Source of the DNA: Microbacterium testaceum
Lineage (GTDB): Bacteria; Actinomycetota; Actinomycetes; Actinomycetales; Microbacteriaceae
DNA length: 64,000 nt
Reading direction: 5' to 3'
NCBI RefSeq assembly: GCF_001476655.1
Contig: NZ_LDRT01000002.1
Location: forward strand, 1-64,000
Shown here: one piece after another, positions 1-64,000 of the stretch
How the letters are laid out: every line of letters begins with the position of its first letter
Position numbering within the stretch: position 1 is the stretch's first letter
The notes under the pieces: generated by a model
Seen by the model: the letters and a program-made list of their open reading frames with translations, nothing else
Told to the model about the DNA's origin: nothing
The model's database searches: none
Made by a program: the position numbers and the translations under genes

Positions 1-1
1 C

Positions 2-1963
2 GCCCTCGCGAGGGCGACCCTGCGGGATGCGGATGCCGCGGTCCTCAGCGCGCGGGTCCTCCCCGCCGTCGACGTGCTCGACGAGGTGCGCGTGCGCTCG
101 CGCGGCACGCAACCCACGTTCCGCGAGCTGCGCGGCGATCCGTCCCTGCGCATCACGGCCGTCGAGTCGCTCGACCGAGACTGGCTCGACCTCGGCATCG
201 TGGTGACGATCGAGGGCCGCCTGATCCCGTTCGGCGTGCTCTTCAGCGCCCTCTCGCGGGGCCGGACGCGTATCAAGCTGTCGGACGGCGCCTGGTTCTC
301 GCTCGCGCACCCGGCTCTGCAGCGGCTGCGCGAGCTGCTCGAGGAGGCCGCGACGCTCGACGAGTGGGAGACGGGACCGCGCCTGCCCCGCACGCACCTC
401 GCGCTGTGGGCGGAGTTCGAGGACCTCGCCGATCAGTCCGAGGCGGCGGTCGAGTGGCGTCGGCTCGCGCAGGCATTGCGCGACGTCAGCGAGGTACCCG
501 AGGTCCCGACCCCGAGCGGGTTCCGCGCCGAACTGCGTCCCTACCAGCGCGAGGGGCTGTCCTGGCTCGCCCTGCTGCACGCGCACCGTCTGGGCGGAAT
601 CCTCGCCGACGACATGGGGCTCGGAAAGACACTGCAGCTGCTCGCCCTCATCGCGCACAGCCGCGCGCGCGGCGACGCACGACCGTGGCTCGTCGTCGCC
701 CCGACCTCGGTGCTGCCGACCTGGCGCGATGAGGCCGCGCGATTCGCCCCGGGCCTGCGGGTCGCCGTCGTCGAGGCGACCGCGGTGCGCCGCGCCGAAT
801 CGATCCTCGAGATCGCGGGCGAGGCCGACGTCGTCGTCGCGTCCTACGGCGTCGTCCGGACGGATGCCGAGGAGTTCGCGGTGCCGCACTGGTCGGGCGT
901 GGTGCTCGACGAGGCGCAGTTCGTGAAGAACCCCGCCACCCGTATTCACCGCGCGATCGCCGCGCTTCGCACCGACGCCGTGTTCGCGGCCACCGGAACA
1001 CCGATCGAGAACGGGCTCGACGACCTGTGGGCGCTGCTCGCTCTGACGGCGCCCGGGCTGTTCCCCTCGATCCGGCAGTTCCGTGAGGATTACACCCGCG
1101 CGATCGAGCAGCTGCCGTCGGACGCCCCCACCGATCTGTCGGCCGCGGCCGCGCGCGCGCACCGCGAGAAAACCCTCGAACGACTGCGCCGCCGGGTCCG
1201 TCCCTTCCTCCTGCGGCGCACGAAGGACGTGGTGGCCTCCGATCTGCCCCCGAAGCAGGAGCAGGAGATCGCGGTGCCGCTCGAGCCCGCACATCGCGCG
1301 GTGTACGACCGGGTGCTGCAGCGGGAGCGGCAGAAGGTCCTCGGGCTGCTCGACGATCTCGACCGACAGCGGTTCATCGTGTTCCGCTCGCTCACGCTGC
1401 TGCGCATGCTGGCGCTGGCACCGGGGCTCGTGGACGATCGCGACGCGCACCTGGGCTCCGCCAAGCTCGACGTGCTGCTGGAGCGCCTGGTGGAGGTCGC
1501 GGCCGAGGGGCACCGTGCACTGGTGTTCAGCCAGTTCACCTCTTTCCTCGACATGGCGGCGGAGAGACTGGATGCCGCCGGCCTCGCGTACGCCCATCTC
1601 GACGGCAGCACCGCTCGGCGCGGAGACGTGGTCGCGGGCTTCCGCGCGGGGGAGGCGCCCGTCTTCCTCATCAGCCTCAAGGCCGGGGGATTCGGACTGA
1701 CCCTGACCGAAGCGGACTACGTCTTCGTCCTCGACCCATGGTGGAATCCTGCGGCCGAGGCCCAGGCGATCGACCGTGCGCACCGCATCGGGCAAGACAA
1801 GAGCGTGTTCGTCTACCGGCTCATCGCCTCGGGCACGATCGAAGAGAAGGTCCTCGCGCTCCAGCGCCGCAAGGCGGCTCTCTTCGACACGGTCATCGAC
1901 GACGGCGAGGCGTTCGCCGCGTCGTTGGACGCGGCCGACATCCGGGGGTTGCTGGGGCCCTGA
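2..1963 (+). CDS. SNF2-family DEAD/DEAH-box helicase, 3' part
   Basis: This is the C-terminal part of a SNF2/Rad54-like ATPase that would translocate on double-stranded DNA. The frame is open to the left window edge, so the true start lies outside; the first in-window ATG (position 74) is probably internal. Visible motifs, in order: Walker A DDMGLGKT (near 607-632), DEAQ box (near 908-919), ATGTPIEN (motif III), LLRRTKDVV, and in the helicase C lobe LVFSQFTSFLDM, LISLKAGGFGLTLTEA and QAIDRAHRIGQ (motif VI). Full-length bacterial members are about 900-1100 residues, often with an N-terminal SWIM zinc finger, so roughly a third is missing here by truncation at the edge, not by mutation. The exact cellular role of this family in actinobacteria is poorly defined. 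Confidence 0.93.
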   Translation, partial: ALARATLRDADAAVLSARVLPAVDVLDEVRVRSRGTQPTFRELRGDPSLRITAVESLDRDWLDLGIVVTIEGRLIPFGVLFSALSRGRTRIKLSDGAWFSLAHPALQRLRELLEEAATLDEWETGPRLPRTHLALWAEFEDLADQSEAAVEWRRLAQALRDVSEVPEVPTPSGFRAELRPYQREGLSWLALLHAHRLGGILADDMGLGKTLQLLALIAHSRARGDARPWLVVAPTSVLPTWRDEAARFAPGLRVAVVEATAVRRAESILEIAGEADVVVASYGVVRTDAEEFAVPHWSGVVLDEAQFVKNPATRIHRAIAALRTDAVFAATGTPIENGLDDLWALLALTAPGLFPSIRQFREDYTRAIEQLPSDAPTDLSAAAARAHREKTLERLRRRVRPFLLRRTKDVVASDLPPKQEQEIAVPLEPAHRAVYDRVLQRERQKVLGLLDDLDRQRFIVFRSLTLLRMLALAPGLVDDRDAHLGSAKLDVLLERLVEVAAEGHRALVFSQFTSFLDMAAERLDAAGLAYAHLDGSTARRGDVVAGFRAGEAPVFLISLKAGGFGLTLTEADYVFVLDPWWNPAAEAQAIDRAHRIGQDKSVFVYRLIASGTIEEKVLALQRRKAALFDTVIDDGEAFAASLDAADIRGLLGP

Positions 1964-2015
1964 CGCGCGGACGGGCAACCGTGCACGAACCGACGTTCGT
2001 GTGGGAGGGTGACCC

Positions 2016-2579
2016 ATGGCGGGTCAAGGGGGCGTCATGACGGAGAACACACCGCGCGGGGAACCCGGCTACCACCCGCCGTCGTTCCCGCTCTTCGAGC
2101 CGACGTTCCCGGGCACGGCGGGGGAGCCGCAGCGGTGGCTCGTCGGCTGGAACGGGCTCATCGACCGACCGGCGACAGATGTCACCCTCGCGAGCCGCTT
2201 GGACGGCGCGACGGCCCTCGTGACGTCTGCGCGCTGGTCGTCCGAGGAAGATGCGCGTCACGCCGCCGTCCGGGCACTCGCCGCACTCGCCCGGACGCCG
2301 AGATTCGTCGAGGCCGCCGCGCTGGCGGCGTACGCCCTCGATGACGCGCTCTGGAGCCCCGCGTCGATCGACGTGGACGGCAGTTCCCACACCGCGACGG
2401 CGACGACGTCCGGGGGAGTGACGGCCCTGTACTGCACCGACGATGACGCGCAGCTCGCGGTCGCTTGCCTCATCCCCGTCGCGGTGAGACGCGTGCGCGC
2501 GGGCGACAGCTCGTACGCTGCGGACCCTCTGACCCCGCACCCGTACACCTCGCTGCCCCCGGTGCCGCCGGTGAGCTGA
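2016..2579 (+). CDS. hypothetical protein
   Basis: A 187-residue protein of unknown function; I recognise no family. The ATG at 2016 has a good Shine-Dalgarno (GGAGGGT at 2004-2010), but an in-frame ATG at 2037 also has one (AAGGGGG), so two starts are possible. The N-terminus is Pro-rich, the middle (about 75-115) is Ala-rich and probably helical, and the C-terminus is Pro-rich (PLTPHPYTSLPPVPP). There is no signal peptide or membrane segment. It lies 52 nt after the helicase on the same strand and faces a membrane-protein gene. GC and codon use match its neighbours, which supports real coding. Confidence 0.6.
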   Translation: MAGQGGVMTENTPRGEPGYHPPSFPLFEPTFPGTAGEPQRWLVGWNGLIDRPATDVTLASRLDGATALVTSARWSSEEDARHAAVRALAALARTPRFVEAAALAAYALDDALWSPASIDVDGSSHTATATTSGGVTALYCTDDDAQLAVACLIPVAVRRVRAGDSSYAADPLTPHPYTSLPPVPPVS

Positions 2580-2633
2580 GTCCGGGCGGCGACGCCTGCG
2601 CGACATGAGCGGTATCGCAGAGGCCTTCCGGGG

Positions 2634-3629
2634 TCAGAACTGCCCGTCGAGCACCGCGCCTGCGGCATCCAGGGCATGGTCCGCCGCGAACACGATGTTC
2701 CCGATGCCCTTGACCGTCATCTCGACGTCCACGATCTGGAGGAACCCGTCGCCGACCTCGCTCAGCGTTCGGGGCGAGGTCTCGTCGAGCTCGTCGTAAC
2801 CGATCTGCAGGGCGGCGAGCCATTCCCGGGCGAGGCCGAACATCATCGCATAGGGGAGAAGGCGCTCGTTCACCGCGAAGCGTTCCACCGCGTCCCCCGC
2901 CGGCTGCCGCGAGTCACGCGGCGACTGCAGGACGCGCAGGCGGTGCGCCTCCGCGAGCGCCAGGTACTGACGGATGCCGTCGAGATGCTGCCGCCGCGAC
3001 ATTGCAGCCGGCGTGAAGCGGCGAGCGCGCCCCCGGGGAACCACGGCGAGCGCGACGAGCGCCGCGGCGAGCGCACCGACCCCGACACCGACCGCGGCGG
3101 GCGGGAGCGCCATCGAGAGGAAGACCCCGATACCGACCACGAGCAGGGCGCTAGCCCATCGGATCACGGACCGGCCGGCATGCCATCCGGACAGCAGGCC
3201 CTCCCGCTGCAGACGGCGTCCGCGGGCGGCGACGAGCCCGCGGACGCCGCGCGCGATCCGGCGACGGTTCCGAGAAAGACGACGCGAGTATCCGCTGGGC
3301 GTCGCCGGGCCACACACGACATCGAGGAGCCGCCGTTCGTCGTCGGTCAAGGTCTCGGGAGCGATCACCTGCACCGCGATGCTCTTGCGAGAGACGCCTC
3401 CCTCCGTCAGGAGGTGGATGCGACCGCGTACCACGAGGTCGATGAGGCCGGCGGCGACCGCACGACGCTCCTGCCCCGCGAGGATCGCATCGTCGACGAC
3501 GGTCGCCCCGGGCAGCGGCGCGTACTCCACCACCGTCGAGTGGGGGAGAAGCGACGAACGCGCGCGCACCACGATCGCTGCCACCGCCAGAACCGTCGCC
3601 ACCGCGCATAACACGAGGGCACCGACCAT
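2634..3629 (-). CDS. DUF2207-like membrane protein, short form
   Basis: A 331-residue membrane protein resembling the C-terminal half of DUF2207 proteins (predicted surface or membrane proteins of unknown function). It starts with one hydrophobic helix (VGALVLCAVATVLAVAAIVV), followed by a cytosolic-looking segment with EYAPLPGATVVDDAILAG, where a wHTH-like module usually sits. Two central helices follow (about residues 165-205) and then a soluble C-terminus ending in MTVKGIGNIVFAADHALDAA. The family's usual N-terminal extracellular beta domain is absent. The start chosen is the ATG at 3629; upstream codons in frame lie antisense to namH and are not credible. It is convergent with the hypothetical gene at 2016 and divergent from namH. 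Confidence 0.7.
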   Translation of the reverse strand: MVGALVLCAVATVLAVAAIVVRARSSLLPHSTVVEYAPLPGATVVDDAILAGQERRAVAAGLIDLVVRGRIHLLTEGGVSRKSIAVQVIAPETLTDDERRLLDVVCGPATPSGYSRRLSRNRRRIARGVRGLVAARGRRLQREGLLSGWHAGRSVIRWASALLVVGIGVFLSMALPPAAVGVGVGALAAALVALAVVPRGRARRFTPAAMSRRQHLDGIRQYLALAEAHRLRVLQSPRDSRQPAGDAVERFAVNERLLPYAMMFGLAREWLAALQIGYDELDETSPRTLSEVGDGFLQIVDVEMTVKGIGNIVFAADHALDAAGAVLDGQF

Positions 3630-3685
3630 CCCGTCATCGTATGACCCCTTCGCCGCGCCCACCGCTCGCCCAGGCGACCCCCGCG

Positions 3686-3691
3686 TAGACT
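3686..3691 (+). promoter_or_regulatory. candidate -10 element of namH
   Basis: TAGACT predicts a transcript starting near 3698, with a leader of about 25 nt that contains CAGGAG ahead of the namH ATG at 3723. No clear -35 hexamer is visible. Confidence 0.45.
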
Positions 3692-3722
3692 CGTCAGGTT
3701 CCGTCCACGACACAGGAGCGAC

Positions 3723-5306
3723 ATGAGAATCACCGGCCTCGGCCACGCGGGCATGTTCATCGAGACGGCGGGCGGCAGCATCATCTGCGACCCCGTCCTC
3801 GGTCCGAGCTTCTTCGGCTCGTGGTTCCCGTTCCCCGATAACCGTGCCCTCGACTGGGAACGCTTCGGCGCGGCGGACTTCCTCTACATCTCGCACCGTC
3901 ACCGCGATCACTTCGACCCTGCACTGCTCGAGCGGTACGTGCCGAAGGACATCAAGGTGCTGCTTCCCGAGTACCCGACCGACGACCTCGAGCAGGACCT
4001 CCTGTCTCTCGGCTACACGAACCTCATCCGCACCGAGGCGGGCGTCCCCTTGCAGTTCGGCGACCTGAAGCTCATGGTCACTCCGCTGCGGGCCCCCTCC
4101 GACGGGCCGATCGGCGACTCGTCGCTGTCGCTCGACGACGGCACGGCGTCGATCCTCAACCAGAACGACTCGCACCCTCTCGACCTCGAGAAGCTGTTCG
4201 ACTTCGGCAAGCCCGACGCGTACTTCACCCAGGTCTCGGGCGCGATCTGGTGGCCGATGGTCTACGACCTTCCCCAGGACGCCAAGCAGAACTTCGCCCA
4301 GCTCAAGCGCGACGCGCAGAACAAGCGCGCGATGTACTACATCGACAAGGTCGACGCCGAGCACGTCTTCCCCATGGCAGGCCCGCCAATGTTCCTTCGC
4401 GAGGAGCTTTTCCGCTACAACGGCACGGGCCTCGAGAACGACTCGATCTTCACCGACCAGCGCGAGTTCCTCGCGCACATGAAGGAACTGCGCCCCGAGC
4501 AGAACGGCTACCTGTTCCTGCCGGGCACCGAGGTCGAGGTGCACGGGTCGGATGTCACCGTGACGCAGACCCTGTACACGGACGCCGAGATCGAACGCGT
4601 CTTCGGCGACAAGTGGAACTACCTCGCCGAGCAGCGCGACAGCCGCCAGGCCGAAGTGCAGGCCGAAGAGGCCACGCGTGCCGAGATCATCCCGCCCGCC
4701 GAGATGCTCGCCGCCCTCAAAGAGTGGTGGGAGCCGCTGCTGCGTCGCGCTCGCACGATCCGCAACGGCGTGGGCGGCATGGTGCGCTTCCGCATCGGCG
4801 AGCTCGACATGGTCGTCGACTTCCCCAGGGCGAAGCTGCGCGAGTACGCGGGGGAGGAGTGCATCTACTGGTACACGATCCCCGCCGATCTCGTGTCGAC
4901 GAACATCCGCGACCACGAGATCGACTGGTCGAACTCGATCTTCCTGTCGATGCAGTTCGAGGTCGGTCGCTCGGGCAAGTTCAACGAGTTCCTCACGACG
5001 TTCTTGAAGTGCCTCTCGCGCGACCGCATCGAGTACGTCGAGAACTGGTACGCCGAGCAGAGCGATCAGACCGAGGATGCCGAGATCGAGGGCTGGACCG
5101 TGCAGCGTCGCTGCCCGCACCTGCGCGCCGACCTGACGAAGACCGGCAAGATCGTGGACGGCGTGCTGACGTGCTCGCTGCACGACTGGAAGTGGGACCT
5201 GGAGACGGGGCGCTGCCTGACGACGACGGGTCACCCGATCCGGTCGTCGCGCGTGAGGTCCACCCCGAGCGGCGAGCGCGCCGCCGCTGAGGTCGCCGCG
5301 GGCTGA
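3723..5306 (+). CDS. namH: MBL-fold / Rieske protein, probable UDP-N-acetylmuramic acid hydroxylase NamH
   Basis: A 527-residue protein with an N-terminal metallo-beta-lactamase-like domain (metal motif SHRHRDHFD near residues 57-65) and a C-terminal Rieske [2Fe-2S] domain with ligands C464, H466, C484 and H487 (CPH... CSLHDW). This architecture and length match mycobacterial NamH (Rv3818 type), a cytosolic oxygenase that converts UDP-MurNAc to its N-glycolyl form for peptidoglycan; CMP-Neu5Ac hydroxylases share the fold. The assignment to muramic acid is inferred from family, not from active-site evidence, but it suits Microbacterium, known for glycolylated muramic acid. SD CAGGAG precedes the ATG. 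A VOC-fold gene follows after 3 nt, implying co-transcription. Confidence 0.78.
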   Translation: MRITGLGHAGMFIETAGGSIICDPVLGPSFFGSWFPFPDNRALDWERFGAADFLYISHRHRDHFDPALLERYVPKDIKVLLPEYPTDDLEQDLLSLGYTNLIRTEAGVPLQFGDLKLMVTPLRAPSDGPIGDSSLSLDDGTASILNQNDSHPLDLEKLFDFGKPDAYFTQVSGAIWWPMVYDLPQDAKQNFAQLKRDAQNKRAMYYIDKVDAEHVFPMAGPPMFLREELFRYNGTGLENDSIFTDQREFLAHMKELRPEQNGYLFLPGTEVEVHGSDVTVTQTLYTDAEIERVFGDKWNYLAEQRDSRQAEVQAEEATRAEIIPPAEMLAALKEWWEPLLRRARTIRNGVGGMVRFRIGELDMVVDFPRAKLREYAGEECIYWYTIPADLVSTNIRDHEIDWSNSIFLSMQFEVGRSGKFNEFLTTFLKCLSRDRIEYVENWYAEQSDQTEDAEIEGWTVQRRCPHLRADLTKTGKIVDGVLTCSLHDWKWDLETGRCLTTTGHPIRSSRVRSTPSGERAAAEVAAG

Positions 5307-5309
5307 CCC

Positions 5310-5705
5310 GTGCCCGGCTTTCATCACGTCGAGGTGTGGGTCGGCGACCTGACAGCGGCGCGGTCCGAATGGGGCTGGCTGCTCTCCGCGGTCGGTTTCG
5401 AGCGAACCGCGCTCTGGGTCGACGGCGAGACGTGGAGCGCGGGTGACGGCCCGTACCCGACGCTGACGACCTCGCCGAACCTGTCGCGGCTCGACCACGA
5501 CCAGCGCGCTCCGGGCGTGAACCATCTCGCCTTCCTCGGCGGCTCTCGCGGGCAGGTGGATGCCGTGATGGCCGCGGCGAGCGCCCACGGGTGGCGCCCG
5601 CTGTATCAGGATCGGTACCCGTTCGCCGGCGGCCCGTCGCACTATGCCGGGTGGCTGGAGAACTCCGCGGGCTTCAAGGCGGAGATCGTCGCGGACGCGG
5701 GCTGA
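5310..5705 (+). CDS. VOC-superfamily (glyoxalase-like) protein
   Basis: A 131-residue single-unit VOC protein. It has the start FHHVEVWVGDL, the middle APGVNHLAFLGGSRGQVD and the end SHYAGWLENSAGFKAEIVAD, the usual beta-alpha-beta-beta-beta pattern with possible metal ligands H5, H near residue 75 and E near residue 124. The GTG at 5310 lies 3 nt after the namH stop, so translation is probably coupled. Substrate is unknown: VOC members include glyoxalases, dioxygenases and antibiotic-binding proteins. The tight pairing with namH is the only hint of function. Confidence 0.75.
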   Translation: MPGFHHVEVWVGDLTAARSEWGWLLSAVGFERTALWVDGETWSAGDGPYPTLTTSPNLSRLDHDQRAPGVNHLAFLGGSRGQVDAVMAAASAHGWRPLYQDRYPFAGGPSHYAGWLENSAGFKAEIVADAG

Positions 5706-5744
5706 CCCGGCACGGGCGTTCCGGCGGCCCCGCGGTGTTGCAAG

Positions 5745-6048
5745 CAGCGGATGCCGCGGAGCTCGGGGAGCCATCCCTTGGCACTCGCCCGCCGGTATCG
5801 CAGCCGTGCGCGGGCAGCGGATGCCGCGAGGGCTCACGCAGCAACCCTCCGCGGCCCGACCGTGCGCGCTCGATCGCGCAGCCGCGCGCGAGCAACGGGC
5901 GCCGCGAGGGCTCACCAAGCACTCCTGCGTGACCCGACCACGCGCGCGCCGTCGCACAGCGGTGCACAGGCAGGGGATGCCACGGGGCTCAGGGGTGCCG
6001 CGCACGGCACGATTCCCTGGGGGGGCGATCTGCATCCACCCACGCTCC
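5745..6048. repeat. four degenerate tandem repeats, about 78 nt each
   Basis: The 344-nt gap between the convergent VOC and HNH genes holds four imperfect head-to-tail units starting at 5745, 5815, 5893 and 5971 (70, 78, 78 and about 78 nt). Each opens with a version of CAGCGGATGCCGCGAGGGCTC. Units 2 and 3 are most alike, sharing GCCGCGAGGGCTCAC and, about 30 nt later, CCCGACC followed by a GCGCGC tract. The period is a multiple of three, but no credible start, SD or codon pattern makes it a gene. I see no other element in this gap. Confidence 0.6.
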
Positions 6049-6049
6049 T

Positions 6050-7582
6050 TCACGCCGCGCCAAAGCGACGCGGGGATCTCGACCGCAGCAGCGCCGGCGG
6101 CCTCACCTCGCCGGAGAGCGGATCGGGCGGCGCATGCAACCAGTACGAGTCCCGCCCGGTCACGGGATCCCTCTCGCGGACGATCTTCTCGCCCCGATTG
6201 TGGAGTCCCAGGTGGTGGTTCCGGCAGAGAGGAACACCGTCGTCGACGTCCGTCCTGCCGCGATCCGCCGCCCAGTGGTCGATGTGGTGCATCTCGCACT
6301 GTGAGATCGGGGCACGGCATCCGATCCCGACGCACCCTCCATCGCGCACCGCGATCGCGATCCGCTGGGCCCGGGTGAAGAGACGCTGGTGTCGGCCGAC
6401 GTCGAGTGGTCGACCCGCGTCACCGAGAGTCACCGGCACCGCACCCGCATCGCACAGGTAGCTCTCGACCACCCCGCCGGGAAGGGCCCCGCCACCGTCT
6501 TCGAGGTGCCCGACCCCGCGAACGACGGTCTCGACGCTCGTCGCCCCGACGGCATCGGCGGCTAGGCGCGGAACCCCGCCGGCCGGGCTACCGCCGGCGC
6601 TTCCGCTCTCGGCAGCCCTCAACGCTGACGCCTCCACCACGATCCGCACCCCGGGCTGCCGGTCGCCGAACGCCTGCGCGGGATCAGCCGCGGCCCCGGT
6701 GCGCATGACGGCGATCAACGTGTCGTACGCGATCTGCTCACCCGACCGCTCGTCGGAGGTCTCGGCGACCAGGGCATCCGGGTCCACGAACCGCGGGCCC
6801 CGCCGCGGCCGTAACGCCGCCTGCAACATGGCGTCGACCCACGCCGCCGCATCGTCATCGAAAGCGAACCGTCCGTGCCGCTGCCCGTGCTCGTCGATCC
6901 AGGACCGGAACGACCGGGCCGCGAAGCGCTCCTCGAACCGGAGCGTCACGCCGACGGGGTCGAGGCGATCCCGGGCGATCCGAGCGGACGCCCGCAGTTC
7001 CTCGACCGGCAGGTGGGGCGCCTCGTCGGTCAGCCGCTCGACGGCGGCCTCCCAGGCCCGGGGGAGGAAATCCGGATCGAGCTCGGGATACCTCTGGACC
7101 GGCGGCTCACCGAGCCCGACGCGGATCGCCTGGAACTGCGCGTGACTGAGCACCCCGTCGCGAAGCGCCCCGCTCATGCGGTCGAGCCACGCCCCGCCGG
7201 CATCCTGGGACACGGCGGTGGACACGGCCTGATCAGCTTCGCCGTTGGGCCTGACCGCGGGGAGAAGATCGCCCCCGGTCTTCACCGACCGGATCACGTC
7301 CCTTCGCGGCAGCCCCGTCAGCGATTGCAGCAACTCGGTCGCATTGCGGTGCCCCTGCCTCTGCGCCAGCCCGGTCCCGCCCTGCTCGCGCGCCGAACGC
7401 TCGTCGATCACACGCGCCGCGCAGGCCATCACCACGTCGAGCGCATTCCGCGCCGCCGTGATCTCGCTCATCAGCCCCACGAGCTCCCGGTCGTCGAGCG
7501 CCTCGACTCCCCGCCCCGCCAGCAGCTCGACGACACGCGCCGTCGCCGCCCGCAGGCGGTCGTTCGGTGCGCTCACATCCAT
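6050..7582 (-). CDS. DUF222 / HNH endonuclease-like protein (13E12 family)
   Basis: A 510-residue protein with an N-terminal DUF222 region (about 1-330, helical, Arg-rich) and a C-terminal HNH nuclease motif: CVGIGC, CEMHHIDHW and CRNHHLGLHN. These multi-copy actinobacterial proteins (REP13E12 in mycobacteria) are presumed nucleases of unknown role, sometimes linked to mobile DNA. I chose the ATG at 7582 (MDVSAPND); a GTG 33 nt upstream is possible. Neither has a Shine-Dalgarno, so the message may be leaderless. A LexA-type box overlaps the start. An Ala/Gly/Pro-rich linker lies between the two domains. Confidence 0.85.
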   Translation of the reverse strand: MDVSAPNDRLRAATARVVELLAGRGVEALDDRELVGLMSEITAARNALDVVMACAARVIDERSAREQGGTGLAQRQGHRNATELLQSLTGLPRRDVIRSVKTGGDLLPAVRPNGEADQAVSTAVSQDAGGAWLDRMSGALRDGVLSHAQFQAIRVGLGEPPVQRYPELDPDFLPRAWEAAVERLTDEAPHLPVEELRASARIARDRLDPVGVTLRFEERFAARSFRSWIDEHGQRHGRFAFDDDAAAWVDAMLQAALRPRRGPRFVDPDALVAETSDERSGEQIAYDTLIAVMRTGAAADPAQAFGDRQPGVRIVVEASALRAAESGSAGGSPAGGVPRLAADAVGATSVETVVRGVGHLEDGGGALPGGVVESYLCDAGAVPVTLGDAGRPLDVGRHQRLFTRAQRIAIAVRDGGCVGIGCRAPISQCEMHHIDHWAADRGRTDVDDGVPLCRNHHLGLHNRGEKIVRERDPVTGRDSYWLHAPPDPLSGEVRPPALLRSRSPRRFGAA

Positions 7583-7597
7583 AGAACAAATGTACGA
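7582..7597. promoter_or_regulatory. SOS-box-like (LexA) site at the HNH gene start
   Basis: The 16-mer TAGAACAAATGTACGA matches the actinobacterial LexA consensus TCGAAC-N4-GTTCGA at 10 of 12 defined positions. It touches the ATG at 7582. Mycobacterial 13E12-family genes are known SOS targets, which raises its plausibility. Confidence 0.5.
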
Positions 7598-7689
7598 ATT
7601 TCGCGTCGTCGGCACCAGCGCGCGAGCGCGACATCACCCCCGATGGATCGGGGTTCACCCATCTACCCGCTAGGTGGAAGAAGTCGACA

Positions 7690-8655
7690 CGGTATTGACG
7701 CGTAAGGGTGTCACACATGCTGGCACATTGTCCGCCATGTGCGCCGTGGGGCGGTGACACTCCAGCGCTGGTTCCAGATCCTGAGTGCGGAGGCGCGCTC
7801 TTTTCTAAGCGGCGCGTGCGGGAATAGAGGAGCTATCCGGCGAGGATGCGGTTATAGCGCTCGATTTCCCCGTTGTGACGCGGCCTCTACGGGGTGATTC
7901 GCTGGTGTCGACTCTCATCGACGGCTCCGCCGAAGGCGTTGGCACGCTGGCAGAGCCGTTGCCTGTGACAATGCGTTCGATCTGCATGATGTCACGGGCC
8001 TCGAGCCACAATCGTGCTCAGTCAAGGAACGCCGCGGCCGTGACTGCTTTCTCGTCGGGCAGCACCTCGGTTCAGGCGAGCCGGGAGCATCCATCGATTG
8101 CGGAGTGAAGCAACACGCAGCCGGTCTTCGCACGGTCTTGGCCCGAGCTACCTCCTTAGCCTGATGCTGTTCTTGCCGTGCACGCGCCATCCGCCCCCGT
8201 CCGGAAGCCGGTCGGTCTTCTTCATAACGATGTCCACCATGTGGCCGGGGCGGTCGGCGATGAGATTTCTCGACTCACGGTTGTTCTCGCCGGCGGGATT
8301 CGGGGACTTTCGCCGGTTTAGCCTCAGCTGTGCCAGCAACCGCGTGATGGTGCAGCGGCCGACCGCTGCGCCGTGGTGGCGGAGCTCGGAAGCGATGCGG
8401 GATGCGGACCACTTGTGCTCGCGCCGCATCTGCTCGATCTGCCTGACGAGCCGCCCCGGCGTCGCGGTTGGATGCCGCGCCGGAGCGGATGGACAATCGA
8501 TCGGCCCCCGTTCTCCGGATTTCCGTATCGGTTCATCCACTTTGAAGCGGTGGCGCGGGAGATACCCGTCTGCGCGGCGTCGTGAGCGATCGGTCGCGTG
8601 CGACCAATCGCGTGCGCCTTTCGGGCGTCAACGGCGCGTTTGCGTGCGTCGTGTG
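7690..8655 (-). pseudogene. decayed IS481-family transposase
   Basis: Read on the minus strand in several frames, this is a broken IS481-type DDE transposase. Segments in order: HANAPLTPE (start, near 8650), RTRPIAHDAAQTGISRATAS (HTH), WSASRIASELRHHGAAV, ITRLLAQL, PGHMV..KK..RLPDGGGWRVHGK (near 8200), LLHSAIDGCSRLA, TEVLPDEKA, RIVTGNGS, ERYNRILAG (near 7840) and HRPHGAHGG (near 7745). There are at least three in-frame stops (after SRLA, FLD and ILAG) and several frameshifts. The Asp normally found in HVDVKK is lost (DIVMKK). Inverted repeats could not be defined. Its 5' end overlaps the 3' end of the DUF1801 gene, suggesting insertion there. Confidence 0.8.
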
Positions 8656-9002
8656 CGCGCCAGGTCCGCCGCCGCGCGGCCGAGGTTCTGGATCTGGTGC
8701 AGGGGTACGCTCGCGTCACGATGAATGCGTATCCGTCGCATGCCGCTGGGGCCGTCTCCTTCGAGGAGGTGGTCGGGGTCTTCGAGTTCTGCGCCGCGAT
8801 AAAAGAAGATGTTGATCCACCCTTGTGCCGCGTAGAGCTTGACCACGGCGTGGCCGTTGAGGGAGAAGTAGGGGTGGCTCCACTTGATCGCTTCCTGGAA
8901 CGGACCGCCAGCGCGAATGGCGGTGACGGCGGAGGTGAGCACTTCTGCCGGCCACGGATGCGTAGCCTCGGCGAGGTATCGGTCGACGTCGGTGCCGGTC
9001 AT
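8628..9002 (-). CDS. DUF1801 domain protein
   Basis: A 124-residue small cytosolic protein of the DUF1801 (YdhG-like) family, function unknown. Typical features are IKWSHPYFSLNGHAVVKLYAA and GWINIFFYRGAELEDP in the middle, with a C-terminal helix. The ATG at 9002 overlaps the stop of the upstream VOC gene (ATGA), so the two are translationally coupled. The last 15 or so residues (ARTRRTQTRR) extend into the IS481 relic, so the original C-terminus may have been replaced by insertion-sequence DNA. Confidence 0.8.
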   Translation of the reverse strand: MTGTDVDRYLAEATHPWPAEVLTSAVTAIRAGGPFQEAIKWSHPYFSLNGHAVVKLYAAQGWINIFFYRGAELEDPDHLLEGDGPSGMRRIRIHRDASVPLHQIQNLGRAAADLARTRRTQTRR

Positions 9003-9382
9003 GCGTCTTGGCTCATGTGGACGCGGTTGCCTGCCACATCGCGGAGCGTGACCGCAGTTCCCCATGGCTGTGTCTGCGGTGGTCCTTCGAATTCGATCCC
9101 ACGCGCCAGCATCGCTTCATAGTTTCCGCGGCAGTCGTCGGTCGCGATGCTGAACATCGGCAGCCCGGCCGCCTGTCCACCGACAAGAGCCTTCTCCTCC
9201 TCGGTGATCGCGAGGTCGAGGTTAATCCCGAACCCGGGCTGCTCTGGGTAGCCGACGAGAACCCAGCGGTAGTGGTCGAGCCGCTCATCTTCGAGCAGGC
9301 TCATCCCCAGCTTGCCGGTGTAGAAGCTGACCGCCTCATCGAGGTCGTTCACGAGGACTTTGAATAGCGGGATCGAGGGCAT
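8999..9382 (-). CDS. VOC-family (glyoxalase/bleomycin-resistance-like) protein
   Basis: A 127-residue VOC protein: IPLFKVLVNDLDEAVSFYTG at the N-terminus, RWVLVGYPEQPGFGINLDLA in the middle and WGTAVTLRDVAGNRVHMSQ at the end. The start is secure: ATG at 9382 with a near-perfect SD (GAGGAGGTT). It forms an operon with the DUF1801 gene (4-nt overlap) and lies downstream of an AraC-type regulator on the same strand. Such pairs are common in accessory stress or resistance loci, but the substrate cannot be read from the sequence. Confidence 0.85.
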   Translation of the reverse strand: MPSIPLFKVLVNDLDEAVSFYTGKLGMSLLEDERLDHYRWVLVGYPEQPGFGINLDLAITEEEKALVGGQAAGLPMFSIATDDCRGNYEAMLARGIEFEGPPQTQPWGTAVTLRDVAGNRVHMSQDA

Positions 9383-9447
9383 GGGTAACCTCCTCAAGCG
9401 TGGGATGGTGATGAGCAGCGGACCCAGCTTCGCGTCGCCCTGGGTCC

Positions 9448-10308
9448 TCAGTCTTGGACCAATGCGACGTTTCCGTCCGAACCGGTCGTGTGCTGGAACT
9501 GCCTGCGGTAGTCGCGCGGAGTCATCCGCGCGAACAAGGTGAACGCGCGATTCATGTGCGGCTGGTCCGCGTACCCGGCCTCCGCCGCCACGCGGGCAAG
9601 CGGGAGATCTTCGCTCAACAGCAGGCGGCGGGCACGTTCGAACCGGACGCGTGCGATCATCTGCGCCGGCGTCGCATCCAACACCTGGCGGAAGTCGCGC
9701 TGAAGCTTGCGCTGCGAGGAGGTGCACGCCGCCGCGAGTTCCTGCACGGTCAGCTTCGCGGCGTGGTCCGTGATCGCCCGCCCTGCTTCCCAAAGGGGGG
9801 CGCGAGCGATCGTCCACGCCAGGAGGTGCGACAGGAGCACCCGGTTCAGCCCGTCCACCGGGTGTGCGGACGAGGCCGCATCGCGGACGCCGGCGACAAG
9901 ACCCGCGTCGAAGACGTCGTCTGCCGCTGCCCATTGTCGTCCGGCGAAGGCACTGACGTCCCCGAACGGGGCCAGGCCCCACCATGGGAACCTGACGCAC
10001 CAGACGTGCAGGACGCCCTCGGCTGTCAGAACGAGCGGACGATCGAGTGTCCCGATCGCGACACATGTCGGTAGCGCAACGCCCGCGTCCCTGTAGGGGG
10101 CGGCAAGCTGGACGACGAGCTCCACCGTGCCGTCAGGCATCACCGTCTCGACATCCTCATCGCCGTACGCCCGCTCATATGTCCATGCGCACGTCACCCA
10201 CTCGGACAAGTCGGGATGGAGCCTCTCCTCCCGATAGACAACCGGAGTCACCCAACCATCATCCCGCTCGACGAGCCGCGCGCCCGTCAACAACCTCCTG
10301 GCCAGCAA
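9448..10308 (-). CDS. AraC-family transcriptional regulator
   Basis: An AraC-type regulator of up to 286 residues. The N-terminal part (about 20-150) resembles the ligand-binding domain of regulators starting [18 protein letters not shown]; the C-terminal 100 residues carry the double HTH ([21 protein letters not shown], then [20 protein letters not shown] and MTPRDYRR). The start is uncertain: TTG at 10308 gives the longest form, but an AGGAGG at 10299-10294 and a GTG at 10251 (before TPVVYREE) suggest a shorter one, which would also clear the pyrR promoter. It lies 65 nt upstream of the VOC-DUF1801 pair on the same strand and probably controls it. Confidence 0.85.
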
Positions 10309-10312
10309 CAGC

Positions 10313-10318
10313 TAGACT
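10313..10318 (+). promoter_or_regulatory. candidate -10 element of the pyr operon
   Basis: TAGACT predicts a start near 10325 and a leader of about 53 nt, long enough to include the PyrR-binding hairpin. It sits beside or inside the start region of the divergent araC-type gene. Confidence 0.5.
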
Positions 10319-10337
10319 CGACGAAGAACCACAGCAA

Positions 10338-10371
10338 CCTTTAACCCCGTCCCGTGAGGCGGAGAAGGGAG
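10338..10371 (+). promoter_or_regulatory. PyrR-binding RNA hairpin over the pyrR ribosome binding site
   Basis: TCCCGTGAGG (10350-10359) matches the conserved PyrR loop UCCNGNGAGG. CCG (10347-10349) can pair with CGG (10360-10362), and CCTT (10338-10341) with AAGG (10365-10368) around a purine-containing internal bulge, the shape of known PyrR targets. The lower strand contains the pyrR Shine-Dalgarno (AAGGGAG), so PyrR plus UMP would block translation of the operon's first gene. No terminator follows, favouring translational repression over attenuation. Confidence 0.7.
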
Positions 10372-10377
10372 CGGCGG

Positions 10378-10908
10378 ATGAATACGCGCACCGTCATGCA
10401 CGATGCCGACATCGCCCGCGCTTTGACGCGCATCTCGCACGAGATCCTGGAGTCCAACAAGGGACCGGAAGGACTCGTCCTCCTCGGCATCCCGACCCGC
10501 GGCGTCACGCTCGCGAATCGGATCGCCCCGATGATCAGCGAGTTCGGCGGCGCACAAGTCCCGGTCGGCTCGCTCGATGTGACGATGTACCGCGACGACC
10601 TGCACCGCAACCCCACGCGGGCACCGCGCAAGACCGAGATCCCCGTCGGCGGCATCGACGGCAAGACCGTCGTGCTCATCGACGACGTGCTCTTCTCGGG
10701 ACGCAGCATCCGCGCCGCTCTCGACGCCCTGCAGGACATCGGGCGTCCCGCGGCCGTGCGACTGGCGACGCTGATCGACCGCGGCCACCGCGAACTGCCG
10801 ATCCGCCCCGACTTCGTCGGCAAGAACCTCCCCAGCGCGCGCGACGAGCGCGTGAACGTGCGCCTCGCCGAGGTCGACGGAGTCGAAGAGGTGACGATCG
10901 AGTCATGA
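10378..10908 (+). CDS. pyrR: pyr operon regulator / uracil phosphoribosyltransferase PyrR
   Basis: A 176-residue PyrR: it binds pyr mRNA in response to UMP and usually has weak UPRTase activity. The PRPP-binding motif [20 protein letters not shown] lies near residues 96-115, and IPTRG and [12 protein letters not shown] are typical. I chose the ATG at 10378, preceded by AAGGGAGCGG; a GTG at 10354 falls inside the PyrR RNA loop and is not credible. It is the first gene of the pyr operon, and its TGA overlaps the pyrB ATG. Confidence 0.95.
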
Positions 10909-11873
10909 GGCACCTCCTCGACACCCAGCACCTCTCGCGCGCCGAGGCCCTCGAGATCCTCGACGTCGCCGAGGACATGGCCGACACCCAGCGCCGCGAG
11001 GTCAAGAAGCTCCCGACGCTGCGCGGCAAGACCGTGGTCAACCTCTTCTTCGAGGACTCCACGCGCACGCGCATCTCCTTCGAAGCCGCTGCGAAGCGGC
11101 TCTCCGCCGACGTCATCAACTTCTCGGCGAAGGGTTCGAGCGTCAGCAAGGGCGAGTCGCTGCAGGACACCGCGCAGACCCTTCAGGCGATGGGAGCGGA
11201 TGCCGTCGTCATCCGCCACGGTGCGTCCGGTGCTCCGCGGACCCTCGCCACCAGCGGCTGGATCACCGCGGGAGTCGTCAACGCCGGCGACGGGACGCAC
11301 GAACATCCCACGCAAGCACTGCTCGACGCGTTCACGATCCGCAAGCGCCTGTTCGGCGACGACAGCCGGGGCCGCGACCTCGACGGCATCCGGGTCACGA
11401 TCGTCGGCGACGTTCTGCACTCGCGCGTCGCGCGATCCAACGTCTGGCTGCTGCACTCGCTCGGCGCGCGCGTGACCCTCGTCGCCCCGCCGACCCTCGT
11501 CCCGCAGGACGTCAGAGGGTGGCCCGTCGAGATCGACTACGACCTCGACCACGCGATCGCCGCCGCCCCCGACGCACTCATGATGCTCCGCATTCAGCTC
11601 GAGCGTATGAACGCGGCGTATTTCCCGACTGAACGGGAGTATTCACGACGCTACGGTCTCGACGCCCGGCGCCTGGCGGACCTTCCGACCGATAGCATTG
11701 TCCTGCACCCCGGCCCCATGAACCGGGGTCTGGAGATCTCCGCCGAAGCCGCCGATTCGCCTCGCTCGACGGTGCTCGAGCAGGTCACGAACGGCGTCTC
11801 CGTGCGGATGGCCGTGCTCTACCTGCTGCTCGCGGGCGAGCGCTCCGACACCGAGAAAGAGGACCTCCGATGA
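10905..11873 (+). CDS. pyrB: aspartate carbamoyltransferase catalytic subunit
   Basis: A 322-residue ATCase catalytic chain that condenses carbamoyl phosphate with aspartate, the second step of UMP synthesis. The carbamoyl-phosphate loop STRTR is at residues 52-56, the mobile loop Lys at SKGES (82), and HPTQALLD at 134-141; LHPGPMNRG near the C-terminus is the aspartate-binding segment. No pyrI regulatory subunit is present, as expected for actinobacteria, where PyrB often works with PyrC. Its ATG overlaps the pyrR stop, and its stop overlaps the pyrC ATG. Confidence 0.97.
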
Positions 11874-13192
11874 GCCACGCCACCCCCCAGACGCTTCTGG
11901 TCCGCGGCGCGCGCGTCGAGGGGCAGGATGCCACCGACCTCCTCGTCCAGGACGGCGTCATCGCCGAGACCGGCGCCGGTCTGTCGCACGCCGGCGCGAC
12001 GGTCGTGGACGCGGACGGCCTGATCGCCCTCCCGGGCCTGGTCGACCTGCATGTGCACCTGCGCGAGCCCGGGTTCGAGGCATCCGAGACCGTCCTCACC
12101 GGGTCACGCGCGGCGGCAGCGGGAGGCTTCACCACCGTCTTCGCCATGCCCAACACCTCGCCGACCGCCGACACCGCCGGCGTCGTGGAGCAGGAGCTCA
12201 CTCTCGGCGAGGCCGCGGGATACGTCCACGTGCAGCCGATCGGCGCGGTCACCGTCGGCCAGAAGGGCGAACGGCTCGCCGAGCTCGGCGCGATGGCGGA
12301 CTCGCGTGCCCGGGTGCGCGTGTTCAGCGACGACGGGTTCTGCGTCTTCGACCCGCTCATCATGCGGCGAGCGCTCGAGTACGTGAAGGCGTTCGACGGC
12401 GTGATCGCCCAGCACGCGCAGGACCCGCGTCTCACCGAGGGTGCGCAGATGAACGAGGGCGCGGTTTCGGCCGAGCTCGGTCTGACCGGTTGGCCTGCCG
12501 TCGCCGAGGAGTCGATCATCGCGCGCGACGTGCTGCTGGCCGAGCACGTGGGCTCGCGCCTGCACGTGTGCCACCTGAGCACCGCCGGTTCGGTCGACAT
12601 CATCCGCTGGGCGAAGAAGCGCGGCGTCAACGTCACGGCCGAGGTCACCCCGCACCACCTGCTGCTGACCGACGAGCTCGTGCGCGACTATGACGCGCGG
12701 TACAAGGTCAACCCGCCGCTGCGCCGCGAGGAAGACGTGATGGCCGTGCGCGAGGGCCTCGCCGACGGCACGATCGACATCGTCGCCACCGACCACGCCC
12801 CGCACCCGACCGAGGCGAAAGCCTGCGAGTGGGCCGCCGCCGCGAACGGCATGGTGGGCCTCGAGAGCGCTCTTCGGGTCGTTCAGCAGGCGATGGTCGA
12901 CACGGGGCTCCTCGACTGGAGCGACGTCGCTCGCGTGATGTCGAAGACCCCCGCGCGAATCGGACGCCTGGACGCCCACGGCACCCCCGTCGCCGTCGGT
13001 CAGCCCGCCTCCTTCACGCTGTACGACCCGCGCCCCTCGCGGACGTTCGCGCTCGACGATCTGCGCGGTCGGAGCAAGAATTCGCCCTACCTGGGCCGGG
13101 AACTGCCCGGAGAGGTGCGCTGGACCGTGCGTTCCGGCATCCCCACCGTCGTCGACGGGACACTGCTCGAAACACCCGGGGTGCTCGCGTGA
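11870..13192 (+). CDS. pyrC: dihydroorotase
   Basis: A 440-residue class I dihydroorotase (amidohydrolase fold) that cyclises carbamoyl aspartate to dihydroorotate. The zinc motif [10 protein letters not shown] has its histidines at 61 and 63; further markers are [35 protein letters not shown] and the catalytic Asp in VATDHAPH. C-terminal [17 protein letters not shown] is typical of the class. It sits between pyrB and a PH-like membrane protein with 4-nt overlaps on both sides. Confidence 0.97.
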
Positions 13193-13692
13193 CCCGGGAG
13201 GGCGCCCTCCTTGTGATGGCCGGCGTGGCCGTGGTCGCGCTCGGGCTCCTCGCGTACGCGTGGTGGCGACGAACGCGGCGCGATGCGCGCTACACCGCAC
13301 CGGTGGGGGAGCTGCCCGCGGATGCCGTCGAGACGGCCGTGTTCCCCGGGCTGTACGTCGCCACGACCCGTCACGACGAGCCGCTCGAGCGTCTCGCGGT
13401 GAAGGGTCTCGGCTTCCGCTCGCGCGTCGACGTCACCGTCACCACGGCCGGCGTCGCGCTCGACCTGCCGGGTCAGCCCCGCATCGCGCTCACCCGCGAC
13501 CGCCTGATCGACGCGAGCCAGGCGACCGTCGCGATCGACCGCGTGGTCGAGCGCGACGGCCTGACGCGCGTCAGCTGGCGCATCGACGACGACACGGTCG
13601 TCGACACCTACCTCCGACCTCAGGATGCCTCGGCGAAAGCCCTCGCCGACGCCATCCGTCCGCTCATCACCACGACAGGAAGCGACGCATGA
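13189..13692 (+). CDS. membrane-anchored PH-like domain protein of the pyr operon
   Basis: A 167-residue protein with one N-terminal membrane helix ([20 protein letters not shown], about residues 7-26), an Arg-rich cytosolic junction, and a soluble domain of about 130 residues resembling the PH-like fold annotated for mycobacterial Rv1382, which lies at the same position between pyrC and carA. Function is unknown. The GTG at 13189 overlaps the pyrC stop (GTGA), and its TGA overlaps the carA ATG. Its conserved place suggests a role tied to the pyr enzymes, for instance membrane tethering, but that is a guess. Confidence 0.8.
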
Positions 13693-14861
13693 CCGCCCTG
13701 ATCCCTTCCGCGCGCCTGACGCGCGACCCGGCCGTCCTCGTGCTCGAGGACGGCACCCGCTACACCGGCCGCGCCTACGGCGCGCGCGGCGAGACCCTCG
13801 GCGAGGTCGTCTTCGCCACCGGCATGACCGGCTACCAGGAGACGATCACCGACCCGTCCTACGCCGGACAGATCGTTCTGCAGACCGCCCCGCACATCGG
13901 CAACACCGGTGTGAACGACGAAGACCCCGAGTCGCGTCGCATCTGGGTCGCCGGTTACGTCGTGCGCGACCCCTCGCGCATGGTGTCGAACTGGCGCGCG
14001 AACCGCTCGCTCGACGAGGCGCTCGTCGAAGACGGCATCGTCGGCATCTCCGGCATCGACACCCGCGCCGTCACCCGCCGCATCCGCTCCGAGGGCAGCA
14101 TGCGCGGCGGCGTCTTCTCGGGCGAGGCCGCGAACCTCGACGCCGACGAGCAGCTGCGCCGCGTGCGCGAGGCGCCGGGCATGGCGGGTCGCAACCTCTC
14201 CGCCGAGGTCTCGGTCAGCGAGGTCGAGGTCACCCCCGCGACGAGCGAGCGCATCGGCAACCTCGCGGTGCTCGACCTGGGCGTGAAGACCTCGACGATC
14301 ACCAACCTCGCGGCGCGCGGCTTCGACGTGCACGTCTTCCCGCAGTCGGCGACGATCGACGAGATCCGCGCGATCGAACCCGTCGCGGCGTTCTACTCCA
14401 ACGGTCCGGGCGACCCCGCGGCATCCGATCAGCACGTCGAACTGCTGCGCGCGGTGCTGGGTGACGGCCTGCCGTTCTTCGGCATCTGCTTCGGCAACCA
14501 GCTGCTGGGCCGCGCTCTCGGCTTCGGCACCTACAAGCTGCCGTTCGGCCACCGCGGTATCAATCAGCCCGTGCTCGACAAGACCACGGGCCGCGTCGAG
14601 ATCACCTCGCAGAACCACGGATTCGCCGTCGACGCGCCCCTGAACGAGGTCGTCGACAGCCCCGCCGGCTTCGGACGCGTCGAGGTAAGCCACATCGGCC
14701 TCAACGACAACGTCGTGGAGGGCCTGCGCGCCCTCGACATCCCCGCGTTCAGCGTGCAGTACCACCCCGAGGCCGCCTCGGGACCGCACGACGCCAACTA
14801 CCTGTTCGACCGCTTCCGCGAGATGGTTCTCGCGACGATGGAGACCAAGACCAATGCCTAA
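13689..14861 (+). CDS. carA: carbamoyl-phosphate synthase small (glutaminase) subunit
   Basis: A 390-residue CarA that hydrolyses glutamine and channels ammonia to CarB. The class I glutamine amidotransferase triad is C267 (GICFGNQ), H359 and E361 (YHPEA). The N-terminal half has the CarA-specific [18 protein letters not shown]. Start is the ATG overlapping the previous stop; the end overlaps carB by 8 nt, consistent with equimolar expression of the two subunits. Confidence 0.97.
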
Positions 14862-17800
14862 GCGCGACGACATCCACTCCGTCCTCGTCATCGGCTCCGG
14901 CCCGATCGTCATCGGTCAGGCCTGCGAGTTCGACTACTCCGGCACCCAGGCGTGCCGCGTCCTGCGCGAAGAGGGGGTGCGCGTCATCCTCGTCAACTCC
15001 AACCCGGCGACGATCATGACCGACCCCGACTTCGCCGACGCGACCTATATCGAGCCCATCACCCCCGAGGTGATCGAGTCGATCATCGCGAAGGAGAAGC
15101 CGGATGCCGTGCTCCCCACGCTCGGCGGACAGACGGCGCTGAACGCGGCGATCCAGCTGCACAAGCGCGGCATCCTCGAGAAGTACGACGTCGAGCTCAT
15201 CGGCGCCGACTTCGACGCGATCAACCGCGGCGAGGACCGCCAGATCTTCAAGGAGCTCGTCATCGAGGCGGGCGCCGACGTCGCGGCATCCGTCATCTGT
15301 CACTCGATGGACGAACTCCTCGCCGGCGCGGAGAAGCTCGGCTACCCGCTGGTCGTCCGGCCGAGCTTCACGATGGGGGGCCTGGGCTCGGGCTTCGCGT
15401 ACGACGAGGCCGACCTCCGCCGCATCGGCGGTGCGGGCCTGCACGACTCGCCCACCAACGAGGTGCTGCTCGAGGAGTCGATCCTCGGGTGGAAGGAGTA
15501 CGAGCTCGAGCTCATGCGCGACACCGCCGACAACACGGTGGTCGTCTGCTCGATCGAGAACGTCGACCCCGTCGGCGTGCACACGGGCGACTCGATCACC
15601 GTGGCGCCCGCGCTGACGCTGACCGACCGCGAGTACCAGCGGCTGCGCGACATCGGCATCGACATCATCCGCGCCGTGGGCGTGGACACCGGTGGCTGCA
15701 ACATCCAGTTCGCCGTCGACCCGAAGACCGGCCGCATCATCGTCATCGAGATGAACCCGCGCGTCTCGCGCTCGAGCGCGCTGGCGTCGAAGGCGACGGG
15801 CTTCCCGATCGCCAAGATCGCCGCGAAGCTCGCGATCGGCTACCGCCTCGACGAGATCCCGAACGACATCACCAAGGTGACCCCGGCGAGCTTCGAGCCC
15901 ACGCTCGACTACGTCGTGGTCAAGGTGCCGCGGTTCAACTTCGAGAAGTTCCCCGCCGCCGACACCACCCTCACCACCACCATGAAGTCGGTGGGCGAGG
16001 CGATGGCGATCGGCCGCAACTACACCACCGCCCTGCAGAAGGCGCTGCGGTCGCTGGAGAAGCGCGGCTCGAGCTTCCACTGGGGCGAGGAGTCGCGCTC
16101 GGTGGAGGAACTGCTCGAGATCGCGAAGACCCCGACCGACGGTCGCATCGTCGTGCTGCAGCAGGCGCTGCGCAAGGGCGCGACGGCCGAGCAGGCGTTC
16201 GACGCGACGGCGATCGACCCGTGGTTCATCGACCAGATGGTGCTGATCAACGAGGTCGCGGAGTTCATCGCGCAGGCCGACGAGCTGGATGCCGACACCC
16301 TCCGCGTCGCGAAGGAGCACGGCTTCAGCGACGCCCAGATCGCCGAGATCCGCGGTCTCGGCGAGGCCGAGGTGCGCGAGTCGCGCTACGCGCTCGACGT
16401 GCGCCCGGTCTACAAGACGGTCGACACGTGCGCGGGGGAGTTCCCGGCCCTGACGCCGTACCACTACTCGTCGTACGACGCCGAGACCGAGGTCACCCCC
16501 TCCGACCGCACGAAGGTCGTCATCATCGGCTCGGGCCCGAACCGCATCGGCCAGGGCGTCGAGTTCGACTACTCGTGCGTGCACGCGTCGTTCGCGCTGT
16601 CGGATGCCGGGTACGAGACCGTGATGGTCAACTGCAACCCCGAGACCGTGTCGACCGACTACGACACGAGCGACCGCCTGTACTTCGAGCCGCTGACGCT
16701 CGAGGACGTGCTCGAGGTGCTGCACGCGGAGTCGCAGTCGGGCACGATCCTCGGCGTGGTCTGCCAGCTCGGCGGTCAGACGCCCCTGGGCCTGGCCAAG
16801 GGCATCGAGGCGGCCGGCTACACCATCCTCGGCACGAGCCCCGAGGCGATCGACCTCGCCGAGGAGCGCGAGCTGTTCTCGCGCCTGCTCGACGACGCCG
16901 GACTCGTCGCGCCCCGCAACGGCACCGCGATCGACGTCGAGGGCGCCGTTCAGGTCGCCGAGGAGATCGGCTACCCGGTGCTGGTGCGCCCGAGCTTCGT
17001 GCTCGGCGGCCGCGGCATGGAGATCGTCTACTCGGCCGAGGCGCTGCGCGACTACTTCGTGCGCGTGGCCGACCAGGCGATCATCGGCCCCGGCCTCCCG
17101 CTGCTCGTCGACCGCTTCCTCGACGACGCGATCGAGCTCGACGTCGACGCGCTGTACGACGGCACCGACCTGTACATCGGCGGCGTCATGGAGCACCTCG
17201 AGGAGGCCGGCATCCACTCCGGTGACTCGTCCTGCACCCTGCCGCCGGTCTCGCTCGGCCGCACCGAGGTCGACCGCGTGCGCGAAGCGACCCTCGCGAT
17301 CGCGAAGGGCGTCGGCGTGCGGGGCCTGCTGAACGTGCAGTTCGCGATCTCCGCCGGCGTGCTCTACGTCATCGAGGCGAACCCCCGCGCGAGCCGCACG
17401 GTTCCGTTCGTGTCGAAGGCCCTCGGCATCCCGCTCGCGAAGGCCGCCAGCCGCATCATGGCCGGAAGCTCGATCGCCGAGCTGATCGCCGAGGGACTGC
17501 TGCCCGCGCAGGACGGCTCCCGCGTGCCGCTCGACGCGCCCGTCGCCGTCAAGGAGGCCGTGCTGCCGTTCAAGCGGTTCCGCACCGCCGACGGTCACAC
17601 GGTCGACAGCGTCCTCGGACCCGAGATGCGCTCGACCGGCGAGGTCATGGGCCTCGACCGCGACTTCCCCACCGCGTTCGCGAAGTCGCAGGAGGCCGCG
17701 TACGGCGGGATGCCGACCTCGGGCACCGTGTTCATCTCGGTCGCCGACGCCGACAAGCGCGCCGTGATCCTGCCGGCCCACCGCCTGCAGGAGCTCGGTT

Positions 17801-18141
17801 TCTCGCTGCTCGCGACCGAGGGCACCGCCGAGATCCTCGCGCGCAACGGCATCCGGGTGAAGGTCGTCGAGAAGTACTCGGAGACGCAGGGCTCCGGCCA
17901 GCAGAACGTGGTCGACCTGATCAACGCGGGCGAGATCGACATGATCGTCAACACGCCCTCGGGCGGCACGGCTCGTGCCGACGGTTACGAGATCCGCGCC
18001 GCCGCGGTGGCCGCCGACAAGGCGCTGTTCACCACGATGGCCGTCCTCGGCGCCGCGGTGAGCGCCTTGGGCGCGATGAAAGACGGTTTCGGCGTCCGCA
18101 GCCTGCAGGAGTACGCCGTGGATCGCGCGGGGCGTCTGTGA
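14854..18141 (+). CDS. carB: carbamoyl-phosphate synthase large subunit
   Basis: A 1095-residue CarB. Two homologous ATP-grasp halves are clear: the first opens [20 protein letters not shown] and contains [12 protein letters not shown]; the second opens near residue 547 with [20 protein letters not shown] and contains [13 protein letters not shown]. The C-terminal 130 residues form the MGS-like allosteric domain ([11 protein letters not shown] ... MIVNTPSGG). Length is normal. It makes carbamoyl phosphate for both pyrimidine and arginine synthesis. It overlaps carA by 8 nt and pyrF by 4 nt. Confidence 0.98.
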
Positions 18142-18998
18142 GCGAAACGTTCGGTCAGCGGCTCAGCGCCGCGCTTTCGGCCCACGGCGCGCTGTGCGTC
18201 GGCATCGACCCCCACGCCGCACTCCTGTCGGCGTGGGGGCTGGATGCCACGGCCGACGGTGCGCGTTCGTTCGGCCTGCGGGTGGTCGAGGCCGCCCGCG
18301 GCCGAGTCGGGGTCGTGAAGCCGCAGGTGGCGTTCTACGAGCGCTACGGCTCGCGCGGTTTCGCCGCGCTGGAGGACGTGATGGCCGCTGCTCGCGAGGC
18401 GGGCCTGCTCGTGATCGCCGACGCCAAGCGCGGGGACATCGGCACGACCATGGAGGGCTACGCCCACGCCTGGCTCGAGCCCGGCTCGCCCCTCGAGGCC
18501 GATGCCGTGACCCTGTCGCCCTACATGGGTGCCGACTCGCTCCGCGACACCCTGTCGCTCGCGATCCGTCACGGCAAGGGCGCGTTCGTGCTGACCGCGA
18601 CGAGCAACCCCGAGGCGCGCGCGCTGCAGAGCGCGATCGTCGACGACGCCCTCGCCGTCGGCGACCACGAGCACGTGGCCGCGCGCGTCGCGCACGACGT
18701 GAACGAGGCCAACATCGGCGCTCCGGGAGCCCTCGGGTCGATCGGTGTCGTCGTCGGCGCGACGGTCGATCGGGCTGCTTTCGGGCTCGGCGACGTGGCC
18801 CTGGCGGGAATGCCGATCCTCGCCCCCGGTTTCGGAGCCCAGGGGGCCGAGCCCGCGGATCTCGGCCGCCTGTTCGGGTATGTCGCCTCCGCGGTGGTCG
18901 CGAACGAGAGCCGCAGCGTCCTCGCGGTCGGCCCGGACCGTCTCGCGGCGCGTATCGAACAGCGCGCCGCGCTGTATCAGGGAGTGTCCCGTGGTTGA
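18138..18998 (+). CDS. pyrF: orotidine 5'-phosphate decarboxylase
   Basis: A 286-residue OMP decarboxylase of the longer (type 2, PyrF_2) group found in actinobacteria; it forms UMP. The catalytic segment [10 protein letters not shown] has K97. Other markers are LCVGIDPH at the N-terminus, VTLSPYMG, and FGAQGA near the phosphate-binding end. The GTG start overlaps the carB stop. The end overlaps the mihF::gmk start by 8 nt, so the guanylate kinase belongs to the same transcription unit. Confidence 0.95.
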
Positions 18999-19914
18999 TT
19001 CCCGTCGTCCGCCCGAGGTCGACCGCGCCGCGGCATCGCGGCGTGCCGTCGCCGCGCGCCGCGAGCGTGCCGCGCTCAAGCGCGACGTCTCGACGCGCGT
19101 CATCAGCCCGCAGGAACTTCTGCGCCGCGCCCTCGCCGACCCGTCGTCGGCCGCCGGAGCCATGCGCGTGACGGAGTTCCTGACGGCGATCCCCGCGATC
19201 GGGGAGAGCAAGCGCGACCGGATCCTCGACTCTCTCGGGATCTCCCCGGTCAAGCGGCTCGGGGGACTCGGCTCGCGCCAGCGCGATGCGCTCCGCGACT
19301 ACCTCGACAGCCGCTGGCCGGAACCCGGTCCCCGTGCCGGGCGCAGCCGACTGATCGTGCTCGCCGGCCCCACTGCGGTCGGCAAGGGCACGGTCGCCGC
19401 GTACATCAAGGACAACCACCCCGAGATCCACCTCTCCGTTTCGGCGACGACGCGCAGCCCTCGCCCCGGAGAGGTCGAGGGGGAGCACTATTACTTCGTC
19501 GACGACACGGAGTTCGACCGTCTGGTGTCCACGGGCGCGCTGCTCGAGTGGGCGACCGTGCACAACCGTCACCGCTACGGCACGCCGCGCGAACCGATCG
19601 AGCGCGTGCTCGCGGCCGGCGGCACGGCGCTGCTCGAGATCGATCTGCAGGGCGCGCGGCAGGTGCGCGCGGCAGAGCCGTCTGCGACCCTCGTCTTCCT
19701 GCTCCCGCCGAGCTGGGACGAGCTCGTCCAGCGTCTCGTCGGACGAGGAACAGAGGATGCCGAGGAGCGGGCGCGCCGACTGCGCACCGCCCGTACCGAG
19801 CTCGCGGCCCAGAACGAGTTCGACTACCGCGTCGTGAACGACGACGTCGCCTCGGCTGCGGCCGAGGTCGTCGCCCTCGCGGCACGGCGACCGGGAGATC
19901 CCGGGAGCCGCTGA
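18991..19914 (+). CDS. gmk: actinobacterial IHF (MihF)-guanylate kinase fusion
   Basis: A 307-residue protein. Residues about 30-110 match the actinobacterial integration host factor MihF, a DNA-binding helical protein: MRVTEFLTAIPAIGESKRDR and PVKRLGGLGSRQRDALRDYL carry the HhH-like part. Residues about 120-307 are guanylate kinase (GMP to GDP): P-loop GPTAVGK at 126-132, SATTRSPRPGEVEGEHYYFV and LEIDLQGARQV. In mycobacteria mihF and gmk are separate adjacent genes; here one frame runs through both with no stop or internal SD that I can see. The GTG at 18991 has SD AGGGAG and overlaps pyrF by 8 nt. Starts near the kinase domain alone cannot be excluded. Confidence 0.9.
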   Translation: MVDSRRPPEVDRAAASRRAVAARRERAALKRDVSTRVISPQELLRRALADPSSAAGAMRVTEFLTAIPAIGESKRDRILDSLGISPVKRLGGLGSRQRDALRDYLDSRWPEPGPRAGRSRLIVLAGPTAVGKGTVAAYIKDNHPEIHLSVSATTRSPRPGEVEGEHYYFVDDTEFDRLVSTGALLEWATVHNRHRYGTPREPIERVLAAGGTALLEIDLQGARQVRAAEPSATLVFLLPPSWDELVQRLVGRGTEDAEERARRLRTARTELAAQNEFDYRVVNDDVASAAAEVVALAARRPGDPGSR

Positions 19915-19957
19915 CCCGACGCCCCGCGCGCAGAGCGCATCTCGGGCGGACGTCGGA

Positions 19958-19963
19958 TAGAAT
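19958..19963 (+). promoter_or_regulatory. candidate -10 element of rpoZ
   Basis: TAGAAT places transcription start at about 19970. That is exactly an in-frame ATG 57 nt upstream of the SD-driven rpoZ start, so the RNA may begin with a start codon. Confidence 0.55.
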
Positions 19964-20026
19964 GACAGGATGCTTCGGCGCTTCGCGCGCCGCATCCACC
20001 CATCCCGCCGAACCAGGAGGTTCCCC

Positions 20027-20281
20027 ATGGCCGGACGTAACCAGGGCATCATCGACCCGCCCATCGACGCGCTGCTCGACAAGGTCGACTCGAAGTACCA
20101 GCTCGTGATCTACGCATCCAAGCGCGCCCGCCAGATCAACGACTACTACTCGGACCTGCACGAGGGCAACCTCTTCGACAACGTGGGCCCCCTCGTCGAC
20201 TCCACCGTCGAAGACAAGCCGCTCACCATCGCGCTGCACGAGATCCACGAAGACAAGCTGCGTCTGCGCGCTGCGGAGTAA
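20027..20281 (+). CDS. rpoZ: RNA polymerase omega subunit
   Basis: An 84-residue omega subunit, which helps fold and assemble the beta' chain. Recognisable parts: [36 protein letters not shown] and the C-terminal [17 protein letters not shown]. The ATG at 20027 has an excellent SD (AGGAGG, 7 nt upstream) and gives the family's usual N-terminus. An in-frame ATG at 19970 would add 19 Arg-rich residues. It lies 112 nt after gmk with its own promoter candidate and is followed by a strong hairpin. Confidence 0.95.
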
Positions 20282-20324
20282 TCCACACCCGCAGCTCACG
20301 CGTGATCTGTTCACACATGTGACG

Positions 20325-20357
20325 ATGCCCCGGGCGGCTCACCGCCGCCCGGGGCAT
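20325..20357. terminator. perfect 14-bp hairpin between rpoZ and metK
   Basis: Arms ATGCCCCGGGCGGC (20325-20338) and GCCGCCCGGGGCAT (20344-20357) pair perfectly around TCACC. There is no U-tract, as is common for actinobacterial terminators. Its right arm overlaps the candidate metK -10 (CATACT, 20355-20360), so it may both end rpoZ transcription and affect metK. Confidence 0.65.
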
Positions 20358-20360
20358 ACT
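20355..20360 (+). promoter_or_regulatory. candidate -10 element of metK
   Basis: CATACT would give a start near 20367 and a leader of about 32 nt carrying GGAG before the TTG start of metK. No SAM riboswitch is visible in so short a leader. Confidence 0.35.
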
Positions 20361-20398
20361 TGTGCCCGTTCCCACTCGCTCACCCCCACGGAGTCGTC

Positions 20399-21592
20399 TT
20401 GACCGACCTGCGCCTGTTCACGTCCGAGTCCGTCACCGAAGGACACCCCGACAAGATCTGCGACCAGATCTCGGACAGCATCCTCGATGCGATCCTGACC
20501 GACGACCCGACGGGGCGCGTCGCGGTCGAGACCCTCGTCACGACGGGTCTCGTGCACGTCGCCGGAGAGGTCTCGACGAGCGCGTACGTCGAGATCCCCG
20601 CCATCGTGCGCGATGTCGTGAACCGGATCGGCTACACCTCGAGCGAGACCGGTTTCGACGGCGAATCGTGCGGCGTCTCGGTCTCGATCGGCGCTCAGTC
20701 GTCCGACATCGCCGCGGGCGTGAACAAGGCCTTCGAGCAGCGCGAGCGCGGCTCGGTCGACCCGCGTGACCTGCAGGGCGCGGGCGACCAGGGCATCATG
20801 TTCGGCTTCGCGACGAACGAGACGCCGCAGCTCATGCCGATGGCGGCCTGGACGGCTCATCGGATCGCCGAGCGCTTGGCATCCGTCCGCAAGAACGGCA
20901 CGCTGCCCTTCCTGCGCCCCGACGGCAAGACGCAGGTGACGCTCGGCTACGACGGTCACACGCCGCGCAGCGTCGACTCGGTCGTGCTGTCGACGCAGCA
21001 CCACCCCGACATCTCGCAGGAAGACCTGCGCGCCGCGGTCCAGGCCGAGGTCATCGATCCGGTGCTCGCCGAGACGGGGCTGGAGCTTCCCGAGGTGAAG
21101 TACTACATCAACCCGGCCGGCCCGTTCGTGATCGGCGGCCCCAAGGGCGACGCGGGCCTCACCGGCCGCAAGATCATCATCGACACCTACGGCGGCGCCT
21201 CTCGTCACGGCGGCGGCGCCTTCAGTGGCAAGGACCCCTCCAAGGTCGACCGCTCCGCCGCCTACGCCATGCGCTGGGTCGCCAAGAACGCGGTCGCGGC
21301 GGGTCTCGCCGACCGGCTCGAGGTGCAGGTCGCGTACGCGATCGGCAAGGCCAACCCGGTCGGGCTGTACGTGGAGTCCTTCGGCACCGCGCATGTGGCC
21401 GACGAGGTGATCGTCCGCGCGATCCGCGACGTGTTCGATCTGCGTCCGAAAGCGATCGTCGATCAGCTCGACCTCCTGCGCCCGATCTACGCGCGGACGG
21501 CGACCTACGGGCACTTCGGTCGCGAGCTGCCGGACTTCACCTGGGAGCGCACCGACCGCGTCGACGAGCTGCGCGCGGCCGCCGGGCTCTGA
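20399..21592 (+). CDS. metK: S-adenosylmethionine synthetase
   Basis: A 397-residue methionine adenosyltransferase. It has [20 protein letters not shown] at the N-terminus, [12 protein letters not shown] (ATP site) and the P-loop-like [21 protein letters not shown] chose TTG at 20399, with GGAG 5 nt upstream, because it gives the standard family N-terminus; a TTG at 20360 would add an atypical stretch lying in the hairpin region. It follows rpoZ directly; coaBC, often found between them in actinobacteria, is absent here. Confidence 0.96.
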
Positions 21593-21677
21593 CCGTGCGG
21601 GCGGGCGTCGCGAGGTTCGGCGGGAGCCGCGCCTCGTCGGCGAGAGGATCGGTGCAGGGCGCACCGGAGGTGCGCTC

Positions 21678-23660
21678 ATGAGCGAGCGCCGCGTGGCGCG
21701 CGTGCAGCTCGAGTCTCCGGTGCCGCAACTCGACCGCCTCTTCGATTACGCCGTCCCTCATCCACTCGTCGCCGACACCGCCCCCGGGGTGCGCGTGAAG
21801 GTGCCGCTGCGATCGGCGGGGCGGATGATGGATGCCTTCGTCATCGATGTCGTCGCCGACGACGGGACCGAGCGGCCCCTGTCGTCGATCGAGGCCGTCG
21901 TCTCGCCGATGCCGGTGCTGCCGGAGCGGCTGTACACGCTCGCGCGTCGCGTCGCCGACCGCGCCGCGGGATCGGTCAGCGACGTGCTCCGCCTCGCGGT
22001 TCCCAAGCGGATGGTGCGCGCCGAGAAAGCCTGGGCCGCCGCCCCGCCGCCCGAGGTCCCCGAGGTCGTCCCCGCTGCCCGCGAGCGTTCCGCGGCGCTT
22101 CTGACGCCCTACCCGGGCCTCGCGGACGCCCTCGACCGCGGCGAGCGCCTCGCGATCGACGCACCCCCGCACCCGCACACGGAGCTTCCCCGCGGGGCCT
22201 GGGCCGATCTGCTCGCCGCCGCCGCCGTACACACCCTCGCCCGGGGCAAGAGCGCCGTCCTCGTCGTGCCCGACTACCGCGACCAGGCGCAGCTCCTGGC
22301 CGCTCTGTCGGAGCTGGTGGCTCCGGATGCCATCGTGCGCGACGACGCGGACCAGTCCGGGCCCGCGCGGTACGCGCAGTACCTCCGCACGCTCGCGCCG
22401 GTGCCGTGCATCGTGGTCGGCCGACGCTCCGGCGTGTACGCGCCCGCTCACGACACCGGTCTCGTGGCGATCTGGGACGACGGCGACTCGCTCCTGTCCG
22501 AGCCGCTCGCTCCCGGGGTGCACGCTCGCGACGCCGCTCTCGTTCGCCAGGAGCTCGAGGCATCGGCGCTGGTCTTCGCCGGACACACCCGCACCACCGA
22601 CGTGCAGCGCCTGGTCGATGTCGGGTACGTGCGCGAGATCCCGCAAGCCCGGCGCCCCAGCCCGCGCGTGGTGCTGAGTGCCACACGCGAGGGCGAGCAG
22701 CGCCAGTCCCGGGTGCCCTCGTCGGCGTTCGCGGCGGCGCGGGAGGCGTTGCAGAGCGGTCCGGTGCTGGTCCAGGTCGCCCGCCCCGGGTACGCCCCGT
22801 CCCTCGTGTGCGCGGACTGCCGTCGTCCTGCCCGCTGTCCGCACTGCGCCGGGCCGCTGCGCGCCGCCCGCCCCGGGGCGGTTCCCGTCTGCGCGTGGTG
22901 CGGTCGCAGCGCCCACGCGTGGACGTGCGGGCACTGCCATTCGACGAAGCTGCGGATGGCGTCGTCGGGCAGCGAGCGCACGGCAGACGAGCTCGGGCGC
23001 GCCTTCCCGCACACCCGCGTGATCATCGCCGACGGGACGCATCCTGTCGCCGAGGTCGACGGGCACCCGGCTCTCGTGATCGCCACCCGCGGCGCCGAGC
23101 CGATCGCGCGGGGCGGGTACCGCGCCGTGATCCTGTTGGACGGCGATCGCATGCTGCAGAACGAGGCCCTCCGCATCGGGGAGAGCTGCTTGCGGTGGTG
23201 GTCGAATGCGGCGGCTCTGGCCGCCCCCGGCGCCCCGGTGCACCTCGTCGGTGTCGCCGGTCCCGTCGCTCGCGCCCTGGCGACGTGGACTCAGCCGGCG
23301 TACGCCCGCGCCGAGCTGGCCGACCGCGCCCCGCTGCGCATGCCGCCCGCGGTCCGCGTCGCGAGCGTCGACGGGCACTCGCGGAGCGTCGACACGCTTC
23401 TGATGTCGCTGCGCGAGACGGTGCCCGATCTCGACCCGCTGGCCGTCCTCGGTCCGGTGGACACGTCCGAGACCCCCGACGTCTCGACCTCCCGGGCGCT
23501 GGTGCGCTTCGACTACGCGCACGGCCGCGCCGTGGCCGAGGCGCTGCGCGCCGGGGTCATCGCCGATGCCCTCCGCGCCCGGAAGTCGCGCAAGGATCGC
23601 GGGCCGAAGCAGCGCAGTACGCTCAGAGTTCGTCTCGACATCCCCGAGCCCGACCTGTGA
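21678..23660 (+). CDS. priA: PriA-like primosomal protein N', helicase-inactive type
   Basis: A 660-residue PriA homologue of the actinobacterial kind. It keeps the N-terminal DNA-binding domain (ARVQLESPVPQLDRLFDYAV) and the zinc-binding cysteines (CADC, CPHC, CAWCG, CGHC, about residues 378-420). It lacks a Walker A motif and a DExH box, so it cannot be a conventional ATP-dependent helicase. Mycobacterial PriA homologues share this loss. It is presumed to act in replication restart as a structural factor. The ATG at 21678 has SD GGAGGTG. The gene lies between metK and fmt as in other actinobacteria. Confidence 0.88.
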   Translation: MSERRVARVQLESPVPQLDRLFDYAVPHPLVADTAPGVRVKVPLRSAGRMMDAFVIDVVADDGTERPLSSIEAVVSPMPVLPERLYTLARRVADRAAGSVSDVLRLAVPKRMVRAEKAWAAAPPPEVPEVVPAARERSAALLTPYPGLADALDRGERLAIDAPPHPHTELPRGAWADLLAAAAVHTLARGKSAVLVVPDYRDQAQLLAALSELVAPDAIVRDDADQSGPARYAQYLRTLAPVPCIVVGRRSGVYAPAHDTGLVAIWDDGDSLLSEPLAPGVHARDAALVRQELEASALVFAGHTRTTDVQRLVDVGYVREIPQARRPSPRVVLSATREGEQRQSRVPSSAFAAAREALQSGPVLVQVARPGYAPSLVCADCRRPARCPHCAGPLRAARPGAVPVCAWCGRSAHAWTCGHCHSTKLRMASSGSERTADELGRAFPHTRVIIADGTHPVAEVDGHPALVIATRGAEPIARGGYRAVILLDGDRMLQNEALRIGESCLRWWSNAAALAAPGAPVHLVGVAGPVARALATWTQPAYARAELADRAPLRMPPAVRVASVDGHSRSVDTLLMSLRETVPDLDPLAVLGPVDTSETPDVSTSRALVRFDYAHGRAVAEALRAGVIADALRARKSRKDRGPKQRSTLRVRLDIPEPDL

Positions 23661-23748
23661 GCATCGCCCGCGCCCGACCTCCGTCGGCGCGCGTCCGCGC
23701 CGACACCCCCGTCCGGAACCATCCGCCCCGAACAGCCTGAGGAGAACC

Positions 23749-24666
23749 ATGCGCCTCGTCTTCGCCGGCACCCCCGCCGTCGCCGTCCCCTCGCTGCGAG
23801 CCCTGGCCTCCGGTCCGCACGAGATCACCGCCGTCCTCACCCGCGGCGATGCCCCGCTGGGCCGTAAACGCGTGCTCACTCCGTCCCCGGTCGCGCAGGC
23901 GACCGAGGAGCTCGGCATCCCGATCATCAAAGCGGACCGCCTCGACGCCGAGGCGACCGCCGCCATCGCGGCGCTCGATCCCGATCTCGGGGTGATCGTC
24001 GCCTACGGCGGTCTCGTGCGCGAGCCCCTGCTCTCGACTCCCGTCCACGGCTGGATCAACCTGCACTTCTCGCTCCTGCCGCGCTGGCGCGGGGCCGCTC
24101 CCGTCCAGCGGGCGCTCATCGCGGGCGACACGGTGACCGGTGCGAGCGTGTTCCAGCTCGTCGCGGCGCTCGATGCCGGCGACGTGTTCGCCGAGGAGCG
24201 TTACGAGGTCCCGACCGGAGCGACCAGCGCCGACGTCCTCGACGCCCTCGCCGAGATCGGCGCCCCGCTTCTGGCCCGCGTGGTCGACGGCATCGCCGAC
24301 GGAACCGCCGTGAGCGCGCCTCAGCAGGGCGAGCCGACACTCGCTCCCAAGCTCTCCCTCGAAGACGGCCTCCTCGATTTCACCCAGGATGCCGACACCC
24401 TCCTGCATCGGATCGCCGGGGTCACCCCCGAGCCCGGCGCGCACACGACCCTCGACGGCGCGCGTTTCAAGGTGCTGCGTGCCGTCCCCACCGAGGCACC
24501 TCCGCTTCCGCCGGGCCGCGTCGCGGCATCCGGCAGAGACGTGATCGTGGGTACCGGAACCGTTCCGCTGCGTCTCGAGACCGTCCAGCCCGCCGGGAAG
24601 GGCGCCATGGCCGCCGGCGACTGGTTCCGGGGCCTGCGCACGAGCGAACCGGTGCTGGGCGCATGA
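23749..24666 (+). CDS. fmt: methionyl-tRNA formyltransferase
   Basis: A 305-residue enzyme that formylates initiator Met-tRNA using 10-formyl-THF. It opens MRLVFAGTPAVAVPSLRAL; the catalytic region INLHFSLLPRWRGAAPVQRA lies near residues 102-121; and the C-terminal OB-fold domain includes GVTPEPGAHTTLDGARFKVL. The ATG at 23749 has SD GAGGAG. Its stop overlaps the rsmB start by 4 nt, so the two are co-translated. Confidence 0.97.
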   Translation: MRLVFAGTPAVAVPSLRALASGPHEITAVLTRGDAPLGRKRVLTPSPVAQATEELGIPIIKADRLDAEATAAIAALDPDLGVIVAYGGLVREPLLSTPVHGWINLHFSLLPRWRGAAPVQRALIAGDTVTGASVFQLVAALDAGDVFAEERYEVPTGATSADVLDALAEIGAPLLARVVDGIADGTAVSAPQQGEPTLAPKLSLEDGLLDFTQDADTLLHRIAGVTPEPGAHTTLDGARFKVLRAVPTEAPPLPPGRVAASGRDVIVGTGTVPLRLETVQPAGKGAMAAGDWFRGLRTSEPVLGA

Positions 24667-26036
24667 GCGTGCAGGGGGCGCGTGCTGTCGCGTACGAGGT
24701 TCTCCGCGCCGTCTCGGGCGACGAGGCCTACGCGAACCTGCTGCTGCCGCATGCGATCGTGCGGGCGAAGCTGGATGCCAAGGACGCGGGCCTCGCGACC
24801 GAGCTGACGTACGGCACCCTGCGCCGACGCGGCACGTACGACGCGATCATCGCCGCGGCAGCCGATCGAACGGTCGACCGTATCGATCCCGCCGTGCTCG
24901 ACGCGCTGCGCCTGGGCGTGCATCAGCTGCTGTCGACGCGCGTCGCCTCCCATGCCGCGGTGAACGAGTCCGTCGAGCTGGCCCGCCGCCACGGCGGAGG
25001 CAAAGGCGCGGCGGGCTTCGCGAACGCCGTGCTGCGCCGCGTGTCGCGAGACACCCCGGGCGAGTGGATGGACCGCATCGCGGCCGCCGCGCGCAGCGAC
25101 GACGAGCGGATCGGTGTGACGACCTCGCACCCGGTGTGGATCGTGCGAGCGCTGCGCCGCGCCTTGACCGCGGAGGGCCGGGCCGACGAGCTCGGCGCCC
25201 TTCTCGAGGCCGACAACGTCGCTCCGCGCGTGGCGATGATCGCCCTGCCGGGTCTCGCCGAGCCTCCCTCCGACGCGACCGGGGCGCGCTTCGCGCCCAC
25301 CGCCTTCACCACGCGCGGGGGAGGAGACCCCGAGGGTCTCATCCGTGCGAGCGAGGGCCGCATCCGCGTGCAGGACGAAGGATCGCAACTGGCGGCCCTC
25401 GCCCTGAGCCGTGCGCTGCCGGTCCAGGAGGGGGAGCGCTGGCTCGACCTGTGCGCGGGGCCCGGAGGCAAGACCGCCCTGCTGGCCGCCGAAGCGCTCG
25501 CGCACGGCGCACACCTCGATGCCAATGAGATCGCGCCGGCGCGCGCGGGGCTGGTGCGCCAGGCCGTGGCATCCGTTCCACTCGATGTCGACGTGAGCGA
25601 GGAGGACGGGCGCGACCGCGCGGCGCGTGCGCCGGGGGAGTACGACCGCATCCTCGTCGACGCGCCCTGCACCGGAATCGGTGCTCTACGACGTCGGCCT
25701 GAGGCGCGGTGGCGCAAGACCCCGTCCGACGTGCCCGACCTCACCGCGCTGCAGCAGGAGCTGGTCCTCGCGGCGTTCGAGGCGGTGAAGCCCGGCGGGA
25801 TCGTGGCATACGTCACGTGCTCGCCGCACCTCGCCGAGACCTCCGGGGTCCTCGCCGAGGTCACGCGAGCCCTCGGCGACGCCGTCGAAGAACTCGACGC
25901 GCGGGCGGTCGTCCGGTCCGTGGCGATCGATGAGATCGACCTCCCCGATCAGGCGGACGGCTCGCTCCGCGCGCAGCTGTGGCCCCACCGCCACGGAACC
26001 GACGCGATGTCGATCGCGCTGCTGCGCAAGCGCTGA
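24663..26036 (+). CDS. rsmB: 16S rRNA (cytosine-5) methyltransferase RsmB-like
   Basis: A 457-residue protein with an N-terminal NusB-like RNA-binding domain (about 1-140) and a C-terminal SAM-dependent methyltransferase. SAM motif LDLCAGPGGKTALLA is followed by VDAPCTGIGALRRRPEARW and by VAYVTCSPHLAET, which carry the two cysteines of RNA m5C methyltransferases. The expected product is m5C967 in 16S rRNA. The ATG overlaps the fmt stop. It is followed by rpe, the order seen in mycobacteria. Confidence 0.92.
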   Translation: MSVQGARAVAYEVLRAVSGDEAYANLLLPHAIVRAKLDAKDAGLATELTYGTLRRRGTYDAIIAAAADRTVDRIDPAVLDALRLGVHQLLSTRVASHAAVNESVELARRHGGGKGAAGFANAVLRRVSRDTPGEWMDRIAAAARSDDERIGVTTSHPVWIVRALRRALTAEGRADELGALLEADNVAPRVAMIALPGLAEPPSDATGARFAPTAFTTRGGGDPEGLIRASEGRIRVQDEGSQLAALALSRALPVQEGERWLDLCAGPGGKTALLAAEALAHGAHLDANEIAPARAGLVRQAVASVPLDVDVSEEDGRDRAARAPGEYDRILVDAPCTGIGALRRRPEARWRKTPSDVPDLTALQQELVLAAFEAVKPGGIVAYVTCSPHLAETSGVLAEVTRALGDAVEELDARAVVRSVAIDEIDLPDQADGSLRAQLWPHRHGTDAMSIALLRKR

Positions 26037-26075
26037 CGGTGCGGCATCCGCGCGGGATGCGCGGCGACCGCCGCC

Positions 26076-26081
26076 CATAAT
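26076..26081 (+). promoter_or_regulatory. candidate -10 element of rpe
   Basis: CATAAT lies 6 nt upstream of the rpe GTG, predicting a leaderless message. No SD precedes that GTG. Confidence 0.45.
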
Positions 26082-26087
26082 GGTCGG

Positions 26088-26759
26088 GTGCCTACCGACT
26101 CCCCGCGCATCAATCCGAGCATCCTCGCCGCCGACTTCGTGAACATGGAGGCCGAGCTCGCGCGCATCGCCGGCGCCGACTTCGTGCACGTCGACGTCAT
26201 GGACAACCACTTCGTGCCGAACCTGACGTTCGGCCCGCAGATGGTGGGGCGTATCCAGGAGACGAGCCCGGTGCCGCTGGACGTGCACCTGATGATCGAC
26301 GACCCGGACCGCTGGGCTCCGGCGTACGCAGAGCTGGGTGCGGCATCCGTCACCTTCCACCTCGAGGCCGCGGCGTCCCCGATCGCCCTCGCGCGCCGGC
26401 TGCGCTCGATCGGTGCGCGCGCGGGCGTGGCCGTGAAGCCCGGCACCCCGGTGGAGAACCTCTTCGACTCGCTGAACGAGTTCGACCAGATCCTCGTCAT
26501 GACGGTCGAGCCCGGGTTCGGCGGCCAGTCGTTCATGCCCGAGACCATGCCGAAGCTCCGCGCTCTCGCCGACGAAGCGAAGCGCCGGGGTTCGAACGTC
26601 TGGCTGCAGGTCGACGGCGGCATCGGCGAGTCGACGATCGCCCAGGCCGCCGAGGCCGGCGCCGACACGTTCGTCGCCGGCTCCGCGGTGTTCGGTGCCG
26701 ACGATCCAGACCGCGCGATCCAGTCGCTCCGCGCCGCCGCCGCGCGCCACCGCCACTGA
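26088..26759 (+). CDS. rpe: ribulose-phosphate 3-epimerase
   Basis: A 223-residue TIM-barrel epimerase that interconverts ribulose 5-phosphate and xylulose 5-phosphate in the pentose phosphate pathway. Signature segments are INPSILAADF, HVDVMDNHFVPNLTFGP, LDVHLMIDDPDRW, VMTVEPGFGGQSFM and VDGGIGESTI, with the expected metal-binding His and Asp residues. The GTG start has no SD and directly follows a -10-like CATAAT. It is the last gene of the priA-fmt-rsmB-rpe run; a large palindrome follows it. Confidence 0.96.
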   Translation: MPTDSPRINPSILAADFVNMEAELARIAGADFVHVDVMDNHFVPNLTFGPQMVGRIQETSPVPLDVHLMIDDPDRWAPAYAELGAASVTFHLEAAASPIALARRLRSIGARAGVAVKPGTPVENLFDSLNEFDQILVMTVEPGFGGQSFMPETMPKLRALADEAKRRGSNVWLQVDGGIGESTIAQAAEAGADTFVAGSAVFGADDPDRAIQSLRAAAARHRH

Positions 26760-26776
26760 GGCCGCCGCCGCCGCGA

Positions 26777-26849
26777 CCCCGATAAACGCCGTTGCTGCCG
26801 AGAAACGCCGCGCCGCCGCGTGTCTCGCACGGAACGGCGTTTATCGGGG
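26777..26849. repeat. nested inverted repeat between rpe and hisE
   Basis: Perfect 17-nt arms CCCCGATAAACGCCGTT (26777-26793) and AACGGCGTTTATCGGGG (26833-26849) flank a 39-nt centre. That centre contains a second inverted pair, CGAGAAACGC and GCGTGTCTCG (9 of 10 positions paired). The two left-side segments are themselves similar (CGATAAACGCCG and CGAGAAACGCCG). It could be the rpe terminator, but its length and nesting look more like a REP-type intergenic repeat. Confidence 0.7.
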
Positions 26850-26899
26850 CCGCGCGCTGTCGGACGCGCCCCGCGACGACCCCACCCCCGCCGACCCGA

Positions 26900-26905
26900 T
26901 ACCCT
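26900..26905 (+). promoter_or_regulatory. candidate -10 element of hisE
   Basis: TACCCT lies 6 nt before the hisE GTG, which has no SD; the message is predicted to be leaderless. Confidence 0.45.
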
Positions 26906-26911
26906 GGGAAC

Positions 26912-27175
26912 GTGAAGACCTTCGACGACCTGTTCGCGGAACTCAGCGCCAAGGCCGTCGAGCGACCCGAGGGTTCGGGCACCGTCGCCCAGCTCGACGC
27001 CGGCGTGCACGCGATCGGCAAGAAGATCGTCGAAGAGGCCGCCGAGGTCTGGATGGCCGCCGAGTACGAGTCCGACGCGGCCGCCGCCGAAGAGATCTCG
27101 CAGCTGCTCTACCACCTGCAGACGCTCATGCTCGCGAAGGGGCTCTCGCTCGAGGACGTCTACCGACATCTCTGA
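26912..27175 (+). CDS. hisE: phosphoribosyl-ATP pyrophosphatase
   Basis: An 87-residue HisE that removes pyrophosphate from PR-ATP, step 2 of histidine synthesis. MazG-like helical bundle with [17 protein letters not shown] as the metal-binding part and [15 protein letters not shown] following. It is a separate polypeptide, not fused to HisI as in enterobacteria. GTG start at 26912; a longer frame upstream runs into the palindrome and is not credible. It is followed 46 nt later by hisG. Confidence 0.95.
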
Positions 27176-27221
27176 GCCCGCGCTCTCCCTTCCCACCCCA
27201 CGAACCACGAAAGCCCCCGTC

Positions 27222-28064
27222 ATGCTGCGAATCGCCGTGCCGAACAAGGGGTCGCTCGCCGAGACCGCCGCCGAGATGCTCTCGGAGGCCGGATACACCG
27301 GACGACGCGACTCGAAAGACCTCTACACCGTCGACCCCGTGAACGAGGTCGAGTTCTTCTACCTCCGTCCCCGTGACATCGCGACCTACGTCGGCTCCGG
27401 TGCGCTCGATGTCGGCATCACCGGCCGCGACCTGCTGCTCGATGCCCGCATGCCTGGCGCCCGCGAGGTCGAGTCGCTCGGCTTCGCCGGTTCGACGTTC
27501 CGTTTCGCCGGCCGCCCCGGGCGCTTCACCGACGTCGCCGACCTCGAGGGCCTGCGCGTCGCGACCGCCTACCCGGGCCTGGTCGACGCCTTCCTCGACG
27601 AGCGCGGCATCGCCGTCGACATCGTCCCGCTCGACGGCGCGGTCGAATCCGCCGTGCAGCTGGGAGTGGCGGATGCCGTGGCCGACGTCGTCTCGACCGG
27701 CACGACGCTGCGTCAGGCGGGGCTCGAGATCTTCGGGCCGGTCCTTCTCGAGAGCGACGCCGTGCTGATCTCCGGACCGAACGAGGTCGAGGGAACCGAG
27801 ACGCTGCTCCGGCGCCTGCGCGGTGTCCTCGCCGCGCGCAAGTACGTGCTCGTCGATTACGACCTGCCCGCGCACCTCGTCGACCAGGCGATCGCCGTGG
27901 CGCCGGGGCTGGAGTCGCCGACGATCTCGCCCCTGCGCGATCCCGAGTGGGTCGCCGTCCGCGTCATGAGCCCCCGTCGCGACGTCAACCGCGTCATGGA
28001 CGAGCTCTACGCGATCGGTGCCCGGGCGATCCTCGTCACCGAGATCCTCGCCGCGAGGCTCTGA
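27222..28064 (+). CDS. hisG: ATP phosphoribosyltransferase, long form
   Basis: A 280-residue long-form HisG, the feedback-controlled first enzyme of histidine synthesis. Catalytic part: [28 protein letters not shown] and the PRPP loop [14 protein letters not shown]. The last 75 residues form the ACT-like histidine-binding domain, so it needs no HisZ. The ATG at 27222 has only a weak SD. Its stop shares one base with the hisF ATG (TGATG). Confidence 0.96.
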
Positions 28065-28828
28065 TGACCCTCGCGCGCCGCGTCATCCCGTGCCTCGACG
28101 TCGCGGGAGGCCGCGTCGTGAAGGGCGTGAACTTCCTCGACCTGCGCGACATGGGCGACCCCGTCGAACTGGCGAAGCTCTACTTCGATCAGGGCGCCGA
28201 CGAGGTCACCTTCCTCGACGTCACGGCCACGGTCGACGAGCGCTCCACCACCTACGACGTCGTGCGCCGCACCGCCGAACAGGTCTTCATCCCGCTCACG
28301 GTCGGCGGGGGAGTCCGCTCCGCCGACGACGTCGCGCGCCTGCTCGCGGTCGGCGCCGACAAGATCGGCGTCAACTCCGCTGCGATCGCCCGCCCGGCTC
28401 TGATCGGCGAGATCGCCGACCGCTTCGGCGCGCAGGTGGTCGTGCTGTCTCTCGACGTCAAGCGGGCGGCATCCACTGCCTCCGGTTTCGTCGTGACCAC
28501 CCACGGCGGGCGCACCGAGACCACCCTCGACGCCCTCGAGTGGGCTCGGGAGGCGGTCGAGCGCGGAGCGGGCGAGCTGCTGGTCAACTCGATCGACGCC
28601 GACGGGACGAAGCAGGGCTTCGATCTCGAGCTCGTCCGCCTCATGCGACAGGTCGCGGCGGTCCCGGTCATCGCCTCAGGCGGCGCGGGATCCCTCGAAC
28701 ATTTCGCCCCCGCGATCCACGCCGGCGCCGACGCCGTGCTCGCGGCATCCGTCTTCCACTCCGGCCAGCTGACCGTCGGACAGGTGAAAGAGGCCATGGC
28801 AGCGGAAGGGATCGAGGTGCGCCGATGA
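28064..28828 (+). CDS. hisF: imidazole glycerol phosphate synthase cyclase subunit
   Basis: A 254-residue TIM barrel that uses ammonia from HisH to form imidazole glycerol phosphate. It opens [20 protein letters not shown] with the catalytic Asp in CLDV; the second is in [19 protein letters not shown] and [12 protein letters not shown] are phosphate-binding loops. HisH and HisA are not in this window, so the his genes are split. One-base overlap with hisG and 4-nt overlap with hisI. Confidence 0.97.
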
Positions 28829-29163
28829 GCGTCGACCGCGTCACCTACAACGCCGACGGCCTCGTCCCCGCGGTCATCCAGCAGTTCGACACGCGCGAGG
28901 TGCTGATGATGGGGTGGATGGATGCCGAAGCCCTGAACCGCACCCTCACCAGCGGCCGCGTCACCTTCTGGTCGCGCTCGCGTCAGGAGTACTGGCGCAA
29001 GGGCGACACCTCCGGTCACATCCAGCTCGTGAAGGGCGCGCGTCTCGACTGCGACGGCGACACGCTGCTCATCGAGGTCGACCAGATCGGCGCCGCGTGC
29101 CACACGGGCGATCACACCTGTTTCGACGCCGACGACCTGCACCCGGTCGTAGGGGAGCGCTGA
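28825..29163 (+). CDS. hisI: phosphoribosyl-AMP cyclohydrolase
   Basis: A 112-residue HisI that opens the purine ring of PR-AMP. Visible motifs are [39 protein letters not shown] (metal) and the zinc cysteines in CHTGDHTCF. It is a stand-alone domain. ATG overlaps the hisF stop, and its TGA shares one base with the next ATG. In many relatives trpE follows here; in this window the Trp-associated membrane protein follows directly. Confidence 0.96.
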
Positions 29164-29750
29164 TGCGGCGTCCCCGCTCTCTCGCCGTCGTCGCGATGCT
29201 CCTCGCGGGCGCGATCGGCGTGATCGGCTCGACCCAGACCTGGATCGACGTGACCCTCAACGACGGCGCGCAACAGACCCTCGCCGTACCCGGCTCCGAC
29301 GCGCTTCCCGTGCTCACGCCGCTGAGCCTGGCCGCGTTGGCTCTCGGTGCCGCGCTCTCGATCGCCGGCCCGATCGTCCGGTACGTCTTCGGTGCGCTCG
29401 GTCTCGGCATCGCAGCCCTCATCGGCTTCGGCGCCACGCAGATCGTCTTCTCGACCCCCGTGTCGGCGACCGCGGCGACCGTCACCGAGGCGACCGGGAT
29501 CTCGGGAGTGGATGCCGTCGGCGACCTCGTCGCGGGACTCTCCCTGACCCCGTGGCCCACGATCACGCTGCTGGCCCAGGTCGTGCTCGCCGCCGCCGCC
29601 GTGTTCACCCTCGTGACCGCCCGCCGCTGGGGGTCGAGCGCCGGACGGAAATACCGCACGACCGGCGACTCCCCGGGGGAGGCCTCGCGCCCGCACGACG
29701 CAATCGACTCATGGGACGACCTGTCGCGCGGCGCCGACCCGACCGCCTGA
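29163..29750 (+). CDS. Trp biosynthesis-associated membrane protein
   Basis: A 195-residue membrane protein of the Trp_oprn_chp family, found next to trp genes in actinobacteria; function unknown. Four hydrophobic helices are apparent: about 6-24, 56-75, 80-100 and 130-152, then a polar, acidic C-terminal tail (SWDDLSRGADPTA). The ATG shares a base with the hisI stop. It sits at the his/trp junction without the trpE that normally precedes it. Confidence 0.85.
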   Translation: MRRPRSLAVVAMLLAGAIGVIGSTQTWIDVTLNDGAQQTLAVPGSDALPVLTPLSLAALALGAALSIAGPIVRYVFGALGLGIAALIGFGATQIVFSTPVSATAATVTEATGISGVDAVGDLVAGLSLTPWPTITLLAQVVLAAAAVFTLVTARRWGSSAGRKYRTTGDSPGEASRPHDAIDSWDDLSRGADPTA

Positions 29751-29845
29751 CGTCCGCGACGACATCCGCGGTGATGTCGGCGCAGCCGACTGCGCGAACC
29801 TCGCGACATCGAGACGACCGCGCCAGCCCCACCCCGCGGCTTCGA

Positions 29846-29851
29846 TAGACT
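29846..29851 (+). promoter_or_regulatory. candidate -10 element of the HGxxPAAW-trpCBA unit
   Basis: TAGACT predicts a leader of about 40 nt with AAGGAG near its end. I found no Trp-codon leader peptide or attenuator hairpin in it. Confidence 0.45.
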
Positions 29852-29897
29852 GGCCTCACGCTTTCCCCTGCGCCCGCGCGCGACTGTAAGGAGCCCC

Positions 29898-30128
29898 ATG
29901 AGCAACCCCATCGGTGATCCCGGCCACGGACACTCGCCCGCCGCCTGGACGGCCGTGATCATCATGCTGCTCGCGTTCACGCTCGGAACGCTGTTCTTCT
30001 GGCTCGACATGCCCGTGCTCGTCTGGGCGTCGGTCGGCCTGCTGCTCGTCGGCGCGATCGTCGGGTGGGCCATGGGCAAGGCCGGTTACGGCGCGAACGG
30101 CTCGAAGACCAGCCCGAAGGCCCACTGA
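29898..30128 (+). CDS. HGxxPAAW-motif small membrane protein
   Basis: A 76-residue protein carrying the family signature HGHSPAAW at residues 10-17, followed by two membrane helices (about 18-37 and 43-63) and a Lys-rich tail. The family is conserved in actinobacterial trp clusters just before trpC; its function is unknown. SD AAGGAG precedes the ATG. It ends 2 nt before the trpC GTG. Confidence 0.88.
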
Positions 30129-30130
30129 CC

Positions 30131-30907
30131 GTGCTGGCCGATCTCACGGCCGGGGCGGTAGAAGACGCAGACAAGCGCGCCGAGGCGCGTCCTCTCGCCG
30201 AGGTCGAGCGCGATGCCCTCGCGCAGACCCCCGCGCGGGACGCCCTCGCGGTGCTCGCGCCCGCCGACCGGGTCAAGATCATCGCCGAGGTCAAGCGCGC
30301 GAGCCCCTCGCGCGGCGACCTCGCGTCGATCCCCGATCCCGCGCACCAGGCCCGGCTCTACGAAGAGGGTGGGGCGTCCGCGATCTCGGTGCTCACCGAG
30401 GGCCGCAAGTTCAAGGGCAGCCTCGCCGATCTCGAGGCCGTCCGGGCGGCCGTCAGCGTTCCCATACTGCGCAAAGACTTCATCGCCACGCCGTACCAGG
30501 TGCTGGAGGCCCGCGCATCAGGTGCCGACCTCGCGCTCTTGATCGTCGCCGCGCTCGACCAGAAGACCCTCGCCGAGCTCTACGGTCTCGTGACCGATCT
30601 CGGAATGACGGCTCTCGTCGAGACGCACTCGGCCGAAGAGCTCGAACGCGCCGCCGACCTCGGCGCGAAGCTCATCGGCGTGAACGCGCGCAACCTCTCG
30701 ACCTTCGAGCTCGACCGCGACCTGTTCGGATCCCTCGTCGACCGCTTCCCGGCCGACGCCGTCAAGATCGCCGAGTCGGCGGTGCTCGCCCCCGCCGACG
30801 TGGCCCACTACCGTGCAGCGGGCGCCGATGTCGTGCTCGTGGGCGAGGCTCTCGTCACGGGCGACCCCGTCGCCACGCTCCGCGCGTTCCTCCAGGAGAC
30901 GTCATGA
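30131..30907 (+). CDS. trpC: indole-3-glycerol phosphate synthase
   Basis: A 258-residue IGPS, a TIM barrel that closes the indole ring. Diagnostic segments: [73 protein letters not shown] and [12 protein letters not shown]. It is not fused to TrpF, which is absent from this window. GTG start at 30131; its TGA overlaps the trpB ATG. Confidence 0.96.
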
Positions 30908-32235
30908 CCACCAGCCTGCGCGACCAGAAGGGGCCGTTCTTCGGCGACTTCGGCGGCCGGTACATGCCCGAATCGCTCATCGCCGCGATCGACGAGCTGA
31001 CCGCTGTCTACGAATCGGCGATGGCCGACCCCGCGTTCCACGCCGAGTTGCGCTCTTTGCTCCATGATTACGCCGGCCGACCGTCGGCGCTGACCGAAGT
31101 GCCCCGCTTCGCCGAGCACGCGGGAGGCGCTCGCGTCTTCCTCAAGCGGGAAGACCTGAACCACACCGGCTCGCACAAGATCAACAACGTGCTCGGACAG
31201 GCACTGCTCACCAAGCGCCTCGGCAAGACCCGCGTGATCGCCGAGACAGGTGCCGGCCAGCACGGCGTCGCCACCGCGACGGCGGCGGCCCTTTTCGGTC
31301 TCGACTGCGTCGTCTACATGGGCGAGGTCGACACCGAGCGCCAGGCCCTCAATGTCGCCCGCATGCGCCTGCTCGGCGCCGAGGTCGTCCCCGTCACGAC
31401 CGGCTCGCGCACGTTGAAAGATGCGATCAACGAGGCGTACCGCGACTGGGTCGCCTCGGTCGAGACGACCAACTACATCTTCGGCACCGCCGCGGGCCCT
31501 CACCCCTTCCCGGCGATGGTCCGCGACTTCCAGAAGATCATCGGTGAAGAGACCCGCGCCGAGTTCCTCGAGCGCATCGGCCGGCTCCCCGACGCCGTGT
31601 TCGCGTGCGTCGGCGGTGGATCGAACGCAATCGGCATGTTCGACGCGTTCCTCGACGACGAGGGCGTGGCCCTTTACGGCGTCGAGGCGGCCGGCGACGG
31701 CGTCGACACGCCCAAGCACGCGGCATCCATCGGTCGGGGGCGCCCGGGCGTGCTGCACGGCGCGCGCACGTACGTGCTGCAGGACGAAGACGGTCAGACC
31801 ACCGAGTCGCACTCGATCTCGGCGGGCCTCGACTACCCGGGTGTCGGACCCGAGCACGCGTGGCTCGCCGACATCGGTCGCGCGCTGTACATCCCCGCGA
31901 CCGACGACGAGGCCATGCAGGCGCTCCGCCTGCTCTCGCGCACCGAGGGCATCATCCCCGCGATCGAGTCGGCCCATGCTCTGGCCGGCGCCCTGCGCAT
32001 CGGTCGCGAGCTGGGTCCGGATGCCGTCATCGCCATCAACCTCTCCGGTCGAGGCGACAAAGACATGGACACCGCTGCCCGCTACTTCGATCTCTACGAT
32101 GCCGAGCACGCACCCCCACCCGAGGGCCGTCCGGTGCAGACCGCCGGTGCGGAGACCGTGGCATCCGCCGCGGGTTCACCGGTCGATGTGACGCCGGCCC
32201 CGGATGCCGCGAGCGGCGCGGGAGTGGAGCTGTGA
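30904..32235 (+). CDS. trpB: tryptophan synthase beta chain
   Basis: A 443-residue PLP enzyme joining indole and serine. [10 protein letters not shown] opens the domain, HTGSHKINN holds the PLP lysine, [12 protein letters not shown] follows, and [10 protein letters not shown] binds PLP phosphate. The last 40 or so residues (from about [12 protein letters not shown]) form a Pro/Ala-rich extension beyond the usual TrpB end, probably disordered. Overlaps of 4 nt join it to trpC and trpA. Confidence 0.97.
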
Positions 32236-33023
32236 CCTCGCGTGTCTCGGCGGCGATCGAGGCCGCACACGCCGAGGGCCGCGGTGCGTTCGTCGCGTAC
32301 CTGCCCGCCGGCTTCCCCGACGTCCCCACGAGCGTCGAAGCGATCGTCGCCCTCGCCGAGGCCGGTGCCGACGTCATCGAGCTCGGTCCGCCCTACAGCG
32401 ATCCGGTCATGGACGGACTCGTCATCCAGGAGGCGACGCAGACGGCGCTCGCCAACGGCTTCCGCATGCGCGACCTCTTCGCGATCATCCGCGAGGTCAC
32501 GGCCCGCACCGACGTGCCCATCCTCGTCATGACGTACTGGAACCTCGTCGAGCAGTACGGCGTCGACCGCTACGCCGACGAGCTCGTGGCGGCCGGGGGA
32601 GCGGGGCTCATCACCCCCGACATCACACCCGACGCGGCCGCCGAGTGGATCGCGACGAGCGAGCGCACCGGTCTCGACCGGGTCTTCCTCGCCGCCCCCA
32701 CCTCGACGGATGAACGCCTCCGCATGATCGTCGAGGCCTCGACGGGCTTCGTCTACACCGTGTCGACGATGGGGATCACGGGGGAGCGCGCCGAACTGGA
32801 TGCCGCCGCCCGCCGACTCGTCGAACGACTGCGGGCGCACGGCGCCGCCCACGCGTGCGTCGGCATCGGGATCTCCAACGCCGCGCAGGTCGCCGGGGTC
32901 GTCGAGTACGCCGACGGCGCGATCGTCGGGACCGCTCTGGTCAAGGCTCTGCGGGACGGGGGCGTCGAGGGCCTGTCCACCCTCGCGCGGGAGCTGTCCG
33001 CGGGCACCGCGCGGCGCGCCTAG
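32232..33023 (+). CDS. trpA: tryptophan synthase alpha chain
   Basis: A 263-residue TIM barrel that cleaves indole-3-glycerol phosphate. Catalytic Glu and Asp lie in [16 protein letters not shown]; other landmarks are [35 protein letters not shown] and [14 protein letters not shown] start overlaps the trpB stop. Its own TAG stop forms part of the candidate lgt -10 element. Confidence 0.96.
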
Positions 33024-33026
33024 ACT
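33021..33026 (+). promoter_or_regulatory. candidate -10 element of lgt
   Basis: TAGACT includes the trpA stop codon and lies 7 nt before the lgt ATG, so lgt can be expressed separately and probably without a leader. Confidence 0.5.
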
Positions 33027-33033
33027 CTTTCGC

Positions 33034-34038
33034 ATGACGTTCGCCCTCTCGAGCGCCGCCTCCGGCGTGCTCGCCAGCATCCCGAGCCCGACGATCTCCT
33101 TCGTCGATCTCGGTCCGCTCCGCATCCACTTCTATGCCCTGTGCATCGTCGCGGGCATCATCGTGGCGCTGCTGCTCACCAACGCGCGTCTGACGCGACG
33201 CGGCGCGGAGAAGTGGGTCGTCATCGACATCTGCCTCCTGGCGGTGCCGCTGGCCATCATCGTGGCCCGCATCTACCACGTCGCCACCCACGCGGGCTTC
33301 TACTTCGGCCCCGGCTCCAACCCGTGGAACATCACCCAGCCCGGCTCCGTGTGGGCCATCTGGGAGGGCGGCATCGCGATCTACGGCGCGCTCATCGGTG
33401 GTGCCATCGGCGCGATCCTCGGCTGCAAGTGGAGCGGCATCCGCTTCTGGACCTTCGCAGACGCCCTCGCTCCGGGCCTCATCATCGCGCAGGCCATGGG
33501 TCGTTTCGGCAACTGGTTCAACCAGGAGCTGTTCGGTCAACCCACCGACCTGCCGTGGGGCCTCGAGATCGCCCCGGGCAACCCCGCCATCCCGGTCGGC
33601 CTCCCCGCCGGCACGCTCTTCCACCCGACGTTCCTCTACGAGGTCATCTGGAACCTGCTCGGTGCCGCCGTCATCCTGTATGTCGGCAAGCGCTTCACCC
33701 TGCAGTGGGGCAAGCAGTTCGCGATCTACCTCATGTGGTACAGCGCCGGACGCATCGTGTGGGAGTCGATCCGCGTCGACCCCAGCGACATCGTCCTCGG
33801 CCTCCGCACGAACGTGTGGGCCGCGATCTTCGGCGTGGTGCTCGGTCTGGTCATCTTCATCGTGCAGTCGCGTCGTCACCAGGGCCTGGAACCGTCGCCC
33901 TACGCACCCGGGCGCGAATCGAAGGCTCCGGGGGCTGTAGACTCAACCGACCCCTCTGACTTCGTCGACGTGAGCGAGCCGCCCGCGACGAACGACACCG
34001 TCGGCACCAGCGCCACAAGCAGCCCCGCCACGAACTAA
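33034..34038 (+). CDS. lgt: prolipoprotein diacylglyceryl transferase
   Basis: A 334-residue multi-pass membrane enzyme that attaches diacylglycerol to lipobox cysteines. It has about seven hydrophobic helices and the Lgt signature [16 protein letters not shown], with [12 protein letters not shown] in the first helix. The last 50 residues form a polar Ser/Thr/Pro-rich cytosolic tail. It lies after trpA as in several actinobacteria. The two lipoproteins at 50957 and 56860 are likely substrates. Confidence 0.95.
33938..33943 (+). promoter_or_regulatory. candidate -10 element of gltB inside lgt
   Basis: TAGACT near the 3' end of lgt would give a gltB leader of about 140 nt. The spacer 34039-34090 has no obvious structure. 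Confidence 0.3.
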
Positions 34039-34090
34039 CTCTCTGGGCCGACGTCGTCCCATTCGAAGCATCAACGTGAGGACGGTTGAT

Positions 34091-37000
34091 ATGGCTTCCA
34101 GCCTGCGCTCCGACACCGTCGGAGGTTCATTCCCGGCCCGACAGGGAATGTACGACCCGTCGTTCGAGAAAGACGCCTGTGGCCTCGCCATGGTCGCGAC
34201 TCTCCGCGGCGAGGCCGGGCACGACATCGTCGACCTGGCCCTGACCGCCCTGCGCAACCTCGAGCACCGCGGTGCCATCGGCTCGGATGCCGGTACCGGC
34301 GACGGTGCCGGCATCCTCACCCAGATGCCGGATGCCTTCCTGCGCGAGGTCGTGGACTTCGCCCTTCCGCCGGTGGGGGAGTACGCCGCGGGAATGGTCT
34401 TCCTTCCCCTCGGGCACGACGAACGTGACGCCATGAAGGCGGGCATCGAAGAGATCGCGCGTCACGAGAACCTCGAGGTGCTCGGCTGGCGTGAGGTGCC
34501 CACCGAGCCCGACAATCTCGGCAAGCTCGCGTTCGAGGCGCGCCCCGCCTTCGAGCAGCTGTTCGTCTCGCGCCCGGCCGCGGGAGAGCAGCCGGCCCTG
34601 TCGGGGATCGCTCTCGACCGGCGCGTCTATCGCCTGCGCAAGCGCGCCCGCCACGAACTCGACGCGTACTTCGTCTCGCTGTCCAGCCGCACGCTCGGCT
34701 ACAAGGGCATGGTCACCACGCTGCAGCTCGAGCCGTTCTACCCGGACCTGCAGGACGCGCGGTTCGCGTCCGAGCTCGCCGTCGTGCACTCGCGCTACTC
34801 CACGAACACCTTCCCGTCGTGGCCCCTCGCGCAGCCGCTGCGCATGCTCGCGCACAACGGCGAGATCAACACCGTCAAGGGCAACCGCAACTGGATGCGC
34901 GCGCGCCAGTCGCAGCTCGAGTCCGAGCTCATCGGCGATGTCCGTCCGTTGCTGCCCATCTGCACCGAGGGCGCCAGCGACTCGGCATCCTTCGACGAAG
35001 TCCTCGAGCTGCTGACCCTCACCGGTCGCAGCCTCCCGCACGCGATCATGATGATGGTCCCCGAGGCCTACGAGAAGCAGGCGACGATCGACCCCGATCT
35101 GCGCGCCTTCTACGACTACCACTCCATGCAGATGGAGCCGTGGGACGGTCCCGCCGCCCTGATCTTCACCGACGGCACGCTCGTCGGCGCCACCCTCGAC
35201 CGCAACGGTCTGCGTCCCGGCCGCTGGACCGAGACCACCGACGGGCTCGTCGTCATCGGGTCCGAGACCGGCGTGCTCGACTTCGCTCCCGAGCGGATCA
35301 AGCGTCGCGGACGACTGCAGCCCGGTCGGATGTTCCTCGTCGACACGGCCGAGCGCCGCATCGTCGAGGACGAAGAGATCAAGGCCGGCCTCGCGGCTCT
35401 CGAGCCCTGGCAGGAATGGGTCGACGCCGGACGCGTCAAGCTCAGCGAGCTCCCGGAGCGCGAGCACATCGTGCACCCGATCGCCTCGATCACGCGCCGC
35501 CAGCGCACGTTCGGCTACACCGAAGAGGAAGTCCGTCTGCTGCTGACCCCGATGGGGCAGGGGGGCGCCGAGCCGCTCGGTGCGATGGGCAGCGATGCGC
35601 CCGTCGCCGTCCTCAGCGACCGTCCGCGTCTGCTGTTCGACTACTTCTCGCAGCAGTTCGCGCAGGTCACCAACCCCCCGCTCGACTCCATCCGCGAAGA
35701 GGTCGTCACCTCGCTGTCGCTGGGTCTCGGCCCGGAGCGCAACCTGCTCGACTGGGGTCCGGAGCACACGCGCACCGTGACGCTCGACTTCCCCGTCATC
35801 GACAACGACGAGCTCGCGAAGATCCAGCACATCGACACGGCCCTGCGCGGGCGTTCCTCGGTGACGATCCGCGGTCTGTACCGCGTCGAGGCCGGGCACA
35901 AGGGGCTGCAGAAGCGGCTCACGCAGATGTGCACCGAGGTCGACCAGGCGATCGAGGACGGCGCGGAGTTCATCGTGCTCAGCGATCGCGACTCGAACAA
36001 GGACCTCGCGCCGATCCCGTCGCTGCTCATGCTCGCGGCCGTGCACCACCACCTCATCCGCAAAGAGACCCGCATGAAGGTCGGTCTCGTGGTCGAGGCC
36101 GGCGACGTACGCGAGGTCCACCACGTCGCCACGCTGATCGGCTACGGTGCGTCGGCGGTCAACCCGTACCTCGCCATGGAGACCGTCGAGTACCTCGTGC
36201 GGGCGGGCTTCATCACCGGCGTCACGCCTGAGAAGGCCGTCAAGAACCTGATCTACGCGCTCGGCAAGGGCGTGCTGAAGATCATGTCGAAGATGGGCAT
36301 CTCGACCGTGTCCTCGTACGCGGGTGCGCAGGTCTTCGAGGCTGTCGGCCTGTCGCGCGAGTTCGTCGACGCGTACTTCACTGGCACCGAGTCCAAGCTG
36401 GGTGGCGTCGGCCTCGACGTCATCGCCGCCGAGAACGCGGCGCGCCACGAGTACGCCTACCCCGAAGATGCGGCCGCTCGTGCCCACGAGCGTCTGTGGA
36501 CCGGTGGTGAGTACCAGTGGCGCCGTGACGGGGCCCCTCACCTCTTCAACCCCGACACGGTGTTCCGTCTGCAGCACGCCACCCGCGAGCGCCGCTACGA
36601 CATCTTCCGCGAGTACACGCACCTGATCGACGACCAGGCGCACGAGCTGAAGACGCTCCGCGGGCTCTTCGAGCTGCGGACCGGGGTCCGCCCGCCCGTG
36701 CCGATCGACGAGGTCGAGCCGGTGTCGGCGATCGTGAAGCGCTTCTCCACCGGCGCGATGAGCTACGGCTCGATCTCGCAGGAGGCGCACGAGGTCCTCG
36801 CCGTCGCCATGAACCAGATCGGCGGCAAGTCCAACACCGGTGAGGGGGGAGAAGACGTCGACCGTCTGCTCGACCCCACCCGTCGCAGTGCCATCAAGCA
36901 GGTGGCATCCGGTCGGTTCGGTGTGACGAGCCTCTACCTGACCGAGGCCGACGACATCCAGATCAAGCTCGCCCAGGGCGCCAAGCCCGGCGAGGGCGGT

Positions 37001-38660
37001 CAGCTGCCGCCGACCAAGGTCTACCCGTGGGTCGCGCGGACGCGCCACGCGACCGCGGGCGTGGGACTCATCTCCCCGCCGCCGCACCACGACATCTACT
37101 CGATCGAAGACCTCAAGCAGCTCATCTTCGACCTCAAGCGCGCCAACCCGAAGGCGCGCATCCACACCAAGCTCGTCAGCCAGTCGGGCATCGGCGCGGT
37201 CGCGGCGGGTGTCGCGAAGGCGCTGAGCGACGTCATCCTCGTCTCCGGGCAGGACGGCGGCACGGGTGCGAGCCCGATGAACTCGCTCAAGCACGCGGGC
37301 ACCCCGTGGGAGCTGGGTCTCGCCGAGACGCAGCAGACGCTCATGCTCAACGGCATGCGCGACCGCGTGGTGGTGCAGGTGGACGGTCAGATGAAGACCG
37401 GTCGCGACGTCATCATCGGTGCGCTCCTGGGCGCCGAGGAGTTCGGTTTCGCCACGGCCCCGCTCGTGGTCTCGGGCTGCATCATGATGCGCGTCTGCCA
37501 CCTCGACACCTGCCCCGTGGGCGTCGCGACGCAGAACCCCGTCCTGCGCTCGCGCTTCACCGGCAAGGCCGAATACATCGTCACCTTCATGGAGTTCATC
37601 GCCCAGGAGGTGCGCGAGTACCTGGCCGCTCTCGGGTACCGCTCGATCGACGAGATCGTCGGTCGCGCGGAGCTTCTCGACGTCAACGGCGCGGTCGAGC
37701 ACTGGAAGGCCCGGGGTCTCAACCTCGCCCCGATCCTCGAGGGTCCGCGCTTCGCGGACGACGAGCCGCGACGCCACGGGCGCAACCAGGACCACGAGCT
37801 CGAGGAGCACTTCGACATCCAGCTCATCGAGCGTGCCCAAGACGTCGTCGCCCGCGGCGGGCAGATCACGATCGACCTGCCCATCCGCAACACCGCTCGC
37901 GCGGTGGGGACGATGCTCGGCCACCACGTCACCAAGGCGCACGGTGAGCACGGGCTTCCCGAGGGCTCCATCGACGTGCGTCTGACCGGCTCGGCCGGAC
38001 AGTCGTTCGGGGCGTTCATGCCCGCCGGCATCACGCTGCGCCTCGAGGGCGACTCGAACGACTATGTCGGCAAGGGTCTGTCGGGCGGCACGATCGTCGT
38101 GCGTCCGCCGCGCGGCTCGACGTTCGCGGCCTCCGAGAACGTCATCGCCGGCAACGTCATCGGCTACGGCGCGACGCAGGGACAGATGTTCCTCAACGGC
38201 GTCGTCGGTGAGCGCTTCCTCGTCCGCAACTCCGGGGCGACCGCGGTCGTCGAGGGCGTGGGAGACCACGCGCTCGAGTACATGACCGGTGGCCTGGCGG
38301 TGATCCTCGGCGCCACGGGCCGCAACCTCGGTGCCGGTATGTCGGGGGGGCAGGCGTACGTCTACCGTCTCGACCGTGATCTGGTGAACCGCGAGGCGCT
38401 GGCCTCCGGGGAGCTCGTCCTCGGTGAACTCGGATCCGGGGATGCCGAGATCCTCCGCGACCTGCTCGAGAAGCATGTCGCCGAGACCGATTCCACGTTG
38501 GCCCGCCGTCTCGTCGATGACTTCGAGACCGAGGTGCACAATTTCGTCCGGGTGCTGCCGCGCGATTATGCCGCTGTGCTGCAGACCCGCCAGGAGGCGC
38601 TTGCCGAGGGGCTCGACCCCGATGGCGACGTCGTCTGGAAGCGCATTCTGGAGGTGACGG

Positions 38661-38668
<8 letters not shown>
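34091..38668 (+). CDS. gltB: glutamate synthase large subunit
   Basis: A 1525-residue GOGAT alpha subunit: it takes the amide of glutamine and transfers it to 2-oxoglutarate. The class II amidotransferase nucleophile is C30 (KDACGLAMV), exposed after removal of a short propeptide. The FMN domain includes [15 protein letters not shown], and the 3Fe-4S cysteines lie in [17 protein letters not shown]. The C-terminal beta-helix has repeats such as [10 protein letters not shown] preferred the ATG at 34091 (GAGGA upstream) over a GTG at 34076. It overlaps gltD by 8 nt. Confidence 0.97.
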
Positions 38669-40127
<1,459 letters not shown>

Positions 40128-40181
40128 GCTGGCAAGGGCCGATCCGGCCACTTCCCGAATCCTCACGGAGCTTGAAAACGG

Positions 40182-41627
40182 ATGAGACGCGCCAAGATCG
40201 TCGCAACACTCGGGCCCGCCACGTCGTCGTATGAGATGGTTCGCGCCATCATCGACGCCGGGGTGGACGTCGCCCGCCTCAACCTGAGCCACGGAGACTA
40301 CTCCGTGCACGACGCCAACTTCGCCAACGTGCGCAAGGCGGCAGAGGACGCCGGCCGGCCGGTCGCGGCCCTCGTCGACCTCCAGGGTCCCAAGATCCGC
40401 CTCGGCAAGTTCGAGAACGGCCCGCACGAGCTCCTCCCCGGGGACATCTTCAAGATCACGATCGAAGACATCCTCGGCACCAAAGAGATCGTCGGCACCA
40501 CGTTCAAGGGCCTGCCGCAGGACGTCCGCCCCGGCGACTTCCTGCTCATCGACGACGGCAAGGTCCGCGTCGAGGTCGTCGAGACCGACGGCACCGTCGT
40601 CACCACCCGGGTCGTCGTCGGCGGTCCGGTCTCGAACAACAAGGGCATCAACCTGCCCGGCGTGGCCGTGAACGTCCCCGCGCTGAGCGAGAAGGACGAA
40701 GCCGACCTGCGCTGGGGCCTGAACGCGGGCGCCGACCTGATCGCGCTGTCGTTCGTCCGGGATGCCAAGGACATCGAGCGCGTGCACGAGATCATGGCCG
40801 AAGAGGGGCGCTACGTGCCCGTCATCGCCAAGATCGAGAAGCCGCAGGCGGTCGACAACCTCGAAGAGATCATCGACGCGTTCGACGGCATCATGGTGGC
40901 CCGCGGCGACCTGGGTGTCGAGCTGCCCCTCGAGGCCGTGCCGATCGTGCAGAAGCGCGCCGTCGAGCTCGCCCGCCGCATGGCGAAGCCGGTCATCGTC
41001 GCGACGCAGATGCTCGAGTCGATGATCAACAGCCCGGTGCCCACGCGCGCCGAGACCTCCGACGTCGCGAACGCCGTCCTCGACGGCGCGGACGCGGTCA
41101 TGCTCTCCGGCGAGACCAGTGTCGGCGACTACCCGGTCGTGGTCGTGGAGACCATGGCCCGCATCGTCGCCTCGACCGAGGAGCACGGTCTCGAGCGCAT
41201 CGCGCCCCTGACCAACAAGCCCCGTACGCAGGGCGGCGCCATCACGCTCGCCGCCGTCGAGGTCGCCGACTTCGTCGAGGCCAAGTACCTCTGCGTGTTC
41301 ACGGAGTCGGGAGACTCGGCGCGCCGCATGTCGCGTCTGCGCTCCACGATCCCGATGCTCGCGTTCACGCCCGAGCCCGGCATCCGTCGTCGTCTGGCCC
41401 TCACGTGGGGCGTGCGCTCGACGCTGGTGGAGCACGTGTCGCACACCGACAAGATGTTCCTCCAGGTCGACGACTACCTGCTGTCGAACGACCTCGCGAA
41501 GGTCGGCGACAAGGTCGTGGTCATCTCGGGTTCCCCTCCCGGAATCGCCGGCTCGACGAACGACCTGCGCGTCCACCGGGTCGGCGACGCCGTCCACGGC
41601 GCAGCCCCCGGGTACCAGGAGGTCTGA
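40182..41627 (+). CDS. pyk: pyruvate kinase
   Basis: A 481-residue glycolytic enzyme making ATP and pyruvate from phosphoenolpyruvate. Key segments: RRAKIVATLGPATSS, ARLNLSHGDY, LVDLQGPKIRLG, the signature IAKIEKPQAVDNLEEII with the catalytic Lys, MVARGDLGVELP, and AVMLSGETSVGDYP. The C-terminal domain is complete. SD is weak. A strong hairpin follows immediately, so it is a single-gene unit. Confidence 0.97.
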   Translation: MRRAKIVATLGPATSSYEMVRAIIDAGVDVARLNLSHGDYSVHDANFANVRKAAEDAGRPVAALVDLQGPKIRLGKFENGPHELLPGDIFKITIEDILGTKEIVGTTFKGLPQDVRPGDFLLIDDGKVRVEVVETDGTVVTTRVVVGGPVSNNKGINLPGVAVNVPALSEKDEADLRWGLNAGADLIALSFVRDAKDIERVHEIMAEEGRYVPVIAKIEKPQAVDNLEEIIDAFDGIMVARGDLGVELPLEAVPIVQKRAVELARRMAKPVIVATQMLESMINSPVPTRAETSDVANAVLDGADAVMLSGETSVGDYPVVVVETMARIVASTEEHGLERIAPLTNKPRTQGGAITLAAVEVADFVEAKYLCVFTESGDSARRMSRLRSTIPMLAFTPEPGIRRRLALTWGVRSTLVEHVSHTDKMFLQVDDYLLSNDLAKVGDKVVVISGSPPGIAGSTNDLRVHRVGDAVHGAAPGYQEV

Positions 41628-41632
41628 TCGTC

Positions 41633-41668
41633 CGACGACGCGCGCCGGTTCTCCGGCGCGCGTCGTCG
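41633..41668 (+). terminator. terminator after pyk
   Basis: Perfect 16-bp stem CGACGACGCGCGCCGG / CCGGCGCGCGTCGTCG with a TTCT loop, starting 6 nt after the pyk stop. It has no long U-tract. Confidence 0.75.
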
Positions 41669-41707
41669 CTCGCGTTCTCCCGGTACATTGGGAGTTCGCG
41701 AGCACAA

Positions 41708-41788
41708 GCCGGTGTGGCGGAATGGCAGACGCGGGGCACTCAAAATGCTCTGTCGAAAGACGTGTGGGTTCGAGTCCCACCACCGGTA
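41708..41788 (+). tRNA. tRNA-Leu (anticodon CAA)
   Basis: An 81-nt cloverleaf. The acceptor arms GCCGGTG and CACCGGT pair (the last pair is G-U), the D arm starts GCGGAATGGCAGACGC, and the anticodon stem-loop GGGCA-CTCAAAA-TGCTC gives anticodon CAA, reading UUG. The long variable arm contains GTC-GAAA-GAC, and the T arm is GTGGG-TTCGAGT-CCCAC. Discriminator is A, as for leucine. The 3' CCA is not encoded. Confidence 0.95.
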
Positions 41789-41794
41789 CGACCA

Positions 41795-41820
41795 CGGGTC
41801 GGCTCCTCCGAGCCGGCCCG
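41795..41820 (+). terminator. terminator after tRNA-Leu
   Basis: An 11-bp stem, CGGGTCGGCTC / GAGCCGGCCCG (one G-U pair), with loop CTCC, 7 nt after the tRNA. Confidence 0.65.
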
Positions 41821-41879
41821 GTGTTGTCCAGCCCCCATCGCATCCTCGCCGTTTCGCGGGTGATGCGCCCTCCCCGTCC

Positions 41880-41885
41880 TAGGAT
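41880..41885 (+). promoter_or_regulatory. candidate -10 element of the ANTAR regulator gene
   Basis: TAGGAT lies 6 nt before the GTG start, which lacks an SD. Confidence 0.5.
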
Positions 41886-41891
41886 GGTCAC

Positions 41892-42512
41892 GTGACTGAT
41901 CAAGAAGCCGCTCCGGCCTCCGCGCCCGCCGCCCCCCGCCGCGTCGTCGTGGCGGAGGACGAGTCGCTCATCCGTCTCGACATCGTCGAGATCCTCCGCG
42001 ACAACGGCTACGACGTCGTCGGCGAGGCCGGCGACGGCGAGACCGCCGTGCAGCTCGCCACCGAACTCCGCCCCGACCTCGTGATCATGGACGTGAAGAT
42101 GCCGCAGCTCGACGGCATCAGCGCCGCCGAGAAGCTGAGCAAGAACCACATCGCGCCCGTCGTGCTGCTGACCGCGTTCAGCCAGAAAGAGCTCGTGGAG
42201 CGCGCGAGCGAGGCCGGTGCCCTCGCGTACGTCGTGAAGCCGTTCACCCCGAACGACCTGCTGCCGGCGATCGAGATCGCCCTGGCCCGTTACGAGCAGA
42301 TCATCACGCTCGAGGCCGAGGTCGCCGACATGGTCGAGCGTTTCGAGACCCGCAAGCTCGTCGACCGCGCCAAGGGCCTGCTCAACGAGAAGATGGGCCT
42401 CTCCGAGCCCGAAGCCTTCCGCTGGATCCAGAAGGCATCCATGGACCGCCGCCTGACCATGCAGGACGTCGCCAAGGCGATCATCGAGCAGTTGGCCCCC
42501 AAGAAGGGCTGA
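41892..42512 (+). CDS. pdtaR: PdtaR-like response regulator with ANTAR RNA-binding domain
   Basis: A 206-residue regulator. The receiver domain (about 16-135) has the acidic pair E22/D23, phospho-acceptor D67 (VIMDVKMP), T94 and K116 (YVVKPF). The C-terminal ANTAR domain (about 137-197) reads RKLVDRAKGLLNEKMGLSEP. ANTAR proteins bind paired hexaloops in mRNA and act as antiterminators. The partner kinase (PdtaS in mycobacteria) is not in the window. The place between pyk and polA resembles the mycobacterial order around Rv1626. The first 15 residues are Ala/Pro-rich. Confidence 0.92.
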   Translation: MTDQEAAPASAPAAPRRVVVAEDESLIRLDIVEILRDNGYDVVGEAGDGETAVQLATELRPDLVIMDVKMPQLDGISAAEKLSKNHIAPVVLLTAFSQKELVERASEAGALAYVVKPFTPNDLLPAIEIALARYEQIITLEAEVADMVERFETRKLVDRAKGLLNEKMGLSEPEAFRWIQKASMDRRLTMQDVAKAIIEQLAPKKG

Positions 42513-42525
42513 CCGCGATTCTGAG

Positions 42526-42559
42526 AGAAATGGATGCCACAGAGGTGGCATCCATTTCT
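42526..42559. terminator. bidirectional terminator between the ANTAR gene and the thioesterase gene
   Basis: Perfect 15-bp stem AGAAATGGATGCCAC / GTGGCATCCATTTCT with an AGAG loop lies between two convergent genes. Its TTTCT/AGAAA ends offer short U-runs on both strands. Confidence 0.7.
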
Positions 42560-42637
42560 CGTTGACGGGGGAGGGGTCTCGGTCTCTTCGACGAGCTCGG
42601 GGAGCCGCGCGGACGAGACCACCGGACCCCGCCGGGC

Positions 42638-43072
42638 TCAGCCTCTCGGGGCGTCCTTGATCATGTTGGTGATCCGCACTGTCGAGCACCGACGCCCCTG
42701 ATCGTCGGTGATCACGATCTCGTGGACGGTGAGGCTGCGCCCGAGGTGGATCGGCGTGCAGACGCCGGTGACGCGGCCCGAGGTCGCGGACCGCGTGTGC
42801 GTGGCGTTGATGTCGATGCCGACCGCCAGCTTCCCCGCTCCGGCGTGGAGGTTCGCGGCCATCGATCCGAGCGACTCGCCCAGGACCACGTAAGCGCCGC
42901 CGTGCAGGAGGCCGACGGGCTGGGTGTTGCCCTCGACCGGCATGGTGGCCACGCACCGGTCGATGGTGAACTCCACCCACTCGAAGCCCATCTTCTCGGC
43001 GAGAGCGCCCATTCCGCGCTTCTTCGCCCAGTCGAGGCCGGACAGGGGGTCGGGAGTCGTGGACGTCATCAT
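42638..43072 (-). CDS. hotdog-fold thioesterase (PaaI-like)
   Basis: A 144-residue hotdog protein of the PaaI/MenI-like group that hydrolyses acyl-CoA esters. LLHGGAYVVLGESLGSMAAN is the characteristic helix with the catalytic HGG and Glu; GIDINATHTRSATSGRVTGV is the adjoining strand pair. Its substrate cannot be told from sequence. Two consecutive ATGs (43072 and 43069) follow GAAGG. It is divergent from polA and convergent with the ANTAR gene. Confidence 0.85.
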   Translation of the reverse strand: MMTSTTPDPLSGLDWAKKRGMGALAEKMGFEWVEFTIDRCVATMPVEGNTQPVGLLHGGAYVVLGESLGSMAANLHAGAGKLAVGIDINATHTRSATSGRVTGVCTPIHLGRSLTVHEIVITDDQGRRCSTVRITNMIKDAPRG

Positions 43073-43130
43073 CGCCTTCGTGTCATTGCCGTCATCGGGG
43101 CCGGGCCGGGGCAGTGTCCGTGGTCCTCGT

Positions 43131-43136
43131 TAGGCT
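43131..43136 (+). promoter_or_regulatory. candidate -10 element of polA
   Basis: TAGGCT lies 6 nt before the GTG. The intervening GGAGGG is too close to the start to act as a normal SD. Confidence 0.45.
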
Positions 43137-43142
43137 GGAGGG

Positions 43143-45782
43143 GTGACGGATGCCGAAAAGCCTACCCTCCTCGTCGTCGACGGCCACTCGCTGGCCTATC
43201 GGGCGTTCTACGCCCTGCCGGTCGACAACTTCTCGACCAAGGACGGCCAGCACACCAACGGGATCTACGGCTTCCTGTCGATGTTCGTGAACCTCGTCAA
43301 GGCCGAGAAGCCGACGCACCTCGCCGTCGCCTTCGACACCTCTCGGCAATCGTTCCGCACCCGTGAGTACGCCGAGTACAAGGCGAACCGCAGCGAGTCG
43401 CCCGCCGAGTTCAAGGGCCAGATCCCGCTGTTGCAAGAGTGTCTCGAAGCCATGGGCGTGCCCGTGCTGAAGAAAGAGGATTTCGAGGCCGATGACATCC
43501 TCGCCACCCTGGCGACCCAGGGAGAGGCGCAGGGCTTCCAGGTGCTCGTGTGCTCGGGCGACCGCGACACGATCCAGCTCGTCACCGACGACATCACCCT
43601 GCTGTACCCCAACGTGCAGGGCGTGTCACAGCTGAAGCGCTACGACACCGCCGCCGTCATCGAGAAGTATGGCCTACCCCCGGAGCAATACCCCGACATC
43701 GCCGCTCTCGTCGGTGAGACGAGCGACAACCTGCCCGGGGTGCCCAAGGTCGGCGAGAAGACCGCGGTGAAGTGGCTGACGCAGTGGGGCTCGCTCGACG
43801 CCCTGCTCGAGAACGCCGACAAGGTCACGGGCGTCGTCGGCAACAACCTCCGCGAGCACCTCGACGGCGTCAAGCGCAACCGCGCGCTCAACCGTCTGCT
43901 GCGCGACGTCGAGCTGCCCGTGGGGCCGTCCGACCTCGAGGTGAAGCCGCTCGACGGCCAGGCGGTGCGCGACATCTTCGCGCGGCTCGAGTTCCGCACC
44001 CTTCTGCCGCGCGTGTTCGACGCCCTCGGCGCAGATCCGGGCGACGCCGCGGAAGAGGCGCGCCCCACGGCCACGGCGCCCGCCCCGGCCGCGCTCGACG
44101 CCGACGCCCTCGCGGCGTGGGCGGCCGCATCCACCGGCACCGTCGGCCTCACCCTCGTCCTCGCCCAGGGGGCTCCCGCGCAGATCGGTCTCGCGCGCGC
44201 CGACGCGGCGGCCGAGGCCGCGTGGACGCCGGCGGTGCGAGACGCGCTCGCGGAGTGGTTGGCATCCGGTGCGCCCAAGGTGATGGCCGACGCCAAGCCG
44301 CAGGTGAAGGCCCTCCTGCGCGAGGGGATCGCGCTGGGGGGCATCGCGTCCGACGTGATTCTCGCCGGGTGGCTCGTCCGCCCGAGTTTCCCCGACAAGA
44401 CGCTCGGCGACCTCGTGCAGCGCTATCTCGACGAGAACCTCCCCGAGGCCGATCCCACGCAGCTCGTCCCCGAGACCGAGGGCGCGACGCCCGGACAGCT
44501 CGCGTGGTTCATCCGACGGGTGGCCGAGGCGCAGCGCGCCGATCTGCCCGAGCGGGTCGCCGAGGTCCTCGACGAGATCGAGATGCCGACGCTCACCGCC
44601 CTCGCCGACATGGAGCTCGCGGGAGTCGCGGTCTCGCACGAGAAGCTCGCCGGTTTCTCCGCCGAGCTCGGCGCCCGCGCCGACGCCCTCGCCCGCGACG
44701 CGTACGCGGCGATCGGCCACGAGGTGAACCTCGGGTCGCCGAAGCAACTGCAGGAAGTGCTGTTCGACGAGCTGCAGCTGCCGAAGACGCGCAAGACCAA
44801 GAGCGGCTACACGACGGATGCCGCGGCTCTGGCCGATCTGCAAGAGAGCGCGCCGCACCCGTTCCTCGACCTGCTGCTCAAGCACCGTGAGGCGACCAAG
44901 CTCAAGCAGATCATCGACGCGCTCGACACCGCGACGGGCACCGACGGACGCATCCACACCACGTACGTGCAGACCGGCAGCCAGACCGGCCGCCTGTCGA
45001 GCACCGACCCGAATCTCCAGAACATCCCGATCCGCACCGAGGAGAGCCGGCGCATCCGGGCCGCCTTCGAGGTCGGCGAGGGCTATGAGACGCTGCTGAC
45101 GGCCGACTACTCGCAGATCGAGATGCGGATCATGGCGCACCTGTCGGGCGACCCCGGACTCATCGAGGCGTTCAACTCGGGCGAAGACCTGCACCGGTTC
45201 GTCGGCGCACGCGTCTTCGGCGTCGAGCCCGCCGAGGTCACACCGGCGATGCGCACCAAGGTCAAGGCCATGTCGTACGGGCTCGTCTACGGGCTGTCGG
45301 CCTTCGGCCTGTCGAAGCAGCTGCGCATCGAGCAGTCCGAGGCGAAGAAGCTCATGCTCGAGTACTTCGCTCGGTTCGGGGCGGTGCGCGACTATCTGCG
45401 CGGCTCGGTCGAGCAGGCGCGGCAAGACGGGTACACCGAGACCATCTTCGGCCGGCGCCGGCCGTTCCCCGACCTCACGAGTATGAATCGGGTGCTGCGG
45501 GAGAACGCGGAACGCGCGGCGCTGAACGCCCCGATCCAGGGCAGCGCCGCCGACATCATGAAGGTCGCGCTGTTCCGCATCCGCGAGGAGCTGGCATCCG
45601 CGGGACTGCGCTCGCGCGTCCTTCTGCAGATCCACGACGAACTCGTCGTCGAGGTCGCGGCGGGGGAGTGGGATGCCGTCGAGCGCATCGTGCGGGCTCG
45701 CATGGCGGACGCGGCCGAGCTGTCGGTACCGCTCGACGTGCAGATCGGCCGCGGCGGCGATTGGGACGAAGCGGGCCACTGA
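43143..45782 (+). CDS. polA: DNA polymerase I
   Basis: An 879-residue PolA for Okazaki-fragment processing and repair. The N-terminal 5'-nuclease (about 1-300) has DGHSLAYRAFYALP and EADDILATLA. The middle 3'-5' exonuclease-like domain lacks the DxE motif (TVGLTLVLAQ in its place), so proofreading is probably lost, as in mycobacterial Pol I. The polymerase domain has LLTADYSQIEMRIMAHLS (motif A), KVKAMSYGLVYGLSAFGLS (motif B) and LLQIHDELVVEVA (motif C). GTG start; length is normal. Confidence 0.97.
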   Translation: MTDAEKPTLLVVDGHSLAYRAFYALPVDNFSTKDGQHTNGIYGFLSMFVNLVKAEKPTHLAVAFDTSRQSFRTREYAEYKANRSESPAEFKGQIPLLQECLEAMGVPVLKKEDFEADDILATLATQGEAQGFQVLVCSGDRDTIQLVTDDITLLYPNVQGVSQLKRYDTAAVIEKYGLPPEQYPDIAALVGETSDNLPGVPKVGEKTAVKWLTQWGSLDALLENADKVTGVVGNNLREHLDGVKRNRALNRLLRDVELPVGPSDLEVKPLDGQAVRDIFARLEFRTLLPRVFDALGADPGDAAEEARPTATAPAPAALDADALAAWAAASTGTVGLTLVLAQGAPAQIGLARADAAAEAAWTPAVRDALAEWLASGAPKVMADAKPQVKALLREGIALGGIASDVILAGWLVRPSFPDKTLGDLVQRYLDENLPEADPTQLVPETEGATPGQLAWFIRRVAEAQRADLPERVAEVLDEIEMPTLTALADMELAGVAVSHEKLAGFSAELGARADALARDAYAAIGHEVNLGSPKQLQEVLFDELQLPKTRKTKSGYTTDAAALADLQESAPHPFLDLLLKHREATKLKQIIDALDTATGTDGRIHTTYVQTGSQTGRLSSTDPNLQNIPIRTEESRRIRAAFEVGEGYETLLTADYSQIEMRIMAHLSGDPGLIEAFNSGEDLHRFVGARVFGVEPAEVTPAMRTKVKAMSYGLVYGLSAFGLSKQLRIEQSEAKKLMLEYFARFGAVRDYLRGSVEQARQDGYTETIFGRRRPFPDLTSMNRVLRENAERAALNAPIQGSAADIMKVALFRIREELASAGLRSRVLLQIHDELVVEVAAGEWDAVERIVRARMADAAELSVPLDVQIGRGGDWDEAGH

Positions 45783-45797
45783 CGGCAGACCGCGCGC

Positions 45798-45821
45798 GCC
45801 GGAGTGCGCGGGCGCTCCGGC
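45798..45821 (+). terminator. weak terminator after polA
   Basis: A 7-bp stem GCCGGAG / CTCCGGC with a 10-nt loop, followed by TTCCCT. Confidence 0.4.
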
Positions 45822-45826
45822 TTCCC

Positions 45827-45832
45827 TAGGCT
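45827..45832 (+). promoter_or_regulatory. candidate -10 element of the DUF885 gene
   Basis: TAGGCT lies 6 nt before the ATG at 45839. Confidence 0.45.
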
Positions 45833-45838
45833 CGAAGG

Positions 45839-47515
45839 ATGACTGACGCACAACGCACCCCCACGCCGATCGACACGATCGCCGAGGCGTGGGTCGACAC
45901 CTTGGCGGAGCGCATTCCGACGCTCGCCACGTACATCGGGCGCGACGAGTACAACGGCCGCTTCGGCGACTACAGCCCCGAAGGCGCCGACGCCCTCACC
46001 GCCGACGCGCGCGCCACGAAAGCCGCGCTCGAGGCCGCCGAACCCGTCGACGCCATCGACACGGTGACGAAGATGGATCTGGTTCGCGAGCTCGACCTCA
46101 TGATCGAGCAGCACGAAGCGAAGACGCACCTGCGCGACCTGAACGTGATCGCCTCGCCCGCGCAGGACATCCGCGCCACCTTCGATCTCATGCCGACCGC
46201 CACCGTCGAGGACTGGGCCACGATCTCCCAGCGTATGAAGGCGCTGCCCGCGGCCGTCGAGGGGTACGTCGAGACCCTTCGCCGCGGCATCGCCGAGGGC
46301 GTCGTGCCGGCACGCCGGCAGGTGAGCGAGGTCGTCTCGCAGATCTCCCGCTACACCGCCGACACGGGCTTCTTCGCGGAGTTCGTCGCGGGCGCCGCTC
46401 CCGCCGAGGGACAGCTGCCCGCCTCGCTCGCGCGCGAGCTCGACGAGAACGCGGGTGCTGCCCGCGTCGCCTACGACGCCCTGGCATCGTTCCTCTCCTC
46501 CGAGCTCGCCCCCGTGGCCGGAGAGGCCGACGGCGTGGGCCGTGAGCTGTACGCGCTGCACTCGCGCCGGTTCCTCGGTGCCGAGATCGACCTCGACGAG
46601 ACCTACGACTGGGGCGTCGAAGAACTCGCGCGCATGGTGGCCGAGCAGGAGGCGATCGCGAACGAGATCCTCCAGGGAGCGAGCGTCGAAGAAGCGGTGG
46701 CGTTCCTCGAGAAAGACGAGTCGCGCAAGCTCCGCGGCACGAAGGCCCTCCAGGAGTGGATGCAGCGCACGAGCGACAAGGCCGTGTACGAGCTCGCTCG
46801 CACCCACTTCGACATCGCCGAGCCCATCCGCACCCTCGAGTGCATGATCGCCCCCACCAACGAGGGCGGGATCTACTACACCGGCCCGACCGACGACTTC
46901 TCGCGCCCTGGCCGCATGTGGTGGTCGGTGCCCGAGGGCGTCGACACCTTCGACACCTGGCGCGAGCTCACCACGGTGTATCACGAGGGCGTTCCGGGCC
47001 ATCACCTGCAGATCGCGCAGGCCGTCTACAACCGCGCGCAGCTGAACTCCTGGCGCCGCCTGCTGGCGGGGACGAGCGGGCACGCCGAGGGCTGGGCGCT
47101 GTACGCCGAGCGTCTGATGGAACAGCTCGGTTACCTCGACGACCCCGCCGACCGACTCGGCATGCTCGACGGGCAGCGCATGCGGGCGGCACGCGTCGTG
47201 CTCGACATCGGCGTGCACCTCGGCAAGCCGCGCCTCGACGGCACCGGCACCTGGGACCACGACTACGCCTTGGCGTTCATGCTGAAGAACGTCAACATGA
47301 GCGAGGAGTTCGTGCGCTTCGAGGTCAACCGCTATCTCGGATGGCCGGGGCAGGCTCCGGCGTACAAGGTCGGCCAGCGCATCTGGGAGCAGGTCCGCGA
47401 GGAGGAGCAGCAGCGCCGCGGCGCCGACTTCTCGATGAAGCAGTTCCACACCCGTGCCCTCGACATCGGCGGCGTCGGTCTGGACACTCTGCGGGCAGCC
47501 CTGGCATCCGTCTGA
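45839..47515 (+). CDS. DUF885 family protein, putative zinc metallopeptidase
   Basis: A 558-residue cytosolic protein of the DUF885 family, mostly helical and distantly like the M3/M32-type gluzincins. TTVYHEGVPGHHLQIAQAVY near residue 380 carries an HExxxGHH motif suited to zinc binding, and GTSGHAEGWALYAERLMEQL downstream offers a further Glu ligand. No signal peptide. Substrate is unknown; peptidase or carboxypeptidase activity is inferred. It is a single-gene unit bounded by hairpins. Confidence 0.85.
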   Translation: MTDAQRTPTPIDTIAEAWVDTLAERIPTLATYIGRDEYNGRFGDYSPEGADALTADARATKAALEAAEPVDAIDTVTKMDLVRELDLMIEQHEAKTHLRDLNVIASPAQDIRATFDLMPTATVEDWATISQRMKALPAAVEGYVETLRRGIAEGVVPARRQVSEVVSQISRYTADTGFFAEFVAGAAPAEGQLPASLARELDENAGAARVAYDALASFLSSELAPVAGEADGVGRELYALHSRRFLGAEIDLDETYDWGVEELARMVAEQEAIANEILQGASVEEAVAFLEKDESRKLRGTKALQEWMQRTSDKAVYELARTHFDIAEPIRTLECMIAPTNEGGIYYTGPTDDFSRPGRMWWSVPEGVDTFDTWRELTTVYHEGVPGHHLQIAQAVYNRAQLNSWRRLLAGTSGHAEGWALYAERLMEQLGYLDDPADRLGMLDGQRMRAARVVLDIGVHLGKPRLDGTGTWDHDYALAFMLKNVNMSEEFVRFEVNRYLGWPGQAPAYKVGQRIWEQVREEEQQRRGADFSMKQFHTRALDIGGVGLDTLRAALASV

Positions 47516-47519
47516 ATCC

Positions 47520-47553
47520 GACGAGGGGCGTCGCTACGGCGGCGCCCCTCGTC
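47520..47553 (+). terminator. terminator after the DUF885 gene
   Basis: An 11-bp perfect stem GACGAGGGGCG / CGCCCCTCGTC with a 12-nt loop, starting 5 nt after the stop. Confidence 0.65.
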
Positions 47554-47559
47554 CGTGTC

Positions 47560-47574
47560 GGGGAATGTTTCCCC
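47560..47574. promoter_or_regulatory. operator-like inverted repeat before the flavin oxidoreductase gene
   Basis: GGGGAA-TGT-TTCCCC is a perfect 6-bp inverted repeat 6 nt upstream of a -10-like TAAAGT (47581-47586). A bound repressor would cover the promoter. Confidence 0.4.
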
Positions 47575-47613
47575 CTCGCGTAAAGTTCATTCATCCGAAT
47601 GCAAGGAGATCTC

Positions 47614-48648
47614 ATGGACGCCACCCCCGTCGAGCTCGGCCTCGATACCTTCGGAGACATCTCGCGCGGCCCCGACGGGTCGCTGCAGAGCGATGCGCAG
47701 ACCATCCGCAACGTCGTGGAACAGGCGGTGCTCGCCGACCAGGTCGGACTGTCGTTCTTCGGCGTGGGGGAGCATCACCGCAAAGACTTCGCGGTGACCA
47801 GCCCCGAGATCGTCCTCGCCGCGGCCGCCGCGCGCACGAAGGACATCCACCTCGGTACCGCGGTGACGGTGCTGTCGTCCGACGACCCCGTCCGCGTGTA
47901 CGAGCGCTTCGCGACACTCGACGCCGTCTCGAACGGTCGCGCCGAGGTGATCCTCGGGCGCGGGTCGTTCATCGAGTCCTTCCCCCTGTTCGGCTACGAC
48001 CTGAACGACTACGAGCAGCTGTTCGAGGAGAAGCTGGAGCTGTTCTCGCTCCTGCTCGACGAGAAGCCCGTCACCTGGTCGGGGCGGACGCGTGCCGGAC
48101 TCCGCGACGCGGACGTGTACCCCAAGACCGAGAACGGTCTGAAAGCGTGGGTCGGTGTCGGCGGGTCACCCGAGTCGGTCGTCCGCGCGGCCCGCTACGG
48201 CTACGGTCTCGTCCTCGCGATCATCGGCGGATCCTCGGCCCGCTTCCGTCCCTTCGCCCAGCTCTACCGGCAGTCGCTCGAGGAGTTCGGCAAGCCCGCG
48301 ATGCCCATCTCGGTGCACTCGCCCGGTCACGTGGCCGCCACGGACCAGCAGGCCTGGGACGAGGCCTACGAGGGCGTCGCCGAGCTGAACACCACCATCG
48401 GTCGCGAACGCGGTTGGCCCGCGTACAACCGCCTGCGTTTCCAGCACGACGTCGGCCCCGAGGGGGCGATGTACATCGGCTCACCCGAGACGGTGGCGAC
48501 GAAGATCGCCGCGACCGTGCAGGCGCTCGGTGCCTCGCGCTTCCAGATGAAGTTCGCGAGCGGCTCCATCTCGCACGACCGCCTGATGTCGAGCATCGAG
48601 CTCTACGGCACGCGCGTGCTGCCGCTCGTGCGAGAGATGCTGGCGTGA
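47614..48648 (+). CDS. LLM-class flavin-dependent oxidoreductase
   Basis: A 344-residue bacterial-luciferase-like monooxygenase (FMN or F420 type). Typical segments are FFGVGEHHRKDFAVTSPEIV, RTKDIHLGTAVTVLSSDDPV, GRAEVILGRGSFIESFPLFG, and GVGGSPESVVRAARYGYGL. The ATG at 47614 follows a perfect AAGGAG; an in-frame ATG at 47599 precedes that SD and is rejected. The substrate is unknown. Its stop overlaps the GTG of an MFS transporter, so the two form an operon, perhaps oxidising and moving the same compound. Confidence 0.9.
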   Translation: MDATPVELGLDTFGDISRGPDGSLQSDAQTIRNVVEQAVLADQVGLSFFGVGEHHRKDFAVTSPEIVLAAAAARTKDIHLGTAVTVLSSDDPVRVYERFATLDAVSNGRAEVILGRGSFIESFPLFGYDLNDYEQLFEEKLELFSLLLDEKPVTWSGRTRAGLRDADVYPKTENGLKAWVGVGGSPESVVRAARYGYGLVLAIIGGSSARFRPFAQLYRQSLEEFGKPAMPISVHSPGHVAATDQQAWDEAYEGVAELNTTIGRERGWPAYNRLRFQHDVGPEGAMYIGSPETVATKIAATVQALGASRFQMKFASGSISHDRLMSSIELYGTRVLPLVREMLA

Positions 48649-49979
48649 GCGCGAGCACCGACACGGTCCGGGTGTCCGAGCGCCTCGACGCCCTGCCATT
48701 TACCCGTCGTCACGGGAAGATCCTGGGCGGTTCGGGACTCGGCTGGGCCCTGGATGCCATGGATGTCGGGCTCATCTCGTTCATCATCGCCGCGCTGTCG
48801 GCACAGTGGAAGCTGGAGCCCGCGCAGGCATCGTGGATCGCCTCGGCCGGATTCGCGGGAATGGCGATCGGCGCCAGCCTCGGCGGTCTGCTGGCCGACC
48901 GATTCGGCCGCCGCCAGGTCTTCGCGCTGACGCTCCTCGTCTACGGCGTCGCGACCGGGGCGAGCGCACTGGTCGGCGGTCTCGCGGCGCTGCTCGTGCT
49001 GCGCTTCCTCGTGGGGCTCGGCCTCGGCGCCGAGCTCCCCGTGGCCTCCACCTACGTGAGCGAGTTCGCGCCGGCTCGCATCCGTGGGCGCGTCATCGTG
49101 TTCCTGGAGGCTTTCTGGGCCGTCGGCTGGACGGCCGCCGCGATCATCGGCTACCTCGTCGTCCCGTCGTCGGCCGACGGGTGGCGGTGGGCGTTCGCGC
49201 TCGGCGCGCTCCCCGCGGTCTACGCGCTGATCGTCCGCTGGGGCCTTCCGGAGTCGCCGCGGTGGTTGGCGTCCCGAGGGCGCAACACCGAGGCCGTCGC
49301 GATCGTGCGCGATCTCGAGGCCGCCGCCGGGCGCGTGTCGCTCGAGCCCTCGGACGAGGGAGCCGCGGCATCCGCTCCCGCCCCGCGCGCCCGCGTCGGT
49401 TCCCTGTGGGCACCGGCCCTGCGGATGCGCACCGCGAGCCTGTGGGTGCTGTGGTTCTGCGTGAACTTCTCGTACTACGGCGCCTTCATCTGGATCCCGA
49501 CGATCCTCGTGGCCCAGGGGTACGACCTCGTGCGCTCTTTCGGTTTCACGCTCATCATCACCCTCGCCCAGCTTCCGGGTTACGCCGTCGCCGCGTGGCT
49601 CATCGAGGCCTGGGGGAGGCGCGCGACACTCGCGACCTTCCTCGCAGGTTCGGCGATCGCCGCGGTGCTGTTCGGCACGGCATCGGGGGAGTTCGCCGTG
49701 ATCGGGACCGGGATGCTGCTGTCGTTCTTCAACCTCGGTGCCTGGGGCGCCCTGTACGCCGCGACGCCCGAGACCTACCCGACCACGTTGCGCGGCACCG
49801 GCGCCGGCTGGGCGGCGGGCGTCGGGCGCATCGCGTCGATCGTCGCCCCGCTCTCGGTCCCGCCGTTGCTCGCGGCCGGCGGCGCGCCCCTGCTGTTCGT
49901 GGTGTTCGCGGCGTTCTTCGCGGTGGCCGTGGTCGCCGCGTTGTTCCTCCGGGAGCAGCGGGGGCGCGCTCTGTCCTGA
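48645..49979 (+). CDS. MFS transporter, sugar/aromatic-acid porter type
   Basis: A 444-residue major facilitator protein with 12 predicted helices and a Pro/Ala-rich central loop (about 235-250). Motif A is GGLLADRFGRRQVFA; motifs RGRVIVFLEAF and PESPRWLASRGR match the sugar-porter or aromatic-acid:H+ symporter groups. SYYGAFIWIPTILVAQGYDL is typical for helix 7. Substrate is not deducible. GTG start overlaps the upstream oxidoreductase gene by 4 nt, and a hairpin follows. Confidence 0.92.
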   Translation: MSASTDTVRVSERLDALPFTRRHGKILGGSGLGWALDAMDVGLISFIIAALSAQWKLEPAQASWIASAGFAGMAIGASLGGLLADRFGRRQVFALTLLVYGVATGASALVGGLAALLVLRFLVGLGLGAELPVASTYVSEFAPARIRGRVIVFLEAFWAVGWTAAAIIGYLVVPSSADGWRWAFALGALPAVYALIVRWGLPESPRWLASRGRNTEAVAIVRDLEAAAGRVSLEPSDEGAAASAPAPRARVGSLWAPALRMRTASLWVLWFCVNFSYYGAFIWIPTILVAQGYDLVRSFGFTLIITLAQLPGYAVAAWLIEAWGRRATLATFLAGSAIAAVLFGTASGEFAVIGTGMLLSFFNLGAWGALYAATPETYPTTLRGTGAGWAAGVGRIASIVAPLSVPPLLAAGGAPLLFVVFAAFFAVAVVAALFLREQRGRALS

Positions 49980-50001
49980 GCCGCTCTCAGGCCCATGGCG
50001 T

Positions 50002-50059
50002 CGAGCGTCCCGAACACGCCGGAGATGTGGCATCCGTTGCGGCGTGTCCTGGACGCTCG
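50002..50059 (+). terminator. terminator-like hairpin after the MFS gene
   Basis: Arms 50002-50020 and 50041-50059 pair at 17 of 19 positions around a 20-nt loop. No U-tract. Confidence 0.5.
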
Positions 50060-50078
50060 AGGGGAGTCACGGCGCGCG

Positions 50079-50084
50079 TAGGCT
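50079..50084 (+). promoter_or_regulatory. candidate -10 element of the SGNH hydrolase gene
   Basis: TAGGCT lies 6 nt before the ATG at 50091, with no SD between. Confidence 0.5.
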
Positions 50085-50090
50085 CGACGC

Positions 50091-50855
50091 ATGGCATCCG
50101 TCCGCTACGTCGCGATCGGCGACTCGTTCACCGAAGGAGTCGGCGACGAACTCCCCGATGGCACCGTGCGGGGGTGGGCCGATCTCGCGGCCCAGGGATG
50201 GGCGGATGCCGCGGGCGAGCCGATCCAGTACGCCAATCTCGCGATCCGCGGCAAGCTCATCCAGCCCATCGTCGAGCAGCAGCTCGAACAGGCGTTGGCC
50301 CTGCGCCCGACCCATCTGTCGTTCAACGGCGGAGGGAACGACATGCTGCGCCCGCGAGCCGACCTCGAGCGGATCGTCGGATTCTTCGAGCATGTCCTGC
50401 GGCGCTGCGACGAGGAGGGGGTGCAACTGATCGTGCTGTCGGGCGCGAACCCCTCGGCCGGGCTGCCGCTCGGACGCGTGCTGCAGATGCGCGGCAATCG
50501 CCTGTCGACGGCTGTGGAGGAGCGTCTGGCGCCACGTCCGGACGTCATCACGGCGTACAACTGGTTCGACCGCGAGCTCGCCGGGGGAGAGTTCTGGTCC
50601 GTCGACCGCTTGCACATGAACCCCCGCGGACACCACCGGGTCGCCGCGCGCGTCATCGAGGCGGTCGGCCTGTCCGCGCCGCGCGAGTGGTGGCATCTGC
50701 GCGACATCCCCGAGGTCGAGCGGTTGAAAGGTTCCGCGTACTACCGCGAGCACGTCGCCCCGTGGGTGCGACGGCGACTCGCCGGCACCTCCTCGGGCGA
50801 TGGGCGTGCACCCAAATTCGGCGGCGACTGGGTCGAGCTGCGCCCGGGCGGCTGA
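50091..50855 (+). CDS. SGNH/GDSL-family hydrolase
   Basis: A 254-residue cytosolic hydrolase. Block I AIGDSFTEGVGDE contains the nucleophile S12, block III is FNGGGNDM, and block V DRLHMNPRGHHRVAARVI has the Asp and His. No signal peptide is present, unlike secreted lipases of the fold. Esterase or deacetylase activity is likely; the substrate is unknown. It stands alone between the MFS gene and a lipoprotein gene. Confidence 0.9.
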   Translation: MASVRYVAIGDSFTEGVGDELPDGTVRGWADLAAQGWADAAGEPIQYANLAIRGKLIQPIVEQQLEQALALRPTHLSFNGGGNDMLRPRADLERIVGFFEHVLRRCDEEGVQLIVLSGANPSAGLPLGRVLQMRGNRLSTAVEERLAPRPDVITAYNWFDRELAGGEFWSVDRLHMNPRGHHRVAARVIEAVGLSAPREWWHLRDIPEVERLKGSAYYREHVAPWVRRRLAGTSSGDGRAPKFGGDWVELRPGG

Positions 50856-50944
50856 GCGGATGCCACGGGCTGGGCGTGCGGGGGCATGGCCCTACCCGTG
50901 AGCCACGGGCGCGCGACCCCCTGGCGCTCCGGCAGCCCTCTGCC

Positions 50945-50950
50945 TAGGAT
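50945..50950 (+). promoter_or_regulatory. candidate -10 element of the lipoprotein gene at 50957
   Basis: TAGGAT lies 6 nt before the ATG, which has no SD. Confidence 0.5.
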
Positions 50951-50956
50951 CGCCCG

Positions 50957-51463
50957 ATGTCCCCCTCGAACGCGCGCATCCTGGCCCTTTCCGGCACCGC
51001 GATCGCGCTCGGCGCCCTGACGGGGTGCACGGGCGCGGAGGCGGAACCCCCCTCGGCGGTTCCTCTCACCCCCTCGCCGACGGTGCCCACGACGACGGCC
51101 CCGCCGACCCCGGACCCGTGGGCGGGGTACTTCGACGACGAGGTCGCCGACGCGAAGGTGGGGGAGTACCTCTGGCAGTCGTGGGGGACCTTCGGCGACA
51201 GCGGCCAGGTGGCCCCGCACCGGAGCGACAACCAGACCATCGATCCGGGCAGCTACACCGTCACTCTCGAGTGCGCGGGTCCCGAGATGATGACCGGGCG
51301 CATCTCGACGTCGGCGGGCACCCCGGTCGTCGACCCCCTCTCCGTCTCCTGCATGGCCGCGACACCCGTGCCGGTGGAGCTCCCCGAGAGGGGTCTCCTC
51401 GTCGAGCTCGACAGCGGCCGCGCCCCCGGGGCGTTCCTCATCCGCGTGGCGAGGGTCGAGTGA
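50957..51463 (+). CDS. putative lipoprotein
   Basis: A 168-residue protein with a lipoprotein signal: SNARILALSGTAIALGALTGC, lipobox LTGC, Cys at about residue 24. A Pro/Thr-rich linker (about 30-55) leads to a domain of about 110 residues with two cysteines (LECAGPEMM and VSCMAATP) that could form a disulfide. No known family recognised. It should be lipidated by Lgt and Lnt and face the cell wall. Confidence 0.8.
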   Translation: MSPSNARILALSGTAIALGALTGCTGAEAEPPSAVPLTPSPTVPTTTAPPTPDPWAGYFDDEVADAKVGEYLWQSWGTFGDSGQVAPHRSDNQTIDPGSYTVTLECAGPEMMTGRISTSAGTPVVDPLSVSCMAATPVPVELPERGLLVELDSGRAPGAFLIRVARVE

Positions 51464-51541
51464 CAGCGGTCGTTCGTCAGGCCACGGGCGCAGAAGCCCG
51501 GCACATAGCATCCGGACAACCGCAGCCGCCACAATGACCAC

Positions 51542-52345
51542 ATGACAACTGCACTCGTCACCGGTACTTCCAGCGGCATCGGCCTCCACACCGCGATCGG
51601 CCTCGCGCGAACAGGCGTCGCCGTCATCGCGACCGTCCGAGAACCGAGCCGCGCCGACGAGCTTCGCGCCGCCGCCTCCGCGGCGGGGGTGGAGCTGGAC
51701 ATCCGCGGGCTCGACGTCACCGACGCCGACGGTGCGCGTGATCTCGTCGCCGGTGCCGGCCCCCTCGACATCCTCGTGAACAACGCGGGCCGCGGGGCCG
51801 TGGGCACTCTCGAACAGCTCACCGACGAAGACCTGCAGGCACAACTCGACACGAACTATCTGTCCGTCGCCCGCCTCACCCGTCTGGTCCTGCCCGCCAT
51901 GCGCGAACGGGGGAGCGGACGGATCGTGACCGTCACGAGCGTCGGGGGCGCCGTGGGCCAGCCGTTCTCCGACGCGTACTGCGCCGCGAAGTTCGCCGTC
52001 GAGGGGCTCATGCAGTCCCTCGCCCCCGTGGTCGCCCCCTTCGGCATCGACGTGTCGATCGTCGAGCCCGGCGCGGTCGCGTCGTCGTTCACCTCCTCGG
52101 TCGATCGGGCGGAGCCGGGACCCTACGCGGCCCTCCAGCAGGCGTACCTCGACCGGGCGGCGACCTCGTTCGCGAGCGCGCAGTCGGCGGAGGATGCCGC
52201 GGAGACCGTCATCGAGGCAGCCGTCACCGACGCTCCGCGGTTCCGGTGGCAGACCTCGGAGTCCGCGCTGCGGTTCGCGGGTCTCTCCCTCGCCGACCTC
52301 AGCGGCTCGCGCGTTCTCGACGTGACCTCGCACTGGGTGCGCTGA
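51542..52345 (+). CDS. short-chain dehydrogenase/reductase
   Basis: A 267-residue classical SDR. Cofactor motif TGTSSGIG is at residues 8-15, NNAG follows near residue 80, catalytic Ser lies in VTVTSVGGAVG, and the YxxxK motif in SDAYCAAKFAVEGL. The absence of an Asp after strand 2 (TVREPSR) suggests NADP(H). Substrate unknown. CACAAT 6 nt before the ATG may be a -10 for a leaderless mRNA. It is convergent with the transglutaminase gene. Confidence 0.9.
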   Translation: MTTALVTGTSSGIGLHTAIGLARTGVAVIATVREPSRADELRAAASAAGVELDIRGLDVTDADGARDLVAGAGPLDILVNNAGRGAVGTLEQLTDEDLQAQLDTNYLSVARLTRLVLPAMRERGSGRIVTVTSVGGAVGQPFSDAYCAAKFAVEGLMQSLAPVVAPFGIDVSIVEPGAVASSFTSSVDRAEPGPYAALQQAYLDRAATSFASAQSAEDAAETVIEAAVTDAPRFRWQTSESALRFAGLSLADLSGSRVLDVTSHWVR

Positions 52346-52350
52346 CCGTC

Positions 52351-52382
52351 CGCCGGGCGACGGTGCGTGCCGTCGCCCGGCG
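52351..52382. terminator. bidirectional terminator between SDR and transglutaminase genes
   Basis: A 13-bp perfect stem CGCCGGGCGACGG / CCGTCGCCCGGCG with loop TGCGTG lies between two convergent stops. Confidence 0.7.
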
Positions 52383-52387
52383 CGGTC

Positions 52388-54664
52388 TCACGGCGTGGCG
52401 TAGTTCGCGATCAGGTTGTCGACCATCCAGTCGTTCGACTGCGTACGGGCGGCCGAGCCGGTGAACTGCGCGTCCGAGATCAGCAGGTACTTCGTGGGGT
52501 CCGCGCCGTCGTTCCAGGTCGGATCGACGGCGAGCCACTTCCCGTCCACCTGGACCTTGTTCCAGGCATGCCCGCCGCCGTCGAGCACATCGCCGGTCAC
52601 GACGACGGAGGGGACGCCCGCGGCATCCATCAGGGCCTTGTACGCGGCGGCGTAGCTCGCGCACACACCGGTGTTGCCGTTCTCCGACAGCAGCACGCCG
52701 CTCGGGTCCCACGCGTGCGCGAATCCGGACGGGAACCCGAGGGTCGCCTTGCCCGCCTCGAGGGCAGCCTTGTCGTAGCTCGCGGTGTCGACGAGCCACT
52801 GGTTCAGAGCGCCGGCCTTGTCTGCCGCGCTCATGTCGGACGTCGTGACCTTCGCGACGGCATCTCCCACGACGGAGGCGATCTCGCCCTGCATCCGCTT
52901 CGTCGTCTCCGCATCGTTCGCGTAGCTGACGTAGACGATGTCGCCCTTCACGGTGTACCCGCGATAGCCGAGCACATAGGGGTTCTGGTAGACCGCTTCG
53001 CCGATCGCGTCGCTGAGCTCCGGCATCCCGGCGCGATCCACATAGGCCGAGACGTCGATCGCGTCTTCGCGCGCGACGAGATTCGCGGCGAGGTATCTCG
53101 TGAACTCGTCGGTGGCGGAAACGGGGTAGTCGACATCGGGTGCCGTGGTCGACGGCGTGTACTGGCTGGGATCGCCCTGGATGGGCGCGGAGATCGTCGT
53201 GACCTGGGGGAGTCCTGTCGTGGGCAGCTCGGCCTTCACCCGCTCGTTGAAGGCGTTGATCTGCGCTTTCGCCGCGTCGACGTCCCTGACCGTGAGGTAC
53301 ATCGGCCATCCGAGACCGGTGCCCAGCCCGCTCAGGTGCATCCGCACGCCCTCTTTCTGCAGGGCCACGTCATCGGGGTCGATGTAGGCCGCCGTCTGGC
53401 GCGTCGCCCCGTCGACGGACGTGAAGAAGAAGCGGGTCGAGATCTTGTCGAGAGAGTCGACGATCTGCCCGTTGGGGAACTGCTGCTTCTTGAGGGAGAG
53501 CGGGATCTCCTGGGGGAGCGATGCCGCGACGGTGTTGGCATCGGTCGGCTGCATGGCCGAGAAGCCCGTCCCGTCCGTGGCGATCACACCGTACTCGTAC
53601 TCGCTCGTGTCGTTGTCGAGCGCGTTCACGGCGCCGCCGTTGTCTGCCTGCCCCTCGATCTCGGCGGCGCTCCACATCGCGTACGTCCGAAGGCCCTGGT
53701 TCTGCTCCTGCTCCACCGTCTCGCGCTCGCCGGAGAAGGGATCCCTGATCGGGGGAGACCACGTCGGAACCTTCGTCGAGCCGACCAGCCACACTTGCCG
53801 GCGCTCGCCGTCCCACGACGACACCGCGACGAGGTACTCCGTCGCTCCCGGCACGGCGTCCCACGACATCTGGAGCGTGCCGTTGGGGTTGACGCCGTAG
53901 TTCACCTGCGGCATCGCCAGGGGCCGCTTCACGCGGAAGGGGTGCACGATCGGCTTCTCGAGCGGGGCGCCGGCGTTGTCGAGCTTCTGCACGAGGTAAT
54001 ACGTGTCGTGCACGCCCCACGCCGATCGGCCGCCGTTCACCTCGAACTCGCGATCGTCGGGATTGTCGATCGTGTCCGTCTCCCAGTGGAATCGGAGATT
54101 CGCGGCACCGAGCCCCGGGCTGATCTCCACGTCGCGGTCGCCCTGGTACGCGCGGTAGTCGGCGTGATGGGTGAGGCTGGAATCCGTGAACAGCTCGAAG
54201 GCGAAAGTGGTGTCGCGTTCGTCGCCGTTCTCGGCCGCCTTCGCATCGAGGTCGTAATCGGCGGGGAATGTGAACGTCTGGTTGATATCGACGTTGTCCT
54301 GAAGCGGCGCCCACGCATAGGCCCAGTCGTCCTGCGTGGTGAGCTGAGGGCCCGTCAAAGCGGGCAGGCCCCACACGAAGAACGCCGCTACGGCGACGAC
54401 GAGGGCGGAGAATCCGCCCACGAGACCGACGATGAGGCCGGTGCGGCGCTTCCTCGGCGGATTCTGGGCTCCGGATGCCGAGCCCGCGGCTTCCTGTCCG
54501 GTCGCCGCCGCGACGCCGGGCTGAGCGGCCGCAGCGTTGTCAGCGGAAACCAGGGGGTGGAGGTGCTCCGTCCATCGCCCGTCGCGCCAGTAGCGCAGCT
54601 GCGTGCCCGGGCTGGCGGGATCGGGATACCAACCGTCGGGAGGCGAAGCGTCGCTCATCGTCAT
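52388..54664 (-). CDS. DUF2510 membrane protein with transglutaminase-like domain
   Basis: A 758-residue protein. Residues about 7-35 are a DUF2510 motif (GWYPDPASPGTQLRYWRDGR); a Lys/Arg patch (PPRKRR) precedes one membrane helix (about 75-97); the rest is extracytoplasmic. The last 100 residues form a transglutaminase-like core with triad C668 (GVCASY), H699 (GHAW) and D714 (VDPTW). Such domains act as peptidases or crosslinkers at the cell wall. The roughly 550-residue middle part includes a fibronectin-like stretch (SWDAVPGATEYLVAVSSW). ATG at 54664 with GGAAG upstream. It is divergent from a Ser/Thr kinase gene. Confidence 0.85.
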   Translation of the reverse strand: MTMSDASPPDGWYPDPASPGTQLRYWRDGRWTEHLHPLVSADNAAAAQPGVAAATGQEAAGSASGAQNPPRKRRTGLIVGLVGGFSALVVAVAAFFVWGLPALTGPQLTTQDDWAYAWAPLQDNVDINQTFTFPADYDLDAKAAENGDERDTTFAFELFTDSSLTHHADYRAYQGDRDVEISPGLGAANLRFHWETDTIDNPDDREFEVNGGRSAWGVHDTYYLVQKLDNAGAPLEKPIVHPFRVKRPLAMPQVNYGVNPNGTLQMSWDAVPGATEYLVAVSSWDGERRQVWLVGSTKVPTWSPPIRDPFSGERETVEQEQNQGLRTYAMWSAAEIEGQADNGGAVNALDNDTSEYEYGVIATDGTGFSAMQPTDANTVAASLPQEIPLSLKKQQFPNGQIVDSLDKISTRFFFTSVDGATRQTAAYIDPDDVALQKEGVRMHLSGLGTGLGWPMYLTVRDVDAAKAQINAFNERVKAELPTTGLPQVTTISAPIQGDPSQYTPSTTAPDVDYPVSATDEFTRYLAANLVAREDAIDVSAYVDRAGMPELSDAIGEAVYQNPYVLGYRGYTVKGDIVYVSYANDAETTKRMQGEIASVVGDAVAKVTTSDMSAADKAGALNQWLVDTASYDKAALEAGKATLGFPSGFAHAWDPSGVLLSENGNTGVCASYAAAYKALMDAAGVPSVVVTGDVLDGGGHAWNKVQVDGKWLAVDPTWNDGADPTKYLLISDAQFTGSAARTQSNDWMVDNLIANYATP

Positions 54665-55064
54665 CCGTTTCTTCCGTCTGTGCAAAGGCCCGCCGTATTT
54701 TACGAAATCGGCGTGAATGGCGACGAGGAGGTGAACCGTGCGCGTCTCTCGGTCTTTCTCCCGAGCCTTTCCGGTTTCGCACGGGGAATGCGTCTGCGGG
54801 ACGGGTACCGGCCGTCGTTCTGACGGCATCCCGTTCGAGCAGGACTCGAGGTGAAGGAGGGCGATTCCTGCCCAAACTGACATAATGTGCATTATCGGCT
54901 TATCTGCGATGACGCGGAAAAGAGTCCTGCACGCGCGCAGCACCGCATTATGTCCCTCGCGCCGAGATCGCACCACCCCCGGTTTCCCACACTCCGGCGC
55001 GCGTACGTTCCGGAGAGGGAAAGGTGCCACGCGCACGTCCCACATCGACGAACCGAAGGACCTG
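54665..55064. promoter_or_regulatory. divergent control region between transglutaminase and kinase genes
   Basis: A 400-nt gap, less GC-rich than the genes. A near-palindrome CGCCGTATTTTACGAAATCGGCG is at 54691-54713; on the minus strand it contains TAAAAT, a good -10 for the transglutaminase gene (leader about 26 nt). Further on, ATAATG-TG-CATTAT (54882-54895) and a third half-site GCATTATG (54945-54952) could be operators or -10s for the kinase gene, whose leader would be 105-165 nt. No convincing ORF lies in the gap. Confidence 0.5.
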
Positions 55065-56258
55065 ATGAGCCAGTCGATCGACGCCGCGATGCTGCACTCC
55101 GGCGACATTCTCGGCGGGCGCTACATCCTGTCCGAACGCATCGGCGCCGGTGGCATGGGACGCGTCTTCCGCGCGCGCGACACGGTGCTGGGCCGCGACG
55201 TGGCGATCAAACTGTTCCACACCGATCACACGGGCGAACTCGAGCCCTCGCGTCGCCTGTCCGAAGCACGCGTGCTGGCCGCCTTCGACCACCCATCGCT
55301 CGTCACGCTGTACGACGCGCGTCTGGACAACGGCGATCACATCTACCTCGTCATGGAGTTCGTCGACGGGCCGTCTCTCCAGCGCCGGATCGAACAGGAC
55401 GCGCTCGAACCCGCGTTCGTCGCCGCCCTCCTCGCCGATCTCGCCCGGGGCCTCGCCGCGGTGCACGCCACCGGGGTCGTCCACCGCGACGTGAAGCCGT
55501 CGAACGTTCTCCTGCGCCCCACGCGGCACTCCCCGTACGGCTTCGAGGCGGTGCTCGCCGACTTCGGCGTCGCCCACCTCATCGACGCCGCCCGTCTGAC
55601 GACCCCGGGAACCGTGATCGGCACGGCCGCGTACCTCGCCCCCGAGCAGGTCCGCGGCGAGGCTCCTCGCCCCGCCTCCGACATCTACGCCCTCGGGCTG
55701 CTCACGATCGAGGCGCTCACGCGCCTCCCCCCGTACGGCGGAGGAACCCTGCAAGAGACAGTGCTGGCACGCCTGTCCCGCGCGCCGACGATCCCGCCTG
55801 CCCTCGGGAGCGAATGGACGTCCCTGCTCACCGCGATGACCGCTCTTGACCCATCCGATCGCCCGACGGCCACGGTGGTCGCCGACCGCGCGACGGTCTT
55901 GGCCCGCGCCGCGCAGACCGGGATTGCGGATGCCACCGAGCTCGACATCCTCGACCTCTTCGGCCTCGAGACGGCCCCGTGGACGCCCCTGCCCGACGCC
56001 GAGACCGCCCCCGCTGCGGCCACCCCGGCCGACGCGCCCTCAGCTCCCGCCGCGCGGAGACGATCCGCACCCCGCAGACGCCCCACGATCCGGGCCTCCT
56101 GGCTGGGTGCCGCAGCCCTGGCCGTGGCCCTCATCGTCGGCGGACACGTCCTCGCCCTGTCTCTCTTCGCACCCCGCCAACAGGTGACCGAGATCGCTCC
56201 CTCGCCCGCACCGAGCGCGCCGGCCGCGCAACAGGTCGCCGTCACCGATCCGCGCTGA
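55065..56258 (+). CDS. membrane-anchored serine/threonine protein kinase
   Basis: A 397-residue Hanks-type (PknB-like) kinase. Gly-rich loop RIGAGGMGRV (25-34), Lys K49 (VAIKLF), helix-C E67, catalytic loop HRDVKPSN with D142, DFG at 166-168 and GTAAYLAPEQVRG are all intact, so it should be active. An Ala/Pro-rich linker (about 310-345) leads to one membrane helix (WLGAAALAVALIVGGHVLAL) and a short tail of some 28 residues; there are no PASTA repeats. ATG at 55065 with GAAGGA. The frame extends upstream, but without a usable start. Confidence 0.92.
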   Translation: MSQSIDAAMLHSGDILGGRYILSERIGAGGMGRVFRARDTVLGRDVAIKLFHTDHTGELEPSRRLSEARVLAAFDHPSLVTLYDARLDNGDHIYLVMEFVDGPSLQRRIEQDALEPAFVAALLADLARGLAAVHATGVVHRDVKPSNVLLRPTRHSPYGFEAVLADFGVAHLIDAARLTTPGTVIGTAAYLAPEQVRGEAPRPASDIYALGLLTIEALTRLPPYGGGTLQETVLARLSRAPTIPPALGSEWTSLLTAMTALDPSDRPTATVVADRATVLARAAQTGIADATELDILDLFGLETAPWTPLPDAETAPAAATPADAPSAPAARRRSAPRRRPTIRASWLGAAALAVALIVGGHVLALSLFAPRQQVTEIAPSPAPSAPAAQQVAVTDPR

Positions 56259-56311
56259 CGAACCGGCGACGGCGACGGCGCACAGCCCCTCACGGGTCTG
56301 CGCGCGGCTGC

Positions 56312-56860
56312 TCAGCGCATAACGAGGGTCTGCGTGCGCACGCCCATCTTCTGCGCGACGCTCTGCGCCGAGCCGTCCGAGACCATGGCCCAGTTCTTGC
56401 CGAGCAGGTAGCTCGTGACCTCGCCGCTCTTCACGACCGTCTGAGCGTCGAACCACTTCTGCGCCTCGTCGGGCGTGGCGAAGACCGCGATGGTCTGCGT
56501 CCGCCCGGACACCCCGGCGCAGTCGATGGACGACGTGGCGAGCGACAGACCGGAGTCCGTGGGGTTCGCGCAGGTGCCGCCCGCGGCGACGTACGCATCG
56601 ACGACGGCCTGAGCGGTGTCGAAGCTCGACGCGTTCGCATCGTCGATGACGGCCGCGTCCTTTTCGAGGTCCGCAGCGAAGTCGTCGTCATCATCGTCAT
56701 CGTCGTCGACCTGCGCGCTCGACGACGGGGCCGCCTTCGGCGCGTCGCCGCCGGTCGCCGGTGCCGGGCTCGAGCATCCGGTCAGTCCGAACGCGGCCGC
56801 GGCCACGATGATCGTGGCGCCCAGCACCCAAGGCGTCTTCTTCTCCTGCAACGTGCGCAC
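56312..56860 (-). CDS. putative lipoprotein with poly-Asp linker
   Basis: A 182-residue protein: lipoprotein signal TPWVLGATIIVAAAAFGLTGC (lipobox LTGC, Cys near 29), a Ser/Ala-rich stretch, nine consecutive Asp (about 52-60), then a 120-residue domain with two cysteines (GGTCANPT and IDCAGVSG) that may form a disulfide. No family recognised. The acidic run could bind cations or span the wall. GTG at 56860 has SD AAGGGAG. It is convergent with the kinase gene across a 53-nt gap. Confidence 0.8.
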   Translation of the reverse strand: MRTLQEKKTPWVLGATIIVAAAAFGLTGCSSPAPATGGDAPKAAPSSSAQVDDDDDDDDDFAADLEKDAAVIDDANASSFDTAQAVVDAYVAAGGTCANPTDSGLSLATSSIDCAGVSGRTQTIAVFATPDEAQKWFDAQTVVKSGEVTSYLLGKNWAMVSDGSAQSVAQKMGVRTQTLVMR

Positions 56861-56989
56861 GTGTCTCCCTTTCGTTGGCGGACGACCCGCGGACTCTCCC
56901 CGGTCCGCGGCCGTCAGCCGATGCTATCGGCGGCCCGCCGGCGCGCACGGCCCGCGCCGTGTAACGATTCGATCGCGCGACGATCCCAC

Positions 56990-56995
56990 TACGCT
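56990..56995 (+). promoter_or_regulatory. candidate -10 element of the mini-ORF/AEC unit
   Basis: TACGCT lies 7 nt before the ATG of a 14-codon ORF, so the RNA should start at or next to that ATG. Confidence 0.45.
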
Positions 56996-57002
56996 CGAGG
57001 GG

Positions 57003-57047
57003 ATGCCTGTCCCCGCTCCCGCGCCCTCTCCCCCGGTCCGCGCGTGA
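57003..57047 (+). CDS. possible 14-codon leader ORF
   Basis: The frame encodes MPVPAPAPSPPVRA, 6 prolines in 14 residues. Its ATG sits where transcription should start (leaderless), and its TGA overlaps the GTG of the AEC transporter (GTGA), the spacing used for translational coupling. The transporter GTG itself has no SD. Whether the peptide is made is unproven; a proline-rich leader could make transporter translation sensitive to elongation stalling (speculative). Confidence 0.4.
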   Translation: MPVPAPAPSPPVRA

Positions 57048-57973
57048 CCGGCGTGTTCACCGGCTTCGCGGTCGTCGGGCTCGCCGTGGTCGTCGGCTAC
57101 GTGATCGCCCGGATCGATCTGCTGGGTCCCCACGCGCGCCACGTCCTGAGCCGCTTGACGTTCTTCGTCCTCTCGCCGTTCCTGCTGTTCACCGTGCTCG
57201 CGACGGCCGATGTGGCCACCCTGTTCTCGGCGCTACTGCCCGTATCCATGATCACCGCGGCCGCCATCATCGGCGTGTACGCCCTCGTCTCGGCGCTTTT
57301 CCTCCGGCGTCGCGTCGGCGAGACGGTCATCGGCGCCCTGTCGGCGGGACAGGTGAACAGCAATAACATCGGCATCCCGATCTCGCTCTACATGCTCGGC
57401 AACGCGGCCTACTCGGCCCCGGTCATCCTCTTCCAGTTGCTCGTGCTCATGCCCATCGCCCTGTCGATCCTGGATGCCGCGACCTCGGGCTCGCGCTCGC
57501 CGTGGCGCATCCTCCGGCAGACGGCGAAGAACCCCATGCTCATCGGTTCGGCTCTGGGCGTCCTCGTCGCGGTGCTCGACATCGACCTGCCCCCGATCGT
57601 GTTCGACCCGCTGCACCTCATCGCCGGCGCGTGCGTCCCGGTGCTGCTCATGTCGTACGGCATGTCGCTCTACGGTCAGCGCGTGCTCACGGAGCCCGGT
57701 CGCCGCCTCGACGTGGTCATCGCCTCCGCCCTCAAGCTCGTCGCGATGCCCGCGCTGGCATGGCTGGTCGCGACGTGGTTCGGCCTCCCCGCCGATCAGG
57801 TGTTCATCGTGGTCGTCCTGGCAGCCCTCCCGACCGCGCAGAACGTCTTCAACTTCGCCCAGCGCTACGGCGTCGGCGAGATCCTTTCGCGCGACGTCGT
57901 GTTCATCTCGACAGTCGGATGCCTCCCCGTGCTGTTCACTGTCGCCCTCCTGCTCGACCACTCCCCCGCGTGA
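57044..57973 (+). CDS. AEC-family (auxin efflux carrier) transporter
   Basis: A 309-residue membrane protein with about ten helices in two halves, the AEC layout (bacterial members export or import organic acids such as malate or malonate). VLSRLTFFVLSPFLLFTVLA is typical of the N-terminal half, and the conserved motifs LSAGQVNSNNIGIP and AALPTAQNVFNFAQRYGV are crossover regions. GTG at 57044 overlaps the stop of the 14-codon ORF. Substrate is unknown. Confidence 0.88.
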   Translation: MTGVFTGFAVVGLAVVVGYVIARIDLLGPHARHVLSRLTFFVLSPFLLFTVLATADVATLFSALLPVSMITAAAIIGVYALVSALFLRRRVGETVIGALSAGQVNSNNIGIPISLYMLGNAAYSAPVILFQLLVLMPIALSILDAATSGSRSPWRILRQTAKNPMLIGSALGVLVAVLDIDLPPIVFDPLHLIAGACVPVLLMSYGMSLYGQRVLTEPGRRLDVVIASALKLVAMPALAWLVATWFGLPADQVFIVVVLAALPTAQNVFNFAQRYGVGEILSRDVVFISTVGCLPVLFTVALLLDHSPA

Positions 57974-58015
57974 CCGCCGAAGACGACGCGTTGGCGGGAG
58001 TCTGACCCTCGGGTC

Positions 58016-58021
58016 TAGGGT
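58016..58021 (+). promoter_or_regulatory. candidate -10 element of the DUF308 gene
   Basis: TAGGGT predicts a leader of about 31 nt with AAGG before the ATG at 58059. Confidence 0.4.
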
Positions 58022-58058
58022 GAGGATTGTTCTCAGCTTTCACTCAGAAAGGCTCGCC

Positions 58059-58610
58059 ATGTCGCCCTCGTCCACGACCAGCCCCGTTGTCGGCGCCGTC
58101 CGCACCGCCCTCGGGATCAGCGGCGCGCTGTCGCTCGTCATCGGCCTGCTGATCCTCATCTGGCCGGGCCGTACCGCACAGGTCGCGGTCGGCATCATCG
58201 CGGTCTACGTCATCATCGCGGGCCTGGTGAACATCGGCATCGGCCTGTTCTGGCGGTCCGGGTGGGCGCGCATCGGCTACATCGCGCTCGGCGTGCTGTT
58301 CATCGTCGCGGGCATCTTCTCGTTCGCGAACCTCGCGGCCGCAGCCGCGTGGTTCGGCGTCTTCATCGGCACTCTCATCGGCATCCTGTGGATCATCGAG
58401 GGCGCCGTCTCGCTCACCACGGCGAGCCACGACTCCAAGGCCCGCGGATGGACGATCTTCTTCGCGATCGTCAGCATCCTCGCGGGGATCTTCGTGCTCA
58501 TCGCTCCCCTGTTCGCCGGCCTCACGCTCTTCCTGCTCATCGGTATCTCGCTCGTGATCCTCGGCGTCTTCCAGATCGTCCGGGCGACCCAGTTCGGCAA
58601 GGTCGCGTAG
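58059..58610 (+). CDS. DUF308 / HdeD-like membrane protein
   Basis: A 183-residue protein with six closely packed membrane helices covering about residues 15-175, the DUF308 (HdeD) pattern; HdeD is linked to acid stress in enterobacteria, but actinobacterial members are uncharacterised. WPGRTAQVAVGIIAVYVIIAG and GARIGY-like loops between helices fit the family. SD AAGG. A perfect 48-bp palindrome begins 5 nt after its stop. Confidence 0.87.
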   Translation: MSPSSTTSPVVGAVRTALGISGALSLVIGLLILIWPGRTAQVAVGIIAVYVIIAGLVNIGIGLFWRSGWARIGYIALGVLFIVAGIFSFANLAAAAAWFGVFIGTLIGILWIIEGAVSLTTASHDSKARGWTIFFAIVSILAGIFVLIAPLFAGLTLFLLIGISLVILGVFQIVRATQFGKVA

Positions 58611-58614
58611 ACCA

Positions 58615-58662
58615 GACAGGGGAAGGGGCCGGATGCCATGGCATCCGGCCCCTTCCCCTGTC
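58615..58662. terminator. 48-bp perfect palindrome, bidirectional terminator
   Basis: Arms of 23 nt (58615-58637 and 58640-58662), starting GACAGGGGAAGGGGCC and ending GGCCCCTTCCCCTGTC, pair perfectly; even the central CCATGG is self-complementary. It sits between the convergent DUF308 and S9 peptidase genes. Stem length is well beyond what a terminator needs. Confidence 0.8.
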
Positions 58663-58673
58663 ACGCTCCCGCG

Positions 58674-60653
58674 TCAGTCGGTGGGCAGGTACCGACGCCA
58701 CCAGTCGAGGACCGCGTCGAAGCGCTGCACCCGATGCTGGGGGCGGCCGCCGCGCGTGAGCTCGTGATCCTCGCCGGGGAAGATCAGCATCTCCGCCTCG
58801 GTCCCCTGCTGCTTCAGCGCCGCGTAGTAGCGCGTCGCCTGCTCGAGCGGACAGCGGAAGTCGAGCTCCGAGTGCAGCACGAGCGTGGGCGTCGTGACCC
58901 GATCGACCACCGCCATCGGGCTCTGCGCCGCGATCTGCGCGGGGTCGGTGCCGACGTACTCCTGACCGAAGAACGAGCCGATGTCGCTCGATCCCGGGAA
59001 CGCGGTCGGGTCGAGGAACCCGCGCTCCACGATCGCACCGGCGAAGCGGTGGTCGTGGGCGATGACCCAGGCCGTCATGTACCCGCCGTAGGAGCCGCCC
59101 ATCACGCCCACCCGGTCACCGTCGAGGCGCGGGTCGGCGGAGACGACACCGTCGAAGAAGTCCATGACGTCGAAGAAGTCGAGCGTTCCCATCCGCTGCC
59201 GGATCGATCGACCGTGCTCCCGGCCGTAACCGGCGCTTCCGCGAGGGTTGCTGTAGACCACCGCGTAGCCGGCATCGACGAGCACCTGCGTCTCGTCGAA
59301 CACGTGCACGCCGTACGACGCGTAGGGCCCACCGTGGATCTGCAGGATGACCGGGAACGGCCCCTCCCCCTCGGGCACGGCGACCCATCCGTGCACGGGG
59401 TAGCCGTCCCGGCCGGTGATCTCGTGCTCGACGGGAATGACGACTCCCCGCTCGCGCACCGTCACACCGAAATCGGTCACGGCATGCACGCCCGTGACGG
59501 CATCCACGACGACGAGTTCGCCGAACGACTCGGGCGAGGCGACGGATGCCACGACCCGGCCGTTCGCCGCAGCGTGGCCGTTGGCCTCGAGGTCTCCCCC
59601 GAGCAGCTCGACGACCTCGCCCCCACGCGTGACGCGCAGCAGGCGCAGCCGACCGCGGGTGCGGTCCTGCACGATCGCGTCGACACCGTCGAACGAGATG
59701 TGGCTGCCGCCCTCGCCGAGATCGATCGTCTCGGGGTCGGTGAGGCGACGCGGGCCGGCGGCCTCGAGCGCGAAGAGCGCGACCCCGGGCGCGACGAAGT
59801 CGACGCCCTCGGGGCCGACGTCGTTCGCGAGCACGAACACGGTGCCGTCGGGAGCGGTGGCGACCTCGGAGATCGAGAGGTCGGCGTCGCGACCCAGCAC
59901 CTCGCGCTCGGCGCCGCCGTCGACGCTCACCGCGACGAGCCTGTCGCGCAGGTCGCGTCGATCGGCCTCGATGACGTCGGGCACGCTGAGCAGCTCGGTA
60001 CCGTCACGCGTCCAGACGACGCCGTTCCAGCTCGTCTCGCCCTCGGTGAGGCGGACGGCCTCCGCGGCGACGACCCGCTTCTCTGGCTCGTCGAGCGCCG
60101 GGGCCGGCGCGTAGAACGGCTCCGCATCGGTCGAGGGCACGTCCACGACGAAGAGTCGGGCCGGCCGATCGAGATACCCGAGACCGTTCGCGTGCCACCG
60201 GATGCCGGTGATCCGACGCGGCGGTTCGGCGGCGGCATCCCGTCCCTCGACCGTGCCGTATCGGCCGGGTTCGGGAACGCGCGCTGTGAAGGCGAGACGC
60301 GTGCCGTTGGGCGACCATGAGAGATCGGTGACGCCCCCGGCCTGGTCGGTGACCTGGACGGGCTCGCCTCCGGTCGCTGCGACGACGAACACCTGAGCGC
60401 GACCCCGCTCGTCCGCCCGGAGAAAGGCGATCGTGGCGTCGTCGGGCGAGAGCCGCGGCGACCGGTCGGCCACACCGCGGGTCAGACGTCGCGGGCGGCC
60501 GTCGGGCAGCTCGACGCGCCAGAGCTGGCCGACGCCGCGGTCCGCGGCGAGGTCGGGACGCGAGGTGGCGAAGACGGCGAAGCCTGCGTCGGACGAGAGG
60601 GTCGGGCGACCGACCGAGATCAGCGCCTCGATGTCGACGGGGCGCATGCTCAC
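58674..60653 (-). CDS. S9 family (prolyl oligopeptidase-like) peptidase
   Basis: A 659-residue cytosolic serine peptidase with an N-terminal beta-propeller (about 1-400; repeated WSPNGTRLAF-like blades) and a C-terminal alpha/beta hydrolase. Triad: S521 (GGSYGGY), D598 (HSELDFRCP) and H630 (GEDHELT), all in the acylaminoacyl-peptidase arrangement. ILQIHGGPYASYG supplies the oxyanion region. GTG start at 60653 with SD GGAGG overlaps the SDR stop by 4 nt; an ATG two codons later is an alternative. Confidence 0.93.
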   Translation of the reverse strand: MSMRPVDIEALISVGRPTLSSDAGFAVFATSRPDLAADRGVGQLWRVELPDGRPRRLTRGVADRSPRLSPDDATIAFLRADERGRAQVFVVAATGGEPVQVTDQAGGVTDLSWSPNGTRLAFTARVPEPGRYGTVEGRDAAAEPPRRITGIRWHANGLGYLDRPARLFVVDVPSTDAEPFYAPAPALDEPEKRVVAAEAVRLTEGETSWNGVVWTRDGTELLSVPDVIEADRRDLRDRLVAVSVDGGAEREVLGRDADLSISEVATAPDGTVFVLANDVGPEGVDFVAPGVALFALEAAGPRRLTDPETIDLGEGGSHISFDGVDAIVQDRTRGRLRLLRVTRGGEVVELLGGDLEANGHAAANGRVVASVASPESFGELVVVDAVTGVHAVTDFGVTVRERGVVIPVEHEITGRDGYPVHGWVAVPEGEGPFPVILQIHGGPYASYGVHVFDETQVLVDAGYAVVYSNPRGSAGYGREHGRSIRQRMGTLDFFDVMDFFDGVVSADPRLDGDRVGVMGGSYGGYMTAWVIAHDHRFAGAIVERGFLDPTAFPGSSDIGSFFGQEYVGTDPAQIAAQSPMAVVDRVTTPTLVLHSELDFRCPLEQATRYYAALKQQGTEAEMLIFPGEDHELTRGGRPQHRVQRFDAVLDWWRRYLPTD

Positions 60654-61414
60654 TCGCCTCCGAACGAGCCCGTGTCTCCGACGAGGCGGGTGTTGTCGGC
60701 CGGCACCGGGTCGACGGCCGCGCGGGCGACCTCGGCGGCGAACTCGGAGACGTTGTAGAGCTTGCCCGCGTCCTCGCGGCGCGCCGAGATGGCACCCGGG
60801 TTCGCCCGCTCGAGCAGGGTCGCCGTGATGGTGCCCTCGATCATGTCGCCGGAGACGACGGTGAAGCCGATGCCGCGCTCCTCGAGAGCCGGGATCTTCT
60901 CGCGCAGCGCGTCCTCGCCGGCGCGCTTCGAGAGAGCGACCGGCTCGTACTCGGGCATCGTCGGGGTGGTGCGGATGAAGTGCGCCTGGTGGCTGGTGAC
61001 GAACACCACGCGCGCGTCGTCCGTGAGCAGGGGCAGGGCCGTCTCGAGCACGTTGACCTGCGCGTCGCGGTTGAGCAGCAGGGCGTAGTCCTCGGCCATG
61101 CCCGACTCCATGCCGCCCGAAGCGTTGAGCACGAGGATGTCGAGACCGCCGAAGGTGCGCTCGACCTCGTCGAACATGGCCGTGACGGATGCGGGATCCG
61201 TGAGGTCGGCCCCGACGACGAGCGCCTCGACGCCCAGCTCCCGAAGCTGCGTCGCGAGCTTCTCGGCACGCGGGGCCTTGTTGCGGAAGTTGATGACGAC
61301 GTTCGCCCCGGCCTCGGCGAAGTAGCGGACGGTGTCGGCGCCGATGCCGCGCGACGAGCCGGTGACGAGGGCGGTCTTGCCGCTCAGGGAGCCGGACGGA
61401 AGGGTCTGGGACAC
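60650..61414 (-). CDS. short-chain dehydrogenase/reductase
   Basis: A 254-residue SDR. TGSSRGIG (19-26) is the cofactor motif, and NASGG replaces the usual NNAG. VVFVTSHQAHFIRT carries the Ser, but the canonical YxxxK is not obvious: the segment MPEYEPVALSKRAGEDAL has Tyr and Lys spaced more widely (Y-x6-K), so the active site may be atypical. ARREDAGKLYNVSEF near the C-terminus is unusual. GTG start with SD AGGAGA. It is co-transcribed with the S9 peptidase gene. Confidence 0.87.
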   Translation of the reverse strand: MSQTLPSGSLSGKTALVTGSSRGIGADTVRYFAEAGANVVINFRNKAPRAEKLATQLRELGVEALVVGADLTDPASVTAMFDEVERTFGGLDILVLNASGGMESGMAEDYALLLNRDAQVNVLETALPLLTDDARVVFVTSHQAHFIRTTPTMPEYEPVALSKRAGEDALREKIPALEERGIGFTVVSGDMIEGTITATLLERANPGAISARREDAGKLYNVSEFAAEVARAAVDPVPADNTRLVGDTGSFGGE

Positions 61415-61568
61415 GGATTCTCCTGACGATTCGTGATCGAGCCGCGCGCCGACGAGGGCGCAGGCGACCTTCCCACCCTACCGAGCCGGACCGGCTCCGC
61501 TCCGGGGCGCCGACGCGTCACGAGCGTGTCGGACCCGCGTGCTACGTTCGGCCGCGGAGGCCCCCGAC

Positions 61569-62369
61569 ATGATTCGCTCGATCGCGCCGCGTCATCCGTA
61601 CTTCGCCGCCGGCGATCCCCCGCGGGTGCTCGCGCACCGCGGTCTCGTCACCGCGGAGGCCGCGGCGTTGGGAATCGTCGACAACTCCTTCGCGGCGGTC
61701 GCCGAGGCTCATGCCGCCGGCCTCGTCTACGTCGAATCCGATTGCCACCTGACGGCCGACGGAACGGTCGTGCTGTTCCACGACGAGGATCTGGAGCGCG
61801 TCGCCGGCGACCCGCGCCGGATCTCCGACGTCCGACTGCACGAGCTCGAAGAGGTGATGTCCGACCGGGGCGGGCTGATCACGCTCGACCAGGCGCTGGA
61901 CGCCTTCCCCGAAACCCGCTTCAACCTCGACGTCAAGGCCGAGGCCGCCGCCGAGGCCGTCGGCCGTCTCGTCGCCCCTCACGCGCACCGCGTCCTCCTG
62001 ACGAGCTTCTCGGACGATCGCCGCCGTCGAGCCCTCCTCGCCGCCGCGCGAGCCGGTGCGGCCCTCGCTCCCGCCACGTCGCCCGGGTCTGCGACGGTCG
62101 CCCGGATCGTCGCCGCCGTCGCCACGGGTATCGTCCCCCTCGCGCGTCGAGCTCTCCGAAGCGTCGATGCTCTCCAGATCCCGGAGCGACAGGGGCGCCT
62201 GCGCGTGGTGTCCCCTCGTCTGATCGCGGCCGCCCACGCGGCGGGTGTGGAGGTGCACGTCTGGACCGTCAACGACGAAGACGACATGACGCGCCTTCTC
62301 GATGCCGGCGTGGACGGGCTCGTGACCGACCGCGGTGACGTCGCCCTCGCGCTGGTGAACAGCCAATGA
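61569..62369 (+). CDS. glycerophosphodiester phosphodiesterase
   Basis: A 266-residue GDPD TIM barrel that releases glycerol 3-phosphate from phospholipid head-group diesters. RVLAHRGLVTAE has the catalytic His, DNSFAAVAEAHAAGLVYVESD supplies the metal Glu and Asp, and VVLFHDEDLERV the second His; VHVWTVNDEDDM closes the barrel. No signal peptide, so it acts in the cytosol. I chose ATG at 61569 (GGAGG 8 nt upstream); a GTG at 61539 is in frame. TACGTT near 61543 may be the -10. Confidence 0.92.
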   Translation: MIRSIAPRHPYFAAGDPPRVLAHRGLVTAEAAALGIVDNSFAAVAEAHAAGLVYVESDCHLTADGTVVLFHDEDLERVAGDPRRISDVRLHELEEVMSDRGGLITLDQALDAFPETRFNLDVKAEAAAEAVGRLVAPHAHRVLLTSFSDDRRRRALLAAARAGAALAPATSPGSATVARIVAAVATGIVPLARRALRSVDALQIPERQGRLRVVSPRLIAAAHAAGVEVHVWTVNDEDDMTRLLDAGVDGLVTDRGDVALALVNSQ

Positions 62370-62421
62370 ACGCGAGGTGTGCTGAGCATCGCCTGTGAGT
62401 TCTGCCAGGACGCGCTCATTT

Positions 62422-62452
62422 CGAATAAAGCGCACAGGTGCGGTCGTTATAC
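62422..62452 (+). promoter_or_regulatory. candidate rbpA promoter, SigR-like
   Basis: CGAAT (62422-62426) and CGTT (62445-62448) are spaced so that GAAT-N19-GTT resembles the SigR/SigH consensus GGAAT-N18/19-GTT. TTATAC (62447-62452) could instead serve as a housekeeping -10. Streptomyces rbpA is under SigR, which makes the first reading attractive. Confidence 0.4.
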
Positions 62453-62478
62453 ATGGGGACCGACGAGAGGACCACACA

Positions 62479-62850
62479 ATGGCAGATCGCAGTCTTCGAG
62501 GCATCCGACTCGGCGCACAGAGCCTTCAGAGCGAAGACGGGGTCGTGTTCCACGACCGCGCGCAGCACACCTACGCCTGCAGCACGTGCGGGCGCGAAAC
62601 CGTTCTGACCTTCGCGGCCGACGCCGAGGTTCCGCCGTCCTGGGAGTGCCGCACCTGTGGTGCAGAGGCTCTCCTGCGGATCGGTGAAGGAACCGCGACC
62701 GTCGACCACAGCGACGACAAGGCACCGCGCACGCACTGGGACATGCTCCTGGAGCGCCGCACGATCCCCGAACTCGAGGAGCTGCTCGAAGAGCGCCTCG
62801 CGTTCGTCCGCGCGCGCCGCGGAGCGGGAGAACAGAAGATCAGCGCCTGA
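62479..62850 (+). CDS. rbpA: RNA polymerase-binding protein RbpA
   Basis: A 123-residue RbpA, an actinobacterial transcription factor that binds sigma and RNA polymerase and stabilises the open complex. N-terminal tail MADRSLRGIRLGAQSLQ, a four-Cys core (CSTCGRE and CRTCGAE), a basic linker and the C-terminal sigma-interaction helices (RTHWDMLLERRTIPELEELL) are all present. ATG at 62479 has SD GAGAGGA; longer in-frame starts are rejected. It is convergent with lnt, echoing the mycobacterial rbpA / ppm1-lnt order. Confidence 0.96.
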   Translation: MADRSLRGIRLGAQSLQSEDGVVFHDRAQHTYACSTCGRETVLTFAADAEVPPSWECRTCGAEALLRIGEGTATVDHSDDKAPRTHWDMLLERRTIPELEELLEERLAFVRARRGAGEQKISA

Positions 62851-62865
62851 CGCTGACCACCGAGT

Positions 62866-64000
62866 TCAGACGTCGATCCCTCCGGGGGTCGGCGTCTTTC
62901 TCGTTCTCCGCGACTGCAGCGCGACCACCGCACCCAGGACCACCAGGACGAGTAGCGACCCCCCGCCCAGCACGACCTTGACCGCGGGACCGATCACGAC
63001 CGCGGGAGTGAGTCCCGTACGCAGGGGAACGTCGGTGAGCATGTGCCCGGCGACATCGACCGGGAGCTGATCGAGAGTGGATCCGTCGGGAGCGATGACC
63101 TGACTCGTGCCGACGGTCGAGATGTTCACCACGGAGCGGCCCGTCTCGATGGCGCGCATGCGGGCGAAGGCCAGCTGCTGAAGGTTTTCGTCGGTGCCCC
63201 GGAAGTCCGCGTTGTTCGTCTGGAACATGTAGATCTCGGCGCCGTCCGAGGCGCCGTCCCACACGACGTCGTCGTAGATCACGTCGAAGCAGATCGCGAG
63301 GCCCACCCCGATGCCATCGAGGTCGATCAGCGGCCGCGCGGTGCCCGGGGTGTACTCCCGGCCGATCAGCCCGATCAGGTCGGGAGCGAACGGCTCCCAG
63401 AACGCGCGGTCCGGAACGTACTCGCCGAACGGCACGGGATGCCGCTTGTCATACGTCTGCGCCGGCCCGCCCTCAGCCGTCCACAACAGGGACGAGTTGA
63501 ACAGTTCGCGTCCCCTCTCGGTGACCGCGGACACGATCAACGGAGCGTCCACGCGGCGCGAGAGCTCATCGAGCACCTCGGACGTCTGGGAGGACGTCGT
63601 CGGATCGGAGTCGACGCCGCCCTCCGGCCACAGCAGCACGTCCATGTCCTGCCCGAAGAGGGGAGCGGATGCCGCGAGCTGCGCGTTCAGCACCGCACCT
63701 CGCGCGCGCTGATCGAAGTAACCCGCGGGGCCGTTCCCCTGGACGGCGCCGACGCGCATCGACCCGGCCGCCGTCGTGGGGAACTGCGGCAGAGCGACGA
63801 GGACGACCAGCAGCACGGCCGCGGGGATCGCGCGCCGGAGATCCCGGAGCCGCCCGGCCCGGACGAGTTCGATCACCATCGCGCACAGCGCCACGACGAG
63901 GAACGTCAGCCCGGACATCCCGACCCACGAGGCGACCTCCGCGAACGGGCCGTTCACCTGGGACACCCCGATGCGCCCCCACGGGAATCCCCCGTAGGGC
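62866..64000 (-). CDS. lnt: apolipoprotein N-acyltransferase, 3' part
   Basis: The C-terminal about 378 residues of Lnt, which adds the third acyl chain to lipoproteins; the gene runs off the right edge. In-frame residues GGFPWGRIGVSQ before the apparent start confirm truncation. The nitrilase-like domain shows the Glu (LLWPEGGVDSD), Lys (YDKRHPVPFGEYVP) and Cys (LAICFDVIYDD) triad. A last membrane helix (LLVLVVLGAVVAL) ends the protein, with no fused Ppm1 glycosyltransferase domain as in mycobacteria. It is convergent with rbpA across 15 nt. Confidence 0.93.
   Translation of the reverse strand, partial: PYGGFPWGRIGVSQVNGPFAEVASWVGMSGLTFLVVALCAMVIELVRAGRLRDLRRAIPAAVLLVVLVALPQFPTTAAGSMRVGAVQGNGPAGYFDQRARGAVLNAQLAASAPLFGQDMDVLLWPEGGVDSDPTTSSQTSEVLDELSRRVDAPLIVSAVTERGRELFNSSLLWTAEGGPAQTYDKRHPVPFGEYVPDRAFWEPFAPDLIGLIGREYTPGTARPLIDLDGIGVGLAICFDVIYDDVVWDGASDGAEIYMFQTNNADFRGTDENLQQLAFARMRAIETGRSVVNISTVGTSQVIAPDGSTLDQLPVDVAGHMLTDVPLRTGLTPAVVIGPAVKVVLGGGSLLVLVVLGAVVALQSRRTRKTPTPGGIDV

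Follow-up and report, generated by a model that had tools for sequence, protein, structure and literature searches.

REP sequences with their RAYT partners are the standard family of extragenic palindromes that has an enzyme of its own, a Y1 HUH protein, and they usually exceed 100 copies per genome. The REP/RAYT description reports that the palindromes are extragenic, that the enzyme gene lies between two of them and that repeats and enzyme coevolve; orthologous places are kept while the flanking repeats change, and the enzyme diverges faster than its neighbours (PMC2817692). The CGTC-tagged palindromic repeats are also dispersed and are said to have no dedicated transposase; the text makes no mention of Microbacterium, Clavibacter or Actinobacteria (PMC3733652).

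The locus described here is a palindrome between rpe and hisE in a 64,000-nt stretch of a Microbacterium testaceum contig (the window). As in REP/RAYT, the related palindromes flank an enzyme gene on both sides, but the enzyme is of another kind, predicted to be AbiEi-like and Vsr/homing-endonuclease-like instead of Y1/HUH. The repeats lack the GTAG foot, carry four boxes on a 19-bp grid and number tens per genome, not more than 100. With the CGTC repeats and TIRtrons they share the dispersal of palindromes, but neither the CGTC tag nor a Y1 enzyme. The initial annotation, made from the window alone, had proposed a duplicated REP-type unit or a structured RNA. The first idea holds insofar as each arm contains a 19-bp unit twice, the family is dispersed outside genes and its organisation resembles REP/RAYT; it does not hold for the GTAG foot, for the copy number, which is in the tens and not in the hundreds, or for a Y1 RAYT, which is missing from the window's own assembly (G000) and from three relatives with strong matches (G016, G020, G024).

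The rpe-hisE palindrome carries four boxes on a 19-bp grid

The palindrome had been described as a perfect 17-bp outer stem around a 9/10 inner stem, with left arms that resemble each other. Complementarity of the outer arms was 17/17, the inner boxes CGAGAAACGC and GCGTGTCTCG were complementary at 9 of 10 positions, and the left arms formed a 13-nt direct repeat with 92% identity, 19 nt apart. The layout comprises four boxes of 10 bp that keep strictly to a 19-bp grid, two forward and then two reverse (Table 1). RNA folding gave -57.7 kcal/mol (z = -7.69) for the forward strand and -61.5 kcal/mol (z = -7.71) for the opposite strand, and in both cases none of 200 dinucleotide shuffles folded equally well. 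A U-tract, the canonical feature of intrinsic terminators, was sought by eye on both strands and both sides of the palindrome and none was found, and an Rfam search of 26000-27600 returned no match at E<=1. Covariance model R2, built from 45 copies of which the window copy is one, matched 26776-26850 on both strands (79.6 and 81.1 bits), its sole place in the window at E<=0.01.

The palindrome ends 50 nt before TACCCT, in agreement with the distance of about 50 nt annotated initially. Of 29 loci, 16 were anchored correctly, and 15 of these have kept a GATACCCTRGA block ahead of the hisE GTG (the remaining 13 loci lie reversed and were left out); the spacer upstream of the block varies. The conserved block (window 26898-26914 and its orthologs) is in line with a putative leaderless hisE promoter.

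Table 1. Features of the rpe-hisE region of the window
Feature	Position	Strand	Basis
Whole palindrome, solo copy of the four-box element, 73 nt	26777..26849	none (nearly symmetrical)	sequence, folding, model R2
Outer stem (17 bp, perfect), left arm	26777..26793	+	sequence, fold
Outer stem (17 bp, perfect), right arm	26833..26849	-	sequence, fold
Box A, CGATAAACGC	26780..26789	+	sequence; columns mostly >=90% conserved (45 copies)
Box B, CGAGAAACGC	26799..26808	+	sequence; 19 bp after A
Box B', CGAGACACGC on the minus strand (GCGTGTCTCG as written forward)	26818..26827	-	19 bp after B
Box A', CGATAAACGC on the minus strand	26837..26846	-	19 bp after B'
rpe, upstream gene (name from the initial annotation)	26088..26759	+	ORF; end 20 bp before box A
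TACCCT, putative -10 of the putative leaderless hisE promoter	26900..26905	+	sequence
hisE, downstream gene (name from the initial annotation), GTG start	26912..27175	+	ORF; matches in 29/30 genomes

The palindrome belongs to a dispersed, extragenic family

The 10-mer GATAAACGCC, whose genome-wide count had been proposed as a check, occurred 19 times in the 4.02-Mb assembly that holds the window, compared with 0 for the reversed control, and by coordinates 18 of these 19 lie in whole or partial elements. The same assembly contains 14 exact-ended palindromes, so the window copy is not the only one of its kind. As the annotation had held, it is not a minimal terminator: it is a member of a dispersed extragenic four-box family. 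Neisseria DUS have genome-wide dialects too, and their inverted pairs at gene ends are uptake-sequence terminators; the likeness lies in the dialects and in the inverted pairs at gene ends, and the difference is that here the 10-mer stands almost only inside elements. The remaining GATAAACGCC (G000:C236:36784; L011:1501-1510) stands alone in what appears by eye to be coding sequence.

When the element was compared by BLAST with 58 relatives, with at most 15 candidates scored per genome, something was found in 10, with strong matches in G016, G020 and G024. In the alignment of 45 copies the boxes are conserved and the linkers variable. A covariance check on this alignment found 82.9% of pair cells paired compared with 79.8 in shuffles, and changes on both sides in 77 pair cells compared with 46.7, a value reached in 0 of 500 shuffles. 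The hairpin used in this test was drawn from the consensus and is therefore favoured over slid versions; RNAalifold on the element alignment returned 10 pairs only. For the proposed structured RNA, the Rfam search of 26000-27600 offers no known family, but covariation preserves the hairpin pairing.

The covariance model found a match at E<=0.001 in 152 of 366 Microbacterium genomes, with at most 13 candidates scored per genome, which is a minimum, since the model represents a single dialect. The complementary reading, that 214 of the 366 genomes are without the family, was rejected: six model-negative genomes (G116, G011, G094, G105, G093 and G120) carry palindromes of other dialects beside nuclease-like genes. 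In a Microbacteriaceae sample 22 of 398 genomes had a model match, 17 of them in other genera. The exact-ended pattern was present in 25 of the 366 Microbacterium genomes, at a maximum of 26 places per genome, and model R2 at E<=0.01, counting one dialect, found 28 places in G374 and 13 in G375. A further search gave at least 117 stretches; among the 80 listed, 42 loci carry Microbacterium titles and were used, and the other 38, spread over many phyla, were regarded as chance matches. The family is dispersed and extragenic, in Microbacterium and in some other Microbacteriaceae.

No convincing target-site duplication was detected around 98 copies (25 offset pairs, largest z 2.49). The window copy had no match among 50,697 phage and 72,556 plasmid records, and a phage or plasmid origin for it was rejected on that ground. 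The most similar non-tandem copies within a genome were 91% (G000), 90% (G020), 85% (G024) and 82% (G374) identical; no near-identical dispersed copies were seen, and a recent transposition burst was likewise rejected.

Several elements may also stand together. Tandem arrays of 3-4 elements were observed between convergent genes (L064:2079-2622 in G020:C22, L194:5070-5616, L065:2062-2510, and L353 at G374 1368588-1368971), with a period mostly of 135-175 bp and one step of 237, and L394:1444-2150 (G587) holds six element-like model matches in about 700 bp.

Copies favour the 3' ends of genes

Placement was scored with gene calls made by a basic codon-usage finder. For 98 distinct copies, a count that omits second records of one place and the two weakest matches (21.6 and 21.3 bits), the overlap with a predicted gene never exceeds 15 nt; their spacers are convergent in 51 cases, codirectional in 29 and divergent in 13, and in 5 a neighbour lies beyond the sequence. 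A less biased count comes from G374, which is one closed contig and in which 27 of 28 copies were counted. There, element spacers were convergent 12, codirectional 9 and divergent 2 times, and element-free spacers of at least 60 bp in the same stretches 14, 62 and 32 times (p = 4e-4 for convergent versus divergent). In 8 of the 9 codirectional G374 spacers the copy is closer to the stop codon of the upstream gene. Among 272 distinct neighbouring proteins, 191 have the 3' end toward the element and 81 the 5' end. For 43 copies of other dialects or genera, the spacers were convergent in 20, codirectional in 20 and divergent in 2, and 1 was flagged within a gene. Copies therefore favour gene 3' ends, and this preference, together with pairing kept by covariation, is compatible with a possible additional role as terminator or 3' hairpin.

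A nuclease-like gene lies between two palindromes

Between nusG and rplK, two elements separated by about 1.1 kb may flank an antisense gene whose product has about 320 aa. A search of 30 genomes detected RplK in 29, the exception being G000, which gave no match. At these 29 loci the gene was present in 21, absent in 7, where nusG lies directly upstream instead, and cut by a contig end in 1. Model matches flanked the gene on both sides at 17 of the 21 gene-bearing loci and on one side at 4, in three of which the second flank is cut; six of the 7 gene-less loci had no match at E<=0.1 and one had a weak match of 17.6 bits. At one of these six loci, that of G189, a half-element remnant was recognised by eye. 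A 39%-identical protein is encoded elsewhere in G169, in the order glycine dehydrogenase (as we take this neighbour to be from its sequence), element, gene, element, and the boxes there are G169's own.

A profile search of 80 chosen genomes gave a match at E<=1e-15 in 74. The 46 matches listed at E<=2.5e-77 form a close class apart from a large paralog class, and genes of this close class occurred in 35 of 53 Microbacterium genomes compared with 1 of 27 others. Within the chosen Microbacterium genomes they were present in 24 of 29 that have a model match and also in 11 of 24 that do not. We combined the 46 close-class loci with G536 (E 8.4e-54; its locus, L482, is counted although it was chosen for its adjoining element) and the 21 at nusG-rplK. 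Palindromes on the grid stood on both sides of the gene at 45 of these 68 loci, on one side at 20, several of which have cut flanks, and on neither at 3, and at 22 paralog-class control loci they were found at 3 of 44 flanks and never on both sides. A locus outside both sets, L481 (G416), scored 19/29 on the 5' side and 15/29 on the 3' side. By a dialect-free palindrome measure at 51 loci, 84 of 99 flanks were strong, compared with 2 of 297 shuffles and with 19 of 125 flanks of other genes, controls taken from the window and from G375 stretches chosen for their elements. The best box period was 19 bp at 84 of 99 flanks and at 6 of 99 shuffled ones.

The close genomes G374 and G375 share the same flanks at nusG-rplK and differ in a 1,185-bp unit, present in G374 and absent from G375, that contains a single predicted gene of 319 aa. 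The additional 1,185 bases begin with the first base of the left element (TGATAAAC) and stop one base past the right element (GTTTATCG, then C), so that the edges of the unit lie at the element ends. Loss from G375 is the simpler reading, because the unit occupies nusG-rplK in many species. G375, G189 and G146 have paralog-class matches only (best E 5.6e-35, 3.3e-32 and 3.6e-16) and have kept elements; in the 291-contig assembly G000 the unit was not seen, the best match (7.6e-29) being of the paralog class. The unit occurs in many other Microbacterium genomes and, beyond that genus, in two or more further genera of Microbacteriaceae (G565, G536).

Judged by shared flanking proteins, the units occur in few neighbourhoods (25 of the 68 at nusG-rplK, 22 and 14 in two others), suggesting a long residence. 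In other genera, the nuclease-like genes of L481 (G416:C1:3879654) and L482 (G536:C1:2853920) have an internal stop and adjoining model matches; the only model match listed in G536 adjoins the nuclease-like gene, with a good four-box fit on both sides. Two more loci have palindromes that are perhaps further families: L500 (G697:C62:41443), where a strong palindrome with boxes CGATTGTTGCC adjoins a paralog-class gene on one side, and L488 (G088:C1:714380), where a 28/29 palindrome that looks different lies 3' of a close-class gene.

The protein is predicted to join an AbiEi-like half to a nuclease fold

The PADLOC AbiEi profile PDLC02228 matched all 22 aligned members (best 7.1e-14), and the Pfam AbiEi models matched 3 and 2 of the 22 (best 2.2e-5 and 1.2e-5). 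No Pfam model exceeded its cut-off in the first member, and no Pfam nuclease model did so in those members for which cut-offs were given; the best hits were at E 0.015 in NCBIfam and E 0.23 in a Protein Data Bank sequence search. A structure model from four sequences reached pLDDT 74.9 and pTM 0.74, and its residues 12-189 align to the AbiEi structure 6y8q (Z 9.2, rmsd 6.0, 164 residues). Folded alone (pLDDT 83.6), the C-terminal part aligns to the I-Bth0305I homing endonuclease domain (Z 10.0, rmsd 3.1, 95 residues), NGO0050 (Z 9.4), Vsr (8.7) and, lower, a TnsA chain (6.1); the Foldseek E-values were weak, the best being 7.8e-3, with no match at E<=0.001. We describe it as a protein of about 320 aa with an AbiEi-like N-terminal half and a predicted Vsr/homing-endonuclease fold in the C-terminal half. 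E197, D228, E239, D241 and K245 are invariant in 22 sequences and would be candidate catalytic residues.

With AbiE type IV toxin-antitoxin systems the protein shares the AbiEi-like N-terminal half. The AbiEi-like part here appears fused to a nuclease-like domain, and the G374 unit contains no AbiEii toxin gene beside its single predicted gene and has two flanking palindromes. I-Bth0305I and Vsr probably share the fold of the C-terminal domain, but here the gene stands by itself, flanked by palindromes of a kind that occurs in dispersed copies too. Protein identity to the first member at nusG-rplK is mostly 55-60% and reaches 81%, and RplK at the same loci is 96-100% identical to its query.

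The box dialect goes with the unit

Boxes start mostly with CGAGA or CGATA and vary in their continuation (CGAGACTGCA, CGAGACGGCA, CGAGACGAAT, CGAGACATACC, CGAGAAACCAC, GCATAAACGC and others); GATAAACGC is the M. testaceum box type and CGAGACTGCA that of another dialect. Box distance was 0.12 within a unit (45 units), 0.59 between units of the same genome (24 comparisons, 6 genomes) and 0.51 between units of different genomes (984 comparisons). Across 49 loci box distance tracks protein distance (Mantel r = 0.64, 0 of 2000 permutations), and in 16 genomes the rpe-hisE copy was closer to its own unit (0.154) than to others (0.250; 0 of 10,000 permutations), with a poorer fit in G301 (0.36), G352 (0.33) and G078 (0.28). 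Shared ancestry can raise both of the latter measures; the within-genome test is free of this effect and rests on 6 genomes. The dialect goes with the unit.

Upstream of hisE, which was found in 29 of 30 chosen genomes, a model match (E<=0.1) was present at 20 of 29 loci, and 19 of these 20 copies took the four-box fit. The exception is a rearranged copy in G146 (L266:1370-1438), in which by eye an inner-type box seems paired to the right-hand outer box and the element is incomplete. The hisE-upstream boxes are CGATAAACGC in testaceum-like genomes, GCATAAACGC in G373, G229 and G027, GAGAAACGC in G194 and CGATAAACGGC in G349. In G377 (L286) and G353 (L287), where the element is missing, the spacer left of the conserved right flank holds several copies or near copies of GGTCCCTTCGACGGGCTCAGGGACC.

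Of 11 shared places considered in the close genomes G374 and G375, five are identical at 57-66 of 67 positions and two clearly differ (1088632, 46 of 67; 2628672, 53 of 67). Four pairs (1083688, 1218432, 1747071, 2379181) are out of register or span an indel and were left out, and totals over the 11 pairs are therefore not used. At 1088632 replacement affects the spacer as well as the interior of the element, and both flanking coding regions are almost identical. At rpe-hisE in G375 the element is gone along with most of the spacer, and the difference at G374 627842 is 148 bp with imperfect flanking repeats of about 25 bp; neither place, nor any other solo copy, yielded an empty site precise to the element edges.

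Interpretation and alternatives

These results make it probable that the window palindrome is a solo, non-autonomous copy of an element whose full form is element, nuclease-like gene, element, with spread in the past and homogenisation of the boxes. We infer that the element was spread by the nuclease-like protein. Several results speak against this reading: no recent copies were seen, some genomes have kept elements but have no close-class gene, some rpe-hisE copies fit their unit poorly, and the unit did not appear in the window's own fragmented assembly. In such a system the AbiEi-like half would bind the boxes and the Vsr/homing-endonuclease-like half would nick or cut the palindrome as duplex, cruciform or hairpin; repair or copying could then have carried elements into new extragenic places and might keep the boxes in step with the protein. 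Several units of different dialects can share one genome, each with its own flanking pair, and the copies that persist would stand mostly at gene 3' ends, where a hairpin may be tolerated or may serve as a two-way terminator or mRNA 3' end.

The best-surviving alternative, which we nevertheless consider unlikely, is that the elements are operators or terminators of a regulatory or defence gene under AbiEi-like autoregulation and the dispersed copies a regulon, 'self' marks or decoys, with nothing mobilised. AbiEi binds inverted repeats near its own promoter, the N-terminal half of our protein is AbiEi-like, the units share a few neighbourhoods, recent copying was not seen, and a binding protein alone would suffice for dialect matching. 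However, the gene has a palindrome at its 3' end as well, divergent (promoter) spacers are avoided (2/23 in G374), the unit is present or absent with edges that are the element ends, and the protein is predicted to carry a nuclease-like domain.

Improbable in our judgement is that the copies are dispersed bidirectional terminators or stable mRNA 3' hairpins, selected place by place and independent of any mobile or protein partner. The preference for gene 3' ends and convergent spacers and the strong hairpin on both strands agree with this, and element-free spacers with gene 3' ends often have a hairpin too: 31% of 51 codirectional and 45% of 11 convergent ones, compared with 4% of 28 divergent ones (mononucleotide shuffles; a 16% drop of the energy threshold left aside). 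Yet element spacers are no richer in hairpins than these (33% of 9 and 33% of 12), and the idea that the element is the genome's general terminator was rejected on this comparison, which did not separate element spacers. A terminator needs pairing and not a fixed AT-rich box, but the boxes are more conserved than the linkers and differ together between genomes; the U-tract is missing on either strand, G375 does without the rpe-hisE copy, and the bracketing of one protein class by palindromes that share the unit's dialect would go unexplained.

A MITE moved by some other, unrelated transposase, with the nuclease-like gene a passenger using the same ends, seems more doubtful again. Transposon ends carry transposase-binding arrays, which the > > < < boxes on a 19-bp grid resemble; the transposase search covered PF01797. 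Against it, there is no target-site duplication, the window copy lacks a phage or plasmid match, and the unit's single gene tracks the dialect. A classical REP/REPIN family moved by a RAYT can practically be dismissed despite the same kind of place, the palindromic doublet and the enzyme gene bracketed by two repeats, since a PF01797 search that also detects E. coli matched 1 of 59 Microbacterium genomes and none of G000, G016, G020 and G024, by which a RAYT partner was rejected, and the foot lacks GTAG, copies starting with CGATAAACGC or dialect variants.

We think it rather likely that the palindromes and the nuclease-like gene represent an undescribed class of repeat system convergent with REP/RAYT, in which the unit seeds and homogenises chromosomal palindromes, boxes and specificity coevolve fast, and the window palindrome is a seeded copy that many species have kept upstream of hisE and whose sequence follows the resident unit. 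What appears new is the enzyme type and the 19-bp grid; the organisation is closely analogous to that of REPtrons. In the open-access literature, as far as titles and the starts of abstracts go, we found no description of the palindrome family or of an AbiEi protein with palindromes, and no paper joining AbiEi and DUF559 or joining RAYT and REP sequences in Actinobacteria.

If this reading is true, a second, unrelated enzyme type would occupy the REP/RAYT role, so that this life-style would have arisen more than once, and Actinobacteria would gain a dispersed repeat for which an enzyme can be proposed. Dozens of protein/box pairs, in some cases more than one per genome, form a natural dialect panel that makes the question of recognition directly testable, and the copy upstream of hisE allows box change to be observed at a fixed place across species.
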